A DNA stretch of 64,000 nt, taken from positions 1,423,650 through 1,487,649 of the forward strand of contig NZ_LR594487.1 in NCBI RefSeq assembly GCF_901686465.1, in the 5' to 3' direction. Source of the stretch: Halorubrum sp. DM2. Its GTDB lineage: Archaea > Halobacteriota > Halobacteria > Halobacteriales > Haloferacaceae. Below the pieces are notes generated by a model. It was given only the letters and a program-made list of their open reading frames with translations, was not told the DNA's origin and ran no database searches. Shown one piece after another: positions 1 to 64,000 of this stretch (positions are counted from its first letter, which is position 1; every line of letters begins with the position of its first letter). Made by a program: the position numbers and the translations under genes.

Positions 1-112
1 CGTTTCTCGGATCGGCGCTGATTTCCCGATCTCTCGGGGATACGTCGGTACAATCGAGTCAACCAAGAACACCTCCAGAGTCCCAACCGCTCGGCTGTAC
101 AGTAGTGTTCCT

Positions 113-123
113 GTTTATAAATC
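113..123. promoter_or_regulatory. TATA-like box beside repeat element copy 1
   Basis: GTTTATAAATC lies about 15 nt before the first conserved block of the repeat element. The same 11-mer occurs at 52808-52818 beside copy 4. The core TTTATAAA is symmetrical, so direction cannot be read from it. If used rightwards, transcription would begin near position 145, at the element's edge. No gene starts within 300 nt. Confidence 0.4.
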
Positions 124-137
124 ACCGATCGGCACGG

Positions 138-395
138 ACCGCTCCGAAGCCCCAGCCGTGAGGCGGACGCACGCTCGCTGCGGTCCTCAGTCGCTCGCTG
201 CGCTCGCTCCCTGCGGTCCTTACGTCGCCTGCGTCCGCCTCACGGCTGCCCCTTCGAGTCCCGCCGCGCACAGCACAGCACAGCACCTCACGCCTCCCCA
301 GCCTCGTCGACCGGTCTCCGCTTCGCTCCGACCGGTCGACTCCCTCGCGCGGCGCTCCTCGGCCGCGATGCGGCCTCGGAGGCGCGCGCCACCGC
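138..395 (+). repeat. Hairpin-rich intergenic repeat element, copy 1 (full length)
   Basis: This stretch has no convincing gene; its open frame is an artefact of the repeat. Stem 1 has perfect 19-nt arms at 153-171 and 230-248, enclosing a GCTCGC-rich loop. Conserved blocks follow: CCCCTTCGAGTCCC, a CAGCACAGC run and CCTCACGCCTCCCCAGCCTCG. Stem 2 has 11-nt arms, GTCGACCGGTC at 306-316 and its complement at 330-340. CTCCCTCGCGCG comes next, then stem 3 around CGGCCGCGATGCGGCC, and the copy ends with GCGCGCCACCGC. The same order of parts recurs in copies 3 and 4, and partly in copy 2. The right end faces the promoter of the ATP-grasp gene at 451. Confidence 0.85.
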
Positions 396-419
396 AGTGG
401 TCCACTCCTGCTCGCGCGG

Positions 420-427
420 TTTTTAAG
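420..427 (+). promoter_or_regulatory. TATA-like box of the ATP-grasp gene
   Basis: TTTTTAAG is centred about 27 nt before the ATG at 451, the spacing of a leaderless haloarchaeal promoter. It supports 451 as the start. Confidence 0.55.
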
Positions 428-450
428 TCCGAACGGTCCCCAGCGATGGT

Positions 451-1344
451 ATGATCCGGCTCGCGATGACCACCGACGCGGAGACGTTCGAACGCGTGCG
501 CGAGCCGCTCGGCGAGCGCGGGATCGAGGTCGGCCACGTGCGGGCGAAAGAGCGATCCCTGCGAGTTTCGAGCGGGGGCGGCGAGAGAGCGGAGCCGGCG
601 GACGAGTTCGACGGCTTCGACGTCGGTCTCGTCTATCCGACGCGGCTCATGGAGGGCGCGGTCGTCGACGAGCGGTTGGGCGTCCCGTGGGTGAACGGCC
701 GCGACGCGGTCGTGACCTCGCGGAACAAGGCGGGCGTGCTGGCGGCGCTCGACGCCGCCGGACTCCCCACCCCCGGGACGACGCTCGTCTCGAACCCCGT
801 CGACGAGTCGGTCGTCGTCGACGCCGTCAACGACTTTTCGTACCCCGTCGTCGTCAAGCCGAACTCCGCGACCCGCGGGGTGGGGGTCGCGACCGCGAGC
901 GACCTCGACTCGCTTCTCGGCGTCGTCGACTACCTGAACCTGATCCACGACTACCGCGCGACGGGCGACAAGTCGTTCCTGATCCAAGAGTTCCTCCCGG
1001 ACGCCCGCGACTACCGCGCGATGGTCGTCGACGGGCGGTACGCGGGGGCGGTGGAACGCGTTCTCGACGACGACGCGCTCGCGGCCGGCCGGTGGAAACA
1101 CAACGTCCACCGGGGCGCGACGGCCCGCGGCGTCGACCTCGACTCCGAGGCGCGCGACCTCGCCGAGCGCGCGGCCGAGACGCTGGGGATCGACTACCTG
1201 GGCGTCGACCTGCTGGCGACCGACGACCGGCTCGTCGTCAACGAGACGAACGCCCGGCCGACCGTCGACGCCGCGACGAAGTACGAGGACGACTTCTACG
1301 ACCGACTCGCGGCGCTGATCCGACGGACCGCTAGCAGAGAGTAG
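451..1344 (+). CDS. RimK/LysX-type ATP-grasp ligase
   Basis: A 297-residue protein resembling the RimK/LysX/MptN group of ATP-grasp enzymes, which join an amino acid to a carboxylate using ATP. The nucleotide-binding segment VVVKPNSATRGVGVA is near residues 133-147, and a metal-binding NETNARP motif is near 264-270. The preATP-grasp half covers roughly 1-105. The substrate cannot be read from sequence: ribosomal protein, coenzyme F420 or methanopterin-type cofactor, and amino-acid carrier protein are all possible. A TATA-like box 27 nt upstream supports the start. It is a stand-alone gene between a repeat element and convergent hsp20. Confidence 0.8.
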   Translation: MIRLAMTTDAETFERVREPLGERGIEVGHVRAKERSLRVSSGGGERAEPADEFDGFDVGLVYPTRLMEGAVVDERLGVPWVNGRDAVVTSRNKAGVLAALDAAGLPTPGTTLVSNPVDESVVVDAVNDFSYPVVVKPNSATRGVGVATASDLDSLLGVVDYLNLIHDYRATGDKSFLIQEFLPDARDYRAMVVDGRYAGAVERVLDDDALAAGRWKHNVHRGATARGVDLDSEARDLAERAAETLGIDYLGVDLLATDDRLVVNETNARPTVDAATKYEDDFYDRLAALIRRTASRE

Positions 1345-1380
1345 CCGAAGGACGGCGAAGAGACGGAGGCAGAGAGCGAC

Positions 1381-1761
1381 TCAGACGAGGTCGATCGACG
1401 CGCTGTCGTCGGCGCGGTCGAACGTGACCTCCAGGACGCCGTTGTTGAACGTCGCGTCGGCGGAGTGTTCGTCGACGGGCGCGGGGAGGTCGACGGTCTC
1501 GTCGTACTCGCGCCGGTCGGAGACCGCGGAGATGGTGAGCGCGTCGCCGTCGCAGCGCAGCGAGAGGTCCTCCTTCGAGACGGCGGGGAGGTCGGCGACG
1601 AGACGTACCGACTCCTCGGTGGCATACGCGTCGACGTGGGTGTCGGAGCCGAACCCGGCGTCGTCCGCGGACGGCCCGTTCGCGTTGGCCATCTCGTTCA
1701 TCATCCGCTCGATCTCCTCGAAGAAGTCTCCGAACGGATCGTCGCGGTCGTCTCTGTCCAT
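1381..1761 (-). CDS. Hsp20/alpha-crystallin small heat-shock protein
   Basis: A cytoplasmic ATP-independent chaperone of the small heat-shock family, 126 residues from the ATG at 1761. The N-terminal part is acidic and Met-rich; the alpha-crystallin beta-sandwich occupies about residues 42-126, with the typical late motif NNGVLEVTF. The open frame runs upstream to 1854, but GGCTTATC about 28 nt before 1761 looks like the TATA box and would sit inside a longer protein, so 1761 is preferred. It has no IxI-type C-terminal tail, so oligomer assembly may differ from classical members. It is convergent with the ATP-grasp gene. Confidence 0.85.
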   Translation of the reverse strand: MDRDDRDDPFGDFFEEIERMMNEMANANGPSADDAGFGSDTHVDAYATEESVRLVADLPAVSKEDLSLRCDGDALTISAVSDRREYDETVDLPAPVDEHSADATFNNGVLEVTFDRADDSASIDLV

Positions 1762-1894
1762 ACCTCCCGTGAAGTCGGTGACCCCGATAAGCCTTCTGTC
1801 GGTCGCCGTATCGGCCGCCATCAGAGCCGCCGTCGACGCGGCCGTTCGTAACAAATTCGAACGATTATGACGATCTCGGGGCGACTGAGCCGGA

Positions 1895-1902
1895 TTTAAG
1901 TA
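1895..1902 (+). promoter_or_regulatory. TATA-like box of gap
   Basis: TTTAAGTA is centred about 27 nt before the gap ATG at 1926, consistent with a leaderless transcript. Confidence 0.6.
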
Positions 1903-1925
1903 GTTGGCTCTCGCCTTTTTCGAAC

Positions 1926-2978
1926 ATGAGTAAATCGCATCTGGCAGCTGGCGACGACGTGAGCGACGACGAGGTCGTTCGAGTGGGACTCAACGGCTTC
2001 GGTCGCATCGGGCGCAACGTGTTCCGCGCGGTCTTGGAGAGTCCGCGGATCGAACTCGTCGGGATCAACGACGTGATGGATTTCGACGACATGGGCTACC
2101 TCGCGAAGTACGACACCGTCATGGGTCGGCTCGACGGCGTCGAGCGCGACGGCGAGGAGCTGACGATCGGCGGGACCTCGGTTCCGCTGTTCAACGTTCA
2201 GGATCCCGCTGACCTCCCGTGGGACGAGCTCGACGTCGACGTCGCCTTAGAGTGTACGGGCATCTTCCGCACCCGCGACGACGCGAGCGCGCACCTCGAC
2301 GGCGGCGCGGACACCGTGATCATCTCCGCCCCGCCGAAGGGCGAGAAGCCGGTCAAACAGCTCGTCTACGGCGTCAACCACGACGAGTACGAGGGCGACG
2401 ACGTGATCTCGAACGCCTCCTGTACGACGAACTCCATCACGCCGGTCGCGAAGGTGCTCGACGCGGAGTTCGGCATCGACGCCGGGACCCTCACCACCGT
2501 CCACGCCTACACCGGCTCGCAGAGCCTCATCGACGGTCCGATGTCGAAGCGCCGCCGCGGCCGCGCGGCCGCCGAGAACATCGTCCCCACCTCGACCGGC
2601 GCGGCGGGCGCTGCGCAGGAGGTCCTCCCGCAACTGGAGGGCAAAATCGACGGGATGGCGATGCGCGTCCCGGTTCCGACCGGCTCCATCACCGAGTTCG
2701 TCGTCAGCCTCGACGAGCAGGTCACCGAGGAGGATGTCAACGCCGCCTTCCGCGACGCGGCCGACTCCGGCCCGCTCGCGGGCGTTCTCGGCTACACCGA
2801 CGACGAGGTCGTCTCCTCGGACATCGTCGGCCTCCCCTTCTCCAGCTACGTCGACCTCCAGTCGACGAACGTCATCGCCGGCGGGAAGCTCCTGAAGATC
2901 CTCACCTGGTACGACAACGAGTACGGCTTCTCGAACCGGATGCTCGACATGGCCGCGTACGTCCACGACGAGGCGTAA
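1926..2978 (+). CDS. gap: Type I glyceraldehyde-3-phosphate dehydrogenase
   Basis: Phosphorylating GAPDH that interconverts glyceraldehyde-3-phosphate and 1,3-bisphosphoglycerate with NAD(P). The 350-residue protein has the Rossmann motif NGFGRIGRN at 23-31, the catalytic cysteine C166 in SNASCTTNS and the partner histidine H193 in TTVHAYTGSQ. This is the bacterial-type (type I) enzyme rather than the archaeal type II enzyme. About 18 N-terminal residues precede the Rossmann strand, longer than usual. The gene is followed 98 nt later by pgk, the next step of the pathway, which has its own TATA box. Confidence 0.96.
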   Translation: MSKSHLAAGDDVSDDEVVRVGLNGFGRIGRNVFRAVLESPRIELVGINDVMDFDDMGYLAKYDTVMGRLDGVERDGEELTIGGTSVPLFNVQDPADLPWDELDVDVALECTGIFRTRDDASAHLDGGADTVIISAPPKGEKPVKQLVYGVNHDEYEGDDVISNASCTTNSITPVAKVLDAEFGIDAGTLTTVHAYTGSQSLIDGPMSKRRRGRAAAENIVPTSTGAAGAAQEVLPQLEGKIDGMAMRVPVPTGSITEFVVSLDEQVTEEDVNAAFRDAADSGPLAGVLGYTDDEVVSSDIVGLPFSSYVDLQSTNVIAGGKLLKILTWYDNEYGFSNRMLDMAAYVHDEA

Positions 2979-3047
2979 GCGGCGAGCGCGGGCCGCGTTT
3001 TCGACGGCACAGTTTCTCGACCGCAACGTTTCCCGAAGCGCCATCGC

Positions 3048-3054
3048 TTAAATA
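3048..3054 (+). promoter_or_regulatory. TATA-like box of pgk
   Basis: TTAAATA is centred 26 nt before the pgk ATG at 3077. It shows that pgk can be transcribed separately from gap. Confidence 0.6.
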
Positions 3055-3076
3055 GCTCATCGACGACCGTTCATCC

Positions 3077-4300
3077 ATGCCCACTTTCGACACCATCGAC
3101 GACCTTCCGACAGACTCGCGTGTCCTCGTCCGACTCGACCTCAACTCCCCGGTCGAGGACGGCGAACCGCAGGACAACCGACGCTTCGAGCGCCACGCAC
3201 GGACCGTCCGCGAACTGGCCGAGGCCGGTCATCGCGTCGTGCTCATGGCCCATCAGGGCCGTCCCGGCCGCGACGACTTCACGTCGCTTTCGGGCCACGC
3301 CGCGATCCTCGCCGACCACGTCGGCCGCGACGTGGACTTCGTCGCCGACACCTACGGCGACGAGGCGCTGGCGGCGATCGACGCGCTCGGCGCGGGCGAG
3401 GTCCTCCTCTTGGAGAACACCCGAATGTGCGACGGCGAACTCCCGGAGGAGTCGCCCGAGGAGAAGGCCGAGACCGAGTTCGTTCGGACGCTGGCACCGC
3501 ACTTCGACGCGTACGTCAACGACGCGTACTCGGCGGCCCACCGGAAGCACGCCTCGCTGGTCGGGTTTCCGCTCGCCCTCCCCGCGTACGCGGGTCGCGT
3601 GATGGAGACGGAGTACGAGGCGAACACCGCCATCGCGACCCGCGAGTTCGACGGCCCGGTGACGATGGTCGTCGGCGGGACGAAGGCGACCGACGTGATC
3701 GGCGTGATGGACGCGTTAGACGACAAAGTCGACCGCTTCCTGCTCGGGGGCGTCGCGGGCGAGCTGTTCTTGCGCGCCGCGGGTCACCCGGTCGGTCACG
3801 ACGTCGGGGAGATGGATCTGTTCGACGAGCAGTGGGAGGCCAACCGCGAGCTGATCGAGTCGGTGCTCGGCGAGCGCGGCGACGCGGTCCGGCTGGCGAG
3901 CGACCTCGCGTACGAGGGTCCCGACGGGGACCGCGCAGAGGTCGCCGTCGACGACATCGACGAGAAGACGGAAGGGTACCTCGACGTCGGCTCGGAGACG
4001 GTCGCCGACTACGAGCCGGCGATCCGCGAGTCCGACGCCGTCTTCGTGAAGGGCGCGCTCGGCGTCTTCGAGGACGAGCGGTTCGCGGACGGGACGGTCG
4101 GCGTCTTAGAGACCATCGCCGAGACCGACTGCTTCTCGGTCGTCGGCGGCGGCGACACCTCGCGGGCCATCGAGATGTACGGCATGAGCGAGGCGGACTT
4201 CTCGCACGTCTCCATCGCGGGCGGGGCGTACATCCGCGCGCTGACGGGCGAGCCGCTCCCGGCGGTCGAAGTGCTGGAGGCGGCGGCGAAGCGGGAGTAG
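3077..4300 (+). CDS. pgk: Phosphoglycerate kinase
   Basis: Transfers phosphate between 1,3-bisphosphoglycerate and ADP in glycolysis, and the reverse in gluconeogenesis. At 407 residues it has the normal family length. The N-terminal LVRLDLNSPV, the central KGALGVFED and the C-terminal nucleotide-loop VVGGGDTSRAI are recognisable. The final GGAYIRAL replaces the common GGGA-type segment, a variant I regard as tolerated in archaeal enzymes. It lies downstream of gap with its own promoter and is convergent with the lrp gene. Confidence 0.96.
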   Translation: MPTFDTIDDLPTDSRVLVRLDLNSPVEDGEPQDNRRFERHARTVRELAEAGHRVVLMAHQGRPGRDDFTSLSGHAAILADHVGRDVDFVADTYGDEALAAIDALGAGEVLLLENTRMCDGELPEESPEEKAETEFVRTLAPHFDAYVNDAYSAAHRKHASLVGFPLALPAYAGRVMETEYEANTAIATREFDGPVTMVVGGTKATDVIGVMDALDDKVDRFLLGGVAGELFLRAAGHPVGHDVGEMDLFDEQWEANRELIESVLGERGDAVRLASDLAYEGPDGDRAEVAVDDIDEKTEGYLDVGSETVADYEPAIRESDAVFVKGALGVFEDERFADGTVGVLETIAETDCFSVVGGGDTSRAIEMYGMSEADFSHVSIAGGAYIRALTGEPLPAVEVLEAAAKRE

Positions 4301-4324
4301 CGGGCTACGGGACCGTCGGCCGAC

Positions 4325-4786
4325 TCACTCCTCGTCGACGTCGAGGTCGAACTGCGCGTTCTCGGTGACCGCGTTCAGGACGACGCTCGTGTTCGACTCG
4401 CGGATGTCGGCGTCCGTGAGGATCGACTTGATCTGGTCGTTCATCCCGTCGGTGTCGGTGAACTTCCCGATCGCGATCACGTCGTAGTCGCCGGTGACCT
4501 CGTAGACGCTCACCATCTGTTTCTCCTGCCGCAGCTTCTCCGTGACGTCCGGCAGGGCGCTCCCCTCGACCTTGAGCTGGAGGATAGCGGTGACGTCGTA
4601 GCCGAGCTTGTCGTAGTCGACGACGGGCGTATACCCCCGAATGACTCCCTCTTCTTCGAGGTCGCGGAGGTGGTTCGACACCGTCGTCACCGAGACGTCC
4701 AACTCGTCCCCGAGGCTTCGAAGGCTCGCGCGGCCGTTACTGAGCAGGGAGTTAATGAGCTTCGCGTCGAGGTTTTCGTACGTCAT
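4325..4786 (-). CDS. lrp: Lrp/AsnC-family transcription regulator
   Basis: A 153-residue regulator with an N-terminal AsnC-type winged helix (about 5-50, containing [20 protein letters not shown]) and a C-terminal RAM ligand-sensing domain (about 65-140). It is divergent from glnA, with 126 nt between the two starts. From family knowledge, the haloarchaeal Lrp encoded next to glnA affects glnA expression; the arrangement here suggests the same. An in-frame GTG at 4789 lies one codon before the chosen ATG. On its own strand, TAAAATTC upstream is a possible TATA box. Confidence 0.9.
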
Positions 4787-4875
4787 CACAATCGATCACG
4801 CTTCCGGGGGATTAGAATTTTACGAACGTCCAGCAGTTTTGCCTACCCGGCGGTTCATGCGCCAAGCGATAAGGC

Positions 4876-4883
4876 CTTTATAC
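4876..4883 (+). promoter_or_regulatory. TATA-like box of glnA
   Basis: CTTTATAC in the lrp-glnA intergenic region lies about 33 nt before the ATG at 4913. The open frame continues far upstream across lrp, but this box fixes 4913 as the likely start. Confidence 0.6.
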
Positions 4884-4912
4884 TGGCAGATAACGAATCA
4901 AGCGTCCAGAAC

Positions 4913-6280
4913 ATGACGGACGAACACGCGAAACCGGACGGCGGCCTCACGGCCGAGGAACAGGCGGTACTCGACGAGATCGAGGAGGAGAACGTCGATT
5001 TCCTGCGGCTTCAGTTCACCGACATCCTCGGCACCGTAAAGAACGTCTCCGTGCCCGCTCACCAGGCCGAGAAGGCGTTCACCGAGGGCATCTACTTCGA
5101 CGGCTCTTCCATCGAGGGGTTCGTGCGCATCCAGGAGTCGGACATGCGACTCGTCCCCGATCCCGACACGTTCGCGGTGCTTCCGTGGCGCAGCGGGGAG
5201 GACGGCTCCGCGGCCGCTCGGCTCATCTGTGACATCGTCGACACCGACGGCGAGCCGTTCGTCGGCGGTCCGCGCCAGGTGCTCAAGAGCGTCCTCGAAG
5301 AGGCCGAGGAGATGGGGTACTCCGTTTCCATCGGTCCCGAGCCGGAGTTCTTCCTCTTCAAGACCGACGACGAGGGGAACGCGACGACGAACCCCCACGA
5401 CAACGGCGGCTACTTCGATCTCGCCCCGAAGGACCTCGCGTCCGACGTGCGCAAGGAGATCATCTTCACCCTCGAAGAGATGGGCTTCGAGATCGAGGCC
5501 TCGCACCACGAGGTCGCCAAGGGCCAACACGAGATCAACTTCAAGTACGACGACGCGCTCACGACCGCGGACAACATCGCGACGTTCCGTGCCGTCGTCC
5601 GCGCGGTCGCCGCGCAACACGACCTCCACGCGACGTTCATGCCCAAGCCGATCGCGGACATCAACGGCTCGGGCATGCACAGCCACATCTCGCTTTTCGA
5701 CGAGGACGGCAACGCGTTCGCCGACGAGGGCGACGAGTTCAATCTCAGCGAGACGGCCTACCAGTTCATGGGCGGCATCCTGAATCACGCCAAGGCGTTC
5801 ACGGCCGTAACGAACCCGACCGTGAACTCCTACAAGCGGCTGGTGCCCGGCTACGAGGCACCCATCTACGTCGCGTGGTCCGACACGAACCGCTCGGCGC
5901 TCGTCCGCGTCCCGGACGCCGCCGGCGTCTCCGCGCGGTTCGAGGTCCGCAGCCCCGACCCGTCCTGTAACCCCTACCTCGCGATGGCGTCGCTCATCGC
6001 CGCCGGTCTCGACGGGATCAAGACCGGTGCCGACCCCGGCGACCCGGTCCGCGAGGACATCTACGAGTTCGACGACGAGAAGCGCCAGGAGTACGGCATC
6101 GAGACGCTGCCGCCGAACCTCGGTGCCGCCGTCGAGGAGCTGGAAGAAGACGAGGTGCTTCAGGAGGCGCTCGGCCCTCACACCTCGGAGAAGTTCGCCG
6201 AGGCGAAGTCCCAGGAGTTCAGCGAGTACCTCACCCAGGTGTCGCAGTGGGAGAAGGACCGCTACCTGGAGACGTTCTGA
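4913..6280 (+). CDS. glnA: Type I glutamine synthetase
   Basis: Makes glutamine from glutamate, ammonia and ATP, and is the entry point of nitrogen assimilation. The 455-residue protein matches prokaryotic GSI. Visible family motifs are the beta-grasp segment with [10 protein letters not shown], the metal-binding [10 protein letters not shown], the ATP-site region HATFMPKPI followed by [11 protein letters not shown], and NRSALVRVP near the substrate site. I see no clear adenylylation-loop tyrosine motif, so control is probably by the divergent Lrp, feedback or PII proteins. A U-tract about 40 nt after the stop could terminate transcription. Confidence 0.97.
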
Positions 6281-6312
6281 GGCGACACGTCGCCGCGGTC
6301 GCGGCCGAAGTC

Positions 6313-6328
6313 GCGTTTCGCTTTTTTC
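6313..6328 (+). terminator. U-tract terminator after glnA
   Basis: GCGTTTCGCTTTTTTC contains a TTTTTT run 41-47 nt after the glnA stop. Archaeal transcription commonly ends at such T-tracts. No strong hairpin precedes it. Confidence 0.5.
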
Positions 6329-6359
6329 AGCCGTCGAGGGTCCCGTCGGCGAGGAGCTC

Positions 6360-7334
6360 TCAGTCCGGCCGTCCCGCGTACTCCGGGAGGGCCGGCAGCG
6401 CGACGACGGCGACCACGGCGGCGGTCGTCGCCGCCAGCGTCACCGGGAGCGTCCCGGCGAACGCGTACGCGCCGACCCACAGCGCGCCGGTGACCGCCAG
6501 CGCGGGGACCGCGACCCGGACCGACAGCGGCGGCTCGTCGCCGTCGACGAGCCGCCACCCGATCGCGCCGCCGAAGCCGGTGGCGATCCCGATGCCCGCC
6601 TCGACGACCTCGTCGGTGTGCCCGCCCGCGAGGGCGACGCCGGCGGCGACGAGCGAGAGCCCGGCGGCCGTCAGGAACGCGGGTTCCGGATTCAGTTCGG
6701 CGGTCGGACCGTCCGGGGAGTCCGCCGCCGGCGACCGGCGGACCCGCGGGTCCCCGGCGAGCCACAGCGCGCCGAACACGACCCCGCTCCCGACGATCAG
6801 CCCCGCGACCACGTCGACGAGGTAGTGGACCTCGATGACGACGCGCGAGGCCGCGACGGCGACGGCGACCCCCGCGGCAGCGACGTACCGGGGTTTCGGC
6901 GTCCAGATCCGGTCGTACAGCAGTGCGAGCGCGAGGTACGCGGCCGCGCCACCGGTGGCGTGACCGCTCGGGAAGCCGAACCCGTCGGAGAGCACCTGCG
7001 CCTCGTACCAGCCCGAGAGGAGGGCGGGGAGCCACGTCGGCACGTCCGCCGGCCCCATCGCGCCGGGCGGCCGGGGCACCACGAACCACGCCTTGCCGAG
7101 CGCCGTCGCGGCGTACGCGCAGGTGACGGCCGCGATGGCCGTAGCTCCGGCGCGGCGCGGCGACCCCGCGGTCCCGTCGCTCGCGAACCAGTAGCCGACC
7201 GCGAGCAGCGCGAAGAGAAACCACGGGTCCGCGAGGTGCGTGACCGCGGCGAAGACGACCGTGACAATCTCGGGGAGCGCCTCGACGAACGCGGTCTCGC
7301 CGAGTCCGCGGTCCGCGGCGACGAGTCCGGTCAC
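6360..7334 (-). CDS. PAP2-superfamily membrane phosphatase
   Basis: A polytopic membrane protein of 324 residues with the three phosphatase motifs of the PAP2 superfamily: KAWFVVPRP, PSGHATG and SRVVIEVHYLVD. Enzymes of this type remove phosphate from lipid phosphates such as polyprenyl diphosphates or phosphatidate; the substrate is not evident here. Additional hydrophobic segments follow the catalytic domain (about residues 205-320), so the C-terminal third is an extra membrane region. It starts with GTG, 15 nt after the YihY gene on the same strand, so the two probably share a transcript. Confidence 0.85.
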   Translation of the reverse strand: MTGLVAADRGLGETAFVEALPEIVTVVFAAVTHLADPWFLFALLAVGYWFASDGTAGSPRRAGATAIAAVTCAYAATALGKAWFVVPRPPGAMGPADVPTWLPALLSGWYEAQVLSDGFGFPSGHATGGAAAYLALALLYDRIWTPKPRYVAAAGVAVAVAASRVVIEVHYLVDVVAGLIVGSGVVFGALWLAGDPRVRRSPAADSPDGPTAELNPEPAFLTAAGLSLVAAGVALAGGHTDEVVEAGIGIATGFGGAIGWRLVDGDEPPLSVRVAVPALAVTGALWVGAYAFAGTLPVTLAATTAAVVAVVALPALPEYAGRPD

Positions 7335-7349
7335 CGGCCCGTCTCCCGA

Positions 7350-8663
7350 TCAGTCATCGCCGCGGTCGCGGGCGTAATCGAGCGCCTTGCCCGGCGTTTC
7401 GAGCAGGTTCAGCCCGACGCCGACCACAACGAATATCGTGTACAGCCCGAGCGTCGACAGCCCGAGCACGACGATGGCACCGACCGCGTAGATCCCCTGA
7501 AGCGACGTCAGCGCCACGAGCGTCAGCACCGTACCGTACAGCAAGACGAGGTACGGACCCCAGCCGCGGGCGTGCCCGCGGCGCATTCGGGACCGGACGT
7601 ACCGTTTCAGCTCCGACTCGACCTCGGGTTTGTCGACCGTGCGTCGTTCCACGTCGTCCTCGAACTCGTCGAGCTGTGACCGCAGCTCTCGGACCTCCGC
7701 TTCGAGGGCGGCGACGTCCGGCGCGCCGCGCGGCCGTTCGTCGTCGTCCCCGGAGGCGTCCGACTCGCCGTTCATACCCGTGAGTCGGCCGCGGTCATGT
7801 TGTAACTGCCGGTCCGCGGCGTCGTCCGCGCTCGCGGCGGGACGGGCGGTCGCCCCGGTTCGATCGGGACCGTCGAGGGTGGTTCGTCCCGCGAGTACCA
7901 CGTTGACCACGCCGCCGAGCACGACGACGACGGCCGCGAGGTACAGCCACGTGACGAGCAGCAGGATGCCACCGATAACGCCGTACACTTGGTACTGCGC
8001 GGCGCTCACCGCGTACACCTGAAAGCCGGCCTGAAGCAGCGTCCAGCAGACCGCCGCGAACGCCGCGCCCGGCAGCGCCTCGCGGACGCTCACCGTCGGC
8101 TGCGGGAGGAGGTAGTACATCGGGAGGAAGACGGCGGCGAGGAAGGCGGGCAGCGCGAGGACGCTCGCCGCCTCGACCAGCGGAACCGCGTCCGCGGCGG
8201 CTACGAACGCCCCGACGACGACCATCACGCCGATGCCGACGCCGACCGCGACGACGACCGAGGCCGCGTCGACCACCTGCTTGAGGAAGCCCGGAGTCTC
8301 GTCGCCGCCGTACAGGGAGACGAACGCCGTGTCGAGCCCGCGAAACACCTTCAGCGTCGACCAGAGCAGGACGCCGAGCCCGAGCAGGCTCGCACCGGTC
8401 CGTCCGCCGGCCGAGGAGACAGCGCCGACGACCGCCTCCTCGCCGGCCGGGGTGAGGAAATCCCCCGTCGAGGCGACCAGCTCCGCGGCGATGGTCTCGC
8501 CGAAGACCGCGGTGGCGACGACGACGAGCAACAAGAGCGCGGGGACGAGCGAGACGAACGCGTAGTAGGCGATCGCGGCCGCGAGAAACGTCACCTGTCG
8601 GTCGATCGCGAGGTCGGCGACGCGCCGAACCGTGCCGAACGCGGTGCGCGAGTGTCGGAACAC
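7350..8663 (-). CDS. YihY/BrkB-family membrane protein with an extra C-terminal membrane domain
   Basis: The first 280 residues are a six-helix YihY/BrkB membrane protein (QVTFLAAAIAYYAFVSLVP, WSTLKVFRGLD); transport function in this family is unproven. After a polar linker comes an acidic coiled segment (ALEAEVRELRSQLDEFEDDVE), a conserved-looking RSRMRRGHARGWGPYLVLLYG stretch and two more membrane helices. I chose the GTG at 8663 because TTTTGTC at about 8686-8691 is 27 nt upstream; a TTG at 8690 would lie inside that box. The C-terminal part resembles a protein I believe is often separately encoded (see findings). Confidence 0.75.
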   Translation of the reverse strand: MFRHSRTAFGTVRRVADLAIDRQVTFLAAAIAYYAFVSLVPALLLLVVVATAVFGETIAAELVASTGDFLTPAGEEAVVGAVSSAGGRTGASLLGLGVLLWSTLKVFRGLDTAFVSLYGGDETPGFLKQVVDAASVVVAVGVGIGVMVVVGAFVAAADAVPLVEAASVLALPAFLAAVFLPMYYLLPQPTVSVREALPGAAFAAVCWTLLQAGFQVYAVSAAQYQVYGVIGGILLLVTWLYLAAVVVVLGGVVNVVLAGRTTLDGPDRTGATARPAASADDAADRQLQHDRGRLTGMNGESDASGDDDERPRGAPDVAALEAEVRELRSQLDEFEDDVERRTVDKPEVESELKRYVRSRMRRGHARGWGPYLVLLYGTVLTLVALTSLQGIYAVGAIVVLGLSTLGLYTIFVVVGVGLNLLETPGKALDYARDRGDD

Positions 8664-8724
8664 GCTCCGCCCTTCGGCCGATGGCGACAAAAGCGGGCGG
8701 GTACCGATCGCGGGCAGGAACGGG

Positions 8725-9855
8725 TTAGTCCGCGTCCGTTCCGAGAACCGCCTCCCGCATCTGCGGGATAGACGCCGTGCTCTTGACCGCCGTCCCGCGG
8801 TAGTGCGCGCGACTCGCCTCGTGGCCGGCCCCGCGCAGGCGCTCGACGAACTCGTCCATGCCGATGGCCGGCTCGCCCCACTGCTTGTACAGCCGGTGTT
8901 GGTCGTAGTGGGTCGGCGTGTCGAGTTCGCGCGCGACGGTTCCGAGCAGCTTGCGCGCCCGCTTCGCCTCGCCCATGTCGTCGGTCACCTCGCGGCGGAC
9001 CGCGCGCGCGAAGTCGGGGTCAGCGACCGGACCGAGCCAGATCGGACCGGCCGTGAGGACGCGGTTGCTCCCGCACTCCGGGCAGGCGTCGACCGGGTCG
9101 GCGATGCGACCATGTGTCGCCGACCGCCACAGACAGTCCTCGCAGTGGTCGACGTGCCCCAGCGCTTCGAGGCAGTCGTCGGCGGCGCGGGCACCGGACT
9201 CCAGTTCGAGGTAGGTCCGCGCGTAGTGGCGGGAGACGTGGGAGACGATCGGCCGCGCCGCCTTGTCGTAACGCGCCGCGGTCCGCACGAGCGCGGAGAC
9301 GAGCGTCCGAAGCCCCATCTCCGGATGGTAGTCGGTGTTGCGCGGGACCGCGCCGTACTTCCGAATCCCGCTCTGGAGGTGGGCACCGCAAAGCGGCGCG
9401 GTGTCCGTGGCGGTGACACAGACGAGGTTGCGGCCGTTCGCGAACGCCGCGTCCGCGAAGGGGATCGGCGTGCCGTACGGGTCCAGATCGACGACGTCGA
9501 ACGGTCCCTCGTCGTACAGCAGGGCGTTGACGTCGCGGTGAACCGCCTCGCCGTCCAGCCCGTTGGCGTCGAGGTTCGCGGCGGCGAGGTCGACCGCGTC
9601 CGCGTCGATGTCGGCGCAGGTGACCTCGTACCCCTCGGCGGCGGCGCGGACGCCGCGGATCCCCGAGGCCGCCATCGCGTCCAGATACGAGGCCGCCCGC
9701 GGCTCGCGATCGCGGTAGGCGCGCAGCGTCGCGACCGTCACGTCGCGGTTCAGCTCCTGGGTCGGGTTGAAGAAGACGCCGCCGCCGGTGCCCTCGCTGG
9801 CACCGTCGCGGGCCTCCGGGACGGAGACGGTGATACCGCCCTCCTCGATGTCCAT
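8725..9855 (-). CDS. trm1: tRNA (guanine-26-N2) dimethyltransferase
   Basis: Dimethylates G26 of tRNA using S-adenosylmethionine. The 376-residue protein begins with the [17 protein letters not shown] segment. It carries the SAM-binding [12 protein letters not shown], the catalytic DLDPYGTP and a Cys-rich zinc region ([14 protein letters not shown], later CPECGS). Length and motif order match archaeal Trm1. A TTTTAG box about 27 nt upstream of the ATG supports the start. It is monocistronic and divergent from the small ORF at 9988. Confidence 0.95.
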
Positions 9856-9956
9856 ACGCTCGGTTCGGCCATCCGGGCTAAAAGGACCGCGCTCCGAGGC
9901 GGGCGGGCACGTCGGCGGTCGCGAACCGATCGACCGGCTGCGACGACAATGAGAGG

Positions 9957-9962
9957 CTTTTA
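9957..9962 (+). promoter_or_regulatory. TATA-like box placing a transcript start at the small ORF
   Basis: TTTTAC lies 26-31 nt before the ATG at 9988. The transcript would therefore start at the 21-codon small ORF and not at the larger gene at 10047. Confidence 0.5.
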
Positions 9963-9987
9963 CGCGGGCGGCGCAGAATACGGACGT

Positions 9988-10053
9988 ATGAACGGAGACG
10001 CCACGCGACGACGCGACGCGCTCGACAGTGAGACGGGGGGGCGAGGATGGTAA
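9988..10053 (+). CDS. Candidate 21-residue leader ORF coupled to the next gene
   Basis: A small ORF starting at the leaderless position after the TTTTAC box and encoding [21 protein letters not shown]. Its TAA stop lies inside ATGGTAA, so it overlaps the start of the 10047 gene by seven bases, a typical arrangement for translational coupling. No family is recognised. It may be a real microprotein, or a device to deliver ribosomes to the next start, which is preceded by a G-rich run that could act as a ribosome binding site. Confidence 0.45.
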
Positions 10054-10787
10054 GTCCGGCCCGAGTGGACGCGATAACCGACATCGCGTACGGCGCGCTG
10101 ATCGCCGTATCGATCGTACTCATCGCGACGACCCAGATGAACACCGTGGCGATGGCGTTCGGGATCGGCGTGTTCGCCTCGTACGTGATCCACGTCGTCT
10201 GGAAGATGGCGCGGTTCGACCCCGACTGGATGACCCGCGAGGTCGCAGATCAGGTCGGCAAACAGGTCGAAGAGAGCGTCGGCGAGACCGTCGACAAGGA
10301 GGTCGAGAAGACCGTGGGTGAGACCGTCAACAAAGAGGTGGAAAAGACCGTCGGCGAGACGGTGAGCAAGGAAGTCGAGAAGACCGTCGAGGAGACCGTC
10401 GGCGAGAAGGTCGAAGAGACGGTGAGCAAGGAGGTCGAGAAGAGCGTCGGCGAGACCGTCAACAAGGAAGTAAGCGGGGTCGCCGACGACGTCAGTAACA
10501 CCGTCAGCGAGGAGGTGACCGGGAAGGTCGAAGAGACCGTCGGCGAGACGGTCGAGAAGACCGTCGAAGAGAAGGTCGGCGAAACTGTCGAAGAGACGGT
10601 CGAGAAGACCGTCGAAGAGAAGGTCGGCGAAACCGTCGAGGAGGCCGTCGAGGAGACGGTCGGCGAAACCGTCGAGAAAACCGTCGAAGAGACGGTCGAG
10701 AAGAAGGTCGAAGAGACAGTCGACGAGAAGGTCGATGCGGACGACGACACCGAAGCAGGCGGGAACGGCCGACGCGACGAGTCGTAG
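10047..10787 (+). CDS. Membrane-anchored protein with long valine-periodic helical repeat
   Basis: A 246-residue protein of unrecognised family. Residues about 8-55 form two hydrophobic segments ([17 protein letters not shown] and [15 protein letters not shown]). Residues about 70-235 are a low-complexity repeat of units such as EKTVGETV and KEVEKTV, in which valine recurs every four residues. The tail has no proline or aromatic residues and alternates Lys and Glu. It is probably a long charged helix outside or inside the membrane; charge alternation suits high salt. The DNA repeats with a 12-nt period. Frequent repeats make length change by slippage likely. Confidence 0.7.
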
Positions 10788-10912
10788 GCGGCTCCGACGG
10801 CCGCGGACGAGGGCCCGGTCCGAACGTCGGTGCCGTATCGGGAGGCCTGAGGCGCTTATTTTTGGGTTTCGACGGTGATAAACCGCGAGAACGGGTACTA
10901 ACGGATACGCGC

Positions 10913-12295
10913 ATGGGGCACCACGACCTCGATCGGAGCCTCAGGTTGTACCCGACAATGATGATCAGTATGGGCGCGATGATCGGGAGCGGAATATTTG
11001 TCCTCCCGGCGCTGGGATACAAGAAGGCGGGGCCGGCGGTGATCCTCGCGTACGTGTTGGCCGCACTCGTCGTGTTGCCGGCCGCACTGTCGAAGGCCGA
11101 GATGGCGACGGCGATGCCCGAGTCCGGGGGAACATACCTCTACATCGACCGGGCGCTCGGTCCGTTTTTCGGCACGATCGCCGGGATCGGCGCGTGGTTC
11201 TCGCTCGTTTTCAAGAGCTCGTTCGCGCTCGTCGGTCTCGGGGCGTACCTGCTGCTCTTCGCGCCGCTCTCGCAGGGCGCAGTGGTGTACGTCGCGCTAG
11301 CGCTCGGCGTTCTCGTCGTCGCGTTGAACGTCTCGGGGACCAAGATGAGCGGGCAGATCCAAGCGGTCATCGTTTCGCTCGTCGTCGCCGGGCTCCTCGC
11401 GTACGTCCTCAACGCGGGGTTCGTCGCCGACGCCGGCCGGTACACGCCCTTCGCGACAGAGGGGAACCTCGGGGTCGTCACCGCCGCCGCCTTCGTCTTC
11501 GTCTCCTACGCCGGCGTCACGAAGGTCGCAAGCGTGGCGGAGGAGGTGAAAGACCCCGGGAGGAACCTCCCCCGCGCGATACTCGGTTCGATGGGGATCA
11601 TGACGGTCCTGTACGTCGCGGTCGTCGGCGCGGTCGTCGGACTGAGCGACCCCGACGTGCTGAACACGGGTGGGCCGGACGGCACGGCCTCCCTCACGCC
11701 GATGGCGGACGGTGCGAGCGAACTGTTCGGCGGTGCGGGGGTCGTGTTCGTTTCCGTGATCGCCGTCGTCGCGCTGACGAGCATGGCGAACGCCGGCGTG
11801 CTCTCCTCGTCGCGGTTCCCGCTCGCGATGAGTCGGGACGACCTCCTGCCGCCGGCGTTACGGACCATCGACGAGCGGTTCAAGACGCCCCGGAACTCCG
11901 TCCTGCTCACGGGAGTCGTGTTGCTGCTGCTCATCGCGTTCGTGCCGGTGATCGAACTGGCAAAGCTGGCGAGCGCGTTCCAGATACTCGTCTTCTCGAT
12001 CATCAACCTCGCGCTGGTCGCGTTCCGGGAGGCCGACGTGCCGTCGTACCAACCCGAGTTTCGGGCCCCGGGCTACCCGTTCGTACAGGCGTTCGGCTTT
12101 CTCGCCGGAATCGGGCTACTCACGCAGATGGGGGGGCTGCCGATCCTCGGAGCGATCGGGATCATCACGGCGAGCGCGCTGACGTACTTCGTGTACGGTC
12201 GCAGCCGGACCAACAGGACGGGAGCGATCGGGACGATCCTCAGCGATCGTCGCGATGAAGAAGACGACGAGTCCGCTCCGACGGAGCCGGAGTAG
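10913..12295 (+). CDS. APC-superfamily amino-acid permease
   Basis: A cytoplasmic-membrane transporter of 460 residues with about 12 hydrophobic helices. The first helix carries the APC consensus GAMIGSGIFVLPALG, and the unwound helix 6 region resembles VFVSYAGVTKVASVAEE. It probably moves an amino acid or amine with protons or sodium; specificity is unknown. An in-frame TTG at 10862 would add 17 residues, but the ATG at 10913 starts at the expected polar N-terminus. It is convergent with the universal stress protein, a combination often seen with haloarchaeal APC permeases, some of which carry fused Usp domains. Confidence 0.88.
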   Translation: MGHHDLDRSLRLYPTMMISMGAMIGSGIFVLPALGYKKAGPAVILAYVLAALVVLPAALSKAEMATAMPESGGTYLYIDRALGPFFGTIAGIGAWFSLVFKSSFALVGLGAYLLLFAPLSQGAVVYVALALGVLVVALNVSGTKMSGQIQAVIVSLVVAGLLAYVLNAGFVADAGRYTPFATEGNLGVVTAAAFVFVSYAGVTKVASVAEEVKDPGRNLPRAILGSMGIMTVLYVAVVGAVVGLSDPDVLNTGGPDGTASLTPMADGASELFGGAGVVFVSVIAVVALTSMANAGVLSSSRFPLAMSRDDLLPPALRTIDERFKTPRNSVLLTGVVLLLLIAFVPVIELAKLASAFQILVFSIINLALVAFREADVPSYQPEFRAPGYPFVQAFGFLAGIGLLTQMGGLPILGAIGIITASALTYFVYGRSRTNRTGAIGTILSDRRDEEDDESAPTEPE

Positions 12296-12332
12296 ACGGA
12301 CTGAGAACCGGGCAACGGCGTGCGAACCGGAC

Positions 12333-13040
12333 TCAGTAGTCCCTATTAACGAGTATCACCGGATCGCCGGTCTCGTCGGCGATCCGGTCCGCCAGCGTCC
12401 CGAAGACGCGGTCGCTCAGCGTGGACTCCGGCTCGTACATCACGACCGCGTCGTATTCGGCCGCGATTCGGAGGATCTCCTCGTCGTGTCCGTCGCCCTC
12501 GACGACCAGCGTGTCGAGCGATCCGGCGTCGAACCCGTCTTCGATCAGTCGCTCTCGCGTCTCCGAGACGACCGTCTCACCCCGCTCGCGGCGTTCCGCC
12601 CCCTCCACGACGTGGAACAGCGTGATCTCTTGGATGGAGTCCTCGCTCAGAACTCGAATGAACCGCGGGAGTCGATCGAACTCGGCGACGTCCGGGAGCG
12701 GCACGAGGATCCGGGCGATCCCCTCCGTCGGGGCGGGGTCGAGTTCGGCGGCACAGCCCTCTTCGGCCGCTACCTGCCGGATCGCGGCCGCGCGGTCCTT
12801 CCCGAACACCAACCGCGTTCGAACGGACGCTCCCGCGTCCACGAACCGTTCGGCGACCGCGTCGAGCGTCGCCTGCGCCGCCTCACCGAACTGTTCGCGC
12901 GCCGACCTGACCGGCGTCTGTTCCGGGAGATCGTAGTGGCCGAGGACCACGACCGAAAGCGACGAGAGGTCCTCGATCAACACCGGCGACAGAGGCTCGG
13001 GATCCGGCAGTTCGAGCGGAACGACGATCGTGTCTGCCAT
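12333..13040 (-). CDS. Universal stress protein (UspA family)
   Basis: A 235-residue protein with a UspA-like alpha/beta fold: N-terminal strand DTIVVPLEL, a middle ARILVPLPD suggesting a second Usp half, and a C-terminal DPVILVNRDY. The ATP-binding G-2x-G-9x-G(S/T) motif is not clear, so it may not bind nucleotide. The open frame extends to 13151, but a TTTATT box about 29 nt upstream marks the ATG at 13040. Its 3' end faces the permease, suggesting a regulatory or adaptor role; this is inference. Confidence 0.8.
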   Translation of the reverse strand: MADTIVVPLELPDPEPLSPVLIEDLSSLSVVVLGHYDLPEQTPVRSAREQFGEAAQATLDAVAERFVDAGASVRTRLVFGKDRAAAIRQVAAEEGCAAELDPAPTEGIARILVPLPDVAEFDRLPRFIRVLSEDSIQEITLFHVVEGAERRERGETVVSETRERLIEDGFDAGSLDTLVVEGDGHDEEILRIAAEYDAVVMYEPESTLSDRVFGTLADRIADETGDPVILVNRDY

Positions 13041-13181
13041 GGTCCACGATTGACCGCCTAGGGCAATAAACGGGCAGACTCGAGGTCGGACGAACCGGGT
13101 CGCGAGACCGACGGGGCACCCCGTTGGGATGTCGGAACCGCGACGGATCACGGACGCATCGCTGGGCCGTCGTGCGACGCG

Positions 13182-13209
13182 TGAAAAATGCGGTTCCGCG
13201 GATATCCGC
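13182..13209 (-). terminator. Hairpin plus U-tract after secY
   Basis: On the minus strand the palindrome GCGGATATCCGC (13198-13209) touches the secY stop codon and is followed ten bases later by TTTTT (13184-13188). It is a plausible end signal for the ribosomal superoperon. Confidence 0.55.
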
Positions 13210-14693
13210 TACTCGTTCCCGAACATCTGGCGCATCATCGGGTGCATCTCCATCAGCTGCTCTTCGGCGATCTCCTCGTACAGCTTGTACGTGATAGAGA
13301 CCGCCAGCAGCAGCCCGGTTCCGGAGACCTGACCGATGGTGCCGAGCAGGTTCGCCATCACGGCGAGCAGCCCGACGAGGGCACCGCCGATGACGGTCAC
13401 CTGCGGGATGTACCGCTCCATGACCTTCTCGACGACCTGCGGGTTCCGGCGGAACCCGGGGATCTGCATCCCGGAGTTCTGGATCTGTTTCGCCGTCGCC
13501 TCCGGTCCCATCCCGGTCGTCTCGACCCAGAAGATCGCGAAGATGGCACCGCCGACGATCATGAACGTCAGGTCGACGGCGAGCCGGATCCCGATCATCC
13601 ACGGCTCGATGGACGCCGCCTCGAGTTCGCCGAGGAACCACATCCACTGGGTCCGCGCCTGAATGGGGTTCAGATAGTAGAACAGCCCGGAGATGGGCTG
13701 TCCCGCGTCGGTGTACGTGCCGAGCCACCCCGGCATCCCCGCCCACTGCGAGGAGAGGAGCTGGCCGAGGAACTGGATGTTCGCCTGCAGCGCGCGAACG
13801 AGGATCATCGGCAGGACGGACGCGTAGATGAGCTTCACCGGGAAGCGTCCGCGAGCCCCTTTCACGCGGGCGTGTGACAGCGGGATCTCGACGCGGACCG
13901 ACTCCGCGTACACGACGATCCCGAAGATGAACACCGTGGTGAAAAGCGCCAGAATGTTCCCGGGATCGAACAGGAGATTCTGGAGCCCTTCGGCCGTGAA
14001 CGGCGACATCGACACCGGCACGTCGCCGAATATCACGCCGTACCAGTTCGCGAAGAAGCCGGACGCGCCGAGCGCGGAGAAGCTGAAGAAACCGCCGACG
14101 ATCTGCTGGCTCACCGACGCGATGATGAACAGCCCGACGCCGGAGCCGACCCCCCACTTGCTCACGATCTCGTCCATGAACAGGATGAGGACGCCGCCGA
14201 CGAAGATCTGCGCGAAGATCAGCATCTGGACGCCGAACGTACCGATGCCGAGCGCGCTCCCGACCGCGTCGTCGGCCGGAAGGAAGGACCCGGTGAACAC
14301 CATCGGTGCCGCCGTGAGGGCGGTGACGATGACCACGAGCAGCTTCTGGAGGCCCTGATAGAGGACCTGGTCACGCGGATCGTTCTCCGTGTCGAGTCCG
14401 AGGAGATTCGCACCGCCCAACAGCTGGAGGACGATGGACGCCGTGACGATCGGTCCGATACCGACCTGTAACAGCGAGCCGGACGAGCCGGCGAGCACCG
14501 ACCGGAACTGCCCGAAGAAGTCAGACCCCTGCCCGACCGCCAACCCGAACGGGTTGATGTTGGTCAGGAAGAAGTAGACGATCAGAATTCCGGCCGTCCA
14601 CGTGAGCTTCCGTTTGAACGGGACGTGCCCCGCGGGCCGCTCGACGACGGGCATCCGCGAGAGCACCGGTTCGGCGGCCTCCTTCCAGCTCAT
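13209..14693 (-). CDS. secY: Preprotein translocase subunit SecY
   Basis: The channel subunit of the Sec translocon in the cytoplasmic membrane, 494 residues with about ten membrane helices. The N-terminal amphipathic MSWKEAAEPVLSRMPVVERP and plug region precede helix 2; the large insert between helices (QPISGLFYYLNPIQARTQW) is a typical place for archaeal variation. It is the last gene of the ribosomal superoperon, one base after the L15 stop. The open frame continues upstream, but the ATG at 14693 matches family N-termini. Confidence 0.97.
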   Translation of the reverse strand: MSWKEAAEPVLSRMPVVERPAGHVPFKRKLTWTAGILIVYFFLTNINPFGLAVGQGSDFFGQFRSVLAGSSGSLLQVGIGPIVTASIVLQLLGGANLLGLDTENDPRDQVLYQGLQKLLVVIVTALTAAPMVFTGSFLPADDAVGSALGIGTFGVQMLIFAQIFVGGVLILFMDEIVSKWGVGSGVGLFIIASVSQQIVGGFFSFSALGASGFFANWYGVIFGDVPVSMSPFTAEGLQNLLFDPGNILALFTTVFIFGIVVYAESVRVEIPLSHARVKGARGRFPVKLIYASVLPMILVRALQANIQFLGQLLSSQWAGMPGWLGTYTDAGQPISGLFYYLNPIQARTQWMWFLGELEAASIEPWMIGIRLAVDLTFMIVGGAIFAIFWVETTGMGPEATAKQIQNSGMQIPGFRRNPQVVEKVMERYIPQVTVIGGALVGLLAVMANLLGTIGQVSGTGLLLAVSITYKLYEEIAEEQLMEMHPMMRQMFGNE

Positions 14694-14694
14694 G

Positions 14695-15192
14695 TTACGC
14701 CTCGTCGTTCTCGTCGTCGGAAGTGTTTTCCGGTTCGTCAGCGGCGTCTTCGGCGCGCTCGGAGAGCGTCGCCTCGCCGCCGGCTTCCTCGATGAGCTCG
14801 ACCGCGCCGGCGGTGAACGCGTCCGCCGTGACGCGAAGTTCCCGCCGAACCTGTCCGCCACCGAGTACCTTCACGACGTCCGCCTCGTGGCCGTCCTCGA
14901 CGACGTCGCGCGCGTCGAAGACGTACGCGTCGCCGTCCTCCTCGGCGAGGTCCTCAGCGGCGTACAGCGCCGCGTCCTCGTCGAGCTTCTGGACCTTCAC
15001 TTCGAGGACCTCCGTCTTGGCGTCCTCGGGACGCTTGAACCCGTGCTTGCCGAGCGGGCCGTAGTTGTGGTACTCGTGTTTCGCGCGACCGGCCGCGCCG
15101 CGGCCGCCGCGGTGACCGGCACCGCGCCGGTTCTTGTGCGTGCCGCCGCCGTGCGTGCGCGAGCCGCGCTGTCGTCGTTTCTTGCTCGTCAT
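14695..15192 (-). CDS. rpl15: 50S ribosomal protein L15 (uL15)
   Basis: A large-subunit protein of 165 residues. It begins MTSKKRRQRGSRTHGGGTHK, the glycine/arginine-rich rRNA-binding segment typical of uL15, and ends with an acidic tail suited to high salt. Its start overlaps the L30 stop by four bases (ATGA), indicating coupled translation. Confidence 0.96.
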   Translation of the reverse strand: MTSKKRRQRGSRTHGGGTHKNRRGAGHRGGRGAAGRAKHEYHNYGPLGKHGFKRPEDAKTEVLEVKVQKLDEDAALYAAEDLAEEDGDAYVFDARDVVEDGHEADVVKVLGGGQVRRELRVTADAFTAGAVELIEEAGGEATLSERAEDAADEPENTSDDENDEA

Positions 15193-15653
15193 CGCATCGC
15201 CTCCAGGAGACCGTCGATCTCCTCGGTGGTGTGTTTCCCGAGTTCGCCGCCCTCGATCACGGGGTGTTTGATCCCCTCGTGACCACCGCGGGGCGCGTGG
15301 AGCCGCAGCGTCGGCGAGAGCCCCTGCTCGCGCAGGGTCGTCTCCTCGTCGACGAGCGCCTCGGCCAGCGCTTCGAGGTCGGCGTAGTCGGTGTTGTCGT
15401 CGATCCACTCGTCGTCGACGTCGGCGGAGCCTTCGAGCGGCTCGCCCCGCAGCGCGATCGTGCGCGCGACGGTCTCGACGCTCGGTTCCCCGAACGCGAC
15501 GACGTCGTTGACCTTCGTGATCATGCCGCGGTACGAGTCCGTCTCGGGGACGAACGTCGCGTGGTTGACGCGCCCGATGTTCAGCATATCGAGCGTGTCC
15601 TCGACGCCGTACTCGAGGTTGACGTCGCCGCGGAGCTGAACGATCGCCTGCAT
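15189..15653 (-). CDS. rpl30: 50S ribosomal protein L30 (uL30)
   Basis: A 154-residue large-subunit protein beginning [20 protein letters not shown]; the archaeal type is longer than the bacterial ~60-residue form. The ATG at 15653 shares its A with the S5 stop (TGATG). A GTG one codon upstream is less likely. Confidence 0.96.
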   Translation of the reverse strand: MQAIVQLRGDVNLEYGVEDTLDMLNIGRVNHATFVPETDSYRGMITKVNDVVAFGEPSVETVARTIALRGEPLEGSADVDDEWIDDNTDYADLEALAEALVDEETTLREQGLSPTLRLHAPRGGHEGIKHPVIEGGELGKHTTEEIDGLLEAMR

Positions 15654-16300
15654 CACTCGCTCACCTCGTCGTAGTGGACTTCGCGCGCGTGCTGCGGAGT
15701 GCGGGACTGCGCCGCGTTCTCCAAGGCGTTGAACGTCGCCTTCGCGAGGTTCACCGTCGTGCGCGTGTTGCCGTCGGAGCTGGTCCAGGCGTCCTCGACG
15801 CCGGCGAGCTCCAAGATGTTGCGGACCGTCTCCGCGGCCGCGAGACCCAGCCCCTGCGGGGCGGGCTTGATTTCGACCGTAACGGAGCCGGCCTTCCCCT
15901 TCGCCGTTCGGGTGAGGGAGTTGGTGCCACCGGGCTGGTCCTCCCAGGACCCGGAGCCGCGGTCGACGGAGATGATGTTCAGCTTCGCGACGTCGATCGC
16001 CTTCTGGATCGCGCCGCCGACCTGATCGTCGCGGGCCTGCGCGTAGCCGAGGTAGCCGTCGCGGTTGCCCACGGCGACCACGCAGCGGAACTTCACGCGG
16101 CGGCCCGAGTCGGTCATGCGCTGGACCATGTTGATGTCCAGCACCTCGTCTTCCAGCCCCGGGAGGAGCTGATCGACGATCTCGGCCTCCTTCAGCGGGA
16201 GTCCGGATTCGAGCGCCTGTTCCATCGACGTGACCTCGCCGTCCTGTACCTTGCGGCCGAGTCGCGTCCGCGGTTCCCAGCCGTCGTTGTGTCTACTCAT
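15653..16300 (-). CDS. rps5: 30S ribosomal protein S5 (uS5)
   Basis: A decoding-accuracy protein of 215 residues. It has the [21 protein letters not shown] double-stranded RNA-binding segment and the C-terminal [18 protein letters not shown] domain. The start at 16300 overlaps L18 by eight bases; longer upstream frame is noise. Confidence 0.96.
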
Positions 16301-16850
16301 GGTCCTCCTGGATTGTCGCGAGCACGTCGTCGAAGTGCTCGGGTAGCTCGCTGGCGTCGAACTCGCCGCTGTACAGCGGCTCGTCGAGCTGCTCGGCGTA
16401 GTCGGCGATGTGTTCGCCGCGCGTGCGCGACCAGTCGGCCAGCACGTCGTCGTTGTGCGGGACCTCAAGGCCCGCGTCAATCGCTCCTTCCTGTACCGCG
16501 AACGTCTTGTTGCCGGGCGTCGCCGTGTTGAGCCCAATGTCGAGGACGGCCTCGTCGAGGCCGGCGTCGACGGCGCGAGCGCCCGCGAGGAAGCCGGTGA
16601 GGTACGCACTGGGGAGGTTGCCCGTGGGGGCGTCCCAGCCGTACTCGCCGAGCTCCTCGCTGGAGGCGGCCGCGTGGGTCTCGTCGCCGTCAGGTCCGGG
16701 AGTCACCAGCTGCGCCCTGACGTGAGCGTTGCTCACCCGGGCGACCAGGCGAGGCTTGCCCGATTTCAGCAGGCGCAACCTCTGATGGTAATCCGTCCGG
16801 ACCTCGCGGCGGCGGCGCATCGGCACCTTGTATCGTGGTCCTGTCGCCAT
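16293..16850 (-). CDS. rpl18: 50S ribosomal protein L18 (uL18)
   Basis: A 5S rRNA-binding protein of 185 residues, archaeal length. It starts [25 protein letters not shown] with the basic 5S-contact helix, and contains [24 protein letters not shown]. Its first base coincides with the last base of the L19e stop. Confidence 0.96.
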
Positions 16851-17311
16851 TAGTCCGTCACCTCGTAACCGAACTGCGTCCGAATGTACGCCTCGAGACG
16901 GGCGACGTCCTCGAAGTCTCCGCCGCTCGCCTTGTTGTACAGCGTGCGGTACTCGGAGGCGTCGAGCACGTCTTCCTCGTCGCGAAGCTCCTTCAGGCGC
17001 GCCCGCTGTGCGCGGATCCGCGCCTTCCAGTCGTCTTTCGTGTTCTGCCGCGCGCCGGACTTCCCCTTCCGGGTACCGGCACCCGACTGGTGCCCGTAGG
17101 AGCGCTTGTCGGAGCGCTCACGGGCGCGACCGCGCGAGTTCGTCTTCGCGTCCTTCGCGCGGATCGTTCCCTGTTCGATGAGCTCGCGGACGTCCTCGCG
17201 GGTGATCGCGTCCGCGATCTCCTCCTGTGCCTCGGGGTCGAGCCAGACGCGGCCCTTGCCGACGTCCAGCTCGTCCGCTGCGAGCCGTTTCTGGGCTTTC
17301 AGGTCACTCAT
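16850..17311 (-). CDS. rpl19e: 50S ribosomal protein L19e (eL19)
   Basis: An archaeal/eukaryotic-type large-subunit protein of 153 residues with the [15 protein letters not shown] motif and the basic central [19 protein letters not shown] segment. It overlaps the L32e stop by eight bases. Confidence 0.96.
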
Positions 17312-18014
17312 CGTCGACCTCCACTTCGACGTAGGTCGGGTTCAGCACGCGGATCTCGCGCTCCTCCGCCTCGTCTTCGATCAGTTCGCGCTTGCGACCG
17401 CCGACCTTCGAGGCGATCCGCACCGCCTGCGTGTCGCCGTCGACGCCTTCGAGGTCGTCCGTGTTGTGGACACGGACCTCCTCGAAGCCGCTCGGGTGTA
17501 GGTCGCGGGACGCCGTCGGCGAACGGAAGCCGGCCTCGACGACCGGTCCCTTCGATTTCATCCGACGGCGCTGTTTGGAGAGCCCGCCGCGCGGCTTGCG
17601 CCACGATGTCGGGATCCGCTTTTTCTTGTGGTAGTCCTGCCGGTTGAACTGCGGTTTCCCCTCGCGGTGCTTCTGTGCGAGCGCGCGAGCGGTCTCGTCG
17701 TCCAGTTCCGGCGTCTTGTCGGCGTGACCGCGGGGCCGAAGCTCCGTCTCGACGGTCTCGGACTCGTCGGTCTCCTCGACCGCCTCCTCCTCGTCCGTCT
17801 CGTCTTCGATCTCCGCGTCCGCCTCCTCGTCGACCTCCAGCCCGCCGACGTCGGCCTTGATACGCGCTGCGAGCGCGTTGCCGACGCCGTCGACCTCGGA
17901 GAGCTCCGACTGGGAGGCGGCCTTCACGTCTTCGACCGTCTCGTAGCCGGCCTCACGAAGGGCGTCCGCCTTCGAGGGACCGACACCGCTGATGTCTTCC
18001 AGTTCGTCTGCCAT
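17304..18014 (-). CDS. rpl32e: 50S ribosomal protein L32e (eL32) with N-terminal HhH domain
   Basis: The L32e core occupies about residues 110-236 ([20 protein letters not shown], then [17 protein letters not shown]). It is preceded by a helix-hairpin-helix region ([20 protein letters not shown] and [14 protein letters not shown]) and a Glu/Asp-rich linker at about 60-95. This makes 236 residues instead of about 130. The extension is seen in haloarchaeal L32e; it probably reaches over the subunit surface and could bind nucleic acid. Confidence 0.95.
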
Positions 18015-18017
18015 TGG

Positions 18018-18551
18018 TTAGGCACCTCCGGTGGGCTTCTCGACGATGTACACGCCGTCCTGGAAGACGCGCGTGTCCTTGTCGGTCACCTTCGTCAGCT
18101 GTTCGATGTCGGCGGCGGTCTGCCCGACGGCCTCCTTGTCGGAGCCCGTCAGCGTGACCGTCTCGCCGTCGACCTGTACCTCAGTGTCTCCGCGAATCGG
18201 GGTGCGCCGCGCGGCGCTCTCTCCGAGGAAGTTCTCGATGACGACCTCGTCGCCCTCCACGGTCACCTGCATCGGGAAGTGAGCGTAGTACACTTCCATC
18301 GCGTACTCCCATCCCTCGGTGACGCCGTGGATCATGTTGGCGACGTGGCTCTCGAAGGTGCCGACCGTCGCGTTGGTCTTCGCGTCCTCGTTGTCGGCGG
18401 TGATGACCACCGCGCCGTCCTCGACCGACACGTCGACGTCGGGGTACCAGAGGCGTCGCGTGACGCTCCCGTTGGGACCCTCGACGGTGAGTTCGAGGTG
18501 GTCGGTCTCGGCGGAGACGTCGTCCGGAATCTCGATTTCGACTCTGTTCAT
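18018..18551 (-). CDS. rpl6: 50S ribosomal protein L6 (uL6)
   Basis: A 177-residue protein made of two related domains, as in all uL6: the first about 1-80 (MNRVEIEIPDDVSAETDHLE), the second ending with IEQLTKVTDKDTRVFQDGVY. It binds near the factor-binding site of the large subunit. It starts two bases after the S8 stop. Confidence 0.96.
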   Translation of the reverse strand: MNRVEIEIPDDVSAETDHLELTVEGPNGSVTRRLWYPDVDVSVEDGAVVITADNEDAKTNATVGTFESHVANMIHGVTEGWEYAMEVYYAHFPMQVTVEGDEVVIENFLGESAARRTPIRGDTEVQVDGETVTLTGSDKEAVGQTAADIEQLTKVTDKDTRVFQDGVYIVEKPTGGA

Positions 18552-18553
18552 TG

Positions 18554-18946
18554 TTAGTAGACGTATGCGATCACTTGGCCACCGATGCCCTGTTCGCGGG
18601 CCTCGTAGTGGCTCATGACGCCGTGGCTCGTCGTGACGATGAGCGTCCCGTAGTCACGGGCGGGGAGGTACCGCTTCTCCCACTTCTCGAACTCGTCAGC
18701 GCCCGCCGAGTAGCGGGGCTTGACTGCGCCACACTCGTTGATCGCGCCTTTCAGTTCGACCTCGAACTTCCCGGCCTTCCCGTCGTCGACGTACTCGAAG
18801 CCGTCGACGTACCCGCGGTCGTAGAGGACCTCGAGGACGGAGCCGATGGTGTTCGAAGCGGGCTCTACCGTGTACGACAGATGGCCAACGCTCTCGGCGT
18901 TGTCCATGCCGGCGAGCGCGTTGGTGAATGGATCGTTTCCCGTCAT
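18554..18946 (-). CDS. rps8: 30S ribosomal protein S8 (uS8)
   Basis: A 130-residue 16S rRNA-binding protein. The start at MTGNDPFTNALAGMDNAE (18946) fits the family; the frame upstream runs into S14. The C-terminal RDYGTLIVTTSHGVMSHYEA is the typical RNA-binding segment. Confidence 0.96.
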   Translation of the reverse strand: MTGNDPFTNALAGMDNAESVGHLSYTVEPASNTIGSVLEVLYDRGYVDGFEYVDDGKAGKFEVELKGAINECGAVKPRYSAGADEFEKWEKRYLPARDYGTLIVTTSHGVMSHYEAREQGIGGQVIAYVY

Positions 18947-18948
18947 GA

Positions 18949-19122
18949 TCAGCTGTACTTCTCGAATCCCATGTCTCGGGCGACCTCGCGGAAACACTGC
19001 CGGCAGAGGTTGATATCGTACTTGCCGACGAGTCCCTGCTCGCGGTCGCACCGCCGGCACGTGTGCCGGGAGTCGGTGCGCTTCGCGGCGTGCTCGCCCG
19101 TGTCGTTGTTCGCTTCGCTCAT
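18949..19122 (-). CDS. rps14: 30S ribosomal protein S14, zinc type (uS14)
   Basis: A 57-residue gene found by reading between S8 and L5. The product begins [20 protein letters not shown] and carries a zinc site of two CxxC pairs (CRRC and CRQC), ending RDMGFEKYS. Its ATG overlaps the L5 stop by four bases; S8 begins two bases after its own stop. Confidence 0.95.
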
Positions 19123-19643
19123 TCGGTTACCTCGACGTTGAAGTTCGTTTCGAGGAACGCGGCCGCGTCCTCGGCTGTCATCCGGTGGCGGGCGGGGATT
19201 GTCCCCGTCGCCTTGTCGCGCTTCGAGACGCGGTAGCCGGGACGGACGATCGTCGTCGTCACGTCGAGACCGTAGATCCCGGTGTTGGGATCGTACTCCT
19301 GGCTCGGGAAGTCGGTGTGGTCCTCGACCCCGAAGCTGAGGTTGCCCGTGTCGTCGAACTGGCTCCGGCCGATTTCGACCAGCTCCAGCGCGGTTTCGAG
19401 GAACGCGTGCGCGTCCTCGCCCCGCAGCGTCACCTTGACGCCGATCGGGTCGCCCTTGCGGATCCCGAACTCGGCGATGGTGCGCTTCGAGGTGGTCCGG
19501 ACCGACTGCTGGCCCGTGATCTCCTCGATGATCTCCTCGGCGTCGGCGAGGGGTTCACCGCCCTGCCCGACGCCCATGTGGACGACGACCTTCTCGAGGT
19601 ACGGCTCGCGCATCTCGTTGGCGGCGCTGTCGGCTTCACTCAT
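19119..19643 (-). CDS. rpl5: 50S ribosomal protein L5 (uL5)
   Basis: A 5S rRNA-binding protein of 174 residues from the ATG at 19643 ([20 protein letters not shown]). It has the characteristic [20 protein letters not shown] segment. It overlaps S4e by eight bases; an upstream start at 19652 would add three residues only. Confidence 0.96.
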
Positions 19644-20355
19644 CCGAATCACCCGCCTCCTCGTCGTCCGTGAAGTTCTCGTCGATGACGACGACGTACT
19701 CCTCGACCGTCTCGTAGCCGCCGTCCTCGCTGGCGACGGTGACGGTGTTGTCTCCGGACCCGAGAGTCACGTCGATGTCGTCGATCTCGCCGATCTGACC
19801 GGCGTGCTGGCCGGCGACGGCGGTCACGAGTGCACCCTCCTCGTACTCGAAGTGGGCGACGATCTCCTTCGTCTCGTTGTCGACGACGATCGAGTCGTTC
19901 GTCTCGTAGTCCGCGTCGTCGTCGACGCGGACGTTCGTCCCGTCGTGGAGCGTCAGCTGGACGACCCCGCCGGGGACGACGGTCTTGTTCGTGATCTTCC
20001 CGAGCCGGCTGCCCGCGGCCTCCTCGTCGACGGGAGTCAGCGCGAGCCGACCGCCCTCGTCGGGGAAGACGCGGAAGTACTCCCCGCGCTCGGGGAACGC
20101 CAGGATGTCGAACATCCCGATCGGACGCTGTTCGTCCGAGATGGCGTCCCCGTTGACGAGGATCGAGTCGTTGTTCAGCGCGTAGCGCGCCTCCTTCGTC
20201 GAGTCGACGTAGCCGAGCACGTCCCGAAGCAGGACGACGAGCGGAACGCCCGCCTCGCCGTGCGGGCCCGCGCCCGCCTTCACCGTGAACGTGTCCGTCT
20301 TGCGCTCGACCGGCCAGGAGTTCGGTACTGACAGTCGCTTCTGGTGTCGCGTCAT
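19636..20355 (-). CDS. rps4e: 30S ribosomal protein S4e (eS4)
   Basis: A 239-residue archaeal/eukaryotic-type protein starting [20 protein letters not shown], with an S4 RNA-binding domain (about 45-100) and KOW-like region ([19 protein letters not shown]). It overlaps L24 by four bases. Confidence 0.96.
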
Positions 20356-20708
20356 TCGTTGTCCTCCTGGAGCCGCGCCTCGCGGCGCTCGTCTTCGAGG
20401 TCCAGTTCGGTCACCCGGACGTTACTCGCCGGGATGGGGCGGGGAACCTCCTCCCCGTCCGCCTTCTCGACGGTGACGTCCTCGACCGTGATCCGCTCGG
20501 CGGACAGGTCGACGGAGACGACCTCCGCCTCCGTCCCGGCCGCGTCGCCGCGAAGCACCTCGACGGTGTCGCCGGCGTTGACGCGGACGTTCCGCTGTCC
20601 ATACTCCTCGCGGAGATCGGCGGTGAGGGTGGCCCGGACCTGGTTCTGCCGCTCGTGGAGCGGCGCGGTCTCCGACCGTTTTCGTTGTTTGCGTGGCTGT
20701 TTCGTCAT
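20352..20708 (-). CDS. rpl24: 50S ribosomal protein L24 (uL24)
   Basis: A 118-residue assembly-initiating protein. It has a basic N-terminus ([20 protein letters not shown]) and the KOW motif [20 protein letters not shown]. It starts two bases after the L14 stop. Confidence 0.96.
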
Positions 20709-20710
20709 AG

Positions 20711-21109
20711 TTAGACGATCATCGTCGCGGTCGAGGCGATGCTCCCGAACCGTTCGGCGACCTCGCGGGCGACGGGGCCTTTGATCTCCGTGCCCCGCGG
20801 CTCCTCGAGGTCGTCGATGATGACGGCCGCGTTGTCCTCGAACTTCACGCGCGTGCCGTCCGGACGGCGGATCGGCTTGCGCTGGCGGACGACGACCGCC
20901 TCCAGCACCTGCCGCCGCATCTCCGGGGTCCCTTTCGTGACCGAGACGGTCACCTTGTCGCCGATTCCTGCCTTCGGGTGACGGTTCTTCGTGCCGGAGT
21001 AGCCCGACACGGAGATGACCTTCAGCTCACGAGCGCCGGTGTTGTCGGCGCACGTGATGAGCGAGCCCTTCGAGAGCCCCTGCGTGACATCGGCCTTGAG
21101 CGCCTCCAT
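20711..21109 (-). CDS. rpl14: 50S ribosomal protein L14 (uL14)
   Basis: A 132-residue subunit-interface protein with the signature [20 protein letters not shown] and the family ending. The ATG at 21109 overlaps the S17 stop (TGATG); the in-frame GTG upstream is less likely. Confidence 0.96.
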
Positions 21110-21453
21110 CACTGATCACCCGACAGGATCTCGACGACGACGTGGGACTTCGTCTTCGAGAGCGGTCGCGTCTCCGCGATTGTCACTTCGTCACCGACTT
21201 CGAGCGAGTCGAGCACGCCCGGCACGTGGGCCGGGATGCGCGAGCGACGCTTCATGTACCGATCGTATTTCGGCACGAACACGTCGTACTCTCGCTCGAC
21301 GATGACGGTCTTTGCCATGTCCGTCGACACGACCGTTCCCTCGCGGGTCTGGCCGCGGACGGAGAGCTGCCCGTAGAACGGGCACTTCTCGTAGTCGTAA
21401 TCCTCCGGGTTGTCTGGCTCCGGAGGCGTGGGTACGTCGATTCCTATCGCCAT
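21109..21453 (-). CDS. rps17: 30S ribosomal protein S17 (uS17)
   Basis: A 114-residue 16S rRNA-binding OB-fold protein. It starts [20 protein letters not shown]; the [20 protein letters not shown] strand pair and [19 protein letters not shown] motif are typical. It overlaps the RNase P component gene by ten bases. Confidence 0.96.
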
Positions 21454-21902
21454 TGTGTGGCACCTCGTTCGGTGCGTTCGGCGGGTCGATATCGCAACCG
21501 ATCGCCATCCACCGTCGCGTAGACCGCATCTTTGCACTCGCCTCGTCGGCTCGCCGGACCCGCACCGTCACCGTCGACGGCGCTTGTGGACCCGGACGGG
21601 CCAGACTGACGGGGGCGGACCCCCGTAGTATCCGACCCGAGTTGGGACGCGGACCCCGGCGACTGCGCGTCGCCGGCGGCTTCATCTGTGCGAGCGGTCG
21701 GCGTCTCGACGACGCCGAACTCGAACGTCGCGCCCGACTTGGGCACGCGCTTGTCCCCCGACGCCGTTCGGACCACGAGGGTGCCGAACGTCTCGTCGAG
21801 CACGCGACCGACGACGCCGGCGTGGGCGTCGCTGTCGGCGTCGACCACCCGAACCGGGAGGCCGACGAGTTCGTGCCTAACGAGGTTGTCGGGGGAGATC
21901 AT
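21444..21902 (-). CDS. rnp1: Ribonuclease P protein component 1 (Rpp29/Pop4-like)
   Basis: A protein subunit of the tRNA 5'-processing RNase P, encoded as usual between L29 and S17. The Sm-like fold is visible as LVRHELVGLPVRVVDADSDA, GVVGRVLDETFGTLVVR and KSGATFEF. It closes with DAVYATVDGDRLRYRPAER. Residues about 69-122 are a Gly/Ser/Asp-rich insertion that splits the last strand from the rest, making 152 residues instead of the usual 90-130. It is probably a disordered loop. Confidence 0.93.
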   Translation of the reverse strand: MISPDNLVRHELVGLPVRVVDADSDAHAGVVGRVLDETFGTLVVRTASGDKRVPKSGATFEFGVVETPTARTDEAAGDAQSPGSASQLGSDTTGVRPRQSGPSGSTSAVDGDGAGPASRRGECKDAVYATVDGDRLRYRPAERTERGATQWR

Positions 21903-21903
21903 C

Positions 21904-22122
21904 TTACTGTTCGTCCTCGTCGAAGTCGCCTTCTTCCGTCTGGATCGTCTTGATCCGCGCGATGGTCTTCTTCAGCTCGTTGACGCGGCCCGGGCTCTCC
22001 GGCATGCCGCCGGCCGCCCGCTGCGCCTTCGAGTTGAGCAGCTCGGTCTCGAGCTCCTCGAGTTCGACCTCCCGCTCCGCCGCGGTCATGTCGCGGATCT
22101 CGTCTGTGTAGAGGATCGCCAT
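21904..22122 (-). CDS. rpl29: 50S ribosomal protein L29 (uL29)
   Basis: A 72-residue two-helix protein at the exit tunnel, [20 protein letters not shown] followed by [20 protein letters not shown] and an acidic tail. The longer upstream frame lies over S3 and is rejected. One base separates it from both neighbours. Confidence 0.95.
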
Positions 22123-22123
22123 C

Positions 22124-23068
22124 TTACTCGTCCTCCTCGTCTTCCTCGTCGGCCGCCTCCATCTCGGCGACGAGGTCGGCCGCCTCGGACTCGATCTCTT
22201 CGTCGAGCTCGTCGAGTTCGTCGGCCTCGACGTCCTCGTCGGTGACCGGTTCCTCCGCGGCGACGTCGGTGGCCTCGCTGGCCGTGTCCTGCGTCTCCTC
22301 GACGACCTCCTCGACGACCTCCTCGTCGATAGCCTCTGCGGGGTCCTCGTCGGGGACATCGACGTCGTCGCCGGCCCCGACGTCCGGGACCTCCTCGGGC
22401 TCTTCTTCCAAGAGCGCCTCGACGCCCTCGTCGTCGCCCGCGGCCGCGGCCTGCTCGACCTCCGGGACCTCGGCGTCCTCGCGGACCTCGAAGTCGTCGG
22501 GCAGCGTCGCGCCCGGCGGGATGATCTTCACGTTGACGCCGATCGTGCCGAGCTTCATGACGGCGACGCCTTGGCCGTGGTCGACGACCTCCTCCGCGGG
22601 CTCGCCGTTGTGCTTGATGTAGCCGCGGTTGAACTTCTCGACGCGCGAGCGCGCCCCGGTGACCTTACCGGACAAGACGATCTCGGCACCTAACGCGCCG
22701 GCGTCCATGATCCGGTCGATCGTCGTGTGACCGGCCTTCCGGAAGTACCAGCCGCGTTCGAGGGCGTTCGCGAGACGGTCCGCAACGATCTGGGCGTTCA
22801 GGTCGGGCTCGTCGACCTCCTGAACGTCGATCTGCGGGTCGTCCATGTCGAAGCGGTCCTCCAGCTCGGTGGTGATCTTGCGGATGTTCTTCCCGCCTTT
22901 TCCGATCACCATGCCGGGCTTTTCGGCCTTTAAGACGATCTGCGTGCCCATCGGCGTCTGGGCGACGTCCATCCCGCCGTAGCCGGCGCGGCCGAGCTCG
23001 TCCGCGAAGAACTCGTTGATCTGGGAACGGCGCAGGCCGTCCTCGATGAATTGGTGTTCGTCAGCCAT
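22124..23068 (-). CDS. rps3: 30S ribosomal protein S3 (uS3) with long acidic tail
   Basis: The core (about 1-200) has the KH domain [20 protein letters not shown] and the C-terminal S3 domain. Residues about 205-314 are a Glu/Asp/Ala/Val-rich tail that nearly doubles the acidic charge. Such tails occur in haloarchaeal S3; length varies. Its ATG overlaps the L22 stop by one base. The tail is probably disordered and solvent-exposed. Confidence 0.96.
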
Positions 23069-23532
23069 TAGTTGTCAGCCTCCGGCTCCTCGATGATCAG
23101 TTCGACGTCGGCGAGCGTGGTGTTCCACTCCGTCGCGCCCGCGGCGCGGGGGTTCCGACCGGGTCGTTCGCCGACCTTGTGCGGGGCGACGTGTTTGATG
23201 ACCATCTCCTCGCCGTCGAATCCCTGCTCGTCGGCGTTGTTCCTGACGTTCTCCAAGAGCTTGAGGAAGTCCTTCGCGGCCTTCTCGGGGTACCGTCCCG
23301 CGTCCCAGCCGTCGATGTCGGAGCGGTGACCCGCGCCGGCGTTGTGCTGGCGCATCGGCACCGAGGTCTCCTCGTCGATGACTTCCCGGAGGAACTCCTC
23401 CGCGTCGGCGACCGTCTCGCCTTTGATCTCTCGGGAGATCTCCTTGCTGTCCTTCACGCTGATGGGCCGGTCGCGGAGCATCCCCTTGGCGGTGGTCTCC
23501 GGGTCGGCCTCGACGCTGTAGTTGATTCCCAT
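23068..23532 (-). CDS. rpl22: 50S ribosomal protein L22 (uL22)
   Basis: A 154-residue exit-tunnel protein. It begins [20 protein letters not shown] and has the beta-hairpin region [20 protein letters not shown] and [20 protein letters not shown] lining the tunnel. Three bases separate it from S19. Confidence 0.96.
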
Positions 23533-23535
23533 GGG

Positions 23536-23961
23536 TTACTTGAGGGGCACGAACTTCGAGGACCGGGTCGCGCCGATGCCGGCCTGACCGTGTTCGACGG
23601 TGCTTCGCGTGAGGTGGAACTCACCGAGGTAGTGCCCGATCATCTCGGGCTCGACCTGAACGCGCTCGAAGCTGTGACCGTTGTACACGGAGAAGGTGAC
23701 GCCGACGAACTCCGGCAGGATCGGCATGTCGCGCAGATGCGTCCGGATCGGGTCGTCGGCCGTCGTCTCCTTGTCGCGGCTCCGGACCGTCTCCAGCAGC
23801 TTCTGCTGTTCGGTGCCGAGTCCGCGAACGATGCTTCGCCGCTGGCGTGCGGGGAGCAGTTCCGCGACCTCGTCTACGTCCATCTCCTGCAGCTCGTCGA
23901 GCGAGTGACCGCGGTAGGCGAACTCCTTGCCCTCGCGGCCGGTTCGGTAATCTGAACTCAT
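23536..23961 (-). CDS. rps19: 30S ribosomal protein S19 (uS19)
   Basis: A 141-residue head-domain protein with [20 protein letters not shown] and the C-terminal [20 protein letters not shown]. Archaeal S19 is longer at the N-terminus than bacterial S19, as here. It overlaps L2 by four bases. Confidence 0.96.
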
Positions 23962-24680
23962 TTGTTGCTACCTCGTCCGGTGCGCTTGGATGCGATGTCA
24001 CCGACCTTGCGTCCCGGCGGGGCGTTCCGCGAGACGGACTTCGGCTGTCCGGGGTGTTGGCGACCACCGCCACCGAAGGGGTGGTCGACGGCGTTCATCG
24101 CGACGCCGCGCACGCGCGGGTATTTGGTGCCGCGCGCTTTCATCTTGTGGTGTTTGTTCCCGGCCTTGACGAAGGGCTTCTCCGTCCGGCCGCCGCCCGC
24201 GACCACGCCGATCGTGGCGCGGCACTGCGGGTCGAGTCGCTTCACTTCGCCGCTGGGGAGCTCGACGACCGCGACGTCGCGGTCGTGGGTGAGAAGCGTC
24301 GCCGACACGCCGGAGGCGCGCGCGAACTTCCCGCCGTCCCCGCGGTTGCTCTCGACGTTACAGACCGGCACGCCCTCGGGGATCTCCGCCAGCGGGAGCG
24401 TGTTGCCCGGCTTGATCTCCGCCGAGACGCCGACCTGAATCGTCTCGCCCACGCGCACGCCTTCCGGCGCAAGCACGAGCCGACGGTCGTCGTCCTCGAA
24501 CTCGATCTCCGCGAGCGGAGCCGAGCGGGCGGGGTCGTGTTCGATCCCGACAATCTCGCCGGTGATCGTGTCCACGTCTTCGAGCTTCTTGTGCGACAGT
24601 TCCGCCTTGTAACGGTGGGAGGGGGCCCGGAACGTCGGGCCGCCGCGTCCGCGCCGTTGTCCTTGAATTCGTCGTCCCAT
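23958..24680 (-). CDS. rpl2: 50S ribosomal protein L2 (uL2)
   Basis: A peptidyl-transferase-centre protein of 240 residues. It starts [20 protein letters not shown] and has the late loop [20 protein letters not shown] with the conserved histidine region. One base lies between it and the L23 stop. Confidence 0.97.
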
Positions 24681-24681
24681 C

Positions 24682-24936
24682 TTAGAACACCCCGATGCGC
24701 GAGGCGATTTCGGTCGCGTCGTCGTCCTCGGAGAGGGTGACGATCGCCTTCTTCTCGCCCTGCGGCGTCACCTGCGTGTTCACGCCGACGACGCCCACGT
24801 CGTAGCGGTCCGCGACCTCGGAGCTGATCTCCGGTTTGGTCGCGTCCACGTCGACGAGGAACAGCAGCTTGTTGTTGAAGTCCATCTCGTTCATCGCCTG
24901 CTCGGTGACGATCGGGTGCTCGATGATCGAGTTCAT
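24682..24936 (-). CDS. rpl23: 50S ribosomal protein L23 (uL23)
   Basis: An 84-residue exit-tunnel rim protein that contacts SRP. The start MNSIIEHPIVTEQAMNEMDF at 24936 fits the family and overlaps the L4 stop by four bases. Confidence 0.96.
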   Translation of the reverse strand: MNSIIEHPIVTEQAMNEMDFNNKLLFLVDVDATKPEISSEVADRYDVGVVGVNTQVTPQGEKKAIVTLSEDDDATEIASRIGVF

Positions 24937-25679
24937 CGGTCGGCCACCTCCGAGACGGCGCTTTCGGTCCACAGCGTGAGGCGGCCCGGATGCGCGCCCG
25001 GCGCGAGGTCTTCCGCGTTGACCTCGCCCGCGGTCGCGATGTCGACGCCCGCGAGGTTGCGGGCGGCGCGGGACGGCTCCTCACTGGTGACGACGAGGAC
25101 GGACTTCGGCTGGCGGTACTTGCGGCCGCGGGCCTTCCCCTGTCCGGCGCGGACGGAGCGGCCCTCCTCGGAGCGCTCGATGTCGGCGTCGACGCCGACG
25201 GCTTCGAGCACGCTCAGGGCCTCCTGCGTCTTTTCGAGGTCCTCGAACTCGTCGCTCACGACGAGCGGGAGGTCGAGGTCCTCGTCGAACGCGTGGCCGC
25301 GCTCGGCGACGAGCTCGGCGTCGGTGGTGGCCGCGATGGCCGACCGGATGGCGAGCTGTCGCTCCTTGTCGTTCAGTTTCTTCGTCTGGTCCTTCTCGGC
25401 CTTCGGCGGGTGCGCGGCGCGGCCCGACACGGCATGCGGGACGCGACGGGCGACGTTCTCGGAACGCGGCACGTGCGCGAGCCCGCGGCCGGAGCCGAAC
25501 GACTCGGCGGGCGTCCGCAGCCCGGCGAACTCGTCTGCCCCGTAGGCCTGCTTTCGATTGGCCTGGGCGGCACCGACCGCGCGACCGATGAGGTCCGGTC
25601 GGAACGCGGTCTCGAAGACGGCCGGCAGATCGATGCTGCCCGCCTCGTCGCCGTCCAGGTCGTGTACTGTTGCGTTCAT
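24933..25679 (-). CDS. rpl4: 50S ribosomal protein L4 (uL4, archaeal L4/L1e)
   Basis: A 248-residue tunnel protein with the extended loop RTPAESFGSGRGLAHVPRSE typical of archaeal/eukaryotic L4. Three bases separate it from L3. Confidence 0.96.
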   Translation of the reverse strand: MNATVHDLDGDEAGSIDLPAVFETAFRPDLIGRAVGAAQANRKQAYGADEFAGLRTPAESFGSGRGLAHVPRSENVARRVPHAVSGRAAHPPKAEKDQTKKLNDKERQLAIRSAIAATTDAELVAERGHAFDEDLDLPLVVSDEFEDLEKTQEALSVLEAVGVDADIERSEEGRSVRAGQGKARGRKYRQPKSVLVVTSEEPSRAARNLAGVDIATAGEVNAEDLAPGAHPGRLTLWTESAVSEVADR

Positions 25680-25682
25680 TGG

Positions 25683-26699
25683 TTATCCCTGGTTGGATTC
25701 GGTTGAAACGTACCGGACCTCGGGGTCGAGGCGCGGCTGGTCGTTCGGCCGGATGGCCGGGCGGAAGCGAAGCAGGCGCTGGTCCGGTCCCGGCAGCGAG
25801 CCCTTGATGAGCGCGTACTCGCCGTCGACCTCGCCGTAGTTGACGAAGCCGCCGTCGACGGAGGCGTCGTCGCCCTCGCCGAAGTCGATGAGGCGCTTGT
25901 TGAGCTCGGTGCGCTGATGGTAGCCGGTCTGGCCCTGCTGGGGCACGGTCGAGCGGACGCGAGAGGGGTTCCACGGACCGAGGTTACCGATCCGACGCCG
26001 CCATCCCTGACGGGCGTGTTTGCCCTTCCGCTTTTGAACGCCCCACCGCTTGACGGGGCCCTGCGTCCCTTTGCCCTTCGTGATGCCGGAGACGTCGGTG
26101 TACTGCCCCGCGCGGAAGACGTCGCCGAACTCGTGGGCACCGCCCTCGGAAACGAGATCAAGCGCGAAGTCGGCGCGCTCCTCCAGGGAGCCGCCGCCGA
26201 CGCGCGTCTCCATGACGTCGGGCTTCTTCTTGGGTACGTTCGAGAGATCCGAGGGCGCGGTGTGGGTGATGACGCGCACGTCGTCGACGACGTCGTCGTC
26301 GAGCAGCGCGCGCAGTTCCTCCGCGTCGGTCTCGAAGGTGTCTTCGGCCGGCAGGTCGAGCGCGCGGTCGAGCTCCTCGTGGAACTCGCCGCTCCAGACC
26401 TCTGCGACCGGCTTCTGTCCGTACGGCGTCTCTTCGTAGGCGCGCACGGCGACGGCGTACATCTGCGGCGTCTCGACGACGGTGACGGGAACGGCTTCCT
26501 CCATTCCCTCACGCGGCGAGTTCGCCTCGTCGTTGACCATCATGACGTGGGTCATTCCGGCTTTGTAGCCGGCGAAGCCCTGCAGCGCAGGGGCCCCATC
26601 GTCTTCTGGCCACGAACGGATGCGCGGCACCTCGCTCTCTGCGCGGGTGCGCGGGCCGTAGCCCAGCGAGCCTTTTCGTGGTCGGCTTGGTTGTGGCAT
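25683..26699 (-). CDS. rpl3: 50S ribosomal protein L3 (uL3)
   Basis: A 338-residue protein beginning MPQPSRPRKGSLGYGPRTRA. The central W-finger region RWGVQKRKGKHARQGWRRRI reaches towards the peptidyl-transferase centre. It follows the SPOUT methyltransferase by four bases. Confidence 0.97.
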   Translation of the reverse strand: MPQPSRPRKGSLGYGPRTRAESEVPRIRSWPEDDGAPALQGFAGYKAGMTHVMMVNDEANSPREGMEEAVPVTVVETPQMYAVAVRAYEETPYGQKPVAEVWSGEFHEELDRALDLPAEDTFETDAEELRALLDDDVVDDVRVITHTAPSDLSNVPKKKPDVMETRVGGGSLEERADFALDLVSEGGAHEFGDVFRAGQYTDVSGITKGKGTQGPVKRWGVQKRKGKHARQGWRRRIGNLGPWNPSRVRSTVPQQGQTGYHQRTELNKRLIDFGEGDDASVDGGFVNYGEVDGEYALIKGSLPGPDQRLLRFRPAIRPNDQPRLDPEVRYVSTESNQG

Positions 26700-26703
26700 G
26701 TGT

Positions 26704-27570
26704 TTACTCCGTGAGTGTGAGCGAGCCGAGGGTCGCGAACAGAGCCTCCTCCGTCCGGACGACCTCGCTCGCCTGTGCCGGGATCGTGTTCAGCCAGAGG
26801 TCGAACCCCGGATCGGGTTCGACCGAGCGGCCGTCGGCGACGGCCGCCCGAATGCGGTCGGGCGAAAGCCCGAGCATCTCCGGAAGCCCCCGCTCGGGCG
26901 CGCCGAAGGCGACGGTGTACCCGCCGGCCTTCCGCGCGTCCGAGACGAGGTCGCCGAGCCGCGAGACGGAGAGTTCTGCTCCGTGTCGCGACGTCGCGAC
27001 GGCCAGTCCGTCGCCGGCGAGCGCTTCCGACAGGTCCGCGGCCACGACCTGGAAACCCTCCTCGGGCTTCCCGGCGATGCGGGCGCGGACCGGTTCTCTC
27101 GAAGAGACCCTGATGGTGACGCGCTCCCCCTGCTCGACCTCCATGTCGGAGGGAACGAGCAGGGAGATCGGGTGTTCCCGCAGCGGGGAATTGACCCGGA
27201 CGCGGCCTTCAGGTCCGACCTCGGTCACGAGTCCCTGTGTTTTCGACTCTCCCCCGCTAGGGGTCGAGCCGGTCCGCCACGGCACGCGGAGCGGGGGGAG
27301 TACACCGACGTACCGGAGTTCGTCGCGTTGGCCCCAGAGGTCCTTTCGGAGCTCCGGGGGCGTCGCGGCGTACCCCAGCACGGTGCGGACGTACTCCCCG
27401 CCCCGTCGACCGTCGCCTTCCCGGTCGGGGAAGACGACGAGCCGATCCGCCCGGAACACCGCCGCCGCACGGGCGACGTAGCCGAGTTTGCGAGTCGCCT
27501 CGCGGTCGTCCTCGGCTTCCCGGACGAGCGAAGACGGAACACAGATCGTGAGCCCGTCTTCGGTACGCAT
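26704..27570 (-). CDS. SPOUT-type RNA methyltransferase (DUF171-like), first gene of the superoperon
   Basis: A 288-residue protein resembling archaeal members of the DUF171/SPOUT family, presumed RNA (uridine-N3 type) methyltransferases. The N-terminal part reads TICVPSSLVREAEDD; an OB-like insert (about 110-170) follows. The C-terminal knot region VAFGAPERGLPEMLG and DLWLNTIPAQASEVVRTEEA is typical of SPOUT enzymes. A GTG at 27606 would add 12 residues but lies upstream of the predicted transcript start, so the ATG at 27570 is preferred. Target is likely rRNA given its position before L3; that is inference. Confidence 0.8.
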   Translation of the reverse strand: MRTEDGLTICVPSSLVREAEDDREATRKLGYVARAAAVFRADRLVVFPDREGDGRRGGEYVRTVLGYAATPPELRKDLWGQRDELRYVGVLPPLRVPWRTGSTPSGGESKTQGLVTEVGPEGRVRVNSPLREHPISLLVPSDMEVEQGERVTIRVSSREPVRARIAGKPEEGFQVVAADLSEALAGDGLAVATSRHGAELSVSRLGDLVSDARKAGGYTVAFGAPERGLPEMLGLSPDRIRAAVADGRSVEPDPGFDLWLNTIPAQASEVVRTEEALFATLGSLTLTE

Positions 27571-27607
27571 CGTGGCGAGACTGTACCCCTCGATTTCGGA
27601 CGGCACC

Positions 27608-27615
27608 GTAAAAGG
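27608..27615 (-). promoter_or_regulatory. Probable promoter of the ribosomal superoperon
   Basis: CCTTTTAC on the minus strand predicts a start near 27585, about 15 nt before the methyltransferase ATG. It is the only good TATA-like box before the 25-gene run. Confidence 0.5.
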
Positions 27616-27781
27616 ATAGCGGTCCCGATCTCCGGCTGTGCCGCGTTCACACGGGGTCTGGCGGTCGATTTCGACCCCGAGACCGTGCGAACTGTCACCG
27701 CGGTGGTTGGGGCCACGCCGAGACAGCGACGGCCTTCACGCCGGGACGATACTGACCTTCACGCCGAGGCGGCGACGGTCC

Positions 27782-29059
27782 TCAGTCCGGTACGATCCGC
27801 GCGATCGGCGCGTCGCCGGCGTCGACCGCGACGTAGAGGTGACCGGTGGCCGGTTCGACCGCGATCGCGCGCATGCGCCACTCCCGACCGTCGAGCAGCG
27901 GGTCACGCTCCGTCGCCGACGCCCCCTCGACGCCCGCGCCCTCGACCGTGAACCGCCCGAGGTACTGCGCCGCGAGCGTGCCGGCGAAGAGGTCGCCGCG
28001 CCACTCGGGGAACGCGTCGCCGTCGTAGAAGACGGCCCCGCTCGGCGGGAATCCCTCGGAGCCGCAGCGCCAGTAGTGAATCGGCCCGGTCACGTCGTCG
28101 CGGTCGTCGTGGGGTGGCGCGAGGGGATCGTCGGTCCCGTAGCGGCACGCCTCGGTCGCTATCGGCCAGCCGTAGTTGCCGCCGCGCTCGACGACGTTGA
28201 TCTCGTCGCCGTCCTCCTCGCCGTGTTCGCACTGCCAGATCGCGCCCGTCTCGGGACGCACCGCCATCGCCTGCGGGTTACGATGGCCGTAGCTGTAGAT
28301 CGCGTCGGCCGCGTCCGAATCGTCGACGAAGGGGTTCTCCGGGTGGGCGTCGCCGTCGGGCGTCAGTCTGAGCGTCGCGCCGAGCTCCGTCGACCGGTCC
28401 TGCGAGACGTGGTCCGGGCCGAAGTTCATGTCGCGCCGGTCGCCGACGGTGACGAACAGCGCACCGTCGGGACCGAACGTCGCCCGCGACCCGAAGTGGT
28501 TCGCGCCCTCGCGGAACGGCTCGGCGACGCGGATCGCCTCGAAGCCGTCGAGCGCGGGCGCGCCGCCGCCGTCGAGCGAGAGCCGCCCGGCACCGACGTG
28601 CGTCGTCGCGCCGCGCTCGTCCCCGCTCGTCGCGCTGTAGGTGAGGTAGATCCGGGAGTCGTCCGGGTAGTCGGGGTGGACCGCGACGTCGAGCAGGCCG
28701 CCCTGCCCCTCCGCGAACACCTCGGGCGCGCCCGCGACCCCCGCGACGGCCCCGTCCGCGGGGTCGACGAGTGAGAGCCGCCCCGGGCGCTCGGTGACGA
28801 GCAGGCGGCCGTCGTCGGGCAAGAACGTCAGTCCCCACGGGTTCTCGAACCCGTCCGCGACGGTCTCGACGGCGTAGTCCACGTCCGCGCCATCGTCCGG
28901 CGGGGAGTCCTCACCGTTTCCGTCGGTGTCGTCGCCGTCGCTGCCGTCGCCCGCACCGCCGAGACAGCCGGCGAGCGCGGAGAGACCGGCGATACCGGTG
29001 ACGCCAGCGGTGGCGCGGAGGACGCTGCGTCTGTCGGCGCGGTCGGGGAGGCGAGCCAT
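27782..29059 (-). CDS. Secreted PQQ-type aldose/glucose-sorbosone dehydrogenase
   Basis: A 425-residue lipoprotein-type exoenzyme. The N-terminus has a Tat signal (DRRSVLRATAGVTG) followed by the lipobox LAGC, and an Asp/Gly-rich linker to about residue 58. The rest is a six-bladed beta-propeller of the glucose/sorbosone dehydrogenase family: ENPWGLTFLPDDGRLLVTER, ANHFGSRATFGPDGALFVTV and YGHRNPQAMAV. Members oxidise aldoses with bound PQQ and calcium. Whether PQQ is available in this organism cannot be judged. It is monocistronic and divergent from tRNA-Gly. Confidence 0.88.
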   Translation of the reverse strand: MARLPDRADRRSVLRATAGVTGIAGLSALAGCLGGAGDGSDGDDTDGNGEDSPPDDGADVDYAVETVADGFENPWGLTFLPDDGRLLVTERPGRLSLVDPADGAVAGVAGAPEVFAEGQGGLLDVAVHPDYPDDSRIYLTYSATSGDERGATTHVGAGRLSLDGGGAPALDGFEAIRVAEPFREGANHFGSRATFGPDGALFVTVGDRRDMNFGPDHVSQDRSTELGATLRLTPDGDAHPENPFVDDSDAADAIYSYGHRNPQAMAVRPETGAIWQCEHGEEDGDEINVVERGGNYGWPIATEACRYGTDDPLAPPHDDRDDVTGPIHYWRCGSEGFPPSGAVFYDGDAFPEWRGDLFAGTLAAQYLGRFTVEGAGVEGASATERDPLLDGREWRMRAIAVEPATGHLYVAVDAGDAPIARIVPD

Positions 29060-29128
29060 GGGTTGAGGTACGGACGGACGTGGGGACGCGGCACCGATGA
29101 CCCTTCCGCCGACCGTCGTTCGGAACCC

Positions 29129-29137
29129 TTATATCTC
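29129..29137 (+). promoter_or_regulatory. TATA-like box of tRNA-Gly
   Basis: CTTATATCT lies about 35 nt before the tRNA. It is the strongest AT box in the divergent interval. Confidence 0.5.
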
Positions 29138-29167
29138 AGACTCCGGCTACGATCTGATGCGAAGCAC

Positions 29168-29238
29168 GCACCGGTAGTGTAGTGGTATCACGCAACCTTG
29201 CCATGGTTGCAACCCGAGTTCAAATCTCGGCCGGTGCA
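29168..29238 (+). tRNA. tRNA-Gly, anticodon GCC
   Basis: The 71-nt sequence folds as a cloverleaf. Acceptor arms are GCACCGG and CCGGTGC, and the D-loop is GTGTAGTGGTATCAC. The anticodon stem CAACC/GGTTG encloses TTGCCAT (anticodon GCC), and the T-arm is CCGAG-TTCAAAT-CTCGG with discriminator A. CCA is not encoded. No intron is seen. Confidence 0.97.
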
Positions 29239-29383
29239 TTTCTCGAACATAGTGAGAGAAATCACCGAGAGTGATTTGAACGCTATCAGTCGCGCGCAGC
29301 GAGCGGTGCGAGGTGCGAGCGAAGCGAGCACCTCGACAGGCGAGCGGCGAAGCCGCGAGCCGCGAGCGAGCACGTCTGATTCT

Positions 29384-29406
29384 GAGTTCAAATCTCGGCC
29401 GGTGCA
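29384..29406 (+). repeat. Duplicate of the tRNA-Gly 3' end (att-like)
   Basis: Twenty-three nucleotides, identical to the T-loop-to-discriminator end of the tRNA (29216-29238), recur 168 nt downstream. A further 13-nt piece, TCTCGGCCGGTGC, is at 29458-29470. Direct repeats of a tRNA 3' end are the usual trace of integrase-mediated insertion; only about 145 bp remain between the copies and no integrase is present. Confidence 0.75.
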
Positions 29407-29547
29407 CTCCTTTCAGTCGTGCCCCGGCCTGACTCCCGTTCGCTGCGCTCACGGGAGTCTCGGCCGGTGCGTTTCCCAACTACACGAGTCGAACCGGGGA
29501 GCAATTCGTCTCGGTCGGAGTACCCCCGTAGCCCCGCTTTCTCTCGC

Positions 29548-29718
29548 AGCACCGCACCTCACGCCTCCCCAGCCTCGCCACCGGACTACGTCCGGTTTCA
29601 AGCGAGAGCTTCGCTCTCGCCCTGTCGCTGGCACCCTCCGCTGCGCTCCGGGAGCCAGCGACTCCCTCGCGCGGGCGACTCGCGCCGCAGGGCGGCGCTC
29701 GTCGGCACGCGCCACCGC
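29548..29718 (+). repeat. Hairpin-rich intergenic repeat element, copy 2 (lacks stem 1)
   Basis: The copy begins at the ACCGCACCTCACGCC block and CCTCACGCCTCCCCAGCCTCG, then carries three perfect hairpins: ACCGGAC/GTCCGGT (29580-29596), GCGAGAGC/GCTCTCGC (29602-29620) and GTCGCTGGC/GCCAGCGAC (29624-29662). CTCCCTCGCGCG and a stem 3 around CGCCGCAGGGCGGCG follow, then GCGCCACCGC. The long stem 1 of the other copies is absent and may have been replaced by the tRNA-linked scar. The right end faces the aldo/keto reductase gene. Confidence 0.75.
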
Positions 29719-29786
29719 ACGATGTGTCGTCGGACTACCGTTCCCCGACCGGTACTTTCAATCGGCGATCCGGCGAAGCCCATCGC

Positions 29787-30623
29787 ATGACCGTTCCGAC
29801 CAAGACGCTCCCGAGCGGCGCGGAGCTACCGGCGCTCGGACTGGGCACGTACGACCTCGACGACGACGAGACGGCCGACAGCGTCCGGGCGGCGCTCGAC
29901 GCCGGCTACGCGCACATCGACACCGCCGAGGGATACCACAACGAGGCCGTCATCGGCGACGCCCTCGCGGAGTACGACCGCGACGACGTGTTCCTCACCT
30001 CGAAGGTGCTCGCGAAGAACCTCAACTACGAGTCGGTGATCGACTCCTGCGAGGCGTCGCTCGACCGCCTCGGCACCGACTACCTCGACTTATACCTGAT
30101 CCACTGGCCCAACCCCGCGATCTCGCTGCGCGAGACGCTTCGGGCGATGGCGGAGCTGCGCGAGCGCGGCCTCGTCCGCGACGTCGGCGTCTCGAACTTC
30201 AGCGCCTACCAGCTGAGCTGCGCGCACCACATTTCCGACGTGCCGATCGCGGTCAACCAGATCGAATTCCATCCGTGGTTCCAGCGCCCCGACCTAGTCG
30301 ACTACTGCCGCGAGACCGACACCGCCGTCGAGGCGGCCGCGCCGCTCGCGCGGACGGACGTGTTCGGCGACGAGGTCGTCGCCGAACTGGCGGAAAAATA
30401 CGACAAACATCCCGCACAGGTCGTCGTCCGGTGGGCGGTCGACAGGGGCGTCGTCCCGCTGCCGCGGTCGTCGACGCCGGACCACGTCCGGGCCAACGCC
30501 GACCTCGACTGGGAGTTAGACGAGGCGGACCGGCGGCGGCTCGACGAGCGCGATCGCGACGAGCCGGTGTACGACACCCCGGCCCGCGACTGGACGAGCG
30601 ACGTGTACGGGATCGAGCAGTGA
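29787..30623 (+). CDS. Aldo/keto reductase
   Basis: A 278-residue NAD(P)H-dependent (alpha/beta)8-barrel oxidoreductase. The active-site tetrad is visible as Asp and Tyr in HIDTAEGYHNE, Lys in LTSKVLAKN and His in LYLIHWPNP. The C-terminal cofactor loop is PLPRSSTPDHVRAN. Substrates are probably small aldehydes, as for the 2,5-diketo-gluconate reductase-like branch. The frame extends upstream to 29724, but MTVPTKTLPSG at 29787 matches the family. It follows repeat element copy 2. Confidence 0.9.
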   Translation: MTVPTKTLPSGAELPALGLGTYDLDDDETADSVRAALDAGYAHIDTAEGYHNEAVIGDALAEYDRDDVFLTSKVLAKNLNYESVIDSCEASLDRLGTDYLDLYLIHWPNPAISLRETLRAMAELRERGLVRDVGVSNFSAYQLSCAHHISDVPIAVNQIEFHPWFQRPDLVDYCRETDTAVEAAAPLARTDVFGDEVVAELAEKYDKHPAQVVVRWAVDRGVVPLPRSSTPDHVRANADLDWELDEADRRRLDERDRDEPVYDTPARDWTSDVYGIEQ

Positions 30624-30630
30624 GTCGGGC

Positions 30631-31731
30631 CTACGCCGCGTCGCCGTCGAGTGCGACCGGTCGCCCGGTCTCGGCCGACTCGTAGATCCCGTCGAGCGCG
30701 CGCACGTCGACGAGGGCGTGTTCGCCGTCCGGGTGGAACGGCTCGCCCGCCAGTAGGTGGTGACCGAAGTACGCGAACTCTTCCTCGATCTGGTGGACCT
30801 GATCGAACTCCACGTCGACCCGCGTGCCGTCGCGGACGACGGCGAACCCGCGGTCCTCCCGCTCGTAGAAGGCGGGGTCCAAGATCAGTCTGGCGTCCGT
30901 TCCCGTGACCTCCAGCCGGCTCGCGTGCTGGGCGTTCTGGCTCACCGTACACAGCGCGTCGACGCCGCCCGGGAACTCCAGTCGGAACGTGGCGTGCTCG
31001 TCGACGTCGGCGAAGGCCTCGTGCTCCGAGCGGGTCCGTCCCGACACGCGGACCGGGTCCGCGCCGAGCGCGAACCGGGTCGTGTTGAGCGGGTAGACGC
31101 CCAGGTCCATGAGCGCGCCGCCGCCCGACAGCTCCGGGTCGAGCCGCCACTGGTCCGTGTCGCTTCCGAGTTCGCCGAGCATCGTCTGCGACATGGTCGC
31201 GTGGACGTGGACCACGTCGCCGGCGACGCCCGCGTCGATCAGGTCGCGGAGCCGCCGGACGGCGGGGTCGGTCTGCATCCGGTAGCCGACCATCAGCGGG
31301 GCGTCGGCGTCTCGGCACACCGCGACGAGCCGACGCGCGCGCTCCGGCGTCGCCTCCAGCGGCTTCTCGCAGAGGACCGCCTTCCCCTGTTCCGCGGCGG
31401 CTTCGACGTACTGCAGGTGGGTCGCGTTGGGGGTCGCGACGTACACCGCGTCGTACGCGTCCGCGGCCGCGCCCGATCGGAACTCCTCGGGCGTGACGCC
31501 GGTCACGTCGCGCTCGGCGGCGACCGCCTCGACCGCGTCGGCGTCGATGTCGGTGACGACGGTCGCCTCGGTGTACGCCGACCGGTCGATCCCCGGCAGC
31601 GCCCACTCGCGGGCGAACCAGCCGAGGCCGACGACGGCGACTCGGACGGGGTCGGTGACGGCGTCGGGATCGAGCGTCTCCCAGTCCCGGCGCGTGAACT
31701 CGTCGAGGTACTCCGCGAAGGCGGCGTCCAT
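30631..31731 (-). CDS. Gfo/Idh/MocA oxidoreductase, probable D-xylose 1-dehydrogenase
   Basis: A 366-residue NADP-dependent sugar oxidoreductase. The N-terminal Rossmann motif is VAVVGLGWFAREWALPGI, the catalytic lysine is in CEKPLEATP, and the C-terminal sheet follows LSGGGALMDLGVYPLN. It resembles haloarchaeal Gfo6/xylose dehydrogenases, the first step of oxidative pentose breakdown, including the LDEFTRRDWETL N-terminus; assignment to xylose is by similarity from memory. A TTATTT box upstream supports the ATG at 31731. No other pentose genes are near. Confidence 0.8.
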   Translation of the reverse strand: MDAAFAEYLDEFTRRDWETLDPDAVTDPVRVAVVGLGWFAREWALPGIDRSAYTEATVVTDIDADAVEAVAAERDVTGVTPEEFRSGAAADAYDAVYVATPNATHLQYVEAAAEQGKAVLCEKPLEATPERARRLVAVCRDADAPLMVGYRMQTDPAVRRLRDLIDAGVAGDVVHVHATMSQTMLGELGSDTDQWRLDPELSGGGALMDLGVYPLNTTRFALGADPVRVSGRTRSEHEAFADVDEHATFRLEFPGGVDALCTVSQNAQHASRLEVTGTDARLILDPAFYEREDRGFAVVRDGTRVDVEFDQVHQIEEEFAYFGHHLLAGEPFHPDGEHALVDVRALDGIYESAETGRPVALDGDAA

Positions 31732-31804
31732 GTCCGGGTCTCGGCGCGGCGGCGACAAATAACTTCGACAACGGCGGGGACGGTGCGGGGACGACGCCGG
31801 CCGC

Positions 31805-32332
31805 TCACCACGCCCCGTCGTAGTCCACCTGCGGTCGGTCGACGTCGAGACCGATCTCGCGGAGCGTCTCGGTCGCGTTCTCGACGGGCGCGGGGTCGGC
31901 GCGGTCGAGCGCGTCGGCCGTCGCCTCGGCGAACCTGACGGTCCAGTCGCCGTCGATGGCGACCGTCGCGCGGCGCGGGATATCCGAGTGACCCTCCCAC
32001 GACGCCGCGAGCAGGTCGTACGACTCCGCGACACCCCCGTGGAAGTCGGAGACGACGGGGAAGGGGAGGTCGAACCGGTCGGCGTACGCGAACCCCGCGT
32101 ACAGCGAGTCGCCGGTGAGCGCGACGACGGCGAGGTCGTCGCGGTCGCCCCAGCCCGCGTCCCGCACCGCCGCGAGCCCGGCGGTGCAGGTCGGCACGAA
32201 CGTCGCGGGCGCGAACGCGAGGACGACGGCCTCGTGCGCCTCGACGAGGCGGAGCAGTTCCAGTTCGACGGCGCTCTCCCCCGAGACCGCCGGAGCGATG
32301 AAGTCGGGGGCCGTGTCGCCGACGCCGATCAT
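31805..32332 (-). CDS. Redoxin/peroxiredoxin-like protein with a single cysteine
   Basis: A 175-residue thioredoxin-fold protein of the AhpC/TSA-redoxin family. The active-site cysteine is C49 in ATFVPTCTAG; no other cysteine occurs, so it would act as a 1-Cys peroxiredoxin needing an external thiol. It begins MIGVGDTAPDFIAPAVSGES, the classic N-terminus, and a TATTTA box about 30 nt upstream supports the start. Monocistronic. Confidence 0.82.
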   Translation of the reverse strand: MIGVGDTAPDFIAPAVSGESAVELELLRLVEAHEAVVLAFAPATFVPTCTAGLAAVRDAGWGDRDDLAVVALTGDSLYAGFAYADRFDLPFPVVSDFHGGVAESYDLLAASWEGHSDIPRRATVAIDGDWTVRFAEATADALDRADPAPVENATETLREIGLDVDRPQVDYDGAW

Positions 32333-32469
32333 ACGAGCCGGTGCGTGCGTGAGCGGTAAATACCCGTCCCCGACGCCGCACAGAGGGCCGATTCGGACAG
32401 ATCGGACGCGTGATGCGTGCTACCGGCCGTCTCGGTGGGTGTTTTACGCGTAGGCCACCGAGATGAACC

Positions 32470-33018
32470 GTGATTGGATCCCACGCGGAGACGGCGCTCG
32501 CCCTCGTCGGTACCTACGGGGCCGCCGCGATCTTCGTCGTGTTCGCCCTGGAGGGCGCGCTCGTGGGGAAGGTGCTGCCGGCGCGGACGCTGTTCGTCGC
32601 GGCGGTGGTCGCCGCGGGCGTCGAGGCGGTCGCGGTCCTGCCGGTGTTCGTCGCGGCGGTGGCGGGCGCGACGGTCGGGCAGTCGGCCGTCTTCGTCGCC
32701 GTTCGGCGGTTCGACGTGGACCCCACGGAGTTCAGAGTGGTGCCGGTCGGGGCGGGCCGTCTCGACGGCGCGGCCCGCTGGCTCGACCGGTGGGGCCTCC
32801 CGGCGGTGGCGGTCTCGAACGCGGTCCCCGGCACGCGCGGGTGGCTCGCCGTCCCGACCGCGAACGCCTCGACCGTCTCCGGGCCGCGGTTCGCCGCCGC
32901 GTCGCTCGTCGGGTCCGCGGCGTACGTCGGCGCGCTGCTGGCGGTCGGCGTCGCGGTGGCGCTCGGGTTCGGCGGTGCCCTCGGACTCCTCGGCGGCGAG
33001 CTGGCCGCGTCGCTGTAG
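32470..33018 (+). CDS. DedA-like membrane protein
   Basis: A 182-residue protein with about five hydrophobic segments. It resembles the DedA/SNARE-associated (VTT) family in FALEGALVGKVLPARTLFVA and VSNAVPGTRGWLAVPTANAS, where conserved Gly/Arg/Pro positions occur. The family is linked to lipid flipping and envelope homeostasis; the role here is unknown. The GTG at 32470 is chosen because TTTTAC lies 24-29 nt before it; the nearby ATG at 32463 is in another frame. Confidence 0.65.
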   Translation: MIGSHAETALALVGTYGAAAIFVVFALEGALVGKVLPARTLFVAAVVAAGVEAVAVLPVFVAAVAGATVGQSAVFVAVRRFDVDPTEFRVVPVGAGRLDGAARWLDRWGLPAVAVSNAVPGTRGWLAVPTANASTVSGPRFAAASLVGSAAYVGALLAVGVAVALGFGGALGLLGGELAASL

Positions 33019-33026
33019 GCCGGGAG

Positions 33027-34838
33027 TCAGAGGACGGTGCCGTGTTTCTTGTCCGGCAGGTCCTTCCGAACGTCCTCGTAGAAGTCGAACCGGGCGGCCA
33101 GCTCGGCGCGGAGGTCGGAGGGGGGAACGATCTCGTCGATGACGACCTCGCTGGCCATCCGGTGGACGTCGATCCCCTCGCGGTACTCCTCGCGCAGCCG
33201 TTCCTCCTCGGCCGCGCGCTCCTCCTCGTCGTCGATCGCGGCGAGCTTCCGGGCGTAGACGGCGTTGATCGCGGCCTCCGGTCCCATGATGCCGATCTCG
33301 CCGGAGGGGAGTCCGATGACGCTCTCGGGGTCGTAGGCGGGCCCGCCCATCGCATAGATCCCCGCGCCGTACGCCTTCCGGACGACGACCGTCTGTTTCG
33401 GCACCGTCGCCGAGGAGGTGGCGTAGATCATCTTCTTCCCCTTCTCTAAGATGGCGTCCTTCTCGACCTGCGACCCGGCCATGAAGCCGGGCGTGTCACA
33501 GAGGTACAACAGGGGGATCTCGTAGGCGTCGCAGGTCCAGATGAACTCCGCGGCCTTCTCGGCGGCGTCCGGGAAGATGGCCCCCGACCGCTCCGTCGGC
33601 TGGTTGGCGACGACGCCGACCGGGCGGCCGTCGATCCGACAGAAGGCGGTGACGATCTCCGGACCGTACCCCTCCTTCAGCTCGAACACCGACTCGGCGT
33701 CGGCGATCCGGTCGAGGAGGTCGTGGGCGTCGTACGCGCGGTTCGGCGACTCGGGGATCAGCTCGTCGATCCCCTCGGGCGAGAACTTCGGCGGCTTCGT
33801 CTCGCGTTTCGGCGGCTTCTCGCCGGCCTGATCCGGGAGGTAGCCGATCAGGTCGGCGACCAGCTCGCGGGCGTGTTCCTCGTCGCGCGCGACGAGGTCG
33901 GCGGAGCCGGACTCCTCGGCGTGGACGCGGGGGCCGCCCAGGTCGTCCATCTCGATCTCCTCGCCGGTGACCATCTTCACCATCCGCGGGGAAGCGATCG
34001 CCATCGCTGACATCCCTTCGACCATCACCGTGAAGTCGGCAAAGACGGGCGTGTACGCGGCCCCGGCGATACACGGCCCGTAGAGGACGCAGATCTGCGG
34101 CACCGCGCCCGACAGCATCGAGTGGTTGTAGTAGTACTTCCCGATCCCCTCGCGGTTGGCGAAGAAGCCCGTCTGCTGGTCGATCCGCCCGCCGGAGGAG
34201 TCCATCAGGTAGAGGACGGGGTTGCCCGTCTTCAGCGCGCGCTGTTGCATCCGGAGGAACTTCTCGACGCCCTTCGCGGCCATCGACCCCGCCTTCACGG
34301 TGAAGTCGTTGGCCATGAAGTGGACGTCGCGCCCCTCGAACTCGGCCGCGCCCGTCAGCAGGCCGTCGCCCGGAAGCCGGTCGCCGCCCCGCTCGTTCGC
34401 CTCCCCGTCCTCGTCGGCGGGCGCGTTCGGGTGCCAGTCGTCGAACGCGGCGAACTTCCCGTCCTCGAATTTTACGCCCGCCGGGCCGCCGTCGGACGCG
34501 CTCGCGTCGCCGGTCCCGCGGGTCCCCTCTTCCCCGCCGAACCAGAGGTCGAGGCGGTCGCGGACGAACAGCTTCCCCTGCTCCGAGAGCCGGTCGCGGT
34601 ACTTCTCCGGCCCGCCCCGTAGGATGTCGTCGATCTCGGCCCGGAGGTCGCGCTCGCGGTCCGTGGGACCGAGGTCGTCGTCGAGCGGGTAGCTCGGTTC
34701 CGGGGCTTCGGCGCTCGCGGCGGGCGTCTCCTCGTCGCCGACGTGGACGTCGACGTCGACGCCGAGGTGTTCCGCGAGCGACTTCGCGATCGCCTCGGCC
34801 TCCTCGGCCGTCGCCGCCGCGCCGACGTGGACTTTCAT
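33027..34838 (-). CDS. Acyl-CoA carboxylase carboxyltransferase subunit (PccB/MmdA type)
   Basis: A 603-residue protein with the two-half crotonase-fold carboxyltransferase (N domain about 150-340, C domain about 360-580). Conserved segments are LYLMDSSGGRIDQQTGFFAN, GPCIAGAAYTPVFADF and LYLCDTPGFMAGSQVE. It carboxylates propionyl- or acetyl-CoA together with a biotin-carrying subunit, which is not encoded nearby. About 110 N-terminal residues, including an acidic linker, precede the core. MKVHVGAAATAEE at 34838 is the preferred start, since a TTTAGG box lies just upstream. Confidence 0.88.
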   Translation of the reverse strand: MKVHVGAAATAEEAEAIAKSLAEHLGVDVDVHVGDEETPAASAEAPEPSYPLDDDLGPTDRERDLRAEIDDILRGGPEKYRDRLSEQGKLFVRDRLDLWFGGEEGTRGTGDASASDGGPAGVKFEDGKFAAFDDWHPNAPADEDGEANERGGDRLPGDGLLTGAAEFEGRDVHFMANDFTVKAGSMAAKGVEKFLRMQQRALKTGNPVLYLMDSSGGRIDQQTGFFANREGIGKYYYNHSMLSGAVPQICVLYGPCIAGAAYTPVFADFTVMVEGMSAMAIASPRMVKMVTGEEIEMDDLGGPRVHAEESGSADLVARDEEHARELVADLIGYLPDQAGEKPPKRETKPPKFSPEGIDELIPESPNRAYDAHDLLDRIADAESVFELKEGYGPEIVTAFCRIDGRPVGVVANQPTERSGAIFPDAAEKAAEFIWTCDAYEIPLLYLCDTPGFMAGSQVEKDAILEKGKKMIYATSSATVPKQTVVVRKAYGAGIYAMGGPAYDPESVIGLPSGEIGIMGPEAAINAVYARKLAAIDDEEERAAEEERLREEYREGIDVHRMASEVVIDEIVPPSDLRAELAARFDFYEDVRKDLPDKKHGTVL

Positions 34839-34941
34839 GGGCGCAAGATTTGCGGTAGATCCTAAACAGTTTTCCATGCGGGTTCGGGGGGTCGCGGTCG
34901 GTCCGCGGCCGCTCCCGGGCCAGTCCTCGGTCAGCCCTCAG

Positions 34942-35910
34942 TCAGTCTAGCGCCGCCTTCAGCCGCTCGACCAGCGCCTCGTTGCCGACGTACAGCGGCA
35001 CGCGGTCGTGGACGCCATCCGGTTCGACGTCGAGGATGTCGCGCTCGCCGTCGGTCGCGGCCCCGCCGGCGCGCTCGACGATGTAGGCGATGGGATTCGC
35101 CTCGAAGGAGAGCCGGAGTTTCCCCTCGGGCGCGCTTTCGAGCGCCGGGTACGCGAAGATCCCCCCGTACGTGAGCACTTGGTTCACGTCGCCGACCATC
35201 GCGCCGCCGTACCGGAGCTTCAGCTCGTCCTCGATATCGCGGGCGTAGGCGGTGAACGCGTCGGGCCAGTCCGGCACGCGCCCGCCGAACCCGTAGACGA
35301 GCGGGTCGTCCGGCAGCGAGAGGTCGGCCTCGACGACCGAGCGCTCGATTCCGCCGTCACCGTCGCGCTCGATCACCTCCTCGCGGACGCCCGCGTCGTC
35401 GGCGACGACCATCGTCGTGATCGGGCCGTACAGCACGTAGCCGGCGGCGACCAAATCGCGGCCGGTCGCGGGCAGCGGCGCGTCGTAGATCCCGACGACC
35501 GTCCCCATCGCGTTGTTCGACCGGAGGTTCGAGGAGCCGTCGAGGGGGTCGATCGCGACCGCGTACGGGCCGCCCGCGGTCTCGCCAGTCCCGTCGCCGC
35601 CGACCGGGCCACCCGCGTCGACCGCGGTCTCGCGCTCCTCGCTGACGAACGAGCCGACGCCGTCGATCGCGGTGATCGCGTCGCCGAGCAGCTCGTCGGC
35701 GTACAGGTCGCCGGCCAGCACCGACTCGCCGGAGGCGTTCTCCGTCCCGCTCTCGACGCGGCGACCCGGGAGCGCGGCGCGGATCTCGGGAGCGGTGGCC
35801 GCGACCGCGTCGAAGACGGCCGCGACGGTCGGGTCGCGGTCGGGGTCGCCGCCGGCAGGGCCGCCGTCGGGGTCGCCACCGTCGGCGCGGGGGGCGTCTG
35901 GGTCGCCCAT
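34942..35910 (-). CDS. fbp: Fructose-1,6-bisphosphatase, class I type
   Basis: A gluconeogenic phosphatase of 322 residues. Metal- and phosphate-binding motif IDPLDGSSNLRSNNAMGT and the earlier FVSEERET are visible, as is YGGAMVGDVNQVLTYGGIFA near the sugar site. An acidic, repetitive N-terminal stretch (about 1-28) precedes the fold. Its start overlaps the aldolase stop by one base (TGATG), so the two steps of gluconeogenesis are translationally coupled. Confidence 0.94.
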   Translation of the reverse strand: MGDPDAPRADGGDPDGGPAGGDPDRDPTVAAVFDAVAATAPEIRAALPGRRVESGTENASGESVLAGDLYADELLGDAITAIDGVGSFVSEERETAVDAGGPVGGDGTGETAGGPYAVAIDPLDGSSNLRSNNAMGTVVGIYDAPLPATGRDLVAAGYVLYGPITTMVVADDAGVREEVIERDGDGGIERSVVEADLSLPDDPLVYGFGGRVPDWPDAFTAYARDIEDELKLRYGGAMVGDVNQVLTYGGIFAYPALESAPEGKLRLSFEANPIAYIVERAGGAATDGERDILDVEPDGVHDRVPLYVGNEALVERLKAALD

Positions 35911-36725
35911 CAGTCGGCGCTCCCGGCGGCGGCGAGCGCCGCCTCGGGGTCCGCCTCCTCGAAGACGACCGCTTCGAGGGCGTCGAGGATGCGCTCGGGG
36001 TCGTCGCGCTGGAAGACGTTGCGGCCGACGGCGAGCCCGCGAGCGCCCGCCTCGATCGCCTCGGAGACGTTCCGGAGGAACGCCGCGTCGTCGCGCATCG
36101 TCCCGCCGGACATCACCACCTCGGTCGCCCCGGCCATGCGGACCGCCTCGCCCATCGCCTCCGCGGAACCGGGGTACTTCACCTTCACGAGGTCGGCACC
36201 GAGCTCCAGCCCGAGCCGAGCCGCGTACGAGATGGTGTCGGAACTGGTGTCGTTTTTGACGCCCTGCCCGCGCGGGTACGACCACATGACGACGCCCATC
36301 TCGTGTTCGCGGGCCGATTCTTGAGCCTCCCGGAACTCCTCGGCCATCTCGACCTCGTGGTTCGATCCCCCGTAGAGGGTGAATCCGATCGCGTCGGCAC
36401 CGAGCCCCGCGGCGTACTCGGCCGAGCAGTTGACGGGGCTGTCCGGCTCGCCCATCCAGAGGTTCGAGGTGCCGTTGAGCTTCAACAAGAGGTTCACGTC
36501 GTTCTCGTAGTCGGGGTAGTACGCCTCCGCGATTCCCTTCTGGACGGCCAGCGCGGTGACCGCGTCGTGGGTGGCGAGCTCGAAGAGCCGTTCCGGGTCG
36601 GCGGTGTCGGGGTTCGGCTCGAAGTCGACTGGCCCGTGTTCGAGCCCGTGGTCGTACGCGAGGATGAGCGACTTGCCGTCGCGCGAGATGGAGTCGGCGG
36701 CGTGTGGGAGCATCGGCTTAATCAT
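35910..36725 (-). CDS. fba: Archaeal class I fructose-bisphosphate aldolase
   Basis: A DhnA/FbaB-type (alpha/beta)8 aldolase of 271 residues. It has LILAYDHGLEHGPVDF at the N-terminus and the Schiff-base lysine in ADLVKVKYPG. The phosphate-binding GARGLAVGRNVFQ closes the barrel. It produces fructose-1,6-bisphosphate for the coupled FBPase. Starts at 36731, 36725 and 36713 are all possible: the TTTTTGTG box at about 36740-36748 would favour the shortest. Confidence 0.92.
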   Translation of the reverse strand: MIKPMLPHAADSISRDGKSLILAYDHGLEHGPVDFEPNPDTADPERLFELATHDAVTALAVQKGIAEAYYPDYENDVNLLLKLNGTSNLWMGEPDSPVNCSAEYAAGLGADAIGFTLYGGSNHEVEMAEEFREAQESAREHEMGVVMWSYPRGQGVKNDTSSDTISYAARLGLELGADLVKVKYPGSAEAMGEAVRMAGATEVVMSGGTMRDDAAFLRNVSEAIEAGARGLAVGRNVFQRDDPERILDALEAVVFEEADPEAALAAAGSAD

Positions 36726-36731
36726 ACGCAT

Positions 36732-36909
36732 ACAGACACAAAAAGGAAGGTGGTGAACGTCGACCGCGCCGTCAGGGAAGAGTCCAGAATACGGCCGCTG
36801 ATCCCCTCTTCGCGTGGCTCTCGGGTGACAATAACACTACGAGGATAGTAAATTTCTGGCCGTCATGAACGGAGGCTGAAACTACTCTCAGCGGACCGGG
36901 GGCGGTGAG
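36732..36909. other. Intergenic region upstream of fba
   Basis: No gene is seen. An AT-rich patch (about 36826-36856) contains TTATTGTC and TTTACTAT on the minus strand, besides the TTTTTGTG box near fba. It may hold regulator sites for the fba-fbp operon; the TrmB consensus is not recognisable. Confidence 0.4.
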
Positions 36910-37617
36910 TCAGTTTCGGGCGTCACGCGCCGCCGCGTGCCAGCGGCCGACGCGGGCAGCGTCGAGGTCTAACACGTCGGCGATGCGGTCGGGGTCCGCC
37001 GCTGCGAGGCTCCGGACGGAGCTGATCCCGGCGTCCGCCAGCAGGTCGACCGCGTTCCCGTCGTCGGCGACTACCGAGAGCGTCGACAGCGGCGTCGGGG
37101 CCGACCGCGTGCGCCACGCCGCCTCGGCCGCGACGGGGTCACCGCTTCCGTCGGCCGCCGCGACGTCATCCTCCGGGGTCGCGTCGTCGGCTCCCCCGAC
37201 CGACGGCCAGTCGCCGGCAGGCTCCCAGTCGCCCGTCGTCGAGTCCGCACCGTCGTCCGTGTCGCCCTCCGACCCGGAGCCGTCCGACGCCCAGTCGCCG
37301 GCGCTGGCGGCCACCCAAGCCGCCTCTTCGCTGCCGAGTCCGCGGACCTGGGTCGACCGACGGTCGAGTCCGTCACCGGCCTCGAACGACCACGACAGGG
37401 AGTGCTCGCGACGGATCTTCGCCGCGACGCCGGGGTTCACGCCGGCGTCGACGAGGGCGCGGTAAGAGACGCCTTTTTCACGGACGGCGGCGGCCGTCAG
37501 GCCGGCGTCCGAGAGAACCTCCTCGGTCGCCGGCCCGATCCACTTCAGGTCGACGAGTTCGTCACTCTCGCGGTCCGCGGCGGCGGATTTCGTTCGGTCC
37601 GCGGGCTCGTCGTCCAT
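36910..37617 (-). CDS. Haloarchaeal protein with two helix-hairpin-helix regions
   Basis: A 235-residue protein of unknown function. Residues about 20-80 form an HhH-like domain (LKWIGPATEEVLSDAGLTAA, then ALVDAGVNPGVAAKIRREHS). A Gly/Ser/Asp-rich low-complexity linker (about 100-170) follows. The C-terminal part (about 180-235) is a second HhH-like domain (DLLADAGISSVRSLAAADPD). Such domains bind nucleic acid or mediate protein contacts; no catalytic motif is seen. A CTTAAG box lies upstream of the ATG. Confidence 0.75.
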   Translation of the reverse strand: MDDEPADRTKSAAADRESDELVDLKWIGPATEEVLSDAGLTAAAVREKGVSYRALVDAGVNPGVAAKIRREHSLSWSFEAGDGLDRRSTQVRGLGSEEAAWVAASAGDWASDGSGSEGDTDDGADSTTGDWEPAGDWPSVGGADDATPEDDVAAADGSGDPVAAEAAWRTRSAPTPLSTLSVVADDGNAVDLLADAGISSVRSLAAADPDRIADVLDLDAARVGRWHAAARDARN

Positions 37618-37782
37618 CTCGATCCGAACTTAGCGGACGTTCTTAAGAATCTTCCCCGTCGACGGCGCTGAATGATAATCGGTGGCGTCGCGACGCGTCC
37701 GTCGGGGAGATCCGCCGCGGCCGGGAGGAGGAACCGCGTCGCGTCCGCAATACTTACGATCCGCGCGGGGGTTGGACTCGAC

Positions 37783-38640
37783 ATGCCGTCACTCTCCGAT
37801 ATCGATGTCGTCGGCGTCGTCGGGGCCGGGACGATGGGCAACGGGATCGCGCAGGTCGCGGCGACGGCGGGCTACGACGTGGTGATGCGCGACGTCGAGA
37901 CCGAGTACGTCGAGCGCGGCCTCGACAGCGTCGAAGACAGCCTCGATCGACTGGCCGGGAAGGACGCGCTCGACGAGGAGCCGGAGGCGATCCGCGAGCG
38001 GATCACCGGCACGACCGACCTCGACGACCTCGCGGCCGCCGACGTGGTGATCGAGGCCGTGATCGAAGACCTCGACGTGAAACGGGAGGTGTTCGGCGAC
38101 CTCGACCGCGTCACCGACGACGACGCCGTCCTCGCGACGAACACCTCCACGCTGTCTATCACGACCATCGCGAGCGCCACCAAGCGCGCGAGCGACGTGG
38201 TCGGGCTCCACTTCATGAATCCCGTCCCGATCATGGACGGCGTCGAGGTCGTGGTGGGCGAACGCACCGCGGACGAGGTGGTCGACTTCGCGCACGCGTT
38301 CGCCGAGGACCTCGGCAAGGAGACGTGGGAGGCCGACGACAAGCCCGGCTTCGTCACCAACCGCATCCTGATGCCGTGGATAAACGAGGGGATCCGGGCG
38401 TACGACGAGGGCGTCGCCGACAAGGCGGACATCGACCGCGGGATGAAGCTCGGCACGAACGTTCCGATGGGACCGCTCGAACTCGCCGACCACATCGGGC
38501 TGGACGTGGCGCTCGACGCGAGCCAGACGCTCCACGGGGAGCTCGGCGACCGCTACAAGCCCGCCTACCTCCTCAAGCGCAAGGTCGAGGCCGGCGACCT
38601 CGGGAAAAAGACCGGACGCGGCTTCTACGAGTACGAGTAG
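37783..38640 (+). CDS. hbd: 3-hydroxyacyl-CoA dehydrogenase
   Basis: NAD-dependent oxidation of 3-hydroxyacyl-CoA in beta-oxidation, or its reverse. The 285-residue protein has the Rossmann motif VGVVGAGTMGNGIAQVA and the catalytic histidine segment VVGLHFMNPVPIMDGVEVV. The all-helical C-terminal half ends GKKTGRGFYEYE. The ATG at 37783 is supported by an ACTTACG box about 30 nt upstream; the frame starting at 37672 is rejected. The gene stands alone. Confidence 0.93.
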   Translation: MPSLSDIDVVGVVGAGTMGNGIAQVAATAGYDVVMRDVETEYVERGLDSVEDSLDRLAGKDALDEEPEAIRERITGTTDLDDLAAADVVIEAVIEDLDVKREVFGDLDRVTDDDAVLATNTSTLSITTIASATKRASDVVGLHFMNPVPIMDGVEVVVGERTADEVVDFAHAFAEDLGKETWEADDKPGFVTNRILMPWINEGIRAYDEGVADKADIDRGMKLGTNVPMGPLELADHIGLDVALDASQTLHGELGDRYKPAYLLKRKVEAGDLGKKTGRGFYEYE

Positions 38641-38685
38641 GTTCGGCCGGCGTCGCGGGAGGGGCGGGTCCCTTTCGGGGCGTCG

Positions 38686-39360
38686 TCAGGCCGCGTCCGC
38701 GTCGCGGTCGTCGTCCGCCGTCCAGCGGCGCGCGCCCGGCAGGAGTCCGACCAGCTTCGTCACGTAGCCGAACCGGAACAGCCCGAGCTGCGAGAGCGCG
38801 CCGAGGACGAACACCGCGAGGAAGGCGGGCGCGGACAGGTCAAAGAGGAGGGGTTCGACGGTCGTCTCCGCGGCGGCCGCCTCGAAGTTCGCCGGCGTGA
38901 GCGACCGCGAGGCGAACGCCGCGCCGATGAGCGCGGACGCGACCACGAGCGTCGTCCGCGTGAGGACGAACCCGAACAGCGCGCCGACCGCGACGCCGGC
39001 CAGCGTCGCGCCGACGAGCAGCGCCGTCCCCTCGATCCCCGCCGCGTCCGCCGCGTACAGGGGGCCGACCGCGAACCGGCCGGCGAACCCGCCGACGACG
39101 CCGCCGATCCCCAGCACCGCGAACGAGAGGCCGGCGTACGCCAGGAAGCCGCCGAGGAGGCCGCCGACCGCGACCGCACCGGCGGTCAGGACCGCGCCGT
39201 CGACCGCGACGAGACCGATGACGTTCGGCGCGAACAGGTACCCGGCACCGGCACCGACGAGCAGCCCCGTCAGCGTCACCGCGTAGACGGAGACCGCCGC
39301 GCCGACGAACGCGAGGAGCAGCCCCGCGAGGACCAGGCCGCCGTTGAGTGGGGTGAGCAT
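38686..39360 (-). CDS. Polytopic membrane protein of unknown function
   Basis: A 224-residue, Gly/Ala-rich protein with about seven hydrophobic segments, not recognised with confidence. It loosely resembles DUF4203/TMEM198-like proteins (tight GAGAGYLF, GGVVGGFAGRF turns). The C-terminal 25 residues are charged and cytoplasmic by the positive-inside rule. An ATTTAAG box precedes the ATG. Convergent with hbd. Confidence 0.65.
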   Translation of the reverse strand: MLTPLNGGLVLAGLLLAFVGAAVSVYAVTLTGLLVGAGAGYLFAPNVIGLVAVDGAVLTAGAVAVGGLLGGFLAYAGLSFAVLGIGGVVGGFAGRFAVGPLYAADAAGIEGTALLVGATLAGVAVGALFGFVLTRTTLVVASALIGAAFASRSLTPANFEAAAAETTVEPLLFDLSAPAFLAVFVLGALSQLGLFRFGYVTKLVGLLPGARRWTADDDRDADAA

Positions 39361-39441
39361 GTCCGTACCGTGGCGCGCGCTCGCACTTAAATTGTCGCGA
39401 GAGAGACGACGAGAATCGCGGTCCCCGGACGTGGGGCGACG

Positions 39442-39720
39442 CTACCGCGCCCGACTCGCCGCCTGTCGGTCGATGTACCGCGTGTAGCCGCCGACGGCGA
39501 GGCCGAAGCCGACGACGAGCAGGACGAATCCGAGAAGGCGGCTGGTCCCGACGGTCATCACCGCGAGGACGACGCCGAACAGCAGCGCGAACACGCCGGC
39601 GACGACGACGCCGATGTCCAGTAGCGGCGACGGCTGGATCGTCCGGCAGTGCGGGCAGATCCGCGCGTCGCCGGGGATCGGTTCGCGGCACTCGACGCAG
39701 TGGACGCGGTCGCTCGGCAC
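39442..39720 (-). CDS. Zinc-ribbon membrane protein
   Basis: A 92-residue protein starting with a zinc ribbon (VHCVECREPIPGDARICPHC, two CxxC pairs) followed by two membrane helices (about 38-60 and 62-80). The function is unknown. The GTG at 39720 is preferred because TTTTTCCC lies about 28 nt upstream; a longer frame to 39819 would overlap the MFS gene end. It is 88 nt after the MFS transporter on the same strand. Confidence 0.65.
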   Translation of the reverse strand: MPSDRVHCVECREPIPGDARICPHCRTIQPSPLLDIGVVVAGVFALLFGVVLAVMTVGTSRLLGFVLLVVGFGLAVGGYTRYIDRQAASRAR

Positions 39721-39808
39721 GCGAGCCGCTTCGGCCGCGACCGGGAAAAAGCGCCCGCAGTCGGCCGTCCGGGGGTGGTCGCCGCGTTCGGTCAGCACTC
39801 GGCTCCGC

Positions 39809-41125
39809 TCAGTCCGCACCCGCCGCTGCGGTCGGCTCGTCCCCGACGTCGAGCGTCTCCTCGACCTGGGTCACGACCGCGACCAGCGCGACCGCGGCGG
39901 CCGCGGCCCCGACCGCGAAGGGAACGACGAAGCCGAAGCCGACGAGCCACCCGGACGCCAGCGGGCCGAGCGCGACGCCGAAGCCGAAGCCCATCGTCAG
40001 CACCGACAGGGTCGTGCCGGACTCCCCTTCCCGGGAGAGGTCGCCCGCGAGCGCGAGCGACGGCGCGAACACGAACGCGACCGCGACGCCCTGTCCGAGC
40101 CGGACCAGCGTCATCACGATTGGGTCGGTGACGATCCCCTGAAGCAGCGTCGTCGGGATGAGGAGGACGAAGCCGGCGAGGAGGAACGGCCGCCGGCCGA
40201 TCCGGTCGCTGGCCTGTCCGACGGGGACCTGAAGCAGGACGTTCGCGATGGTGACGGCCGCGAACTGGAGGCCGAACCACACAGGAGCCTGATCGAGCCG
40301 GACGTTCACCTGGTTCTGGAGCGTGGCGTACAGCGCGATGCACATCCCCATCGATATCGTCGCCAGCCCGAGGGCGAACACGGGGTCGAGCAGCCGGTCC
40401 TCGCCGCGGATCCGGATCGAGAGGTCCTCGCCGGCCTCGCTCGACTCGGCCGCGTCGTGGACGAGGAGGTAGACGAGCGCGAAGCTGAGGTACGCGCCGG
40501 CGCAGGCCGCGACGAACGCGGCGTCGAACCCGTCGAGCACCGGCAGGCCGACCGGGGAGAGGTCGTACGGTCCCGCCTCGACGACGACGCCCGCGAGGAC
40601 GGGGCCGAAGCCGAACCCGATCAGCCGGAAGGTGTTGAACACGCCGAAGTTCCCGCCGCGGTCCGCGTCGCTCGCGGCGTACTCGTTGACCAAGGCGACC
40701 GTCGCCGGGATAGTGAGCGCCGCGCCCAGCCCCTGTGCGGCCCGCAGCGCGACGAGGTGCCAGTACGCGTCCGCGAGGATGTAGAGGCCGCTCGCGGTTC
40801 CCAAGAGGAGGATTCCGACCAACACGAACGGGCGACGGACGCCGGTCCGGTCGGAGAGCCGTCCCGTGAACGGCTGCGAGAGGCTGTTGAGGAAGCCGAA
40901 AAGCGAGAGGACGAGTCCGATGAGAAGCGGTTCGGTCACGGTGACCGCGGCCGCGCCGACGCCGACCTCGGTCCCGATCAGCGCGTCGACATCGACGAGG
41001 TCGCTCGCGATGTACAGCGGCAGCACGACGATGAGAAAGGAGTTCCCGACCGCGCCGACCATCCGCGCGAGCGCCAACACGATCACGCGCCGATCGGTGT
41101 CGGTGACGCCGGAGACCAGCCCCAT
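39809..41125 (-). CDS. MFS transporter
   Basis: A 438-residue transporter with 12 predicted helices. The MFS motif A-like loops are GFLNSLSQPFTGRLSDRTGVRRP after helix 2 and VPVGQASDRIGRRPFLLAG after helix 8, giving the two-fold repeat. It is probably a drug/proton or solute antiporter; the substrate is unknown. A CTTTATCC box about 32 nt upstream supports the ATG. Confidence 0.88.
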   Translation of the reverse strand: MGLVSGVTDTDRRVIVLALARMVGAVGNSFLIVVLPLYIASDLVDVDALIGTEVGVGAAAVTVTEPLLIGLVLSLFGFLNSLSQPFTGRLSDRTGVRRPFVLVGILLLGTASGLYILADAYWHLVALRAAQGLGAALTIPATVALVNEYAASDADRGGNFGVFNTFRLIGFGFGPVLAGVVVEAGPYDLSPVGLPVLDGFDAAFVAACAGAYLSFALVYLLVHDAAESSEAGEDLSIRIRGEDRLLDPVFALGLATISMGMCIALYATLQNQVNVRLDQAPVWFGLQFAAVTIANVLLQVPVGQASDRIGRRPFLLAGFVLLIPTTLLQGIVTDPIVMTLVRLGQGVAVAFVFAPSLALAGDLSREGESGTTLSVLTMGFGFGVALGPLASGWLVGFGFVVPFAVGAAAAAVALVAVVTQVEETLDVGDEPTAAAGAD

Positions 41126-41225
41126 TTACTCGGCGTTCGGAACGGAGGATAAAGGCCCTTGTGAACGGGGGGAGTCGATCCGCTTTCCGCCGGGGAGACG
41201 GCGCAGTGGGCGGCGCTCGACGCGC

Positions 41226-43010
41226 TCAGCGGGTCGCCGGCGTCCGCTTGTCGACGCCGCGGACCTCGAATCGCGCGCCACCGTCCGTGCCGGCCGTCGC
41301 CTCGACGGTCCAGCCGTGCGCGGTGGCGATCTCCTTGACGATCGCGAGCCCGAACCCGGTGTTCCCCGCCGCGCCGCTCTCGCCGGGTTCGAAGAGGGTG
41401 TCGGCCATCGCGGGGTCGATGCCCGGCCCGTCGTCCTCGACGAAGAACCCGTCCGGGAGGTCGCCGACGCGGAGCGAGACGTCGGATCCGGCGTGGTCGA
41501 TCGCGTTCCGCATCAGGTTCTCGAAGAGGTTCCGCAGGCGGTCCGGGTCGGCGAGCACCTCGCGGTCGGTCTCGACGGAGAGGGTCGCCGACGCGGTGTC
41601 GACGGTCGACCAGCTGTCGGCGGCGACCGCCGCGAGGTCGACGTGTACGGGGTCGCCGACCGTCTCGCCCTCGCGGGCGAGCGCGAGGGTGCGCTCGACG
41701 ATCGACTCCATCCGGTCGAGCGCGTCGAGGGCGGCGTCGAGGTTCTCCGCGTCGTCGGAGACCTCGCGCGCCAGCTCGACGCGCCCCTGCGCGACGTTCA
41801 GGGGGTTCCGCAGGTCGTGCGAGACGATGCTGGCGAAGGAGTCGAGCCGGTCGTTCTGCCGTTCGAGCGCCGCCTCGCGCTCTTTGAACGCCGTGATTTC
41901 CTCTTGGAAGCCGACCCAGTTCGTGACGGTTCCGTCCGCGTCGCTGATCGGGGCGATGCTCACCCGGTTCCAGAACTCCGTCCCGTCCTTGCGGTAGTTC
42001 AACAGCTCGACGCTCGTCGAGTCCTCGGCGTCGATCGCGTCGCGGAGCTTCCGGACCGATTCCTCTTCGGTGTCCGGTCCCTGAAGGAACCGGCAGTTGA
42101 CGCCGATCGACTCCTCGCGGCCGTACCCCGTCATCTCGACGAACCGGTCGTTGACGTACACCATCGGGTTGTCCTCGCGTTGCGGGTCCGTGATGGTGAT
42201 CCCGACCGGGGCCTCGTTGAGCGCCCGGGTCTTCGTCTCCAGCTCCTCGCGGCGCTCGCGCTCGTCGGAGACGTCGCGGAGGATGCCGACGCTGCCCTCG
42301 AAGCACTCGCCGTCGTACGGCAGCGCCGCCATGTGGTCCCGACACGGGACGGGGTCGCCTTCCTTCGGCACGATGTCGACGGAGAAGCGCTGGACGTCGG
42401 GACCGGAACTGGAGAGGATCGTTCCGAGCCGGTCCTCCGCCTCCGCGACCGCGGCGTCGTCCTTGATGAACCCGGGGGTACTCCCGATGATCTCCTCGCG
42501 GTCGTACCCGGTGAGTTCGGCGAACGGCTCGTTGACGAACCGGAAGACGCCGGTCTCGTCGACGACGTAGACGGGGTAGCCGAGCGCCTCGATGACGGTG
42601 GAGTAGCGCTCGGCGATCTCCTTGGTCCGGTACTCGTCGACGGCCTGATCGACGCGGTTCGCGAGCCGGCGGAGCTGCTCGGGACCGCCCTTCTGGAAGT
42701 AGCCGGTGACGCCGGCGTTGAGCGCCTGACTCGCGATCTCCTCGGACCCCTTGCCGGTGTACAGCACGAAGGGGATCTTCTGGTTGCGCTCGCGTACGGC
42801 GTCGAAGAACGCCAGCCCGTCCATCGGGGGCATGTCGTAGTCGCTGACGACGCAGTCGAAGGAGCCGTCGTCGAGCCGTTCGAGCGCGGCCTCCGGGTCG
42901 GTCTCGCTCGTCACCGCCACCGAATCGAGCTCCCGCTCGAAGTACGCCTCCGCGAGATCGAGGACCGACGGGTCGTCGTCGACGTGTAACACGTCGATCG
43001 CTGCGGACAT
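41226..43010 (-). CDS. Receiver-PAS-LOV-histidine kinase (putative blue-light sensor)
   Basis: A 594-residue soluble signalling protein. Domains in order: receiver (about 5-120, phospho-acceptor D57), PAS (about 135-250), a second PAS of LOV type (about 262-378), dimerisation/phosphoacceptor (H398 in SIVSHDLRNPL) and ATPase (about 480-590, with N, D and G boxes including FEDDGPGID and GFGLAIV). The LOV part has GVNCRFLQG with flavin-adduct cysteine C306, plus N338, N348 and Q369 at the flavin-contact positions. An output regulator is not encoded beside it. TTTATT precedes the ATG. Confidence 0.9.
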   Translation of the reverse strand: MSAAIDVLHVDDDPSVLDLAEAYFERELDSVAVTSETDPEAALERLDDGSFDCVVSDYDMPPMDGLAFFDAVRERNQKIPFVLYTGKGSEEIASQALNAGVTGYFQKGGPEQLRRLANRVDQAVDEYRTKEIAERYSTVIEALGYPVYVVDETGVFRFVNEPFAELTGYDREEIIGSTPGFIKDDAAVAEAEDRLGTILSSSGPDVQRFSVDIVPKEGDPVPCRDHMAALPYDGECFEGSVGILRDVSDERERREELETKTRALNEAPVGITITDPQREDNPMVYVNDRFVEMTGYGREESIGVNCRFLQGPDTEEESVRKLRDAIDAEDSTSVELLNYRKDGTEFWNRVSIAPISDADGTVTNWVGFQEEITAFKEREAALERQNDRLDSFASIVSHDLRNPLNVAQGRVELAREVSDDAENLDAALDALDRMESIVERTLALAREGETVGDPVHVDLAAVAADSWSTVDTASATLSVETDREVLADPDRLRNLFENLMRNAIDHAGSDVSLRVGDLPDGFFVEDDGPGIDPAMADTLFEPGESGAAGNTGFGLAIVKEIATAHGWTVEATAGTDGGARFEVRGVDKRTPATR

Positions 43011-43156
43011 ACGGCGAGTAAGGGGCGCACGGAATAAACGACTACCGACCCGGCTATCGGATCTGGATCTGTGCGGCGTCGCGGGCGAGACGGGCCGCGT
43101 CCACTTCCGGCGCGCGTGGCTGATTCTTAAGGCCGCGGAGCGCGGAGCCGAACGCG

Positions 43157-44614
43157 ATGACCGGCGGGAGGACCGTCGGCGGGGAGACGCTCCCGGGCGC
43201 GGGCGGCGAGGACGCCGACGCCCCCGACCGGGTCGTCTGTCACGTCGACATGGACTGCTTTTACGCCTCCTGTGAGCGGCTGCGCCACGACGACCTCGCG
43301 GGCGAACCCGTCGTGGTCGGCATGGGGTACGAGCCGGGTGAGTCGATCGGCGCGGTCGCGACCGCGAGCTACGAGGCCCGGGCGTTCGGCGTCGAGAGCG
43401 CGATGCCGATCTCCGAGGCCCTAGAGCTGCTCCCCCGCCGCGCCGACGCGGACCCGGACGATCCGGACGCGCCGGACCCGGCGGAGACCGGACGATACCT
43501 CCCCGTCGACCTCGACTTCTACGAGGAGGTGGCGAGCGAGGTGAAGGACGTGCTGCGCGACTGCGCCGACACCCGCCGGGAGGTGAGCATCGACGAGGCG
43601 TACCTTGACGCCACCGACCGGACCGCGTGGACCGTCGCGGGCGGCGGAGACGAGACCGACGACGACCCCGCAGACCCCCCGCCGAGCGGCGCGGCCGGAC
43701 CGGCCGATGCGCGGACGCTCGCCGAGGGGTACGCCCGCCACGTCAAAGGGCGGATCGAGCGCGAGGCGGGGGTCCCGGCGAGCGTCGGCGTCGCGCCGAA
43801 CATGTCGGCCGCGAAGGTCGCCAGCGACGCCGACAAGCCGGACGGCCTGGTCGTCGTGCCGCCCGGCTCCGTCGCCGAGTTCCTCGCGCCGCTGCCGACC
43901 GCCGACGTCCACGGGGTCGGTCCGGTCACCGAGCGGACGCTGGCGGAACTGGGGATCGAGACCGCCGGCGACCTGGCCGCCGCCGATCGCGACCGGCTCG
44001 CCGACGAGCTGGGCGAGCGCGGGCCGGAGCTGTCCCGGCGCGCCGCCGGCGACGACGACCGCGAGGTGACGCCGACCGGCCTCCCGAAGAGCCTCTCGCG
44101 GGAGTCGGCGCTTCCGACGACCGCCGACGGGGCGACGAAGCGGGAGACGGTGTCGGCGCTCGCCGCCGACGTGGCCCGCCGCGCCCGCGAGCGCGGCTGC
44201 CTCTACCGGACCATCGGGATCAAGGCGGTCGAGCCGCCGTTCGACGTCAACACCCGCGCGAAGAGCCTCCCCGGTCCCGTCGACGATCCGGACCTCGTCG
44301 AGGAGGTGGCGCTGGACCTGCTCGGCGAGTTCGACGAGACGCCCGTCCGAAAGCTGGGCGTGCGCGTCTCCAAGCTGGACTTCGCCGAGACCGATCAGGC
44401 GACGCTCGGCGGGTTCGACGCGGGCGACGCGGAGGGAGGCGGGAGCGGCCGAGACCGCCGCGAGGAGGCCGACGGCGGAGACGGCGGCAAGCTCTCCGAC
44501 TGGGTCGGTGGCCCGCCGGAGCATGGGGCCGGGGACGCGGACGACGACCCCGAGGGCGACGAAGGCCGGCGGCGGACGGGTGAGGGACAGGCCTCGCTCG
44601 GCGACTGGTCGTGA
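43157..44614 (+). CDS. dinB: DNA polymerase IV (Y family)
   Basis: A translesion polymerase of 485 residues. The catalytic metal motifs are VDMDCFYASCE and SIDEAYLD. The HhH thumb segment VHGVGPVTERTLAELGI and the little finger follow. An acidic insertion of about 30 residues (about 163-190) splits the palm. The C-terminal tail (about 415-485) is disordered and carries two PCNA-binding-like motifs, DQATLGGF and the terminal GQASLGDWS. TTCTTAAG upstream is the likely promoter. Confidence 0.93.
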   Translation: MTGGRTVGGETLPGAGGEDADAPDRVVCHVDMDCFYASCERLRHDDLAGEPVVVGMGYEPGESIGAVATASYEARAFGVESAMPISEALELLPRRADADPDDPDAPDPAETGRYLPVDLDFYEEVASEVKDVLRDCADTRREVSIDEAYLDATDRTAWTVAGGGDETDDDPADPPPSGAAGPADARTLAEGYARHVKGRIEREAGVPASVGVAPNMSAAKVASDADKPDGLVVVPPGSVAEFLAPLPTADVHGVGPVTERTLAELGIETAGDLAAADRDRLADELGERGPELSRRAAGDDDREVTPTGLPKSLSRESALPTTADGATKRETVSALAADVARRARERGCLYRTIGIKAVEPPFDVNTRAKSLPGPVDDPDLVEEVALDLLGEFDETPVRKLGVRVSKLDFAETDQATLGGFDAGDAEGGGSGRDRREEADGGDGGKLSDWVGGPPEHGAGDADDDPEGDEGRRRTGEGQASLGDWS

Positions 44615-44673
44615 CTCCCTCTGGGAACCGGTCGTGACCTCGTCGGGCGACTGGTCGTGACCTCGCCGCGAGG
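44605..44673 (+). repeat. Three 23-nt tandem repeats across the dinB stop
   Basis: The core CYGGTCGTGAC recurs at 44605, 44628 and 44651, exactly 23 nt apart. The first unit encodes the last residues and stop of DinB. Confidence 0.7.
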
Positions 44674-44706
44674 AGATTTATCCGAACGCCGCGAGAACGG
44701 GGTCAC

Positions 44707-45174
44707 ATGGCCTCCGCCCTCCGCGCGGCCCTTCTCGGATCGAGCCGAGACCGGCCGCGTCCGTCGCTCCGACTCGTCGCACCGCCGCTGTGTTTCGTCG
44801 TCACCCTCGCCGCCTACGCGGTCGGCGTCTTCTCTATCGCCGGCGGCGTGGTGTTCGTCCCGTTCGACGCCGCGGCGCTCGGAGTCGCTGTCGCCGTCAG
44901 TCTCGCGTACCGACGGGACGGGCTGGTCCCCGCGTGGGTCACCGTCTACGCCGCGCTCCTCGGCTACAGCGCGGTCCACTACTTCCTCGGGCTCTCCGGT
45001 CGGTCCCTCGTCGAGCGCGCGGCCGCGTTCCTCTCGCCCGACGGCCTCGTCTTCTTCGGCGTCGAGGCGCTGGTCTTCGGGACGGTCGCGTGGATCGTCG
45101 GGACCCTCGCAGCGCTGGCGGTCGAGCGCGTCCGGGAGCGGCGGGGGGCGTCGGCGACGGCGCGCGGGGAGTGA
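44707..45174 (+). CDS. Small membrane protein, unknown
   Basis: A 155-residue protein with four hydrophobic segments (about 26-46, 50-68, 77-95, 112-137) and a basic C-terminus. No family recognised. A TTTATCC box is about 29 nt upstream. It lies 48 nt before the Nudix gene on the same strand but that gene has its own TATA-like box. Confidence 0.65.
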   Translation: MASALRAALLGSSRDRPRPSLRLVAPPLCFVVTLAAYAVGVFSIAGGVVFVPFDAAALGVAVAVSLAYRRDGLVPAWVTVYAALLGYSAVHYFLGLSGRSLVERAAAFLSPDGLVFFGVEALVFGTVAWIVGTLAALAVERVRERRGASATARGE

Positions 45175-45222
45175 GAGCGAACGAGCGAGTGGATTTAGGT
45201 CCCCGAGCGACGACCGCGACCC

Positions 45223-45822
45223 ATGGACGACTCCGCCGACCCCGACGATGTCGCCGATGCCGACGACCCCGCTGACCTCGCGTGGGAAACGCTCGACTCC
45301 GCGGTCGATTACGCCTGCCCCGGCTTCGACGTGCGCCGGGACGAGGTGCGGTTCCCGGACGGCGAGACCGACGGGTTCCACTACGTCGACGAGCCGCCGG
45401 CGGTGGTGGTGCTCCCGCTGACGCCCGACGGAGACGTGGTCGTCATCGACGAGTGGCGACAGGCGGTCGGCCGGGTGAACCGCGGGATCCCCGCGGGGAC
45501 GATGGAGCCGGAAGACGGGGACGAGGAGTCGGGGATCGAGCGCGCCGCGGCCCGCGAACTGGCCGAGGAGACCGGCTACGAGGCCGACGCCTTCGAGCGG
45601 CTGACGACCGTCGAGCCGACGAACGGGATGGCGAACGCGGTCCACCACCACGTGCTCGCGACCGGCTGCGAGCCGACGGCCGATCGCGACCTCGATCACA
45701 ACGAGTCGATTTCGGTCGAGACGGTCCCGTACGACGACCTACTCGCCGCGGTCGTCGACGACGGCCTGCGCGACGGGCGGGCCGTCACCGCGGTGTTGTG
45801 GTACGAACTGCTCCGCCGCTGA
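45223..45822 (+). CDS. Nudix hydrolase (ADP-ribose pyrophosphatase-like)
   Basis: A 199-residue pyrophosphohydrolase. The Nudix box runs from GTMEPEDG to RELAEETGYE, with the REXXEE metal ligands intact. The preceding EWRQAVGRVNRGIPAGTME matches ADP-ribose pyrophosphatases. An acidic N-terminal 20 residues precede the fold. TTTAGG lies about 30 nt upstream of the ATG. Confidence 0.87.
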   Translation: MDDSADPDDVADADDPADLAWETLDSAVDYACPGFDVRRDEVRFPDGETDGFHYVDEPPAVVVLPLTPDGDVVVIDEWRQAVGRVNRGIPAGTMEPEDGDEESGIERAAARELAEETGYEADAFERLTTVEPTNGMANAVHHHVLATGCEPTADRDLDHNESISVETVPYDDLLAAVVDDGLRDGRAVTAVLWYELLRR

Positions 45823-45920
45823 GGCCGGGACCGGCGGCCGCCTCGGGGACGAGGCAGACCGGACAGACCGGGCGATCCGGCACGGACAACCATTTGGCCC
45901 GGGGGGTCCTACCGAGGGCA

Positions 45921-46796
45921 ATGACAGATCCCTCCAGCGGCGATCCCGCTTCGGACGGCGGGGTGTCAGAGGAGTTCGACGACATCGATCCGGACGCCGT
46001 CTCCGACGACGCGGACGGCCCGAAGGGAACCGGCGGGTCGCCGGGAATCGCGGTCGTGACCGCACTCGTGCTCGGCGTCCTCGGGCCGATCATCGCGGTC
46101 GCGAGCGGCGGCGTCATCTACGCGATCAACGTCGCGAGCGGCGGCCTCTCGCTCGCCGCGAGCGTCGTCCTCACGCTGTTTTTCGGCCAGTACGTCGCGT
46201 TCGGCGGGCTGGCGCTCGGCTACCTCGCGTGGCGGGGTTTCGACCGCGAGGGAATAATCGAGTACCTCGGCGTGCGGGTGCCGAGCCTCAAGGAGATCGG
46301 GATCGTCCTCGGGAGCTGGGTGCTCATCCTGATCTCGGTCCTCGTGGTATCGACGATCGTTCAGCTGCTCGGCACGGAGACGGCGGCGAACAGCAGCGCC
46401 GAGCTGGCGATGGGGAACCCGTCGATCATCCCGCTTTTCATCGCCGCCTCGTTCCTCGTCATCGGTCCCTGTGAGGAGATCCTCTACCGCGGCGTCGTTC
46501 AGGGGCGGCTCCGTGAGTCGCTGCCGGCGGCCCCGTCGATCCTCCTCTCGGCCGCGATCTTCGCCGCGATCCACGTGATCGCGCTGACGGGCGGGGTCTC
46601 CGCGCGACTCACGACCATCTCGATCCTCTTCGTGCCGAGCCTCGTGTTCGGCGCGGTGTACGAGTACACCGGGAACCTCGTCGTCCCCGCGCTGCTCCAC
46701 GGGCTTCACAACGCCGTGCTGTTCACCGCCCTCTACGTCGTCGTCACCACGGACCCGAGCCAGATGCCGGCCGTCGTCGGCTTCCTGCCCGTCTGA
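45921..46796 (+). CDS. CPBP-family intramembrane metalloprotease
   Basis: A 291-residue polytopic protein. After an acidic N-terminus (about 1-40) come about eight helices. CPBP (Abi) motifs are present: EEILYRGVVQGRL, FAAIHVIAL and the C-terminal HGLHNAV. The family includes CAAX-type prenyl proteases and bacteriocin self-immunity proteins; the substrate is unknown. ATTTGG about 28 nt upstream may be the TATA box. Confidence 0.86.
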   Translation: MTDPSSGDPASDGGVSEEFDDIDPDAVSDDADGPKGTGGSPGIAVVTALVLGVLGPIIAVASGGVIYAINVASGGLSLAASVVLTLFFGQYVAFGGLALGYLAWRGFDREGIIEYLGVRVPSLKEIGIVLGSWVLILISVLVVSTIVQLLGTETAANSSAELAMGNPSIIPLFIAASFLVIGPCEEILYRGVVQGRLRESLPAAPSILLSAAIFAAIHVIALTGGVSARLTTISILFVPSLVFGAVYEYTGNLVVPALLHGLHNAVLFTALYVVVTTDPSQMPAVVGFLPV

Positions 46797-46844
46797 GCGG
46801 TCGAACCCTCTGACGAGGGGCTCGCGACGCGATCCTCGATTCTC

Positions 46845-47092
46845 TACGGTGGCGCGTGCCGACGAGCGCCCGCTAGGGCGCGAGTCGCACGCGCGAGGGA
46901 GTTAGTCGCCGGAGCGTAGCGGAGGCGACTGACGAGGCTGGGGAGGCGTGAGGCTGTGCTGTGCGGGGCGGGACTCGAAGGGGCAGCCGTGAGGCGGGCG
47001 CAGGCGAAGCGAGCACCGCAGCGAGTGAGCAACGCGAACGAGTGAGGAGCGCGGCGAGCGTGCGCCCGCCTCACGGCTGGGGCTTCGGCGGT
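46845..47092 (-). repeat. Hairpin-rich intergenic repeat element, copy 3 (full length)
   Basis: It fills the 398-bp space between the ends of the CPBP and panB genes. Stem 1 arms are 46984-47002 and 47061-47079 (19 bp, perfect), stem 2 arms AGTCGCC/GGCGACT at 46904-46910 and 46924-46930. Stem 3 lies around CGCGCCC/GGGCGCT, with a small mismatch. The same conserved blocks as copies 1 and 4 occur in order. No gene is seen in this stretch. Confidence 0.85.
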
Positions 47093-47194
47093 CTCGGTCA
47101 CACCGCTGGCTTCGTCGCAGCGACCGGCTGTGGCTTCAGAACGGCTCGTCTCGATCGCCGGTTCTCCACCGGAAACAACGCAGTACCCCGAATA

Positions 47195-48001
47195 TCAGTA
47201 CAAGTCGTCCAGATCCTCCTCGACGTGCGAGTGCTCTTCGGCCGGGAACTCGCCGCTCTCGACCGCCTCCTTGTACGCTTCCACGGCCCCAACCATCTCG
47301 CCGCGCACGTCCCCGAACTGCTTCGCGAACGGCGGCGACCACTCGCCGAGCCCGACCGCGTCGTTGATCACCAGCACCTGCCCGTCGCAGTCCGGGCCCG
47401 CACCGATGCCGATCGTCGGGATCGAGAGCGCCTCGGTCACCGCGCCCGCGAGGTTCGCGGGGACGTGCTCCAACACGAGCGCGAACGCGCCGGCGTCGGC
47501 GTGCGCACCCGCGAGGTCGATTATCTCCTCGGCGGCGTCCTGCTCGGTCCCCTGCCGGGTGTACCCGCCGAGCCGATTCACGTGCTGGGGCGTCAGGCCG
47601 AGGTGGGCCATCACCGGGATCCCGACCTCCGTCATGCGCCGCGTGGTCTCGACGGTGTGCGGGCCGCTCTCGATTTTCACCGCGTCGGCGTTCGCCTCCT
47701 TCAGCAGGCGGCCGGCGTTGCGTACCGACTCAGCCTCGTCGACGCCGAACGAGAGGAACGGCATGTCGGCGACGACGAGGGCGTCCTCGGTCGCGCGGGC
47801 GACCGCCGCGGTCCGGCTCGCCACCTCGTCGAACGTGACCGGGAGCGTCGAGTCGTAGCCGAGGGCGGCGTTGCCCATGCTGTCGCCGACGAGGGCGATG
47901 TCGATCCCCGCGTCGTCGACAACCGCCGCCGTCGGGGCGTCGTAGGCGGTGAGCATCGTGATCGGATCGTCGCCCTCCCGGAGTCCCCGCGTCGTGGTCA
48001 T
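47195..48001 (-). CDS. panB: 3-methyl-2-oxobutanoate hydroxymethyltransferase
   Basis: Makes ketopantoate from 2-oxoisovalerate and methylene-folate (or -pterin) for coenzyme A synthesis. The 268-residue barrel has LTAYDAPTAAVVDDAGIDIA and VGDSMGNAALGYDSTLPVTF, the metal-binding Asp segments. IPTIGIGAGPDCDGQVLV is near the C-terminus. The ATG at 48001 matches family starts; the longer frame to 48118 is rejected. Monocistronic here. Confidence 0.94.
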   Translation of the reverse strand: MTTTRGLREGDDPITMLTAYDAPTAAVVDDAGIDIALVGDSMGNAALGYDSTLPVTFDEVASRTAAVARATEDALVVADMPFLSFGVDEAESVRNAGRLLKEANADAVKIESGPHTVETTRRMTEVGIPVMAHLGLTPQHVNRLGGYTRQGTEQDAAEEIIDLAGAHADAGAFALVLEHVPANLAGAVTEALSIPTIGIGAGPDCDGQVLVINDAVGLGEWSPPFAKQFGDVRGEMVGAVEAYKEAVESGEFPAEEHSHVEEDLDDLY

Positions 48002-48113
48002 ACCTCGGAGTGACCCGCGCGACGCCGTAAAATCGTCGGGAACCGGAAAGGCGGCGCGTCGGTGGCCGACCCGGGGCCACCGCCGCCCGGCGACCGCCGA
48101 TCCGACGACGAGC

Positions 48114-48159
48114 GCCACCGATTTGCCGCTTCAACCACGACCGCCACCGATTTGCCGCT
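48114..48159 (+). repeat. 17-nt direct repeat in the promoter region of the 48179 gene
   Basis: GCCACCGATTTGCCGCT occurs at 48114-48130 and 48143-48159, 29 nt apart. The second copy places ATTTGC 25-30 nt before the GTG at 48179. Confidence 0.7.
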
Positions 48160-48178
48160 CCGCCGCCGAGTCCGTCGC

Positions 48179-48577
48179 GTGCAACCAGTCGAGCGGGCCG
48201 AGTACGAGGGGGTCGACTACGCGTGGGTGATGCAGACGACGTTCGTCGTCACCATCCTCGTCGGCGCTCCCGTCGCGGCCCTGCTATCGACGCTCGTGAC
48301 GCTGGAGTCGTGGGGCGCGCGCGCCGCGTTCGCGGTCCGCGTCGGCGCGCCGATCTGGTTCGTCACCGCGGTGGCCGTCGCGCTGTACGCGAGGCGGACC
48401 GAGGCCGGCGACGGCGGGTCGGAGGAGGACGACAGCGACGGCGACGAGGAGGGGGAAGACGAGACCGACGACAGCGACGGCGACGACGACGGCGACGAGC
48501 GCGAAACAGACGATGACGACCCGATTGCGGACGCCCCGCCGGCCGAGACCACGACCGAAGCGGAGCGAGACGGCTGA
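48179..48577 (+). CDS. Two-helix membrane protein with acidic tail (DUF5822-like)
   Basis: A 132-residue protein. EYEGVDYAWVMQTTFVVTIL leads into the first helix; a second follows (about 50-72). The last 55 residues are almost entirely Asp/Glu/Gly. I think it belongs to DUF5822, common in haloarchaea, function unknown. GTG at 48179 is chosen over the ATG at 48062, whose extra residues are low-complexity. Confidence 0.65.
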   Translation: MQPVERAEYEGVDYAWVMQTTFVVTILVGAPVAALLSTLVTLESWGARAAFAVRVGAPIWFVTAVAVALYARRTEAGDGGSEEDDSDGDEEGEDETDDSDGDDDGDERETDDDDPIADAPPAETTTEAERDG

Positions 48578-48612
48578 GCGCGGGCGACGCGTTCCCCCTT
48601 TCTCGACGCGCG

Positions 48613-49230
48613 CTACTCGGCGAGCAGGTCCGCGACCCACGCGAAGTCGACGCCGCCGCGCTCGGCGGCGACCGCGTCGGACCGCGAGTCGCCGACGAAC
48701 AGCGCGGTCTCGGGGGTGCCTCCGAGCCGGTCTATCGCTGCAAGCAGCGGCTCCGGATCCGGTTTGTGACTTCCGACGGAGTCGCGGCCGAGGATCGCTT
48801 CCGACACCACGGCGTCGCCGAGCCCGTGCGTCTCGACCGCGATCCGACAGGCCGCCTCGCAGTTGAGCGAGCAGACGCCCGCGGGCGGGTGGGCGGCGTC
48901 GACCTCCAAACCACCATCAGTCGCGTCGGCCGACGCCTCGACCCCGGCCGCGAGCCGGTCGCCGAGCGGGAGGCGCGCGGACTCGCGGGCCCCCGCCCGC
49001 TCCGGAGCCGCGATCGCCTCCTCGACCTCGTCTCGGATGCCGTACTCGTCGGCCGCGCCGAGCAGTCCCCACAGCTCTTCGGTCGGGGGGATAATGGCGT
49101 GTTCCGCGTACACGTCGAGGACCGCCGCCGCGACGGCGTCCCAGTCGACCGCGAGTTCGACGAGCGTCCCGTCGAGGTCGTAGACGACCGCCTCGTAGCC
49201 GGCGAGCCGGTCGCCGATCGGGTCGGTCAC
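48613..49230 (-). CDS. HAD-superfamily phosphatase
   Basis: A 205-residue phosphoglycolate-phosphatase-like hydrolase. Motifs: I YDLDGTLVEL, II CSLNCEA, III SHKPDPEPL and IV FVGDSRSDAVAA. The substrate is unknown. Its GTG overlaps the acyl-CoA dehydrogenase stop (GTGA), so it is translationally coupled to it. The helical cap lies about 40-95. Confidence 0.85.
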   Translation of the reverse strand: MTDPIGDRLAGYEAVVYDLDGTLVELAVDWDAVAAAVLDVYAEHAIIPPTEELWGLLGAADEYGIRDEVEEAIAAPERAGARESARLPLGDRLAAGVEASADATDGGLEVDAAHPPAGVCSLNCEAACRIAVETHGLGDAVVSEAILGRDSVGSHKPDPEPLLAAIDRLGGTPETALFVGDSRSDAVAAERGGVDFAWVADLLAE

Positions 49231-50405
49231 TCGCCGAACACCCCGCGGGCGACGATCGTCTTCTGGATCTCGGTCGTCCCCTCGTAGATCTCCGTGATCT
49301 TCGCGTCGCGGTAGAGCCGCTCGACGTCGAACTCGGTCGTGTAGCCGTAGCCGCCGTGGATCTGGACCGCCTCGTTGGTCACCGACATCGCGGCCTCGCT
49401 GGCGCGGTACTTCGCCTTTGAGGCGGCGACACGGTAGTCCTCGCCCGCCTCCGCCTGCCGGCACGCCTCGCGGACGAGCAGCCGCGCGGCCGACACGTCC
49501 GTCGCCATCTCCGCGACCTTGTGCCGGATCGTCTGGATGTCCGCGATCGGGCGGTCGAACTGCTCGCGCTCCTCCGCGTACGACTTCGCCTCGTCGAGCG
49601 CGGCCTGCGCGACGCCGACCGCCTGCGCCGCGATGCCGATCCGCCCCTCGGTGAGCGTTCGGAACGCGGCTGAGAGCCCGCCGCCCGGCTCGGTGAGCCG
49701 ATTTTCGGCCGGAACCCGGCAGTCGTCGAAGGTGATCCCCGTCGTGTCCGACGCGCGAAGGCCGAGCTTCTCCTCCTTCTTGCCGACCTCGAAGCCGTCG
49801 GTGTCCGCGGGGACGAGGAACTGCGTGATCGCGTCGTCGGCCTCGTTCGTGTCGCTCTCCTCGCGCACCGTCTTTGCGAAGACGACCGCCACCCCGCCGC
49901 GCTGCCCGTTCGTGATCCACTGTTTCTCGCCGTTCAGCGCGTACTCGTCGGTGTCGGGGTCGTACGTCGCCGTCGTCGACATCTGGGCCGGGTTCGACCC
50001 CGCCTGCGGCTCCGAGAGACAGAACATGCCGACCGGACGCCCAGTTTCGGCCATCTCCGGCAGCCACCGTTCGCGCTGGCTCTCCGTCCCGAACTCGGCG
50101 ATACAGGAGGTCGCGAGGCAGTGGACGGAGAGCGCGGTCGCGACCGCGAGCGATCCGTGCGCCAGCGCCTCGTTGGCGACCGCGTACGTCGTCTCGTCCG
50201 CGCCGAACCCGCCGTACTCCTCGGGGACCGTCAGTCCCGTCAGGCCGAGCTCCGCCAGCCCGTCCCACACGTCTTCCGGGAACGTCTCCGTCTCGTCCGC
50301 CTCGGCCGCGGTCGGCCGGACCTCCTCGGCCGCGAACTCGCGGACGAGGTCGCGGACCGCCGCCTGTTCGTCGGTGAGCGCCGAGCCGACGCGTACTCCG
50401 GTCAT
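49227..50405 (-). CDS. Acyl-CoA dehydrogenase
   Basis: A 392-residue FAD enzyme that introduces the 2,3 double bond in acyl-CoA. It has family signatures FCLSEPQAGSNPAQM and YGYTTEFDVERLYRDAKITEIYEGTTEIQK; the catalytic glutamate is in the latter region. CTTTTTCC about 30 nt upstream supports the ATG. It forms an operon with the HAD gene. Confidence 0.93.
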   Translation of the reverse strand: MTGVRVGSALTDEQAAVRDLVREFAAEEVRPTAAEADETETFPEDVWDGLAELGLTGLTVPEEYGGFGADETTYAVANEALAHGSLAVATALSVHCLATSCIAEFGTESQRERWLPEMAETGRPVGMFCLSEPQAGSNPAQMSTTATYDPDTDEYALNGEKQWITNGQRGGVAVVFAKTVREESDTNEADDAITQFLVPADTDGFEVGKKEEKLGLRASDTTGITFDDCRVPAENRLTEPGGGLSAAFRTLTEGRIGIAAQAVGVAQAALDEAKSYAEEREQFDRPIADIQTIRHKVAEMATDVSAARLLVREACRQAEAGEDYRVAASKAKYRASEAAMSVTNEAVQIHGGYGYTTEFDVERLYRDAKITEIYEGTTEIQKTIVARGVFGE

Positions 50406-50477
50406 GTCACCGACTTCGATCCGCCACGGAAAAAGATGAGCGATCGGCGGGGTGGTCGCGAGCGGCCTCGTCTACTC

Positions 50478-51482
50478 CTACTCCCCGGCCTCGCGCGCCT
50501 CCCAGAGGGGGTACAGCTCGTCCCGCGGCGGCTCCGCGAGCGCCTCGCCGTCGATCCGGACGCCGCCTGATTCAAGATCGCCGGCGGCGGACTCGACGTC
50601 GCCGATCTCCGCCCCCTCGATCCCGGCCGCGTCGAGCGCATCGAGCGCGTCATCGACCCGAGCCGGCGGGACGGCCGCCAGCAGCGCGCCGGAGCCGAAC
50701 GTCCGGAGGGGATCGACGCCGAGCGCGTCACAGCAGGCCCGGGTCTCGGGGCGGACCGGGACCGCGTCGCGCTCGACGTCGAAGACGGCCCCGCTCGCCG
50801 CGGCCATCTCGACGAGGGCGGTCGCAACACCGCCCTCCGTCGGGTCGTGGAGCGCGCTCGCGGCGTCGCGGACCGCTGCCGCGTCGAGGACGACGCTCAC
50901 GTCGTCGAGAAAGTCGGCCGCCGCGTCGAGCGTCGCGGCCGGGACCCCCGCGTCCGAACACTCCGCCCGGAAGTCGGTCGCGAGGATCGCGGTCGCCTCG
51001 ATCGCCGCCCCCTTGGTGAGGAGGAGTCGGTCGCCCGGCTCGGCACCGCCGCTCGACACGAAGCGGTCCGTCGTCCCCATCGCCGTCATCGAGCAGAGCG
51101 GGCGGTCGAGCGCCGGCAGGACCTCGGTGTGACCCCCGACGACCGCGCAGTCGAGGTCGCTCGCGGTCGCGTCGACCTGATCGACGACGGTCCGGAGCCG
51201 GTCGGGGTCGTCGTCCGGGAGGAACAGCGTGTGGGTGAGCCACTTGGGGTCGGCCCCGCTCGCGGCCACGTCGTTACAGGCGACGTGGACGGCGAGCGTT
51301 CCGACGGACTCGGCCGCCAGCGAAAGGGGATCTGCCGCGACGACGAGCGTCCCGGCGGCATCAGAGAGGTCGATCGCGGCTGCGTCCTCGCCGTAGGCGG
51401 GCCCCTGTCGCACCGCATCGTCGTCCGCGCCGGTCGCCGCGAGCGCGGCCGCGAGCGCGGCGGGACCGAGCTTCCCGGTCAT
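50478..51482 (-). CDS. AIR-synthase/HypE/SelD-like ATP-binding protein
   Basis: A 334-residue protein with the PurM/HypE/SelD fold. It has VAADPLSLAAESVGTLAVHV followed by NDVAASGADPKWLTHTLFLP at the ATP-binding N domain, and the C domain with LHDPTEGGVATALVEMAA. Unlike SelD it lacks a selenocysteine/Cys loop at the start, and unlike HypE it lacks the C-terminal Cys. Its start overlaps alaX by four bases (ATGA), suggesting a role linked to tRNA or aminoacyl quality control; that is inference. Confidence 0.78.
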   Translation of the reverse strand: MTGKLGPAALAAALAATGADDDAVRQGPAYGEDAAAIDLSDAAGTLVVAADPLSLAAESVGTLAVHVACNDVAASGADPKWLTHTLFLPDDDPDRLRTVVDQVDATASDLDCAVVGGHTEVLPALDRPLCSMTAMGTTDRFVSSGGAEPGDRLLLTKGAAIEATAILATDFRAECSDAGVPAATLDAAADFLDDVSVVLDAAAVRDAASALHDPTEGGVATALVEMAAASGAVFDVERDAVPVRPETRACCDALGVDPLRTFGSGALLAAVPPARVDDALDALDAAGIEGAEIGDVESAAGDLESGGVRIDGEALAEPPRDELYPLWEAREAGE

Positions 51483-52759
51483 CGCTCGCGGAGCCACGCC
51501 GCGACCGCCGCGGGGTCGGCGTCGAGCCCGCCGCCCTGCGCGAACGTCGGGCCGCCGCCCCCGCCCCCACCGAACTCGTCGGTGACGGCGTCCACGACGT
51601 CGCCCGCGTCAATCCCGGCGTCGGCGGCCGCGTCGTCCGCGACCGCGACCACGAGGAACGGGGCGTCGCCCGTGCCGACCGCGGCGAGGGCGTCGGGAGC
51701 GTCGCCGGCGTCCGCCTCCCCCGCCGCGAGCGCTTCGCCGGCCGGCTCCCGGAGTTCGTTCGGGTCAGCGTCGTCGACCGTGCCGATCGCCCACCGCGCG
51801 CCGTCGACCTCGACGGTCGGCAGGTCGCGCAGTCGAGCCGCGAGCAGCTCCTCGCGGGCGTCCCGCAGGTCCGCCTCCAGACGATTGTTCTCGTCGCGCA
51901 GTCGGGCGACCGCGTCCGGGAGGTCGCCGACGCGCGCGTCGAGCGTCGCTGCGGCGTCGAGCGCCGCGGCGTGGACCGCGCCGATCTCGTCTATCGCCGT
52001 CGGGCCGACCGCGAACTCGACGCGCGTGACGCCCTCGCCGGGGTTCGACCGCTCCAGCACCGCGACCGGACCGATCTCCGCGGTGTTCGCGACGTGGGTG
52101 CCGCCGCAGGCGGCGACGTCCCACGGGTCGGCGTCCGGGACCGGCCTGTCCCCCGCCGCGCTCGCGCCGCCGACCGTCACGACGCGGACCGCGCCGTCGC
52201 TCATCGCACCCTCCTCCGTCTTCGTGTTGAACGCGATCCCGTCGACCTCGCGCGCTTCCTCGGCCGAGTGCGTCTCCCACGAGACGGGCAGCGAGTCCCA
52301 GACGGCGCGGTTGGCGAGCCGCTCCAACTCGATGAGATCGTCGTCGCCCAGCGGCTCGGCGGTCGTCAGGTCGACGCGGACCTTCGTCTCGGAGATGTCG
52401 AACCCGGCGTAGCCGAGGTCGTCGGCGATCCGGCGCGCAGCGCCGTACAGCACGTGCGAGGCGGTGTGTGCCCGGGCGCAGTAGGTCCGGAAGGCGTCGT
52501 CGATCAGCCCCGTCACCGCGTCGCCGGGCGCGAGCGAGAGGGCCTCCGGGTCGACATCGAGCGCGTGGACGACCGCGCCGTCGCGCTCAACGACGTCGTC
52601 GACGAGGTGGCCGTCGAGCGTCCCCCTGTCGGCCGGCTGGCCGCCGGACTCGGGGTAGAAGTACGTCTCGTCGAGGACGACCTCGCGGCCGTCGACGGAC
52701 TCGACCGTCGCTTCGAACTCCCGGACCGCCGGCTCTGCCGGCGCGCGTGAAGCGGTCAT
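51479..52759 (-). CDS. alaX: Alanyl-tRNA editing protein (AlaX long type)
   Basis: A 426-residue stand-alone editing protein that hydrolyses mischarged Ser- or Gly-tRNA(Ala). The zinc site is RAHTASHVL and CGGTHV. The N-terminal barrel has TYFYPESGGQPADRGTL as in AlaRS, and the C-terminal third is a DHHA1-like domain with FGGGGGGGPTFAQGGG. A coiled segment (about 285-315) separates them. A TATTTATC box about 30 nt upstream fits the ATG. Confidence 0.9.
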   Translation of the reverse strand: MTASRAPAEPAVREFEATVESVDGREVVLDETYFYPESGGQPADRGTLDGHLVDDVVERDGAVVHALDVDPEALSLAPGDAVTGLIDDAFRTYCARAHTASHVLYGAARRIADDLGYAGFDISETKVRVDLTTAEPLGDDDLIELERLANRAVWDSLPVSWETHSAEEAREVDGIAFNTKTEEGAMSDGAVRVVTVGGASAAGDRPVPDADPWDVAACGGTHVANTAEIGPVAVLERSNPGEGVTRVEFAVGPTAIDEIGAVHAAALDAAATLDARVGDLPDAVARLRDENNRLEADLRDAREELLAARLRDLPTVEVDGARWAIGTVDDADPNELREPAGEALAAGEADAGDAPDALAAVGTGDAPFLVVAVADDAAADAGIDAGDVVDAVTDEFGGGGGGGPTFAQGGGLDADPAAVAAWLRER

Positions 52760-52807
52760 TGCCGGGTCGTGGGGACGACCGGATAAATAGGTGGCCGCCG
52801 CGCAATC

Positions 52808-52818
52808 GTTTATAAATC
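52808..52818. promoter_or_regulatory. TATA-like box beside repeat element copy 4
   Basis: GTTTATAAATC is identical to 113-123 but at the other end of the element. Read rightwards it would start a transcript near 52842, antisense to the element's forward orientation. Confidence 0.35.
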
Positions 52819-52821
52819 TAC

Positions 52822-53084
52822 GGCGGTGCGGTCGGCGTGCGCCTGCGAGGCCGCATCGCGGCCGAGCAGCGTCGCGCGAGGGAGTCGGTCGCCGAGCGAA
52901 GCGACGGCGACCGACGAGGCTGGGGAGGTGTGAGGCTGCGGTTGCGGTGCTGTGCTGGGTGGGACTCGAAGGGGCAGCCGCGAGGCGGACAGAGGTGACG
53001 CAAGCACCGCAGCGAAGGAGCGTTAGCGACTGAGCGAGGAGCGCAGCGAGCGTCTGTCCGCCTCGCGGCTGGGGCTTCGGCGGT
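52822..53084 (-). repeat. Hairpin-rich intergenic repeat element, copy 4 (full length)
   Basis: It fills most of the 427-bp divergent space between alaX and the 53187 gene. Stem 1 arms of 18 nt are at 52975-52992 and 53054-53071, stem 2 TCGGTCGCC/GGCGACCGA at 52885-52893 and 52906-52914. Stem 3 is around CGGCCGCGATGCGGCC. The conserved blocks match copies 1 and 3. No gene is seen inside. Confidence 0.85.
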
Positions 53085-53186
53085 GTTCGTGTCGATCCGT
53101 GATTCGTAGACAGTCACATCCGCGTACAGCCGAGCGGCACGTACCCGGCCAGTACGTTCTTTTTCTCGGAGATTGAACGAAGTGCT

Positions 53187-53441
53187 ATGCCGCCCTCCGA
53201 CGAACCGAACGAGCAGCGGGTGCGCGAAATAGTCCGGGAAGAGATCGCCGAGAGGAGCCGGACGCTCCTCGGGACCGTCGTCTGGACCCTGCTCTCCGTC
53301 CTCGCGGGGTTGGTCGGACTCCAGTCGCTCCAGTTCGCGCTGTACGCGACCTCGATCGCCGCAACCGCGGGGTTCGTCCTCGCGGGCGTCGTCGTGACCG
53401 GAGCGAGCCTCTACCTGCTGTACCTCCTTCACTGGGCGTAG
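53187..53441 (+). CDS. Small two-helix membrane protein
   Basis: An 84-residue protein with a charged N-terminal helix (EQRVREIVREEIAERSRT) and two membrane helices (about 27-50 and 58-82). The family is not recognised. CTTTTTCTC lies 25-30 nt before the ATG, giving a good leaderless start. Confidence 0.7.
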   Translation: MPPSDEPNEQRVREIVREEIAERSRTLLGTVVWTLLSVLAGLVGLQSLQFALYATSIAATAGFVLAGVVVTGASLYLLYLLHWA

Positions 53442-53520
53442 TGGCGCGCCGCTGAGATGCGGGGTTGAAGCGGAGCCCGGGGCTCACAACGAAGCATAAA
53501 CGCCGAAACCCGAGTTCCGC

Positions 53521-53721
53521 TCAGCCCTCCAGCTCGAATGCGACCTCGACTTCGGCCTGATACTCGCGGTCGGCGTCCCCCTGAAGCTCGACCCCGAACT
53601 CCTCTACTTCGGCCCAGTAGACGTTCTCAAGGGTGTCCTCGGCGCGGTCGATGGCCTCGTCGGCCGCGGCGTCGAAGCTCTCCTCGCTCGTCCCGATCAG
53701 CGTGATCTTCTTGAACACCAT
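53521..53721 (-). CDS. Dodecin
   Basis: A 66-residue flavin-binding protein of the dodecin family, forming hollow dodecamers that store riboflavin-type flavins in haloarchaea. [20 protein letters not shown] and the flavin-stacking Trp in [15 protein letters not shown] are diagnostic. The start at 53721 matches the family length. Confidence 0.93.
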
Positions 53722-53793
53722 GTCACGTCCCGATACGACACACGGTGGCATAAAAATAGGCGTCCCGAACCGCGAGGAGGAAACCGAACGCGC

Positions 53794-54132
53794 CTACGGA
53801 CTGCCCGGCGCGCCTTCCATCACGGCGAAGCCCTCGCCGTCGTGGTCGATCCCGATGACCGCCCAGTCGTAGGGCGGTTTCGCGGAGACGAGCCGGTCTT
53901 GGAGGTCGGCCGCGCGGTCGCGCCACGTGACGAAACACCGGAGTCGCGGTGTCTCGCCGCCGTCTGCGAGATACGGGTCGAGATCGTCGTCGTCCAGACA
54001 CAACACCGTCACGAGCACGCGCCGCCACTTGCGTTCCGCGACGAACTCTCGTCCGCCCTCGGAGACGGTGTATCCCAGTTCGCGGAAGACGTCTCTGGCC
54101 TCGGTCGTCGGGGGGATGCTCGCAGTGGCCAT
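53794..54132 (-). CDS. Haloarchaeal conserved protein (DUF7116-like)
   Basis: A 112-residue soluble protein with alternating strand/helix pattern (VFRELGYTVSEGGREFVAER, WRRVLVTVLCLDDD, YDWAVIGIDHDGEGF). It probably matches DUF7116 of haloarchaea; function unknown. GTTTATCAC lies upstream of the ATG. Confidence 0.65.
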   Translation of the reverse strand: MATASIPPTTEARDVFRELGYTVSEGGREFVAERKWRRVLVTVLCLDDDDLDPYLADGGETPRLRCFVTWRDRAADLQDRLVSAKPPYDWAVIGIDHDGEGFAVMEGAPGSP

Positions 54133-54234
54133 CTATCTCGGAGTTGGTCACCATCCGTGATAAACTTTCTCACGATTTCGCTCGCGGAGAATCGGCGCAC
54201 CGTCGAGAACGGGCAAGAGAGACGCGAGCGCGGC

Positions 54235-54480
54235 TCACTCGTGGGCGGCGTCCCACTCGTCCGGCTTCCGGAGGTTCCCGCACTCCGTACACTGGATCCG
54301 GCCCATCGTGTCCATCGCGGTGTCGAACGACCCGCAGTTGCCACAGCGGAACCCCCAGCGGGACTCCCCCGTCTCGTCGGCGAACACGACGTAGAAGGGA
54401 CCGTCCGCCCCGCGCTCGACCCGCGACCGGTCGGTGTACACCCGCTCGCCGCTCGGCGTCGTCGTCGCTTCCAGACTCAT
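54235..54480 (-). CDS. Zinc-ribbon protein (DUF5816-like)
   Basis: An 81-residue haloarchaeal protein. Two Cys pairs (RCGNCGSFDT and QCTECGNLRKP) form a zinc ribbon after a short beta-rich N-terminus. I recognise it as DUF5816; function unknown. CTTAAGTC lies upstream. Confidence 0.75.
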   Translation of the reverse strand: MSLEATTTPSGERVYTDRSRVERGADGPFYVVFADETGESRWGFRCGNCGSFDTAMDTMGRIQCTECGNLRKPDEWDAAHE

Positions 54481-54588
54481 GGCTATCGCTACCCGACCGA
54501 GCGACTTAAGCGGGGGACTCGCGCGTCGCGAAAATGGACCGGAAACGAGGGGGGCGCTGCGCGGAGGCGACGGCTACGTCCGGAGCGG

Positions 54589-54963
54589 CTACGTCCGGAA
54601 CGACTCGCCGCAGCCGCACTCGGAGACGACGTTCGGGTTCTCGACCTCGAAGCCGGCGGCCTGAAGCCCGTGTTCGTAATCGAGCGTGCTGCCGCCGATG
54701 TAGTTGCGGCTCGCGGGGTCGACGAACACCCGAAGCCCGTGATGCTCCACGACGAGGTCGTCCTCCTCCGGCTCGGTGTCGAAGCGCATCCCGTACGACA
54801 GCCCCGCGCAGCCGCCCTGCTGGACGAACAGCCGCAGTCCGGCGACGTCGGTGTCGAGCCCCTCGCCCTGAAGGAGCGAGAGCGCCTCCTCGGCGGCGTC
54901 CGGCGTCACCTCGATCGCCGGGTCGGTTCCCTCGGTCCCGGTGTCGGCCGGTTCGGTACTCAT
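54589..54963 (-). CDS. HesB/IscA/ErpA-type iron-sulfur carrier
   Basis: A 124-residue A-type carrier that delivers Fe-S clusters to apoproteins. The three conserved cysteines are present: QQGGCAGLSYGM and C-terminal SECGCGESF. An acidic 20-residue N-terminus precedes the fold. TTTTGAG about 30 nt upstream fits the ATG. Just after the stop CGGACGTAG is duplicated, so the stop codon lies in a small tandem repeat. Confidence 0.92.
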   Translation of the reverse strand: MSTEPADTGTEGTDPAIEVTPDAAEEALSLLQGEGLDTDVAGLRLFVQQGGCAGLSYGMRFDTEPEEDDLVVEHHGLRVFVDPASRNYIGGSTLDYEHGLQAAGFEVENPNVVSECGCGESFRT

Positions 54964-55063
54964 GCGAACGCGTTCGGTGCGGACACTCAAAACCCTGCCG
55001 GCGGGGTCGGGCCGGTCGGCCGGCCGAATCACGCGACAGTCGAGAGCGACCGAACGAGACCGT

Positions 55064-56269
55064 TCACTGCGCCTCACCGGCGGATCCGGTCGCCGCGCCG
55101 TCACCGTCGACGACGCGGTCGCCGTCGGGATCGCGCCGGGCGGTGGAGTCGGACTCGGCGTCGGGATCGCGCCGGGCGGTGGAGACATCCGTGGGGCTCT
55201 CCGCGGTCGTCGATCCGACCGCACCCGTGACCGTCACGTCGCGTTTCGGATAGGGGATCTCGATCTCGGTGTCGGCCAAGCCCTTGTACAGCGCGCGGTT
55301 GAGCTCGTGTTGCGCCCGCCGTCGCCGCGTCGGTCCGTCGACCCAGCAGAGGAGTTCATACTGGAGCGCCGAGTCGCCGAACGAGCGGAACCGGGCCCGC
55401 GGCTTCGGCGAGTCGCGGACCAGCGGCTCCGCCAGCGCGACCTCGACCGCGAGCGCCTCGAACGCGTCCACGTCGGTCCCGTAAGCGACGCCGATCGGGA
55501 CCCGGACGCGACGCCGACGCCCCGGGGCGGACTCGTTCGTCACCTTCGCGGCGTTGAGCACCGCGTTGGGGACCGTCACCAGCACCTCGTCGCGGGTGAG
55601 GACCGTCGTCGAGCGCACGCCGACCTTGATCACCGTCCCGGCGGTCCCGTCGTCGAGGACGATGTAGTCGCCGATCTTGTAGGTGTCGTCGAAGTACAGC
55701 GCGATCCCGCCGAAGAAGTTCGCGACCGTGTCCTTCGCGGCGAACCCGACCGCGATGCCGGCGACCCCGGCCGCGCCGAGCAGGGGCGTGATCTCGATGC
55801 CCCAGAGCCACAGCAGCGTCCCGACGCTCCCGACCAGCACCGCGAGCGTCCAGACGTTCGAGAACACGGGCGCGAAGTCGAAGCGTCCGCCCTCCTCGTT
55901 GACTGCGGCCACGAGCCGGTTCACGACGGTGTTGGCGGCGTACGCCCACACGAAGACGATGACCGACAGCGACGGCCGCCCGAAGAGGTCGTCGAGCAGC
56001 TGCGGGTCCAAGAGGACGGACGACCGGATCGCCGGGACCTGCGTGAGTACGTACACGCCGGCGAGCGCGGCGGTGACGACGAGCGGTGCCCGCAGCGAGG
56101 AGATGACGATGTCGTCGTACGCGGTGTCGGTGTTCGAGACGTATCGTCTGGCGAGCCGGAGAACGACGTACTCCATCCCCACGGCGGCGACGACGGAGAC
56201 GGCGAGGACGGCGACCGTCGCTTCGAGCGCCGAGAACCCCTCGAACAACGCGGAAAGCGACGGTACCAT
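55064..56269 (-). CDS. MscS-family mechanosensitive channel
   Basis: A 401-residue membrane channel for osmotic downshock. Three to four helices lead to the pore helix region GAAGVAGIAVGFAAKDTVANFFGGI. The cytoplasmic beta domain begins YKIGDYIVLDDGTAGTV. The last 50 residues are acidic with a duplicated STARRDPD unit. TTATCCC lies about 30 nt before the ATG. Confidence 0.92.
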   Translation of the reverse strand: MVPSLSALFEGFSALEATVAVLAVSVVAAVGMEYVVLRLARRYVSNTDTAYDDIVISSLRAPLVVTAALAGVYVLTQVPAIRSSVLLDPQLLDDLFGRPSLSVIVFVWAYAANTVVNRLVAAVNEEGGRFDFAPVFSNVWTLAVLVGSVGTLLWLWGIEITPLLGAAGVAGIAVGFAAKDTVANFFGGIALYFDDTYKIGDYIVLDDGTAGTVIKVGVRSTTVLTRDEVLVTVPNAVLNAAKVTNESAPGRRRRVRVPIGVAYGTDVDAFEALAVEVALAEPLVRDSPKPRARFRSFGDSALQYELLCWVDGPTRRRRAQHELNRALYKGLADTEIEIPYPKRDVTVTGAVGSTTAESPTDVSTARRDPDAESDSTARRDPDGDRVVDGDGAATGSAGEAQ

Positions 56270-56399
56270 GCCTTCGAGACGCGCCTGCGAGGGATAACCG
56301 TTGCTGCGGACGGCGATTCCACCGCCGAGGTCGGCGGCCCCGAAAGAGACAACCGGGACATCGACCGCGAAGACTCCGAGAGAGAACGGTCGGACCGTC

Positions 56400-57146
56400 C
56401 TACTCGGCGCGCGACCGGTCGGTCGGGACGCCGTCCGAGCGCGTCGTCTCCCCGGTCGACGCGTCCGAACCGACGACCTCAGCGAGCGCGCGGAGGCTCT
56501 CGACCTCGAAGGTCGGATCGGCGTCGGGGTCGATCGCGGCGTTGTGGTCGCGCCTGAGGAACACGCCGTCGAGGCCGGCCCGCTCGGCGGCGATCATGTC
56601 CGTGGCGCGGTCGCCGACGTAGAGTCCACCGGAGGCGTCCAGCGCGTCGAGCGCCTCGTTCAGGTAGTGCGGGTCGGGCTTTCGGCGGGCGAACCCCTCG
56701 GGACCGAGGTCGCGACCGCGGACGAACGAGAACGCGTCGAGCCGGAAGTGGTCGACGACGAACTCGACGGTCGGGTGGTAGTTGTTGCTCACGAGCCCGA
56801 CGGGGACGCGATCGGCTAGGTTGTCGAGGGCGTCGACGTCGGGGCAGAGCCGCCTCGTACCGGCGGCGAGCCGGGCGATCGCGCGCTTCGCGCTGCGCTC
56901 CTCTCGCGCCCGGAAGAACTCGGCGGAGTCGACCCCGAGCTCCTCGCAGGCGGCCCGGAACTCGTCGTCGTACTCGTACGTTTCGAGCGGTCGCCGGAGG
57001 TCGCCGGTCACCCGTATCCCCCGCTCTTCGAGCACGTCGTCGAGCGCGCGGGCGTGGACCGCGTCGTCGGTCCCCCACCCGTCGAGGATCACGCCGTCCA
57101 TGTCGAAGAGGACGACGTCACCCTCGTCGAGGGTCAACGGCCTCAT
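56400..57146 (-). CDS. HAD-superfamily hydrolase in the phn operon
   Basis: A 248-residue phosphatase-like protein. Motifs: I LFDMDGVILDGWGTDD, II LVSNNYHPT, III RRKPDPHYL and IV YVGDRATDMIAAE. The cap domain is inserted at about 20-95. Its ATG overlaps the last permease stop by four bases, so it is co-translated with the importer. It might release phosphate from an imported organophosphorus compound; the first motif lacks the features that would call phosphonoacetaldehyde hydrolase. Confidence 0.8.
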   Translation of the reverse strand: MRPLTLDEGDVVLFDMDGVILDGWGTDDAVHARALDDVLEERGIRVTGDLRRPLETYEYDDEFRAACEELGVDSAEFFRAREERSAKRAIARLAAGTRRLCPDVDALDNLADRVPVGLVSNNYHPTVEFVVDHFRLDAFSFVRGRDLGPEGFARRKPDPHYLNEALDALDASGGLYVGDRATDMIAAERAGLDGVFLRRDHNAAIDPDADPTFEVESLRALAEVVGSDASTGETTRSDGVPTDRSRAE

Positions 57147-57937
57147 CGGACCTTTTTCCTCGCGTACGCCGAGATTCCTTCGCTCACGATCACAACCGCC
57201 AGGATGGCGAAGAGCAGTGCTGACACCGTCCGCCAAGCGAACGAGTTGATCGCCTGGAACAGCTGGACGCCGATCCCGCCCGCCCCGACGAAGCCGAGGA
57301 TGGTGGCCGCTCGGACGTTGATGTCCCAGCGGTACACCGAGATCCCGACCAATGCGGGCTTGATCTGCGGCACAATCCCGTAGACGAGGAGTTTGAACGG
57401 GTTCGCACCGGTCGCGCGGACCCCCTCGACCTGTCCGAAGTCGATCTCTTCGATCTCCTCGCCGAGGAGCTTCGCCAGGAATCCGATCGACCTGACCGCG
57501 GTCGCGACCGTCCCGGCGAGCGCGCCGGGGCCGAACATCACGACGAAAAGCAGCGCCCAGACGATCGTATGGACCGACCGCGAGACGGTGACGATGAGCT
57601 TTCCGAGCGCGTACGTCGCCTTGTTCGGCGTCGTGTTCTCGGCGCTGATGTAGGCGACGGGTGCGGCCATAAGGACCGCGCCGATCGTCCCGACAACGGC
57701 GATCTGGATCGTCTCCGCCAGCGGACCGACGGCGTTCGGTAGGTATCCCCAGTCGGGCGGGTACATCCGTCCGAGCAGGTCGCTGACTTGGAGCGGCGCG
57801 GAACCCACGTACCGCAGGCTCATGTCGAGCCACTCCCACGATCCGACCACGATCGCGGCGGCGACGACGACGGAGCCGATCCGGAAGAGCCGCTCCCTCG
57901 CGTCGAACCGGCTCCAGTCGCTCGCGGCTCCCGCCAT
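57143..57937 (-). CDS. phnE: Phosphonate-type ABC transporter permease, second
   Basis: A 264-residue membrane permease with about six helices. The EAA-like coupling loop is VEGVRATGANPFKLLVYGIVPQIKPA, followed by YRWDINVRAATILGFVGAGG, a PhnE signature. It pairs with the upstream permease; TGATG overlap couples them. Confidence 0.9.
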   Translation of the reverse strand: MAGAASDWSRFDARERLFRIGSVVVAAAIVVGSWEWLDMSLRYVGSAPLQVSDLLGRMYPPDWGYLPNAVGPLAETIQIAVVGTIGAVLMAAPVAYISAENTTPNKATYALGKLIVTVSRSVHTIVWALLFVVMFGPGALAGTVATAVRSIGFLAKLLGEEIEEIDFGQVEGVRATGANPFKLLVYGIVPQIKPALVGISVYRWDINVRAATILGFVGAGGIGVQLFQAINSFAWRTVSALLFAILAVVIVSEGISAYARKKVR

Positions 57938-58773
57938 CACTGGACCCTCCGTCGGACGACCGCGCTGACGAACTCCGCCACCAGGACGACCGCGATGATG
58001 GCGATCAAGATTGCGGCCACGTAGTCGTACTCGTACCGGGAGTAGGACCGCTGGAGGAGCACGCCGAGTCCGCCCGCCCCCACGATCCCGACGATCGTCG
58101 ACGACCGGATGTTGATGTCCCAGCGGTACACCGCGAGGCCGGCGAACCGCGGGACGACCTGCGGGACGACCCCGTAGACGAGCCGCTGGAACCGGGAGGC
58201 ACCCGTCGCCTCGATCGCCTCGACGCCGCCCATGTCGATGTCTTCTAAGTCTTCGGCGAACAGCTTCGAAAAGAACCCGACCGTCTTGAAGCTGATCGCG
58301 AAGATCCCCGCGAGCGGCCCGAACCCGAGCGCGATGACGGCGATGATCGCGACGATCAGCCCGTCGATGGCGCGCGAGACGCTGATTATCCCCCGGCTCA
58401 GGTAGTACGTCGGCCGGGGCGAGAGGTTCCCAGCCGCCCCGAGCGCCACCGGCAGGCTGATCGCGATCCCGGAGACGGTCGCGATCATCGCCATCGCGAT
58501 CGTCTCGATCATGCGATCGACCAGCCTAGCGATGTTTTCGCTCCCGGTCTCCGGCGGCAGCATCGAGTCGATCAGCTCGTAGCCGTAGCCCAGCCCCGAG
58601 ATGAACCGCCCGGGAGTGATCCGGAGGCTCGCGACCGACCAGACGACGAGCGCGAGGACGGCCCCGTACACCGCCCACTTCGCGGAGCGGTTTCGGAACG
58701 CGGTCGGGCGTCTCCACGTCCGCCGTTCGGCCGCGTCGAGCGAGTCGGTCGACGTCGGTGACTCGGTCGCCAT
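57937..58773 (-). CDS. phnE: Phosphonate-type ABC transporter permease, first
   Basis: A 278-residue permease with the same coupling loop (VEAIEATGASRFQRLVYGVVPQVVPR) and YRWDINIRSSTIVGIVGAGGLG. The polar N-terminal 35 residues are cytoplasmic. It starts three bases after the ATPase gene. Confidence 0.9.
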   Translation of the reverse strand: MATESPTSTDSLDAAERRTWRRPTAFRNRSAKWAVYGAVLALVVWSVASLRITPGRFISGLGYGYELIDSMLPPETGSENIARLVDRMIETIAMAMIATVSGIAISLPVALGAAGNLSPRPTYYLSRGIISVSRAIDGLIVAIIAVIALGFGPLAGIFAISFKTVGFFSKLFAEDLEDIDMGGVEAIEATGASRFQRLVYGVVPQVVPRFAGLAVYRWDINIRSSTIVGIVGAGGLGVLLQRSYSRYEYDYVAAILIAIIAVVLVAEFVSAVVRRRVQ

Positions 58774-58776
58774 CGG

Positions 58777-59637
58777 TCAGTCCTCTGCCGGGAGGCGGCC
58801 GTTTCCGGCGTTCGACCCGTCCCCGGTGATCTCGGGCGTGCCCTCGCCGCCGGTGCCGTTCGACAGTCGATCCGGGTCTGTCGCCGCCGACGCCGGCAGC
58901 TCCTCGCCCCGGTAGATGACGCCCTTCGACTCGTCTGTGAGGTCGGCCGCCGGGCCGTCGAAGACGAGCTCCCCGTCGTGGAGCCCCAGGATTCGGTCGG
59001 CGTATCGTTCTGCGAGATCGACCTCATGGATGTTTATCACGACCGGGACATCGCGCTCGACGGCGATGTCCGTCAGCAGCTCCATCACGTCCCGCGACGT
59101 TTCGGGATCGAGACTCGACGTGGGCTCGTCGGCCAAGACGATCTTCGGCTCTTGGACCACCGCCCGCGCGATACCGACCCGCTGGCGCTGGCCGCCGGAG
59201 AGCTCGTCGACTCGCTTGTTTTCCATGTCGTCGAGACCGACGAGGTCGAGCAGCTCGTACGCGCGCTCGACGTCCTCCGGCGGGAAGTTCCGGCGGAGTG
59301 CGGCCCAGTTCGAGACGTAGCCGAGCCGCCCGGACAGGACGTTCTCCATCACCGTGAGCCGCTCGACGAGGTTGTACTCCTGGAACACCATCCCGATGTC
59401 CCGGCGGGCGTTCCGGAGCTCGTCCTCGCCGAGTCCCGTCAGTTCGCGGTCATCGAGGCGGACGCTCCCTGTGGTCGGCTCGACGAGTCGATTGATACAC
59501 CGGACGAAGGTGCTCTTGCCGGCCCCGCTCGGGCCGATCATCGCGACGACCTCCCGGCCGCCGATCGTGACCGACACGTCGCGGAGCGCCTCGTCGCCGG
59601 TCGGATACGTCTTCCCGAGGTTCTCTGTTTCGAGCAT
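58777..59637 (-). CDS. phnC: Phosphonate-type ABC transporter ATPase
   Basis: A 286-residue ATP-binding subunit. Walker A is GPSGAGKST, signature [14 protein letters not shown], Walker [12 protein letters not shown] and switch histidine in [12 protein letters not shown]. The PhnC-type segment [20 protein letters not shown] is clear. About 40 Gly/Asn-rich residues trail the domain. Confidence 0.94.
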
Positions 59638-59640
59638 CGG

Positions 59641-60867
59641 TTACAGGTTCCCGCTCTCGTACTCGACGCCGTTGTACCGCTGGATGACCATGATGTCGTT
59701 GAAGACGGTCTTGTAGTCGATCGGGACGTATTCGGCCTCGCCGGTCTGCTCCGCGTAGTCGGTCCCCGTCCAGTCGGTCTCGATGTAGGCCTCCTTGATC
59801 CCCTCGACGATGTCCGGGTGGAGGTTGTAGCGGTGGACGACCGGACCCGGCGGGAACGGATTGCTGGCCCAGACCACTTTGAAGTCGTCGTAACTCATGT
59901 CGTCGTTCGCTTGGATGAGGTCGTCCAGACAGGTGCTACAGATCGGGCCGCAGTCGTAGTCGCCCACGAATATCCCGCGACCGGACTGGTCGTGGCCGCC
60001 CGAGAACTCCACCTCGTAGTCCTCGCCGGGCGTCACGTCGAAGTACTGGTCGAACAGCGCCGACGGTGCCTGATTCCCGGAGTTCGACGCCGGCTCGGTG
60101 TGGGTGACGTCGTAGTCAGGGAAGTCTCTGACCGACTGGATCTCGTCCATGTCGGCGCGGGTGATCGCGAGCAGCCGATACCCGAACTGGCCGGTGGGAC
60201 TGATGGGGTCCGCGAACGGGACAGCGCCGCCGAGGTTGACCGCGAACGCCGTCGTCCCCGTCGAGACGTTTCCCAAGTGAGCGCGCCCCGAGCGGAGGGC
60301 CTCGACGGACGCCGCGTTGGAGTCGACGGGTTGCCACCTGACCGACCGACCGGTCGTCTCCTCGATCCGGTCCATCATCGGCTGGATGGTCTCTTGGAAC
60401 TGCGCCTGACCGGACTCGCCGGGTTTGTCGACGAACACGAGCGGATCGGGGTCGACCCAGTCGCTCTCGTCGTCGGGCAGTTCCCGCGGCGGCTCACCGT
60501 GGGCCACCTCGTCGATGTCGCGGTTCCGCATGTTCTCCAGGTCGGTCGCGCTCCCCTGGAAGTAGTCGTTCTCCGCGACGGCCGTCAACAGGTAGTTGTT
60601 CTCCTCCCAGTTGGGGTTCGCGTACTCGAACTCCGAGGCGTCCCTGAGCATCGGGTCGCCCGGCTCTCCGCTGTCGCCGCCGTCGCTTCCGTCGCTTCCG
60701 TCGCCCCCATCGCTCCCGTCGCCGCCGTCGAGGCCGGCACCGGCGTCGCCGCTCTCACCGCTCCCGCCGGAACAGCCCGCCAGTCCGGCGAACGCGGCCG
60801 CACCGCCGGCCACGAGAAATTTCCGCCTAGAACTCGGTCCCGTCCGTCCGCGGTCGTCGTTCGACAT
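59641..60867 (-). CDS. phnD: Phosphonate/phosphite-type ABC transporter binding lipoprotein
   Basis: A 408-residue secreted binding protein. It has a Tat signal (SRRKFLVAGGAAAF) and lipobox LAGC, then an Asp/Gly/Ser-rich linker with repeated GSDGGDG (about 33-70). The PhnD-like domain carries VFVDKPGESGQAQFQETIQP and FVGDYDCGPICSTCLDDL. The ligand could be phosphonate, phosphite or phosphate ester. It is the first gene of the operon; AAATAGG about 28 nt upstream is a likely TATA box. Confidence 0.9.
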   Translation of the reverse strand: MSNDDRGRTGPSSRRKFLVAGGAAAFAGLAGCSGGSGESGDAGAGLDGGDGSDGGDGSDGSDGGDSGEPGDPMLRDASEFEYANPNWEENNYLLTAVAENDYFQGSATDLENMRNRDIDEVAHGEPPRELPDDESDWVDPDPLVFVDKPGESGQAQFQETIQPMMDRIEETTGRSVRWQPVDSNAASVEALRSGRAHLGNVSTGTTAFAVNLGGAVPFADPISPTGQFGYRLLAITRADMDEIQSVRDFPDYDVTHTEPASNSGNQAPSALFDQYFDVTPGEDYEVEFSGGHDQSGRGIFVGDYDCGPICSTCLDDLIQANDDMSYDDFKVVWASNPFPPGPVVHRYNLHPDIVEGIKEAYIETDWTGTDYAEQTGEAEYVPIDYKTVFNDIMVIQRYNGVEYESGNL

Positions 60868-60892
60868 TACGGCTAAGACAACCTATTTCGAC

Positions 60893-60911
60893 GCTATGAA
60901 GCCTGCTATGA
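60893..60911 (-). promoter_or_regulatory. Direct repeat upstream of phnD
   Basis: TCATAGC (minus strand) occurs twice with a 12-nt period, just upstream of the phnD TATA-like box. One helical turn spacing suggests an operator, possibly phosphate-responsive. Confidence 0.35.
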
Positions 60912-61002
60912 GTGATATTGCGGTATCAACGCCGCTCGGAGAGGCGGGGGAACGGTACTGACCGACAGTTCCCGTCCCGACGGCTACCGCGCGGTCGAGA
61001 GG

Positions 61003-61013
61003 GATATATACGG
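61003..61013. promoter_or_regulatory. Orphan TATA-like box between hisD and phnD
   Basis: GGATATATACG is a strong AT box in GC-rich DNA. It lies about 140 nt before phnD and adjoins the palindrome CGGAGCGCTCCG. It may give phnD a long leader, or mark a small RNA. Confidence 0.35.
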
Positions 61014-61035
61014 CTCCGGAGCGCTCCGAAACGGG

Positions 61036-62313
61036 TCACTCGAACCGCTTCCGCACGCTCTCGGCGTGCGCCTCCAACCCCTCCGCCTCGGCGAGCGACG
61101 TGATCGTCTCGGAGAGGTCGTCGAGGGCGTCACGGTCGAGCCGCTGGACCGTCGACGACCGGAGGAAGGTGTCCACGGAGAGCCCGCCGTACCGCTTCGC
61201 GCCGCCGTTCGTCGGCAGCACGTGGTTCGTCCCGGTCGCGTAGTCGCCGGCCGCCACGGGGGAGTACGGTCCGAGGAACACCGAGCCGGCGTTCGCGATC
61301 CGGTCTAAGAGCGCCTCGTCGTCGTCGGCCACGATCGAGAGGTGTTCGGCGGCGTACTCCTCGGCGAACAGCACGGCCTCGGGCATCGAGCGCGCGTGGA
61401 GGACGCCGGAGGCGTCGTTGTCGAGGGCGGCCCGGATCGTCTCCTCGCGCTCTCGCTCGGCCGCCTGCGCGTCGACCGCGTCGGCGACGGCGTCGGCGAG
61501 GTCGGCGTCGTCGGTGACCGCGACCACGGAGGCGTTCGGGTCGTGTTCGGCCTGCGCGATCAGGTCCGCCGCGACCAGTTCGGGGTCCGCCGTCTCGTCG
61601 GCGAGGACGAGCACCTCGCTCGGCCCGGCGAGGAAGTCGATCTCGACGTCGCCCTGAACGATCGACTTGGCGGCGGTGACCCACTTGTTGCCGGGGCCGA
61701 CCACCTTCTGGACCCGGGTCACGGTCTCCGTCCCGTACGCGAGCGCGCCGATGGCCTGCGCGCCGCCGACCTGATACACCGCGTCGGCCCCCGCCTCGTG
61801 GATCGCCGCGAGGGTGACCGGGTTGAGCTCCTCCGCCGGAGGCGTCGCGACCGCGACGTGGTCGACGCCAGCGACGACCGCGGGGATGACGCCCATCAGC
61901 GCGCTGGAGGGGTAGGCGGCCGCGCCGCCGGGCACGTACACGCCGACGCGGTCGATCGGTCGGAACCGGCGGCCCAGCTCCCGGCCGCCGAAGTCGTCGC
62001 GCCAGTCCTCGGGGCGCTGTCGCTCGTGGAACGCCCGCACGTTCGCCGCCGCCTCCTCGACCGCGTCGAGGACCGGGTCGTCCGCGTCGGCCAGTTCGTC
62101 GTGCGCGCGCTCCGCCGCGTCCGTCACGTCGACGTTGCCGACGGCGACGCCGTCGAACTCTTCTGCGAACTCGCGGACCGCGACGTCGCCCTCCTCGCGG
62201 ACCCGCTCGACGATCTCCCGCACGTCTTCGCGGACCCCCTCGACGCCGGCGTCGCGCTCGAAGAAGGCGCGCCGCTCGGCCGGCGAGAGGTCCGCGACGG
62301 TTCGTACGTCCAT
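61036..62313 (-). CDS. hisD: Histidinol dehydrogenase
   Basis: Catalyses the last two oxidations of histidine synthesis, using zinc and NAD. The 425-residue protein has VYVPGGAAAYPSSALMGVIP, VGGAQAIGALAYGTETV and the zinc/histidine segment LIAQAEHDPNASVVAV, with GTNHVLPTNGGAKRYGGLSV near the C-terminus. It is isolated from other his genes here. Confidence 0.96.
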   Translation of the reverse strand: MDVRTVADLSPAERRAFFERDAGVEGVREDVREIVERVREEGDVAVREFAEEFDGVAVGNVDVTDAAERAHDELADADDPVLDAVEEAAANVRAFHERQRPEDWRDDFGGRELGRRFRPIDRVGVYVPGGAAAYPSSALMGVIPAVVAGVDHVAVATPPAEELNPVTLAAIHEAGADAVYQVGGAQAIGALAYGTETVTRVQKVVGPGNKWVTAAKSIVQGDVEIDFLAGPSEVLVLADETADPELVAADLIAQAEHDPNASVVAVTDDADLADAVADAVDAQAAEREREETIRAALDNDASGVLHARSMPEAVLFAEEYAAEHLSIVADDDEALLDRIANAGSVFLGPYSPVAAGDYATGTNHVLPTNGGAKRYGGLSVDTFLRSSTVQRLDRDALDDLSETITSLAEAEGLEAHAESVRKRFE

Positions 62314-62406
62314 ACGCCCCGTCGGAGGCGGCGGGGCAAGGGCGTTCCGACTCGGCCGGGCCGTCGCGGGCGCGTCAGCCGTCCGACTATTCCATCGGTC
62401 GGCCGA

Positions 62407-62616
62407 CTACTCCATCGGCCGGATCCCGGTCGCGTCGAGGACGGCGAGGACGAAGAGCGCGACGAGCAGCGCGGCGGCCGCGAAGAGAACGGGTGCCGAC
62501 ACGGCGACGGCGACCTCGTAGGGGGCCACCAGTCGAGTCACGCCACGGAGGAGGAAGGAGGCGAACACGAGCCCGAACGCGGCGACCGCGAGGGAGACGA
62601 ACCGGGAGCGCTCCAT
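62407..62616 (-). CDS. Small two-helix membrane protein after crtB
   Basis: A 69-residue protein with two membrane helices (about 6-24 and 34-62). It starts 12 nt after the phytoene synthase stop and so is probably co-transcribed. Family not recognised. Just upstream of hisD on the same strand. Confidence 0.65.
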   Translation of the reverse strand: MERSRFVSLAVAAFGLVFASFLLRGVTRLVAPYEVAVAVSAPVLFAAAALLVALFVLAVLDATGIRPME

Positions 62617-62628
62617 GCGGGCCGCCGG

Positions 62629-63594
62629 TCAGTCCGTCTGCGGGACGCCGGTGCCGTGCGGGCCGTGACCGTGGCGGTCGTGGCCGGGATCGAAGTCGGT
62701 ACACATGTCGTAGAACACGGCCTCCGGGTCGCGATTCCACTGCCACTTCCAGCGGGTGCGGACGAGCAGCGAGATCTTCCGGGCGAACGACAGCTCTGGC
62801 GTCGCCGACACCGTGTCGTAGCCGCGGTTTCGGATGAGGCGGTGGTGGTCGACGTACAGCACCGCCGCGAGCAGCACCGCAAGCTGGCAGTCCTCGGGGA
62901 GGTACTTGATGCCCGCGACGCCCTCCTCGTAGAGCTGCTCGGTGCGGGCCATCTCTTCGCGGACCGCGGCCGCGACGTGCTCGTCGAACTCCAGATCGAG
63001 GATCTGCTGCTCGCTCACGCCGTGGCGGCGGAGCGTCTCCAGCGGGAGGTAGATCCGGTCGCGCTCGACCACGTCCTCGCGGACGTCCCGGAGGAAGTTC
63101 GTCATCTGGAACGCCTCGCCGAGCTTCGTGGCGTGCGGGAGCGCCTCGGCCTCCGCCTCGGGATCGAGGTCCATGATCGCCGTCATCATTCGCCCGACTG
63201 CGGCCGCGGAGCCGTCCATGTACGCCTCCAAGTCCGCGTAGGTCTCGTACCGGTCGGTGTCGATGTCGCTCGCCATCGCGTCGACGAACGAGTGGACGTC
63301 CGCGTCGGGGATGTCGTTGCGCTCGCACACCTCGGCGAACGCCTCCAACACCGGGTCGTCGGTCGGCTCCTCGCCGAGCGCGGTCGCCCGGAGCCGGTCG
63401 AGCTCGGCACGCTGTTCGGCCGGCGGCGCGGTGTCCGCCGCGTCGACGACCTCGTCGGCGATCCGGAAGAAGCCGTACAGCACGTACGTCGGATGGCGGA
63501 TCCGCTGGGGAAGCAGCCGGGTGGCGACGTGGAACGTCTTCCCGGTGCGGCGTTGGATCCGCTTGCTCCGGGCAACCTGCTTTTGCTCTACCAT
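62629..63594 (-). CDS. crtB: Phytoene/squalene synthase family protein
   Basis: A 321-residue prenyl-diphosphate condensing enzyme; it makes phytoene from two geranylgeranyl diphosphates for bacterioruberin and retinal. The two Asp-rich motifs are RIADEVVDAAD and FLRDVREDVVERDR. Helical throughout, with a His-rich C-terminal tail (GHDRHGHGPHG). ATTTTTACC about 50 nt upstream gives a short leader rather than a leaderless start. Confidence 0.92.
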   Translation of the reverse strand: MVEQKQVARSKRIQRRTGKTFHVATRLLPQRIRHPTYVLYGFFRIADEVVDAADTAPPAEQRAELDRLRATALGEEPTDDPVLEAFAEVCERNDIPDADVHSFVDAMASDIDTDRYETYADLEAYMDGSAAAVGRMMTAIMDLDPEAEAEALPHATKLGEAFQMTNFLRDVREDVVERDRIYLPLETLRRHGVSEQQILDLEFDEHVAAAVREEMARTEQLYEEGVAGIKYLPEDCQLAVLLAAVLYVDHHRLIRNRGYDTVSATPELSFARKISLLVRTRWKWQWNRDPEAVFYDMCTDFDPGHDRHGHGPHGTGVPQTD

Positions 63595-63753
63595 GCTGAC
63601 CCCGGGAGGTCGGCAAGGAGGGTCACGTACGGGTCGCCCATCATGTGGTAAAAATCGAACTCCAAGAACATAACAGTTCGCACGACTCAGTTTGGTCCCC
63701 GTCCGGGTCGGGTAATTCCGCTCTCGCAGGCGGCGTGCGAACCGACCGTCCGG

Positions 63754-63885
63754 TCAGTAGAACGTGTCGCTACAGTCGTAGACGACGCCGTGCGCCGGAC
63801 AGACGTACTTACAGTGTCGGTGGTACATCGGCGTCTCACAGACCGGGCACGGGCGACCGCCGTCGTCCGCGGTTCCGTCGCTCAC
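63754..63885 (-). CDS. Small zinc-finger protein (HVO_2523-like)
   Basis: A 43-residue protein read directly from the sequence: starts VSDGTADDGGRPCPVCETPM with GTG and has CPVC, then HCKYVCPAHG and a final DCSDTFY. Cysteines and histidines form one or two zinc sites. As I recall, a similar protein (HVO_2523) neighbours the crtB gene in Haloferax volcanii, which fits. GTTTTTGC about 26 nt upstream gives a leaderless GTG start. Confidence 0.75.
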   Translation of the reverse strand: MSDGTADDGGRPCPVCETPMYHRHCKYVCPAHGVVYDCSDTFY

Positions 63886-63969
63886 GACGGAGACACGAGG
63901 GCGGGAGCAAAAACGCTGTCCACCCGCCGCCCGCGCGGCGGGACCTGACTGGTCAGCCGTCGGGACGAC

Positions 63970-64000
63970 TCACTCTTCGGCGGCGAGGCGCTCGAAGACG
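63970..64000 (-). CDS. C-terminal end of a gene running off the window
   Basis: The last ten codons on the minus strand read VFERLAAEE and a TGA stop at 63970-63972. The body lies beyond the window, so no function can be given. Frame choice rests on codon character only. Confidence 0.35.
   Translation of the reverse strand, partial: VFERLAAEE

Follow-up and report, generated by a model that had tools for sequence, protein, structure and literature searches.

Can a light signal and a phosphorelay input be received by one and the same haloarchaeal kinase? The question is raised by a gene in a 64,000-nucleotide stretch of the Halorubrum sp. DM2 genome (hereafter, the window), for which a preliminary description had proposed a LOV-domain hybrid kinase with a receiver at its N-terminus. 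Here, we report that the observation behind this proposal stands, that its interpretation is partly supported, and that its novelty was overstated.

Gene and domain order of the putative photoreceptor kinase

The genome consists of one contig of 3.45 Mb. Positions 41226 to 43010 of the window hold, by open reading frame analysis, one intact gene on the minus strand, a strand that the preliminary description had left out. It starts with an ATG at 43010 and encodes a protein of 594 amino acids, whose nearest named relatives, at 88 to 90% identity, are from Halorubrum species. A plus-strand open reading frame of 707 amino acids across the same interval was rejected as the gene, since homologues at 60 to 92% identity match the minus-strand protein over its full length.

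Five Pfam domains, all scoring above their gathering cut-offs, were found in this protein. A receiver (REC) domain at residues 7 to 113 (42672 to 42992, minus strand, as for all features of the gene; PF00072, E = 5.5e-20) is followed by a PAS domain at residues 134 to 247 (42270 to 42611) and by a second PAS domain, spanning residues 268 to 374 in Pfam, which Pfam, PDB matches and alignment to YtvA together place as a LOV domain at residues 264 to 374 (41889 to 42221). HisKA/DHp (residues 390 to 448; 41667 to 41843; PF00512, E = 4.8e-13) and HATPase_c (residues 488 to 584; 41259 to 41549; PF02518, E = 2e-17) complete the protein. The proposed order of receiver, PAS, LOV and kinase was thus confirmed. 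The kinase part has the features of a HisKA-type sensor histidine kinase, with the phosphoacceptor His398 in the H box SHDLRNP and with an N box and the G boxes DDGPGI and GFGL in HATPase_c. Besides Y104, the receiver contains the residue set of a phosphorylatable domain, namely the acidic pair D12/D13, the acceptor D57, T85 and K107.

The term hybrid kinase is wrong for this protein, since it normally denotes a C-terminal receiver (PMC5847659), and the sole REC domain detected by Pfam lies at residues 7 to 113, with none after the kinase. The succession of an N-terminal REC, PAS and HisKA-HATPase is instead that of the REC-HisK class, which Galperin et al. (2018, PMC5847659) described for archaea, with no member characterised, and kept apart from hybrid kinases with a C-terminal receiver, a rare type among archaea. 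The archaeal REC-HisK proteins of that study share the REC-(PAS)n-HisKA-HATPase layout and a conserved phosphoacceptor Asp with the protein described here, whose second PAS is, however, a LOV domain, a domain that the study does not discuss. As predicted from its sequence, the 594-residue protein is an intracellular, soluble kinase of the blue-light-sensing class, with its receiver at the N-terminal input position. We consider it probable that this member of the haloarchaeal REC-HisK class is a soluble dimer and serves as a dual-input sensor histidine kinase, in which a canonical LOV domain adjoins the kinase. Domains, residues, conservation, spacing and nearest structures form the observed basis of this reading, and flavin binding, adduct formation, coupling, receiver phosphorylation and the response partner are its predicted elements.

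The LOV domain and conservation of its pocket

The second PAS domain contains the motif GVNCRFLQG, with C306 at the adduct position (codon at 42093 to 42095). C306, N338, N348 and Q369, named as flavin-contact residues in the preliminary description, were found at these numbers and align with YtvA C62, N94, N104 and Q123 (46% identity over 136 amino acids); likewise, the FMN-phosphate arginines R307 and R323 and the glutamine Q310 align with R63, R79 and Q66. The best PDB sequence matches to the domain were YtvA (E = 5e-32) and other LOV proteins (E from 1e-29 to 5e-32), and over LOV plus kinase the best match was YF1 (E = 1.5e-38), so that at the sequence level the match is far above chance. 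In an AlphaFold2 model, the pLDDT of the LOV domain was mostly 89 to 97; YF1 ranked first in fold comparison, and the modelled domain could be superposed on the LOV domain of a Meiothermus protein with a deviation of about 1 Å. The overall pTM of 0.46 leaves the inter-domain arrangement uncertain, and we do not rely on it. The signatures of group A archaeal LOV domains, defined on the Lake Diamante set (PMC12202551), are present: the G-H turn reads RKDG, with the Arg and the Asp of RKD at its first and third positions; FWN is followed by Arg (FWNR); and W365 replaces the usual Phe. The NCBIfam equivalog cut-offs were not reached for YtvA_fam (176 of 250 bits) or BluLightHisKinLov (153 of 450 bits), which indicates that the kinase is related to these families via its LOV domain and is not a member. 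By all sequence and model tests applied to it, the second PAS domain is a LOV domain.

Conservation was assessed in 43 distinct orthologues from Halorubrum, with one record each from Halobellus and Haloplanus (60 to 92% identity). C306, Q310 and Q369 were invariant, N338 and N348 were each kept in 42 of the 43, and the arginines R307 and R323 were conserved as well. HisKA and HATPase_c were less conserved than REC, PAS and LOV, and H398 was nevertheless invariant, the kinase end of one frameshifted orthologue (L083) not being meaningful in this alignment. The invariance of the cysteine bears on the notion that the LOV domain binds flavin but chiefly senses redox state or oxygen, or is a constitutive module, with blue light not being the physiological signal. 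Such a role is conceivable, considering that LOV proteins can signal by flavin photoreduction without the cysteine (PMC4682037), and that the same genome retains two LOV-like proteins in which Pro replaces the Cys. A pure redox role would not need the cysteine, however, and C306 is retained down to 60% identity; we therefore regard this explanation as unlikely.

Natural variants of the pocket were found in two orthologues, both with the cysteine kept: L072 carries R307L and N338H, and L039 carries N348S. These exchanges could tune or abolish flavin binding. The orthologue of Halorubrum tebenquichense DSM 14210 (L083) has a frameshift just past the LOV domain, which amounts to a natural disruption with loss of the kinase end. 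Given the rare pocket variants and the frameshifted copy, light sensing may not be essential.

Signal route to the kinase and the role of the receiver

The AlphaFold2 model shows a helix at residues 373 to 417 (41760 to 41894), unbroken from the LOV C-terminus through His398 in the DHp, with a pLDDT of about 60 to 76 past residue 380. From the threonine of the DIT motif to His398 we counted 25 residues, and this LOV-to-His spacing was free of indels in the orthologues down to the Haloplanus protein at 60% identity, L083 aside. The same PAS-to-His spacing of 25 occurs in three further kinases of the genome, the LOV-less L021, L020 (REC-PAS-PAS-HK) and L026 (REC-PAS-HK), so that the LOV module shares its helical register with ordinary PAS domains. 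In a second LOV kinase of this genome (L022), the LOV-to-His distance is 18 residues, exactly one heptad less. Together, the spacings of 25 and 18 residues support the coiled-coil register mechanism put forward for LOV kinases (PMC6798134). All these figures are aligned spacings; an automatic count gave a few values of 35 to 41, and in the inspected examples an earlier VT had been mistaken for the DIT motif.

YF1, a fusion of the YtvA LOV domain to the FixL kinase (PDB 4gcz), is the nearest structure by both sequence and fold and likewise leads from LOV via a helix into HisKA/HATPase. In contrast to the protein described here, it is engineered, lacks REC and an additional PAS domain, and has a LOV-to-His distance of 34 instead of 25 residues. 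For YF1 linkers, 7n variants are light-repressed and 7n+1 variants light-activated (PMC6798134). A prediction of light polarity from this rule was dropped, as the difference of -9 equals 5 modulo 7 and is neither 7n nor 7n+1.

We propose that blue light would be absorbed by FMN in the LOV pocket and would lead to a C4a adduct with C306. Q369 would rearrange, and the signal would leave the domain along the helix that leads from the DIT motif to the DHp helix with His398, where a shift in coiled-coil register may alter the balance of kinase and phosphatase activity. Independently of light, phosphorylation of D57, either self-catalysed or through another kinase, may alter the signalling helices of REC and PAS and set the gain of, or the permission for, the same output, so that both inputs would act on one DHp helix. 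The phosphate of His398 would then be handed on to a response regulator on a different chain, probably one of REC-only or REC-HalX type whose gene lies elsewhere. The preliminary description had suggested that light and phosphorelay inputs could be combined; from the sequence this is plausible, because the protein is a kinase of LOV photoreceptor type with an intact N-terminal receiver. If it holds true, haloarchaea would have, in addition to their rhodopsins, a light pathway based on flavin.

A different part for the receiver has to be weighed. It might be an internal phosphate sink or a scaffold in a kinase for which only light matters, with His398 passing phosphate to D57 in the same dimer or with D57 rarely being phosphorylated. 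REC and histidine kinase are joined in one chain, no upstream kinase has been identified, and phosphorylation may not occur in a sizeable part of the archaeal REC-HisK receivers (PMC5847659). Yet D12, D13, D57, T85, Y104 and K107 are present in all 43 orthologues, and such invariance of the switch residues suggests that phosphorylation is probably used. The N-terminal position of REC also matches that in LvrB of Leptospira (Rec-DHp-CA), where the receiver is an input and its phosphorylation activates the kinase core (PMC13269768). In both proteins the receiver is placed to control the kinase core via signalling helices; here, in contrast to LvrB, two PAS-type domains, one of them a predicted photosensor, lie between receiver and kinase. 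An internal sink or scaffold thus appears rather doubtful to us, and dual input is the reading that we follow.

Within the dual-input reading, we put forward only tentatively that the kinase is a coincidence detector, in which other kinases, by phosphorylating the receiver, gate the response to light, and a node in a haloarchaeal network with kinase-borne receivers as major phosphate targets. The genome encodes 29 HisKA domains over the cut-off versus 21 receivers. About nine of these receivers are located on kinases, eight of them by sequence or Pfam and the ninth (L148) judging only from the length of its open frame and the position of HisKA; Bat-type regulators carry two, confirmed REC-HalX proteins carry three, and the remainder belong to REC-only, CheB or short proteins. 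As kinases outnumber free receivers, we infer that receiver-bearing kinases are plausible phosphate targets.

The output pathway was given as not known in the preliminary description, which is still true, and no response regulator gene adjoins the kinase among its neighbours. One may ask whether the neighbours themselves hint at the output, i.e., whether the kinase is a blue-light switch for translesion synthesis or for a transporter. A dinB-type gene for a Y-family DNA polymerase (43157 to 44614, plus strand) lies divergently within about 150 bp and is nearby in most Halorubrum loci, and a gene for an MFS transporter (39809 to 41125, minus strand) lies downstream of the kinase gene in the same orientation, at a distance of 100 bp, and co-transcription of the two is possible. 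However, the entire neighbourhood is syntenic across the genus, neither gene is beside the Haloplanus orthologue (L082), the MFS gene is absent from some Halorubrum loci (L077, L079, L089), and the kinase has no DNA-binding domain. A link of this kind is very unlikely, and an assignment of function from either neighbour was ruled out as reflecting genus-level synteny.

Relatives, origin and further LOV proteins of the genome

Orthologues with at least 71% identity were present in 45 of 52 Halorubrum genomes, which makes the gene near-core; the match tally was 47, and two genomes (G122, G145) were set aside as paralogue-level at 42 to 43% identity. Across the order, 297 of 392 genomes matched a DNA pattern for GxNCRFLQG; the reversed pattern, used as a control, matched none of the genomes listed. 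LOV kinases with receivers were already described in haloarchaea in 2014 (PMC4844311) and 2025 (PMC12202551). Thus, the remark in the preliminary description that LOV proteins are known from some haloarchaea was an understatement, and the kinase falls into a class known from earlier work on these organisms; its sequence is unsurprising. The published archaeal LOV kinases with REC, PAS or GAF domains (PMC4844311; Lake Diamante, PMC12202551) resemble it in their N-terminal REC and PAS, LOV and C-terminal histidine kinase, in their halobacterial origin, and in their group A signatures, and in these two studies no full-length protein was assayed as a kinase. ALovD-1, a group A domain, showed a photocycle at up to 3 M salt, the first for an archaeal LOV domain (PMC12202551); unlike the LOV domain described here, it occupies the middle position among three PAS domains of another kinase. 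None of the papers found reports a test of kinase output for an archaeal LOV kinase. The present protein would be a good subject for one, being near-core in Halorubrum, with conserved functional residues and a LOV-less paralogue as a natural control.

This paralogue, a REC-PAS-HK protein of the same genome (L021, 3534-4973), shares the PAS-to-His spacing of the LOV kinase but not its LOV domain, and is 62% identical to it over REC-PAS and 49% over the kinase. LOV-less homologues are patchy in the genus (10 of 52 genomes). In a REC-PAS tree, a Halorubrum and Haloplanus LOV clade (support 100/99) was nested among LOV-less clades with a support of 84/87, and more distant relatives also carry LOV. 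With nesting at only 84/87 and LOV in distant relatives, we make no call between gain of LOV by a REC-PAS-HK protein and its loss from one.

Three further LOV or LOV-like proteins were seen in this genome. The second LOV kinase (L022:3727-5214; C1 about 341726-343213) has the motif GEDCRFLQG, with Asp replacing Asn before the Cys. A Bat-type regulator with the order REC-LOV-GAF-BAT-HTH_10 (L023:3955-6066; C1 about 2483954-2486065) carries GRNPRFLQG, with Pro replacing the Cys. The third, a short LOV-like PAS protein of 184 amino acids (L024:4549-5103; C1 about 2681548-2682102), has GRNPRLFQG, also with Pro for the adduct Cys. Relatives of this short protein occur in 61 of 167 genomes of the family and in 16 of 28 genera, and Pro occupies the adduct position in all 15 copies with a readable motif. 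In 17 of 20 loci, the majority of which had only 1.5 kb of flank, its neighbour is a gene for a phytoene-desaturase-like FAD protein, and this conserved cysteine-less LOV protein adjoining a probable carotenoid gene merits separate attention.
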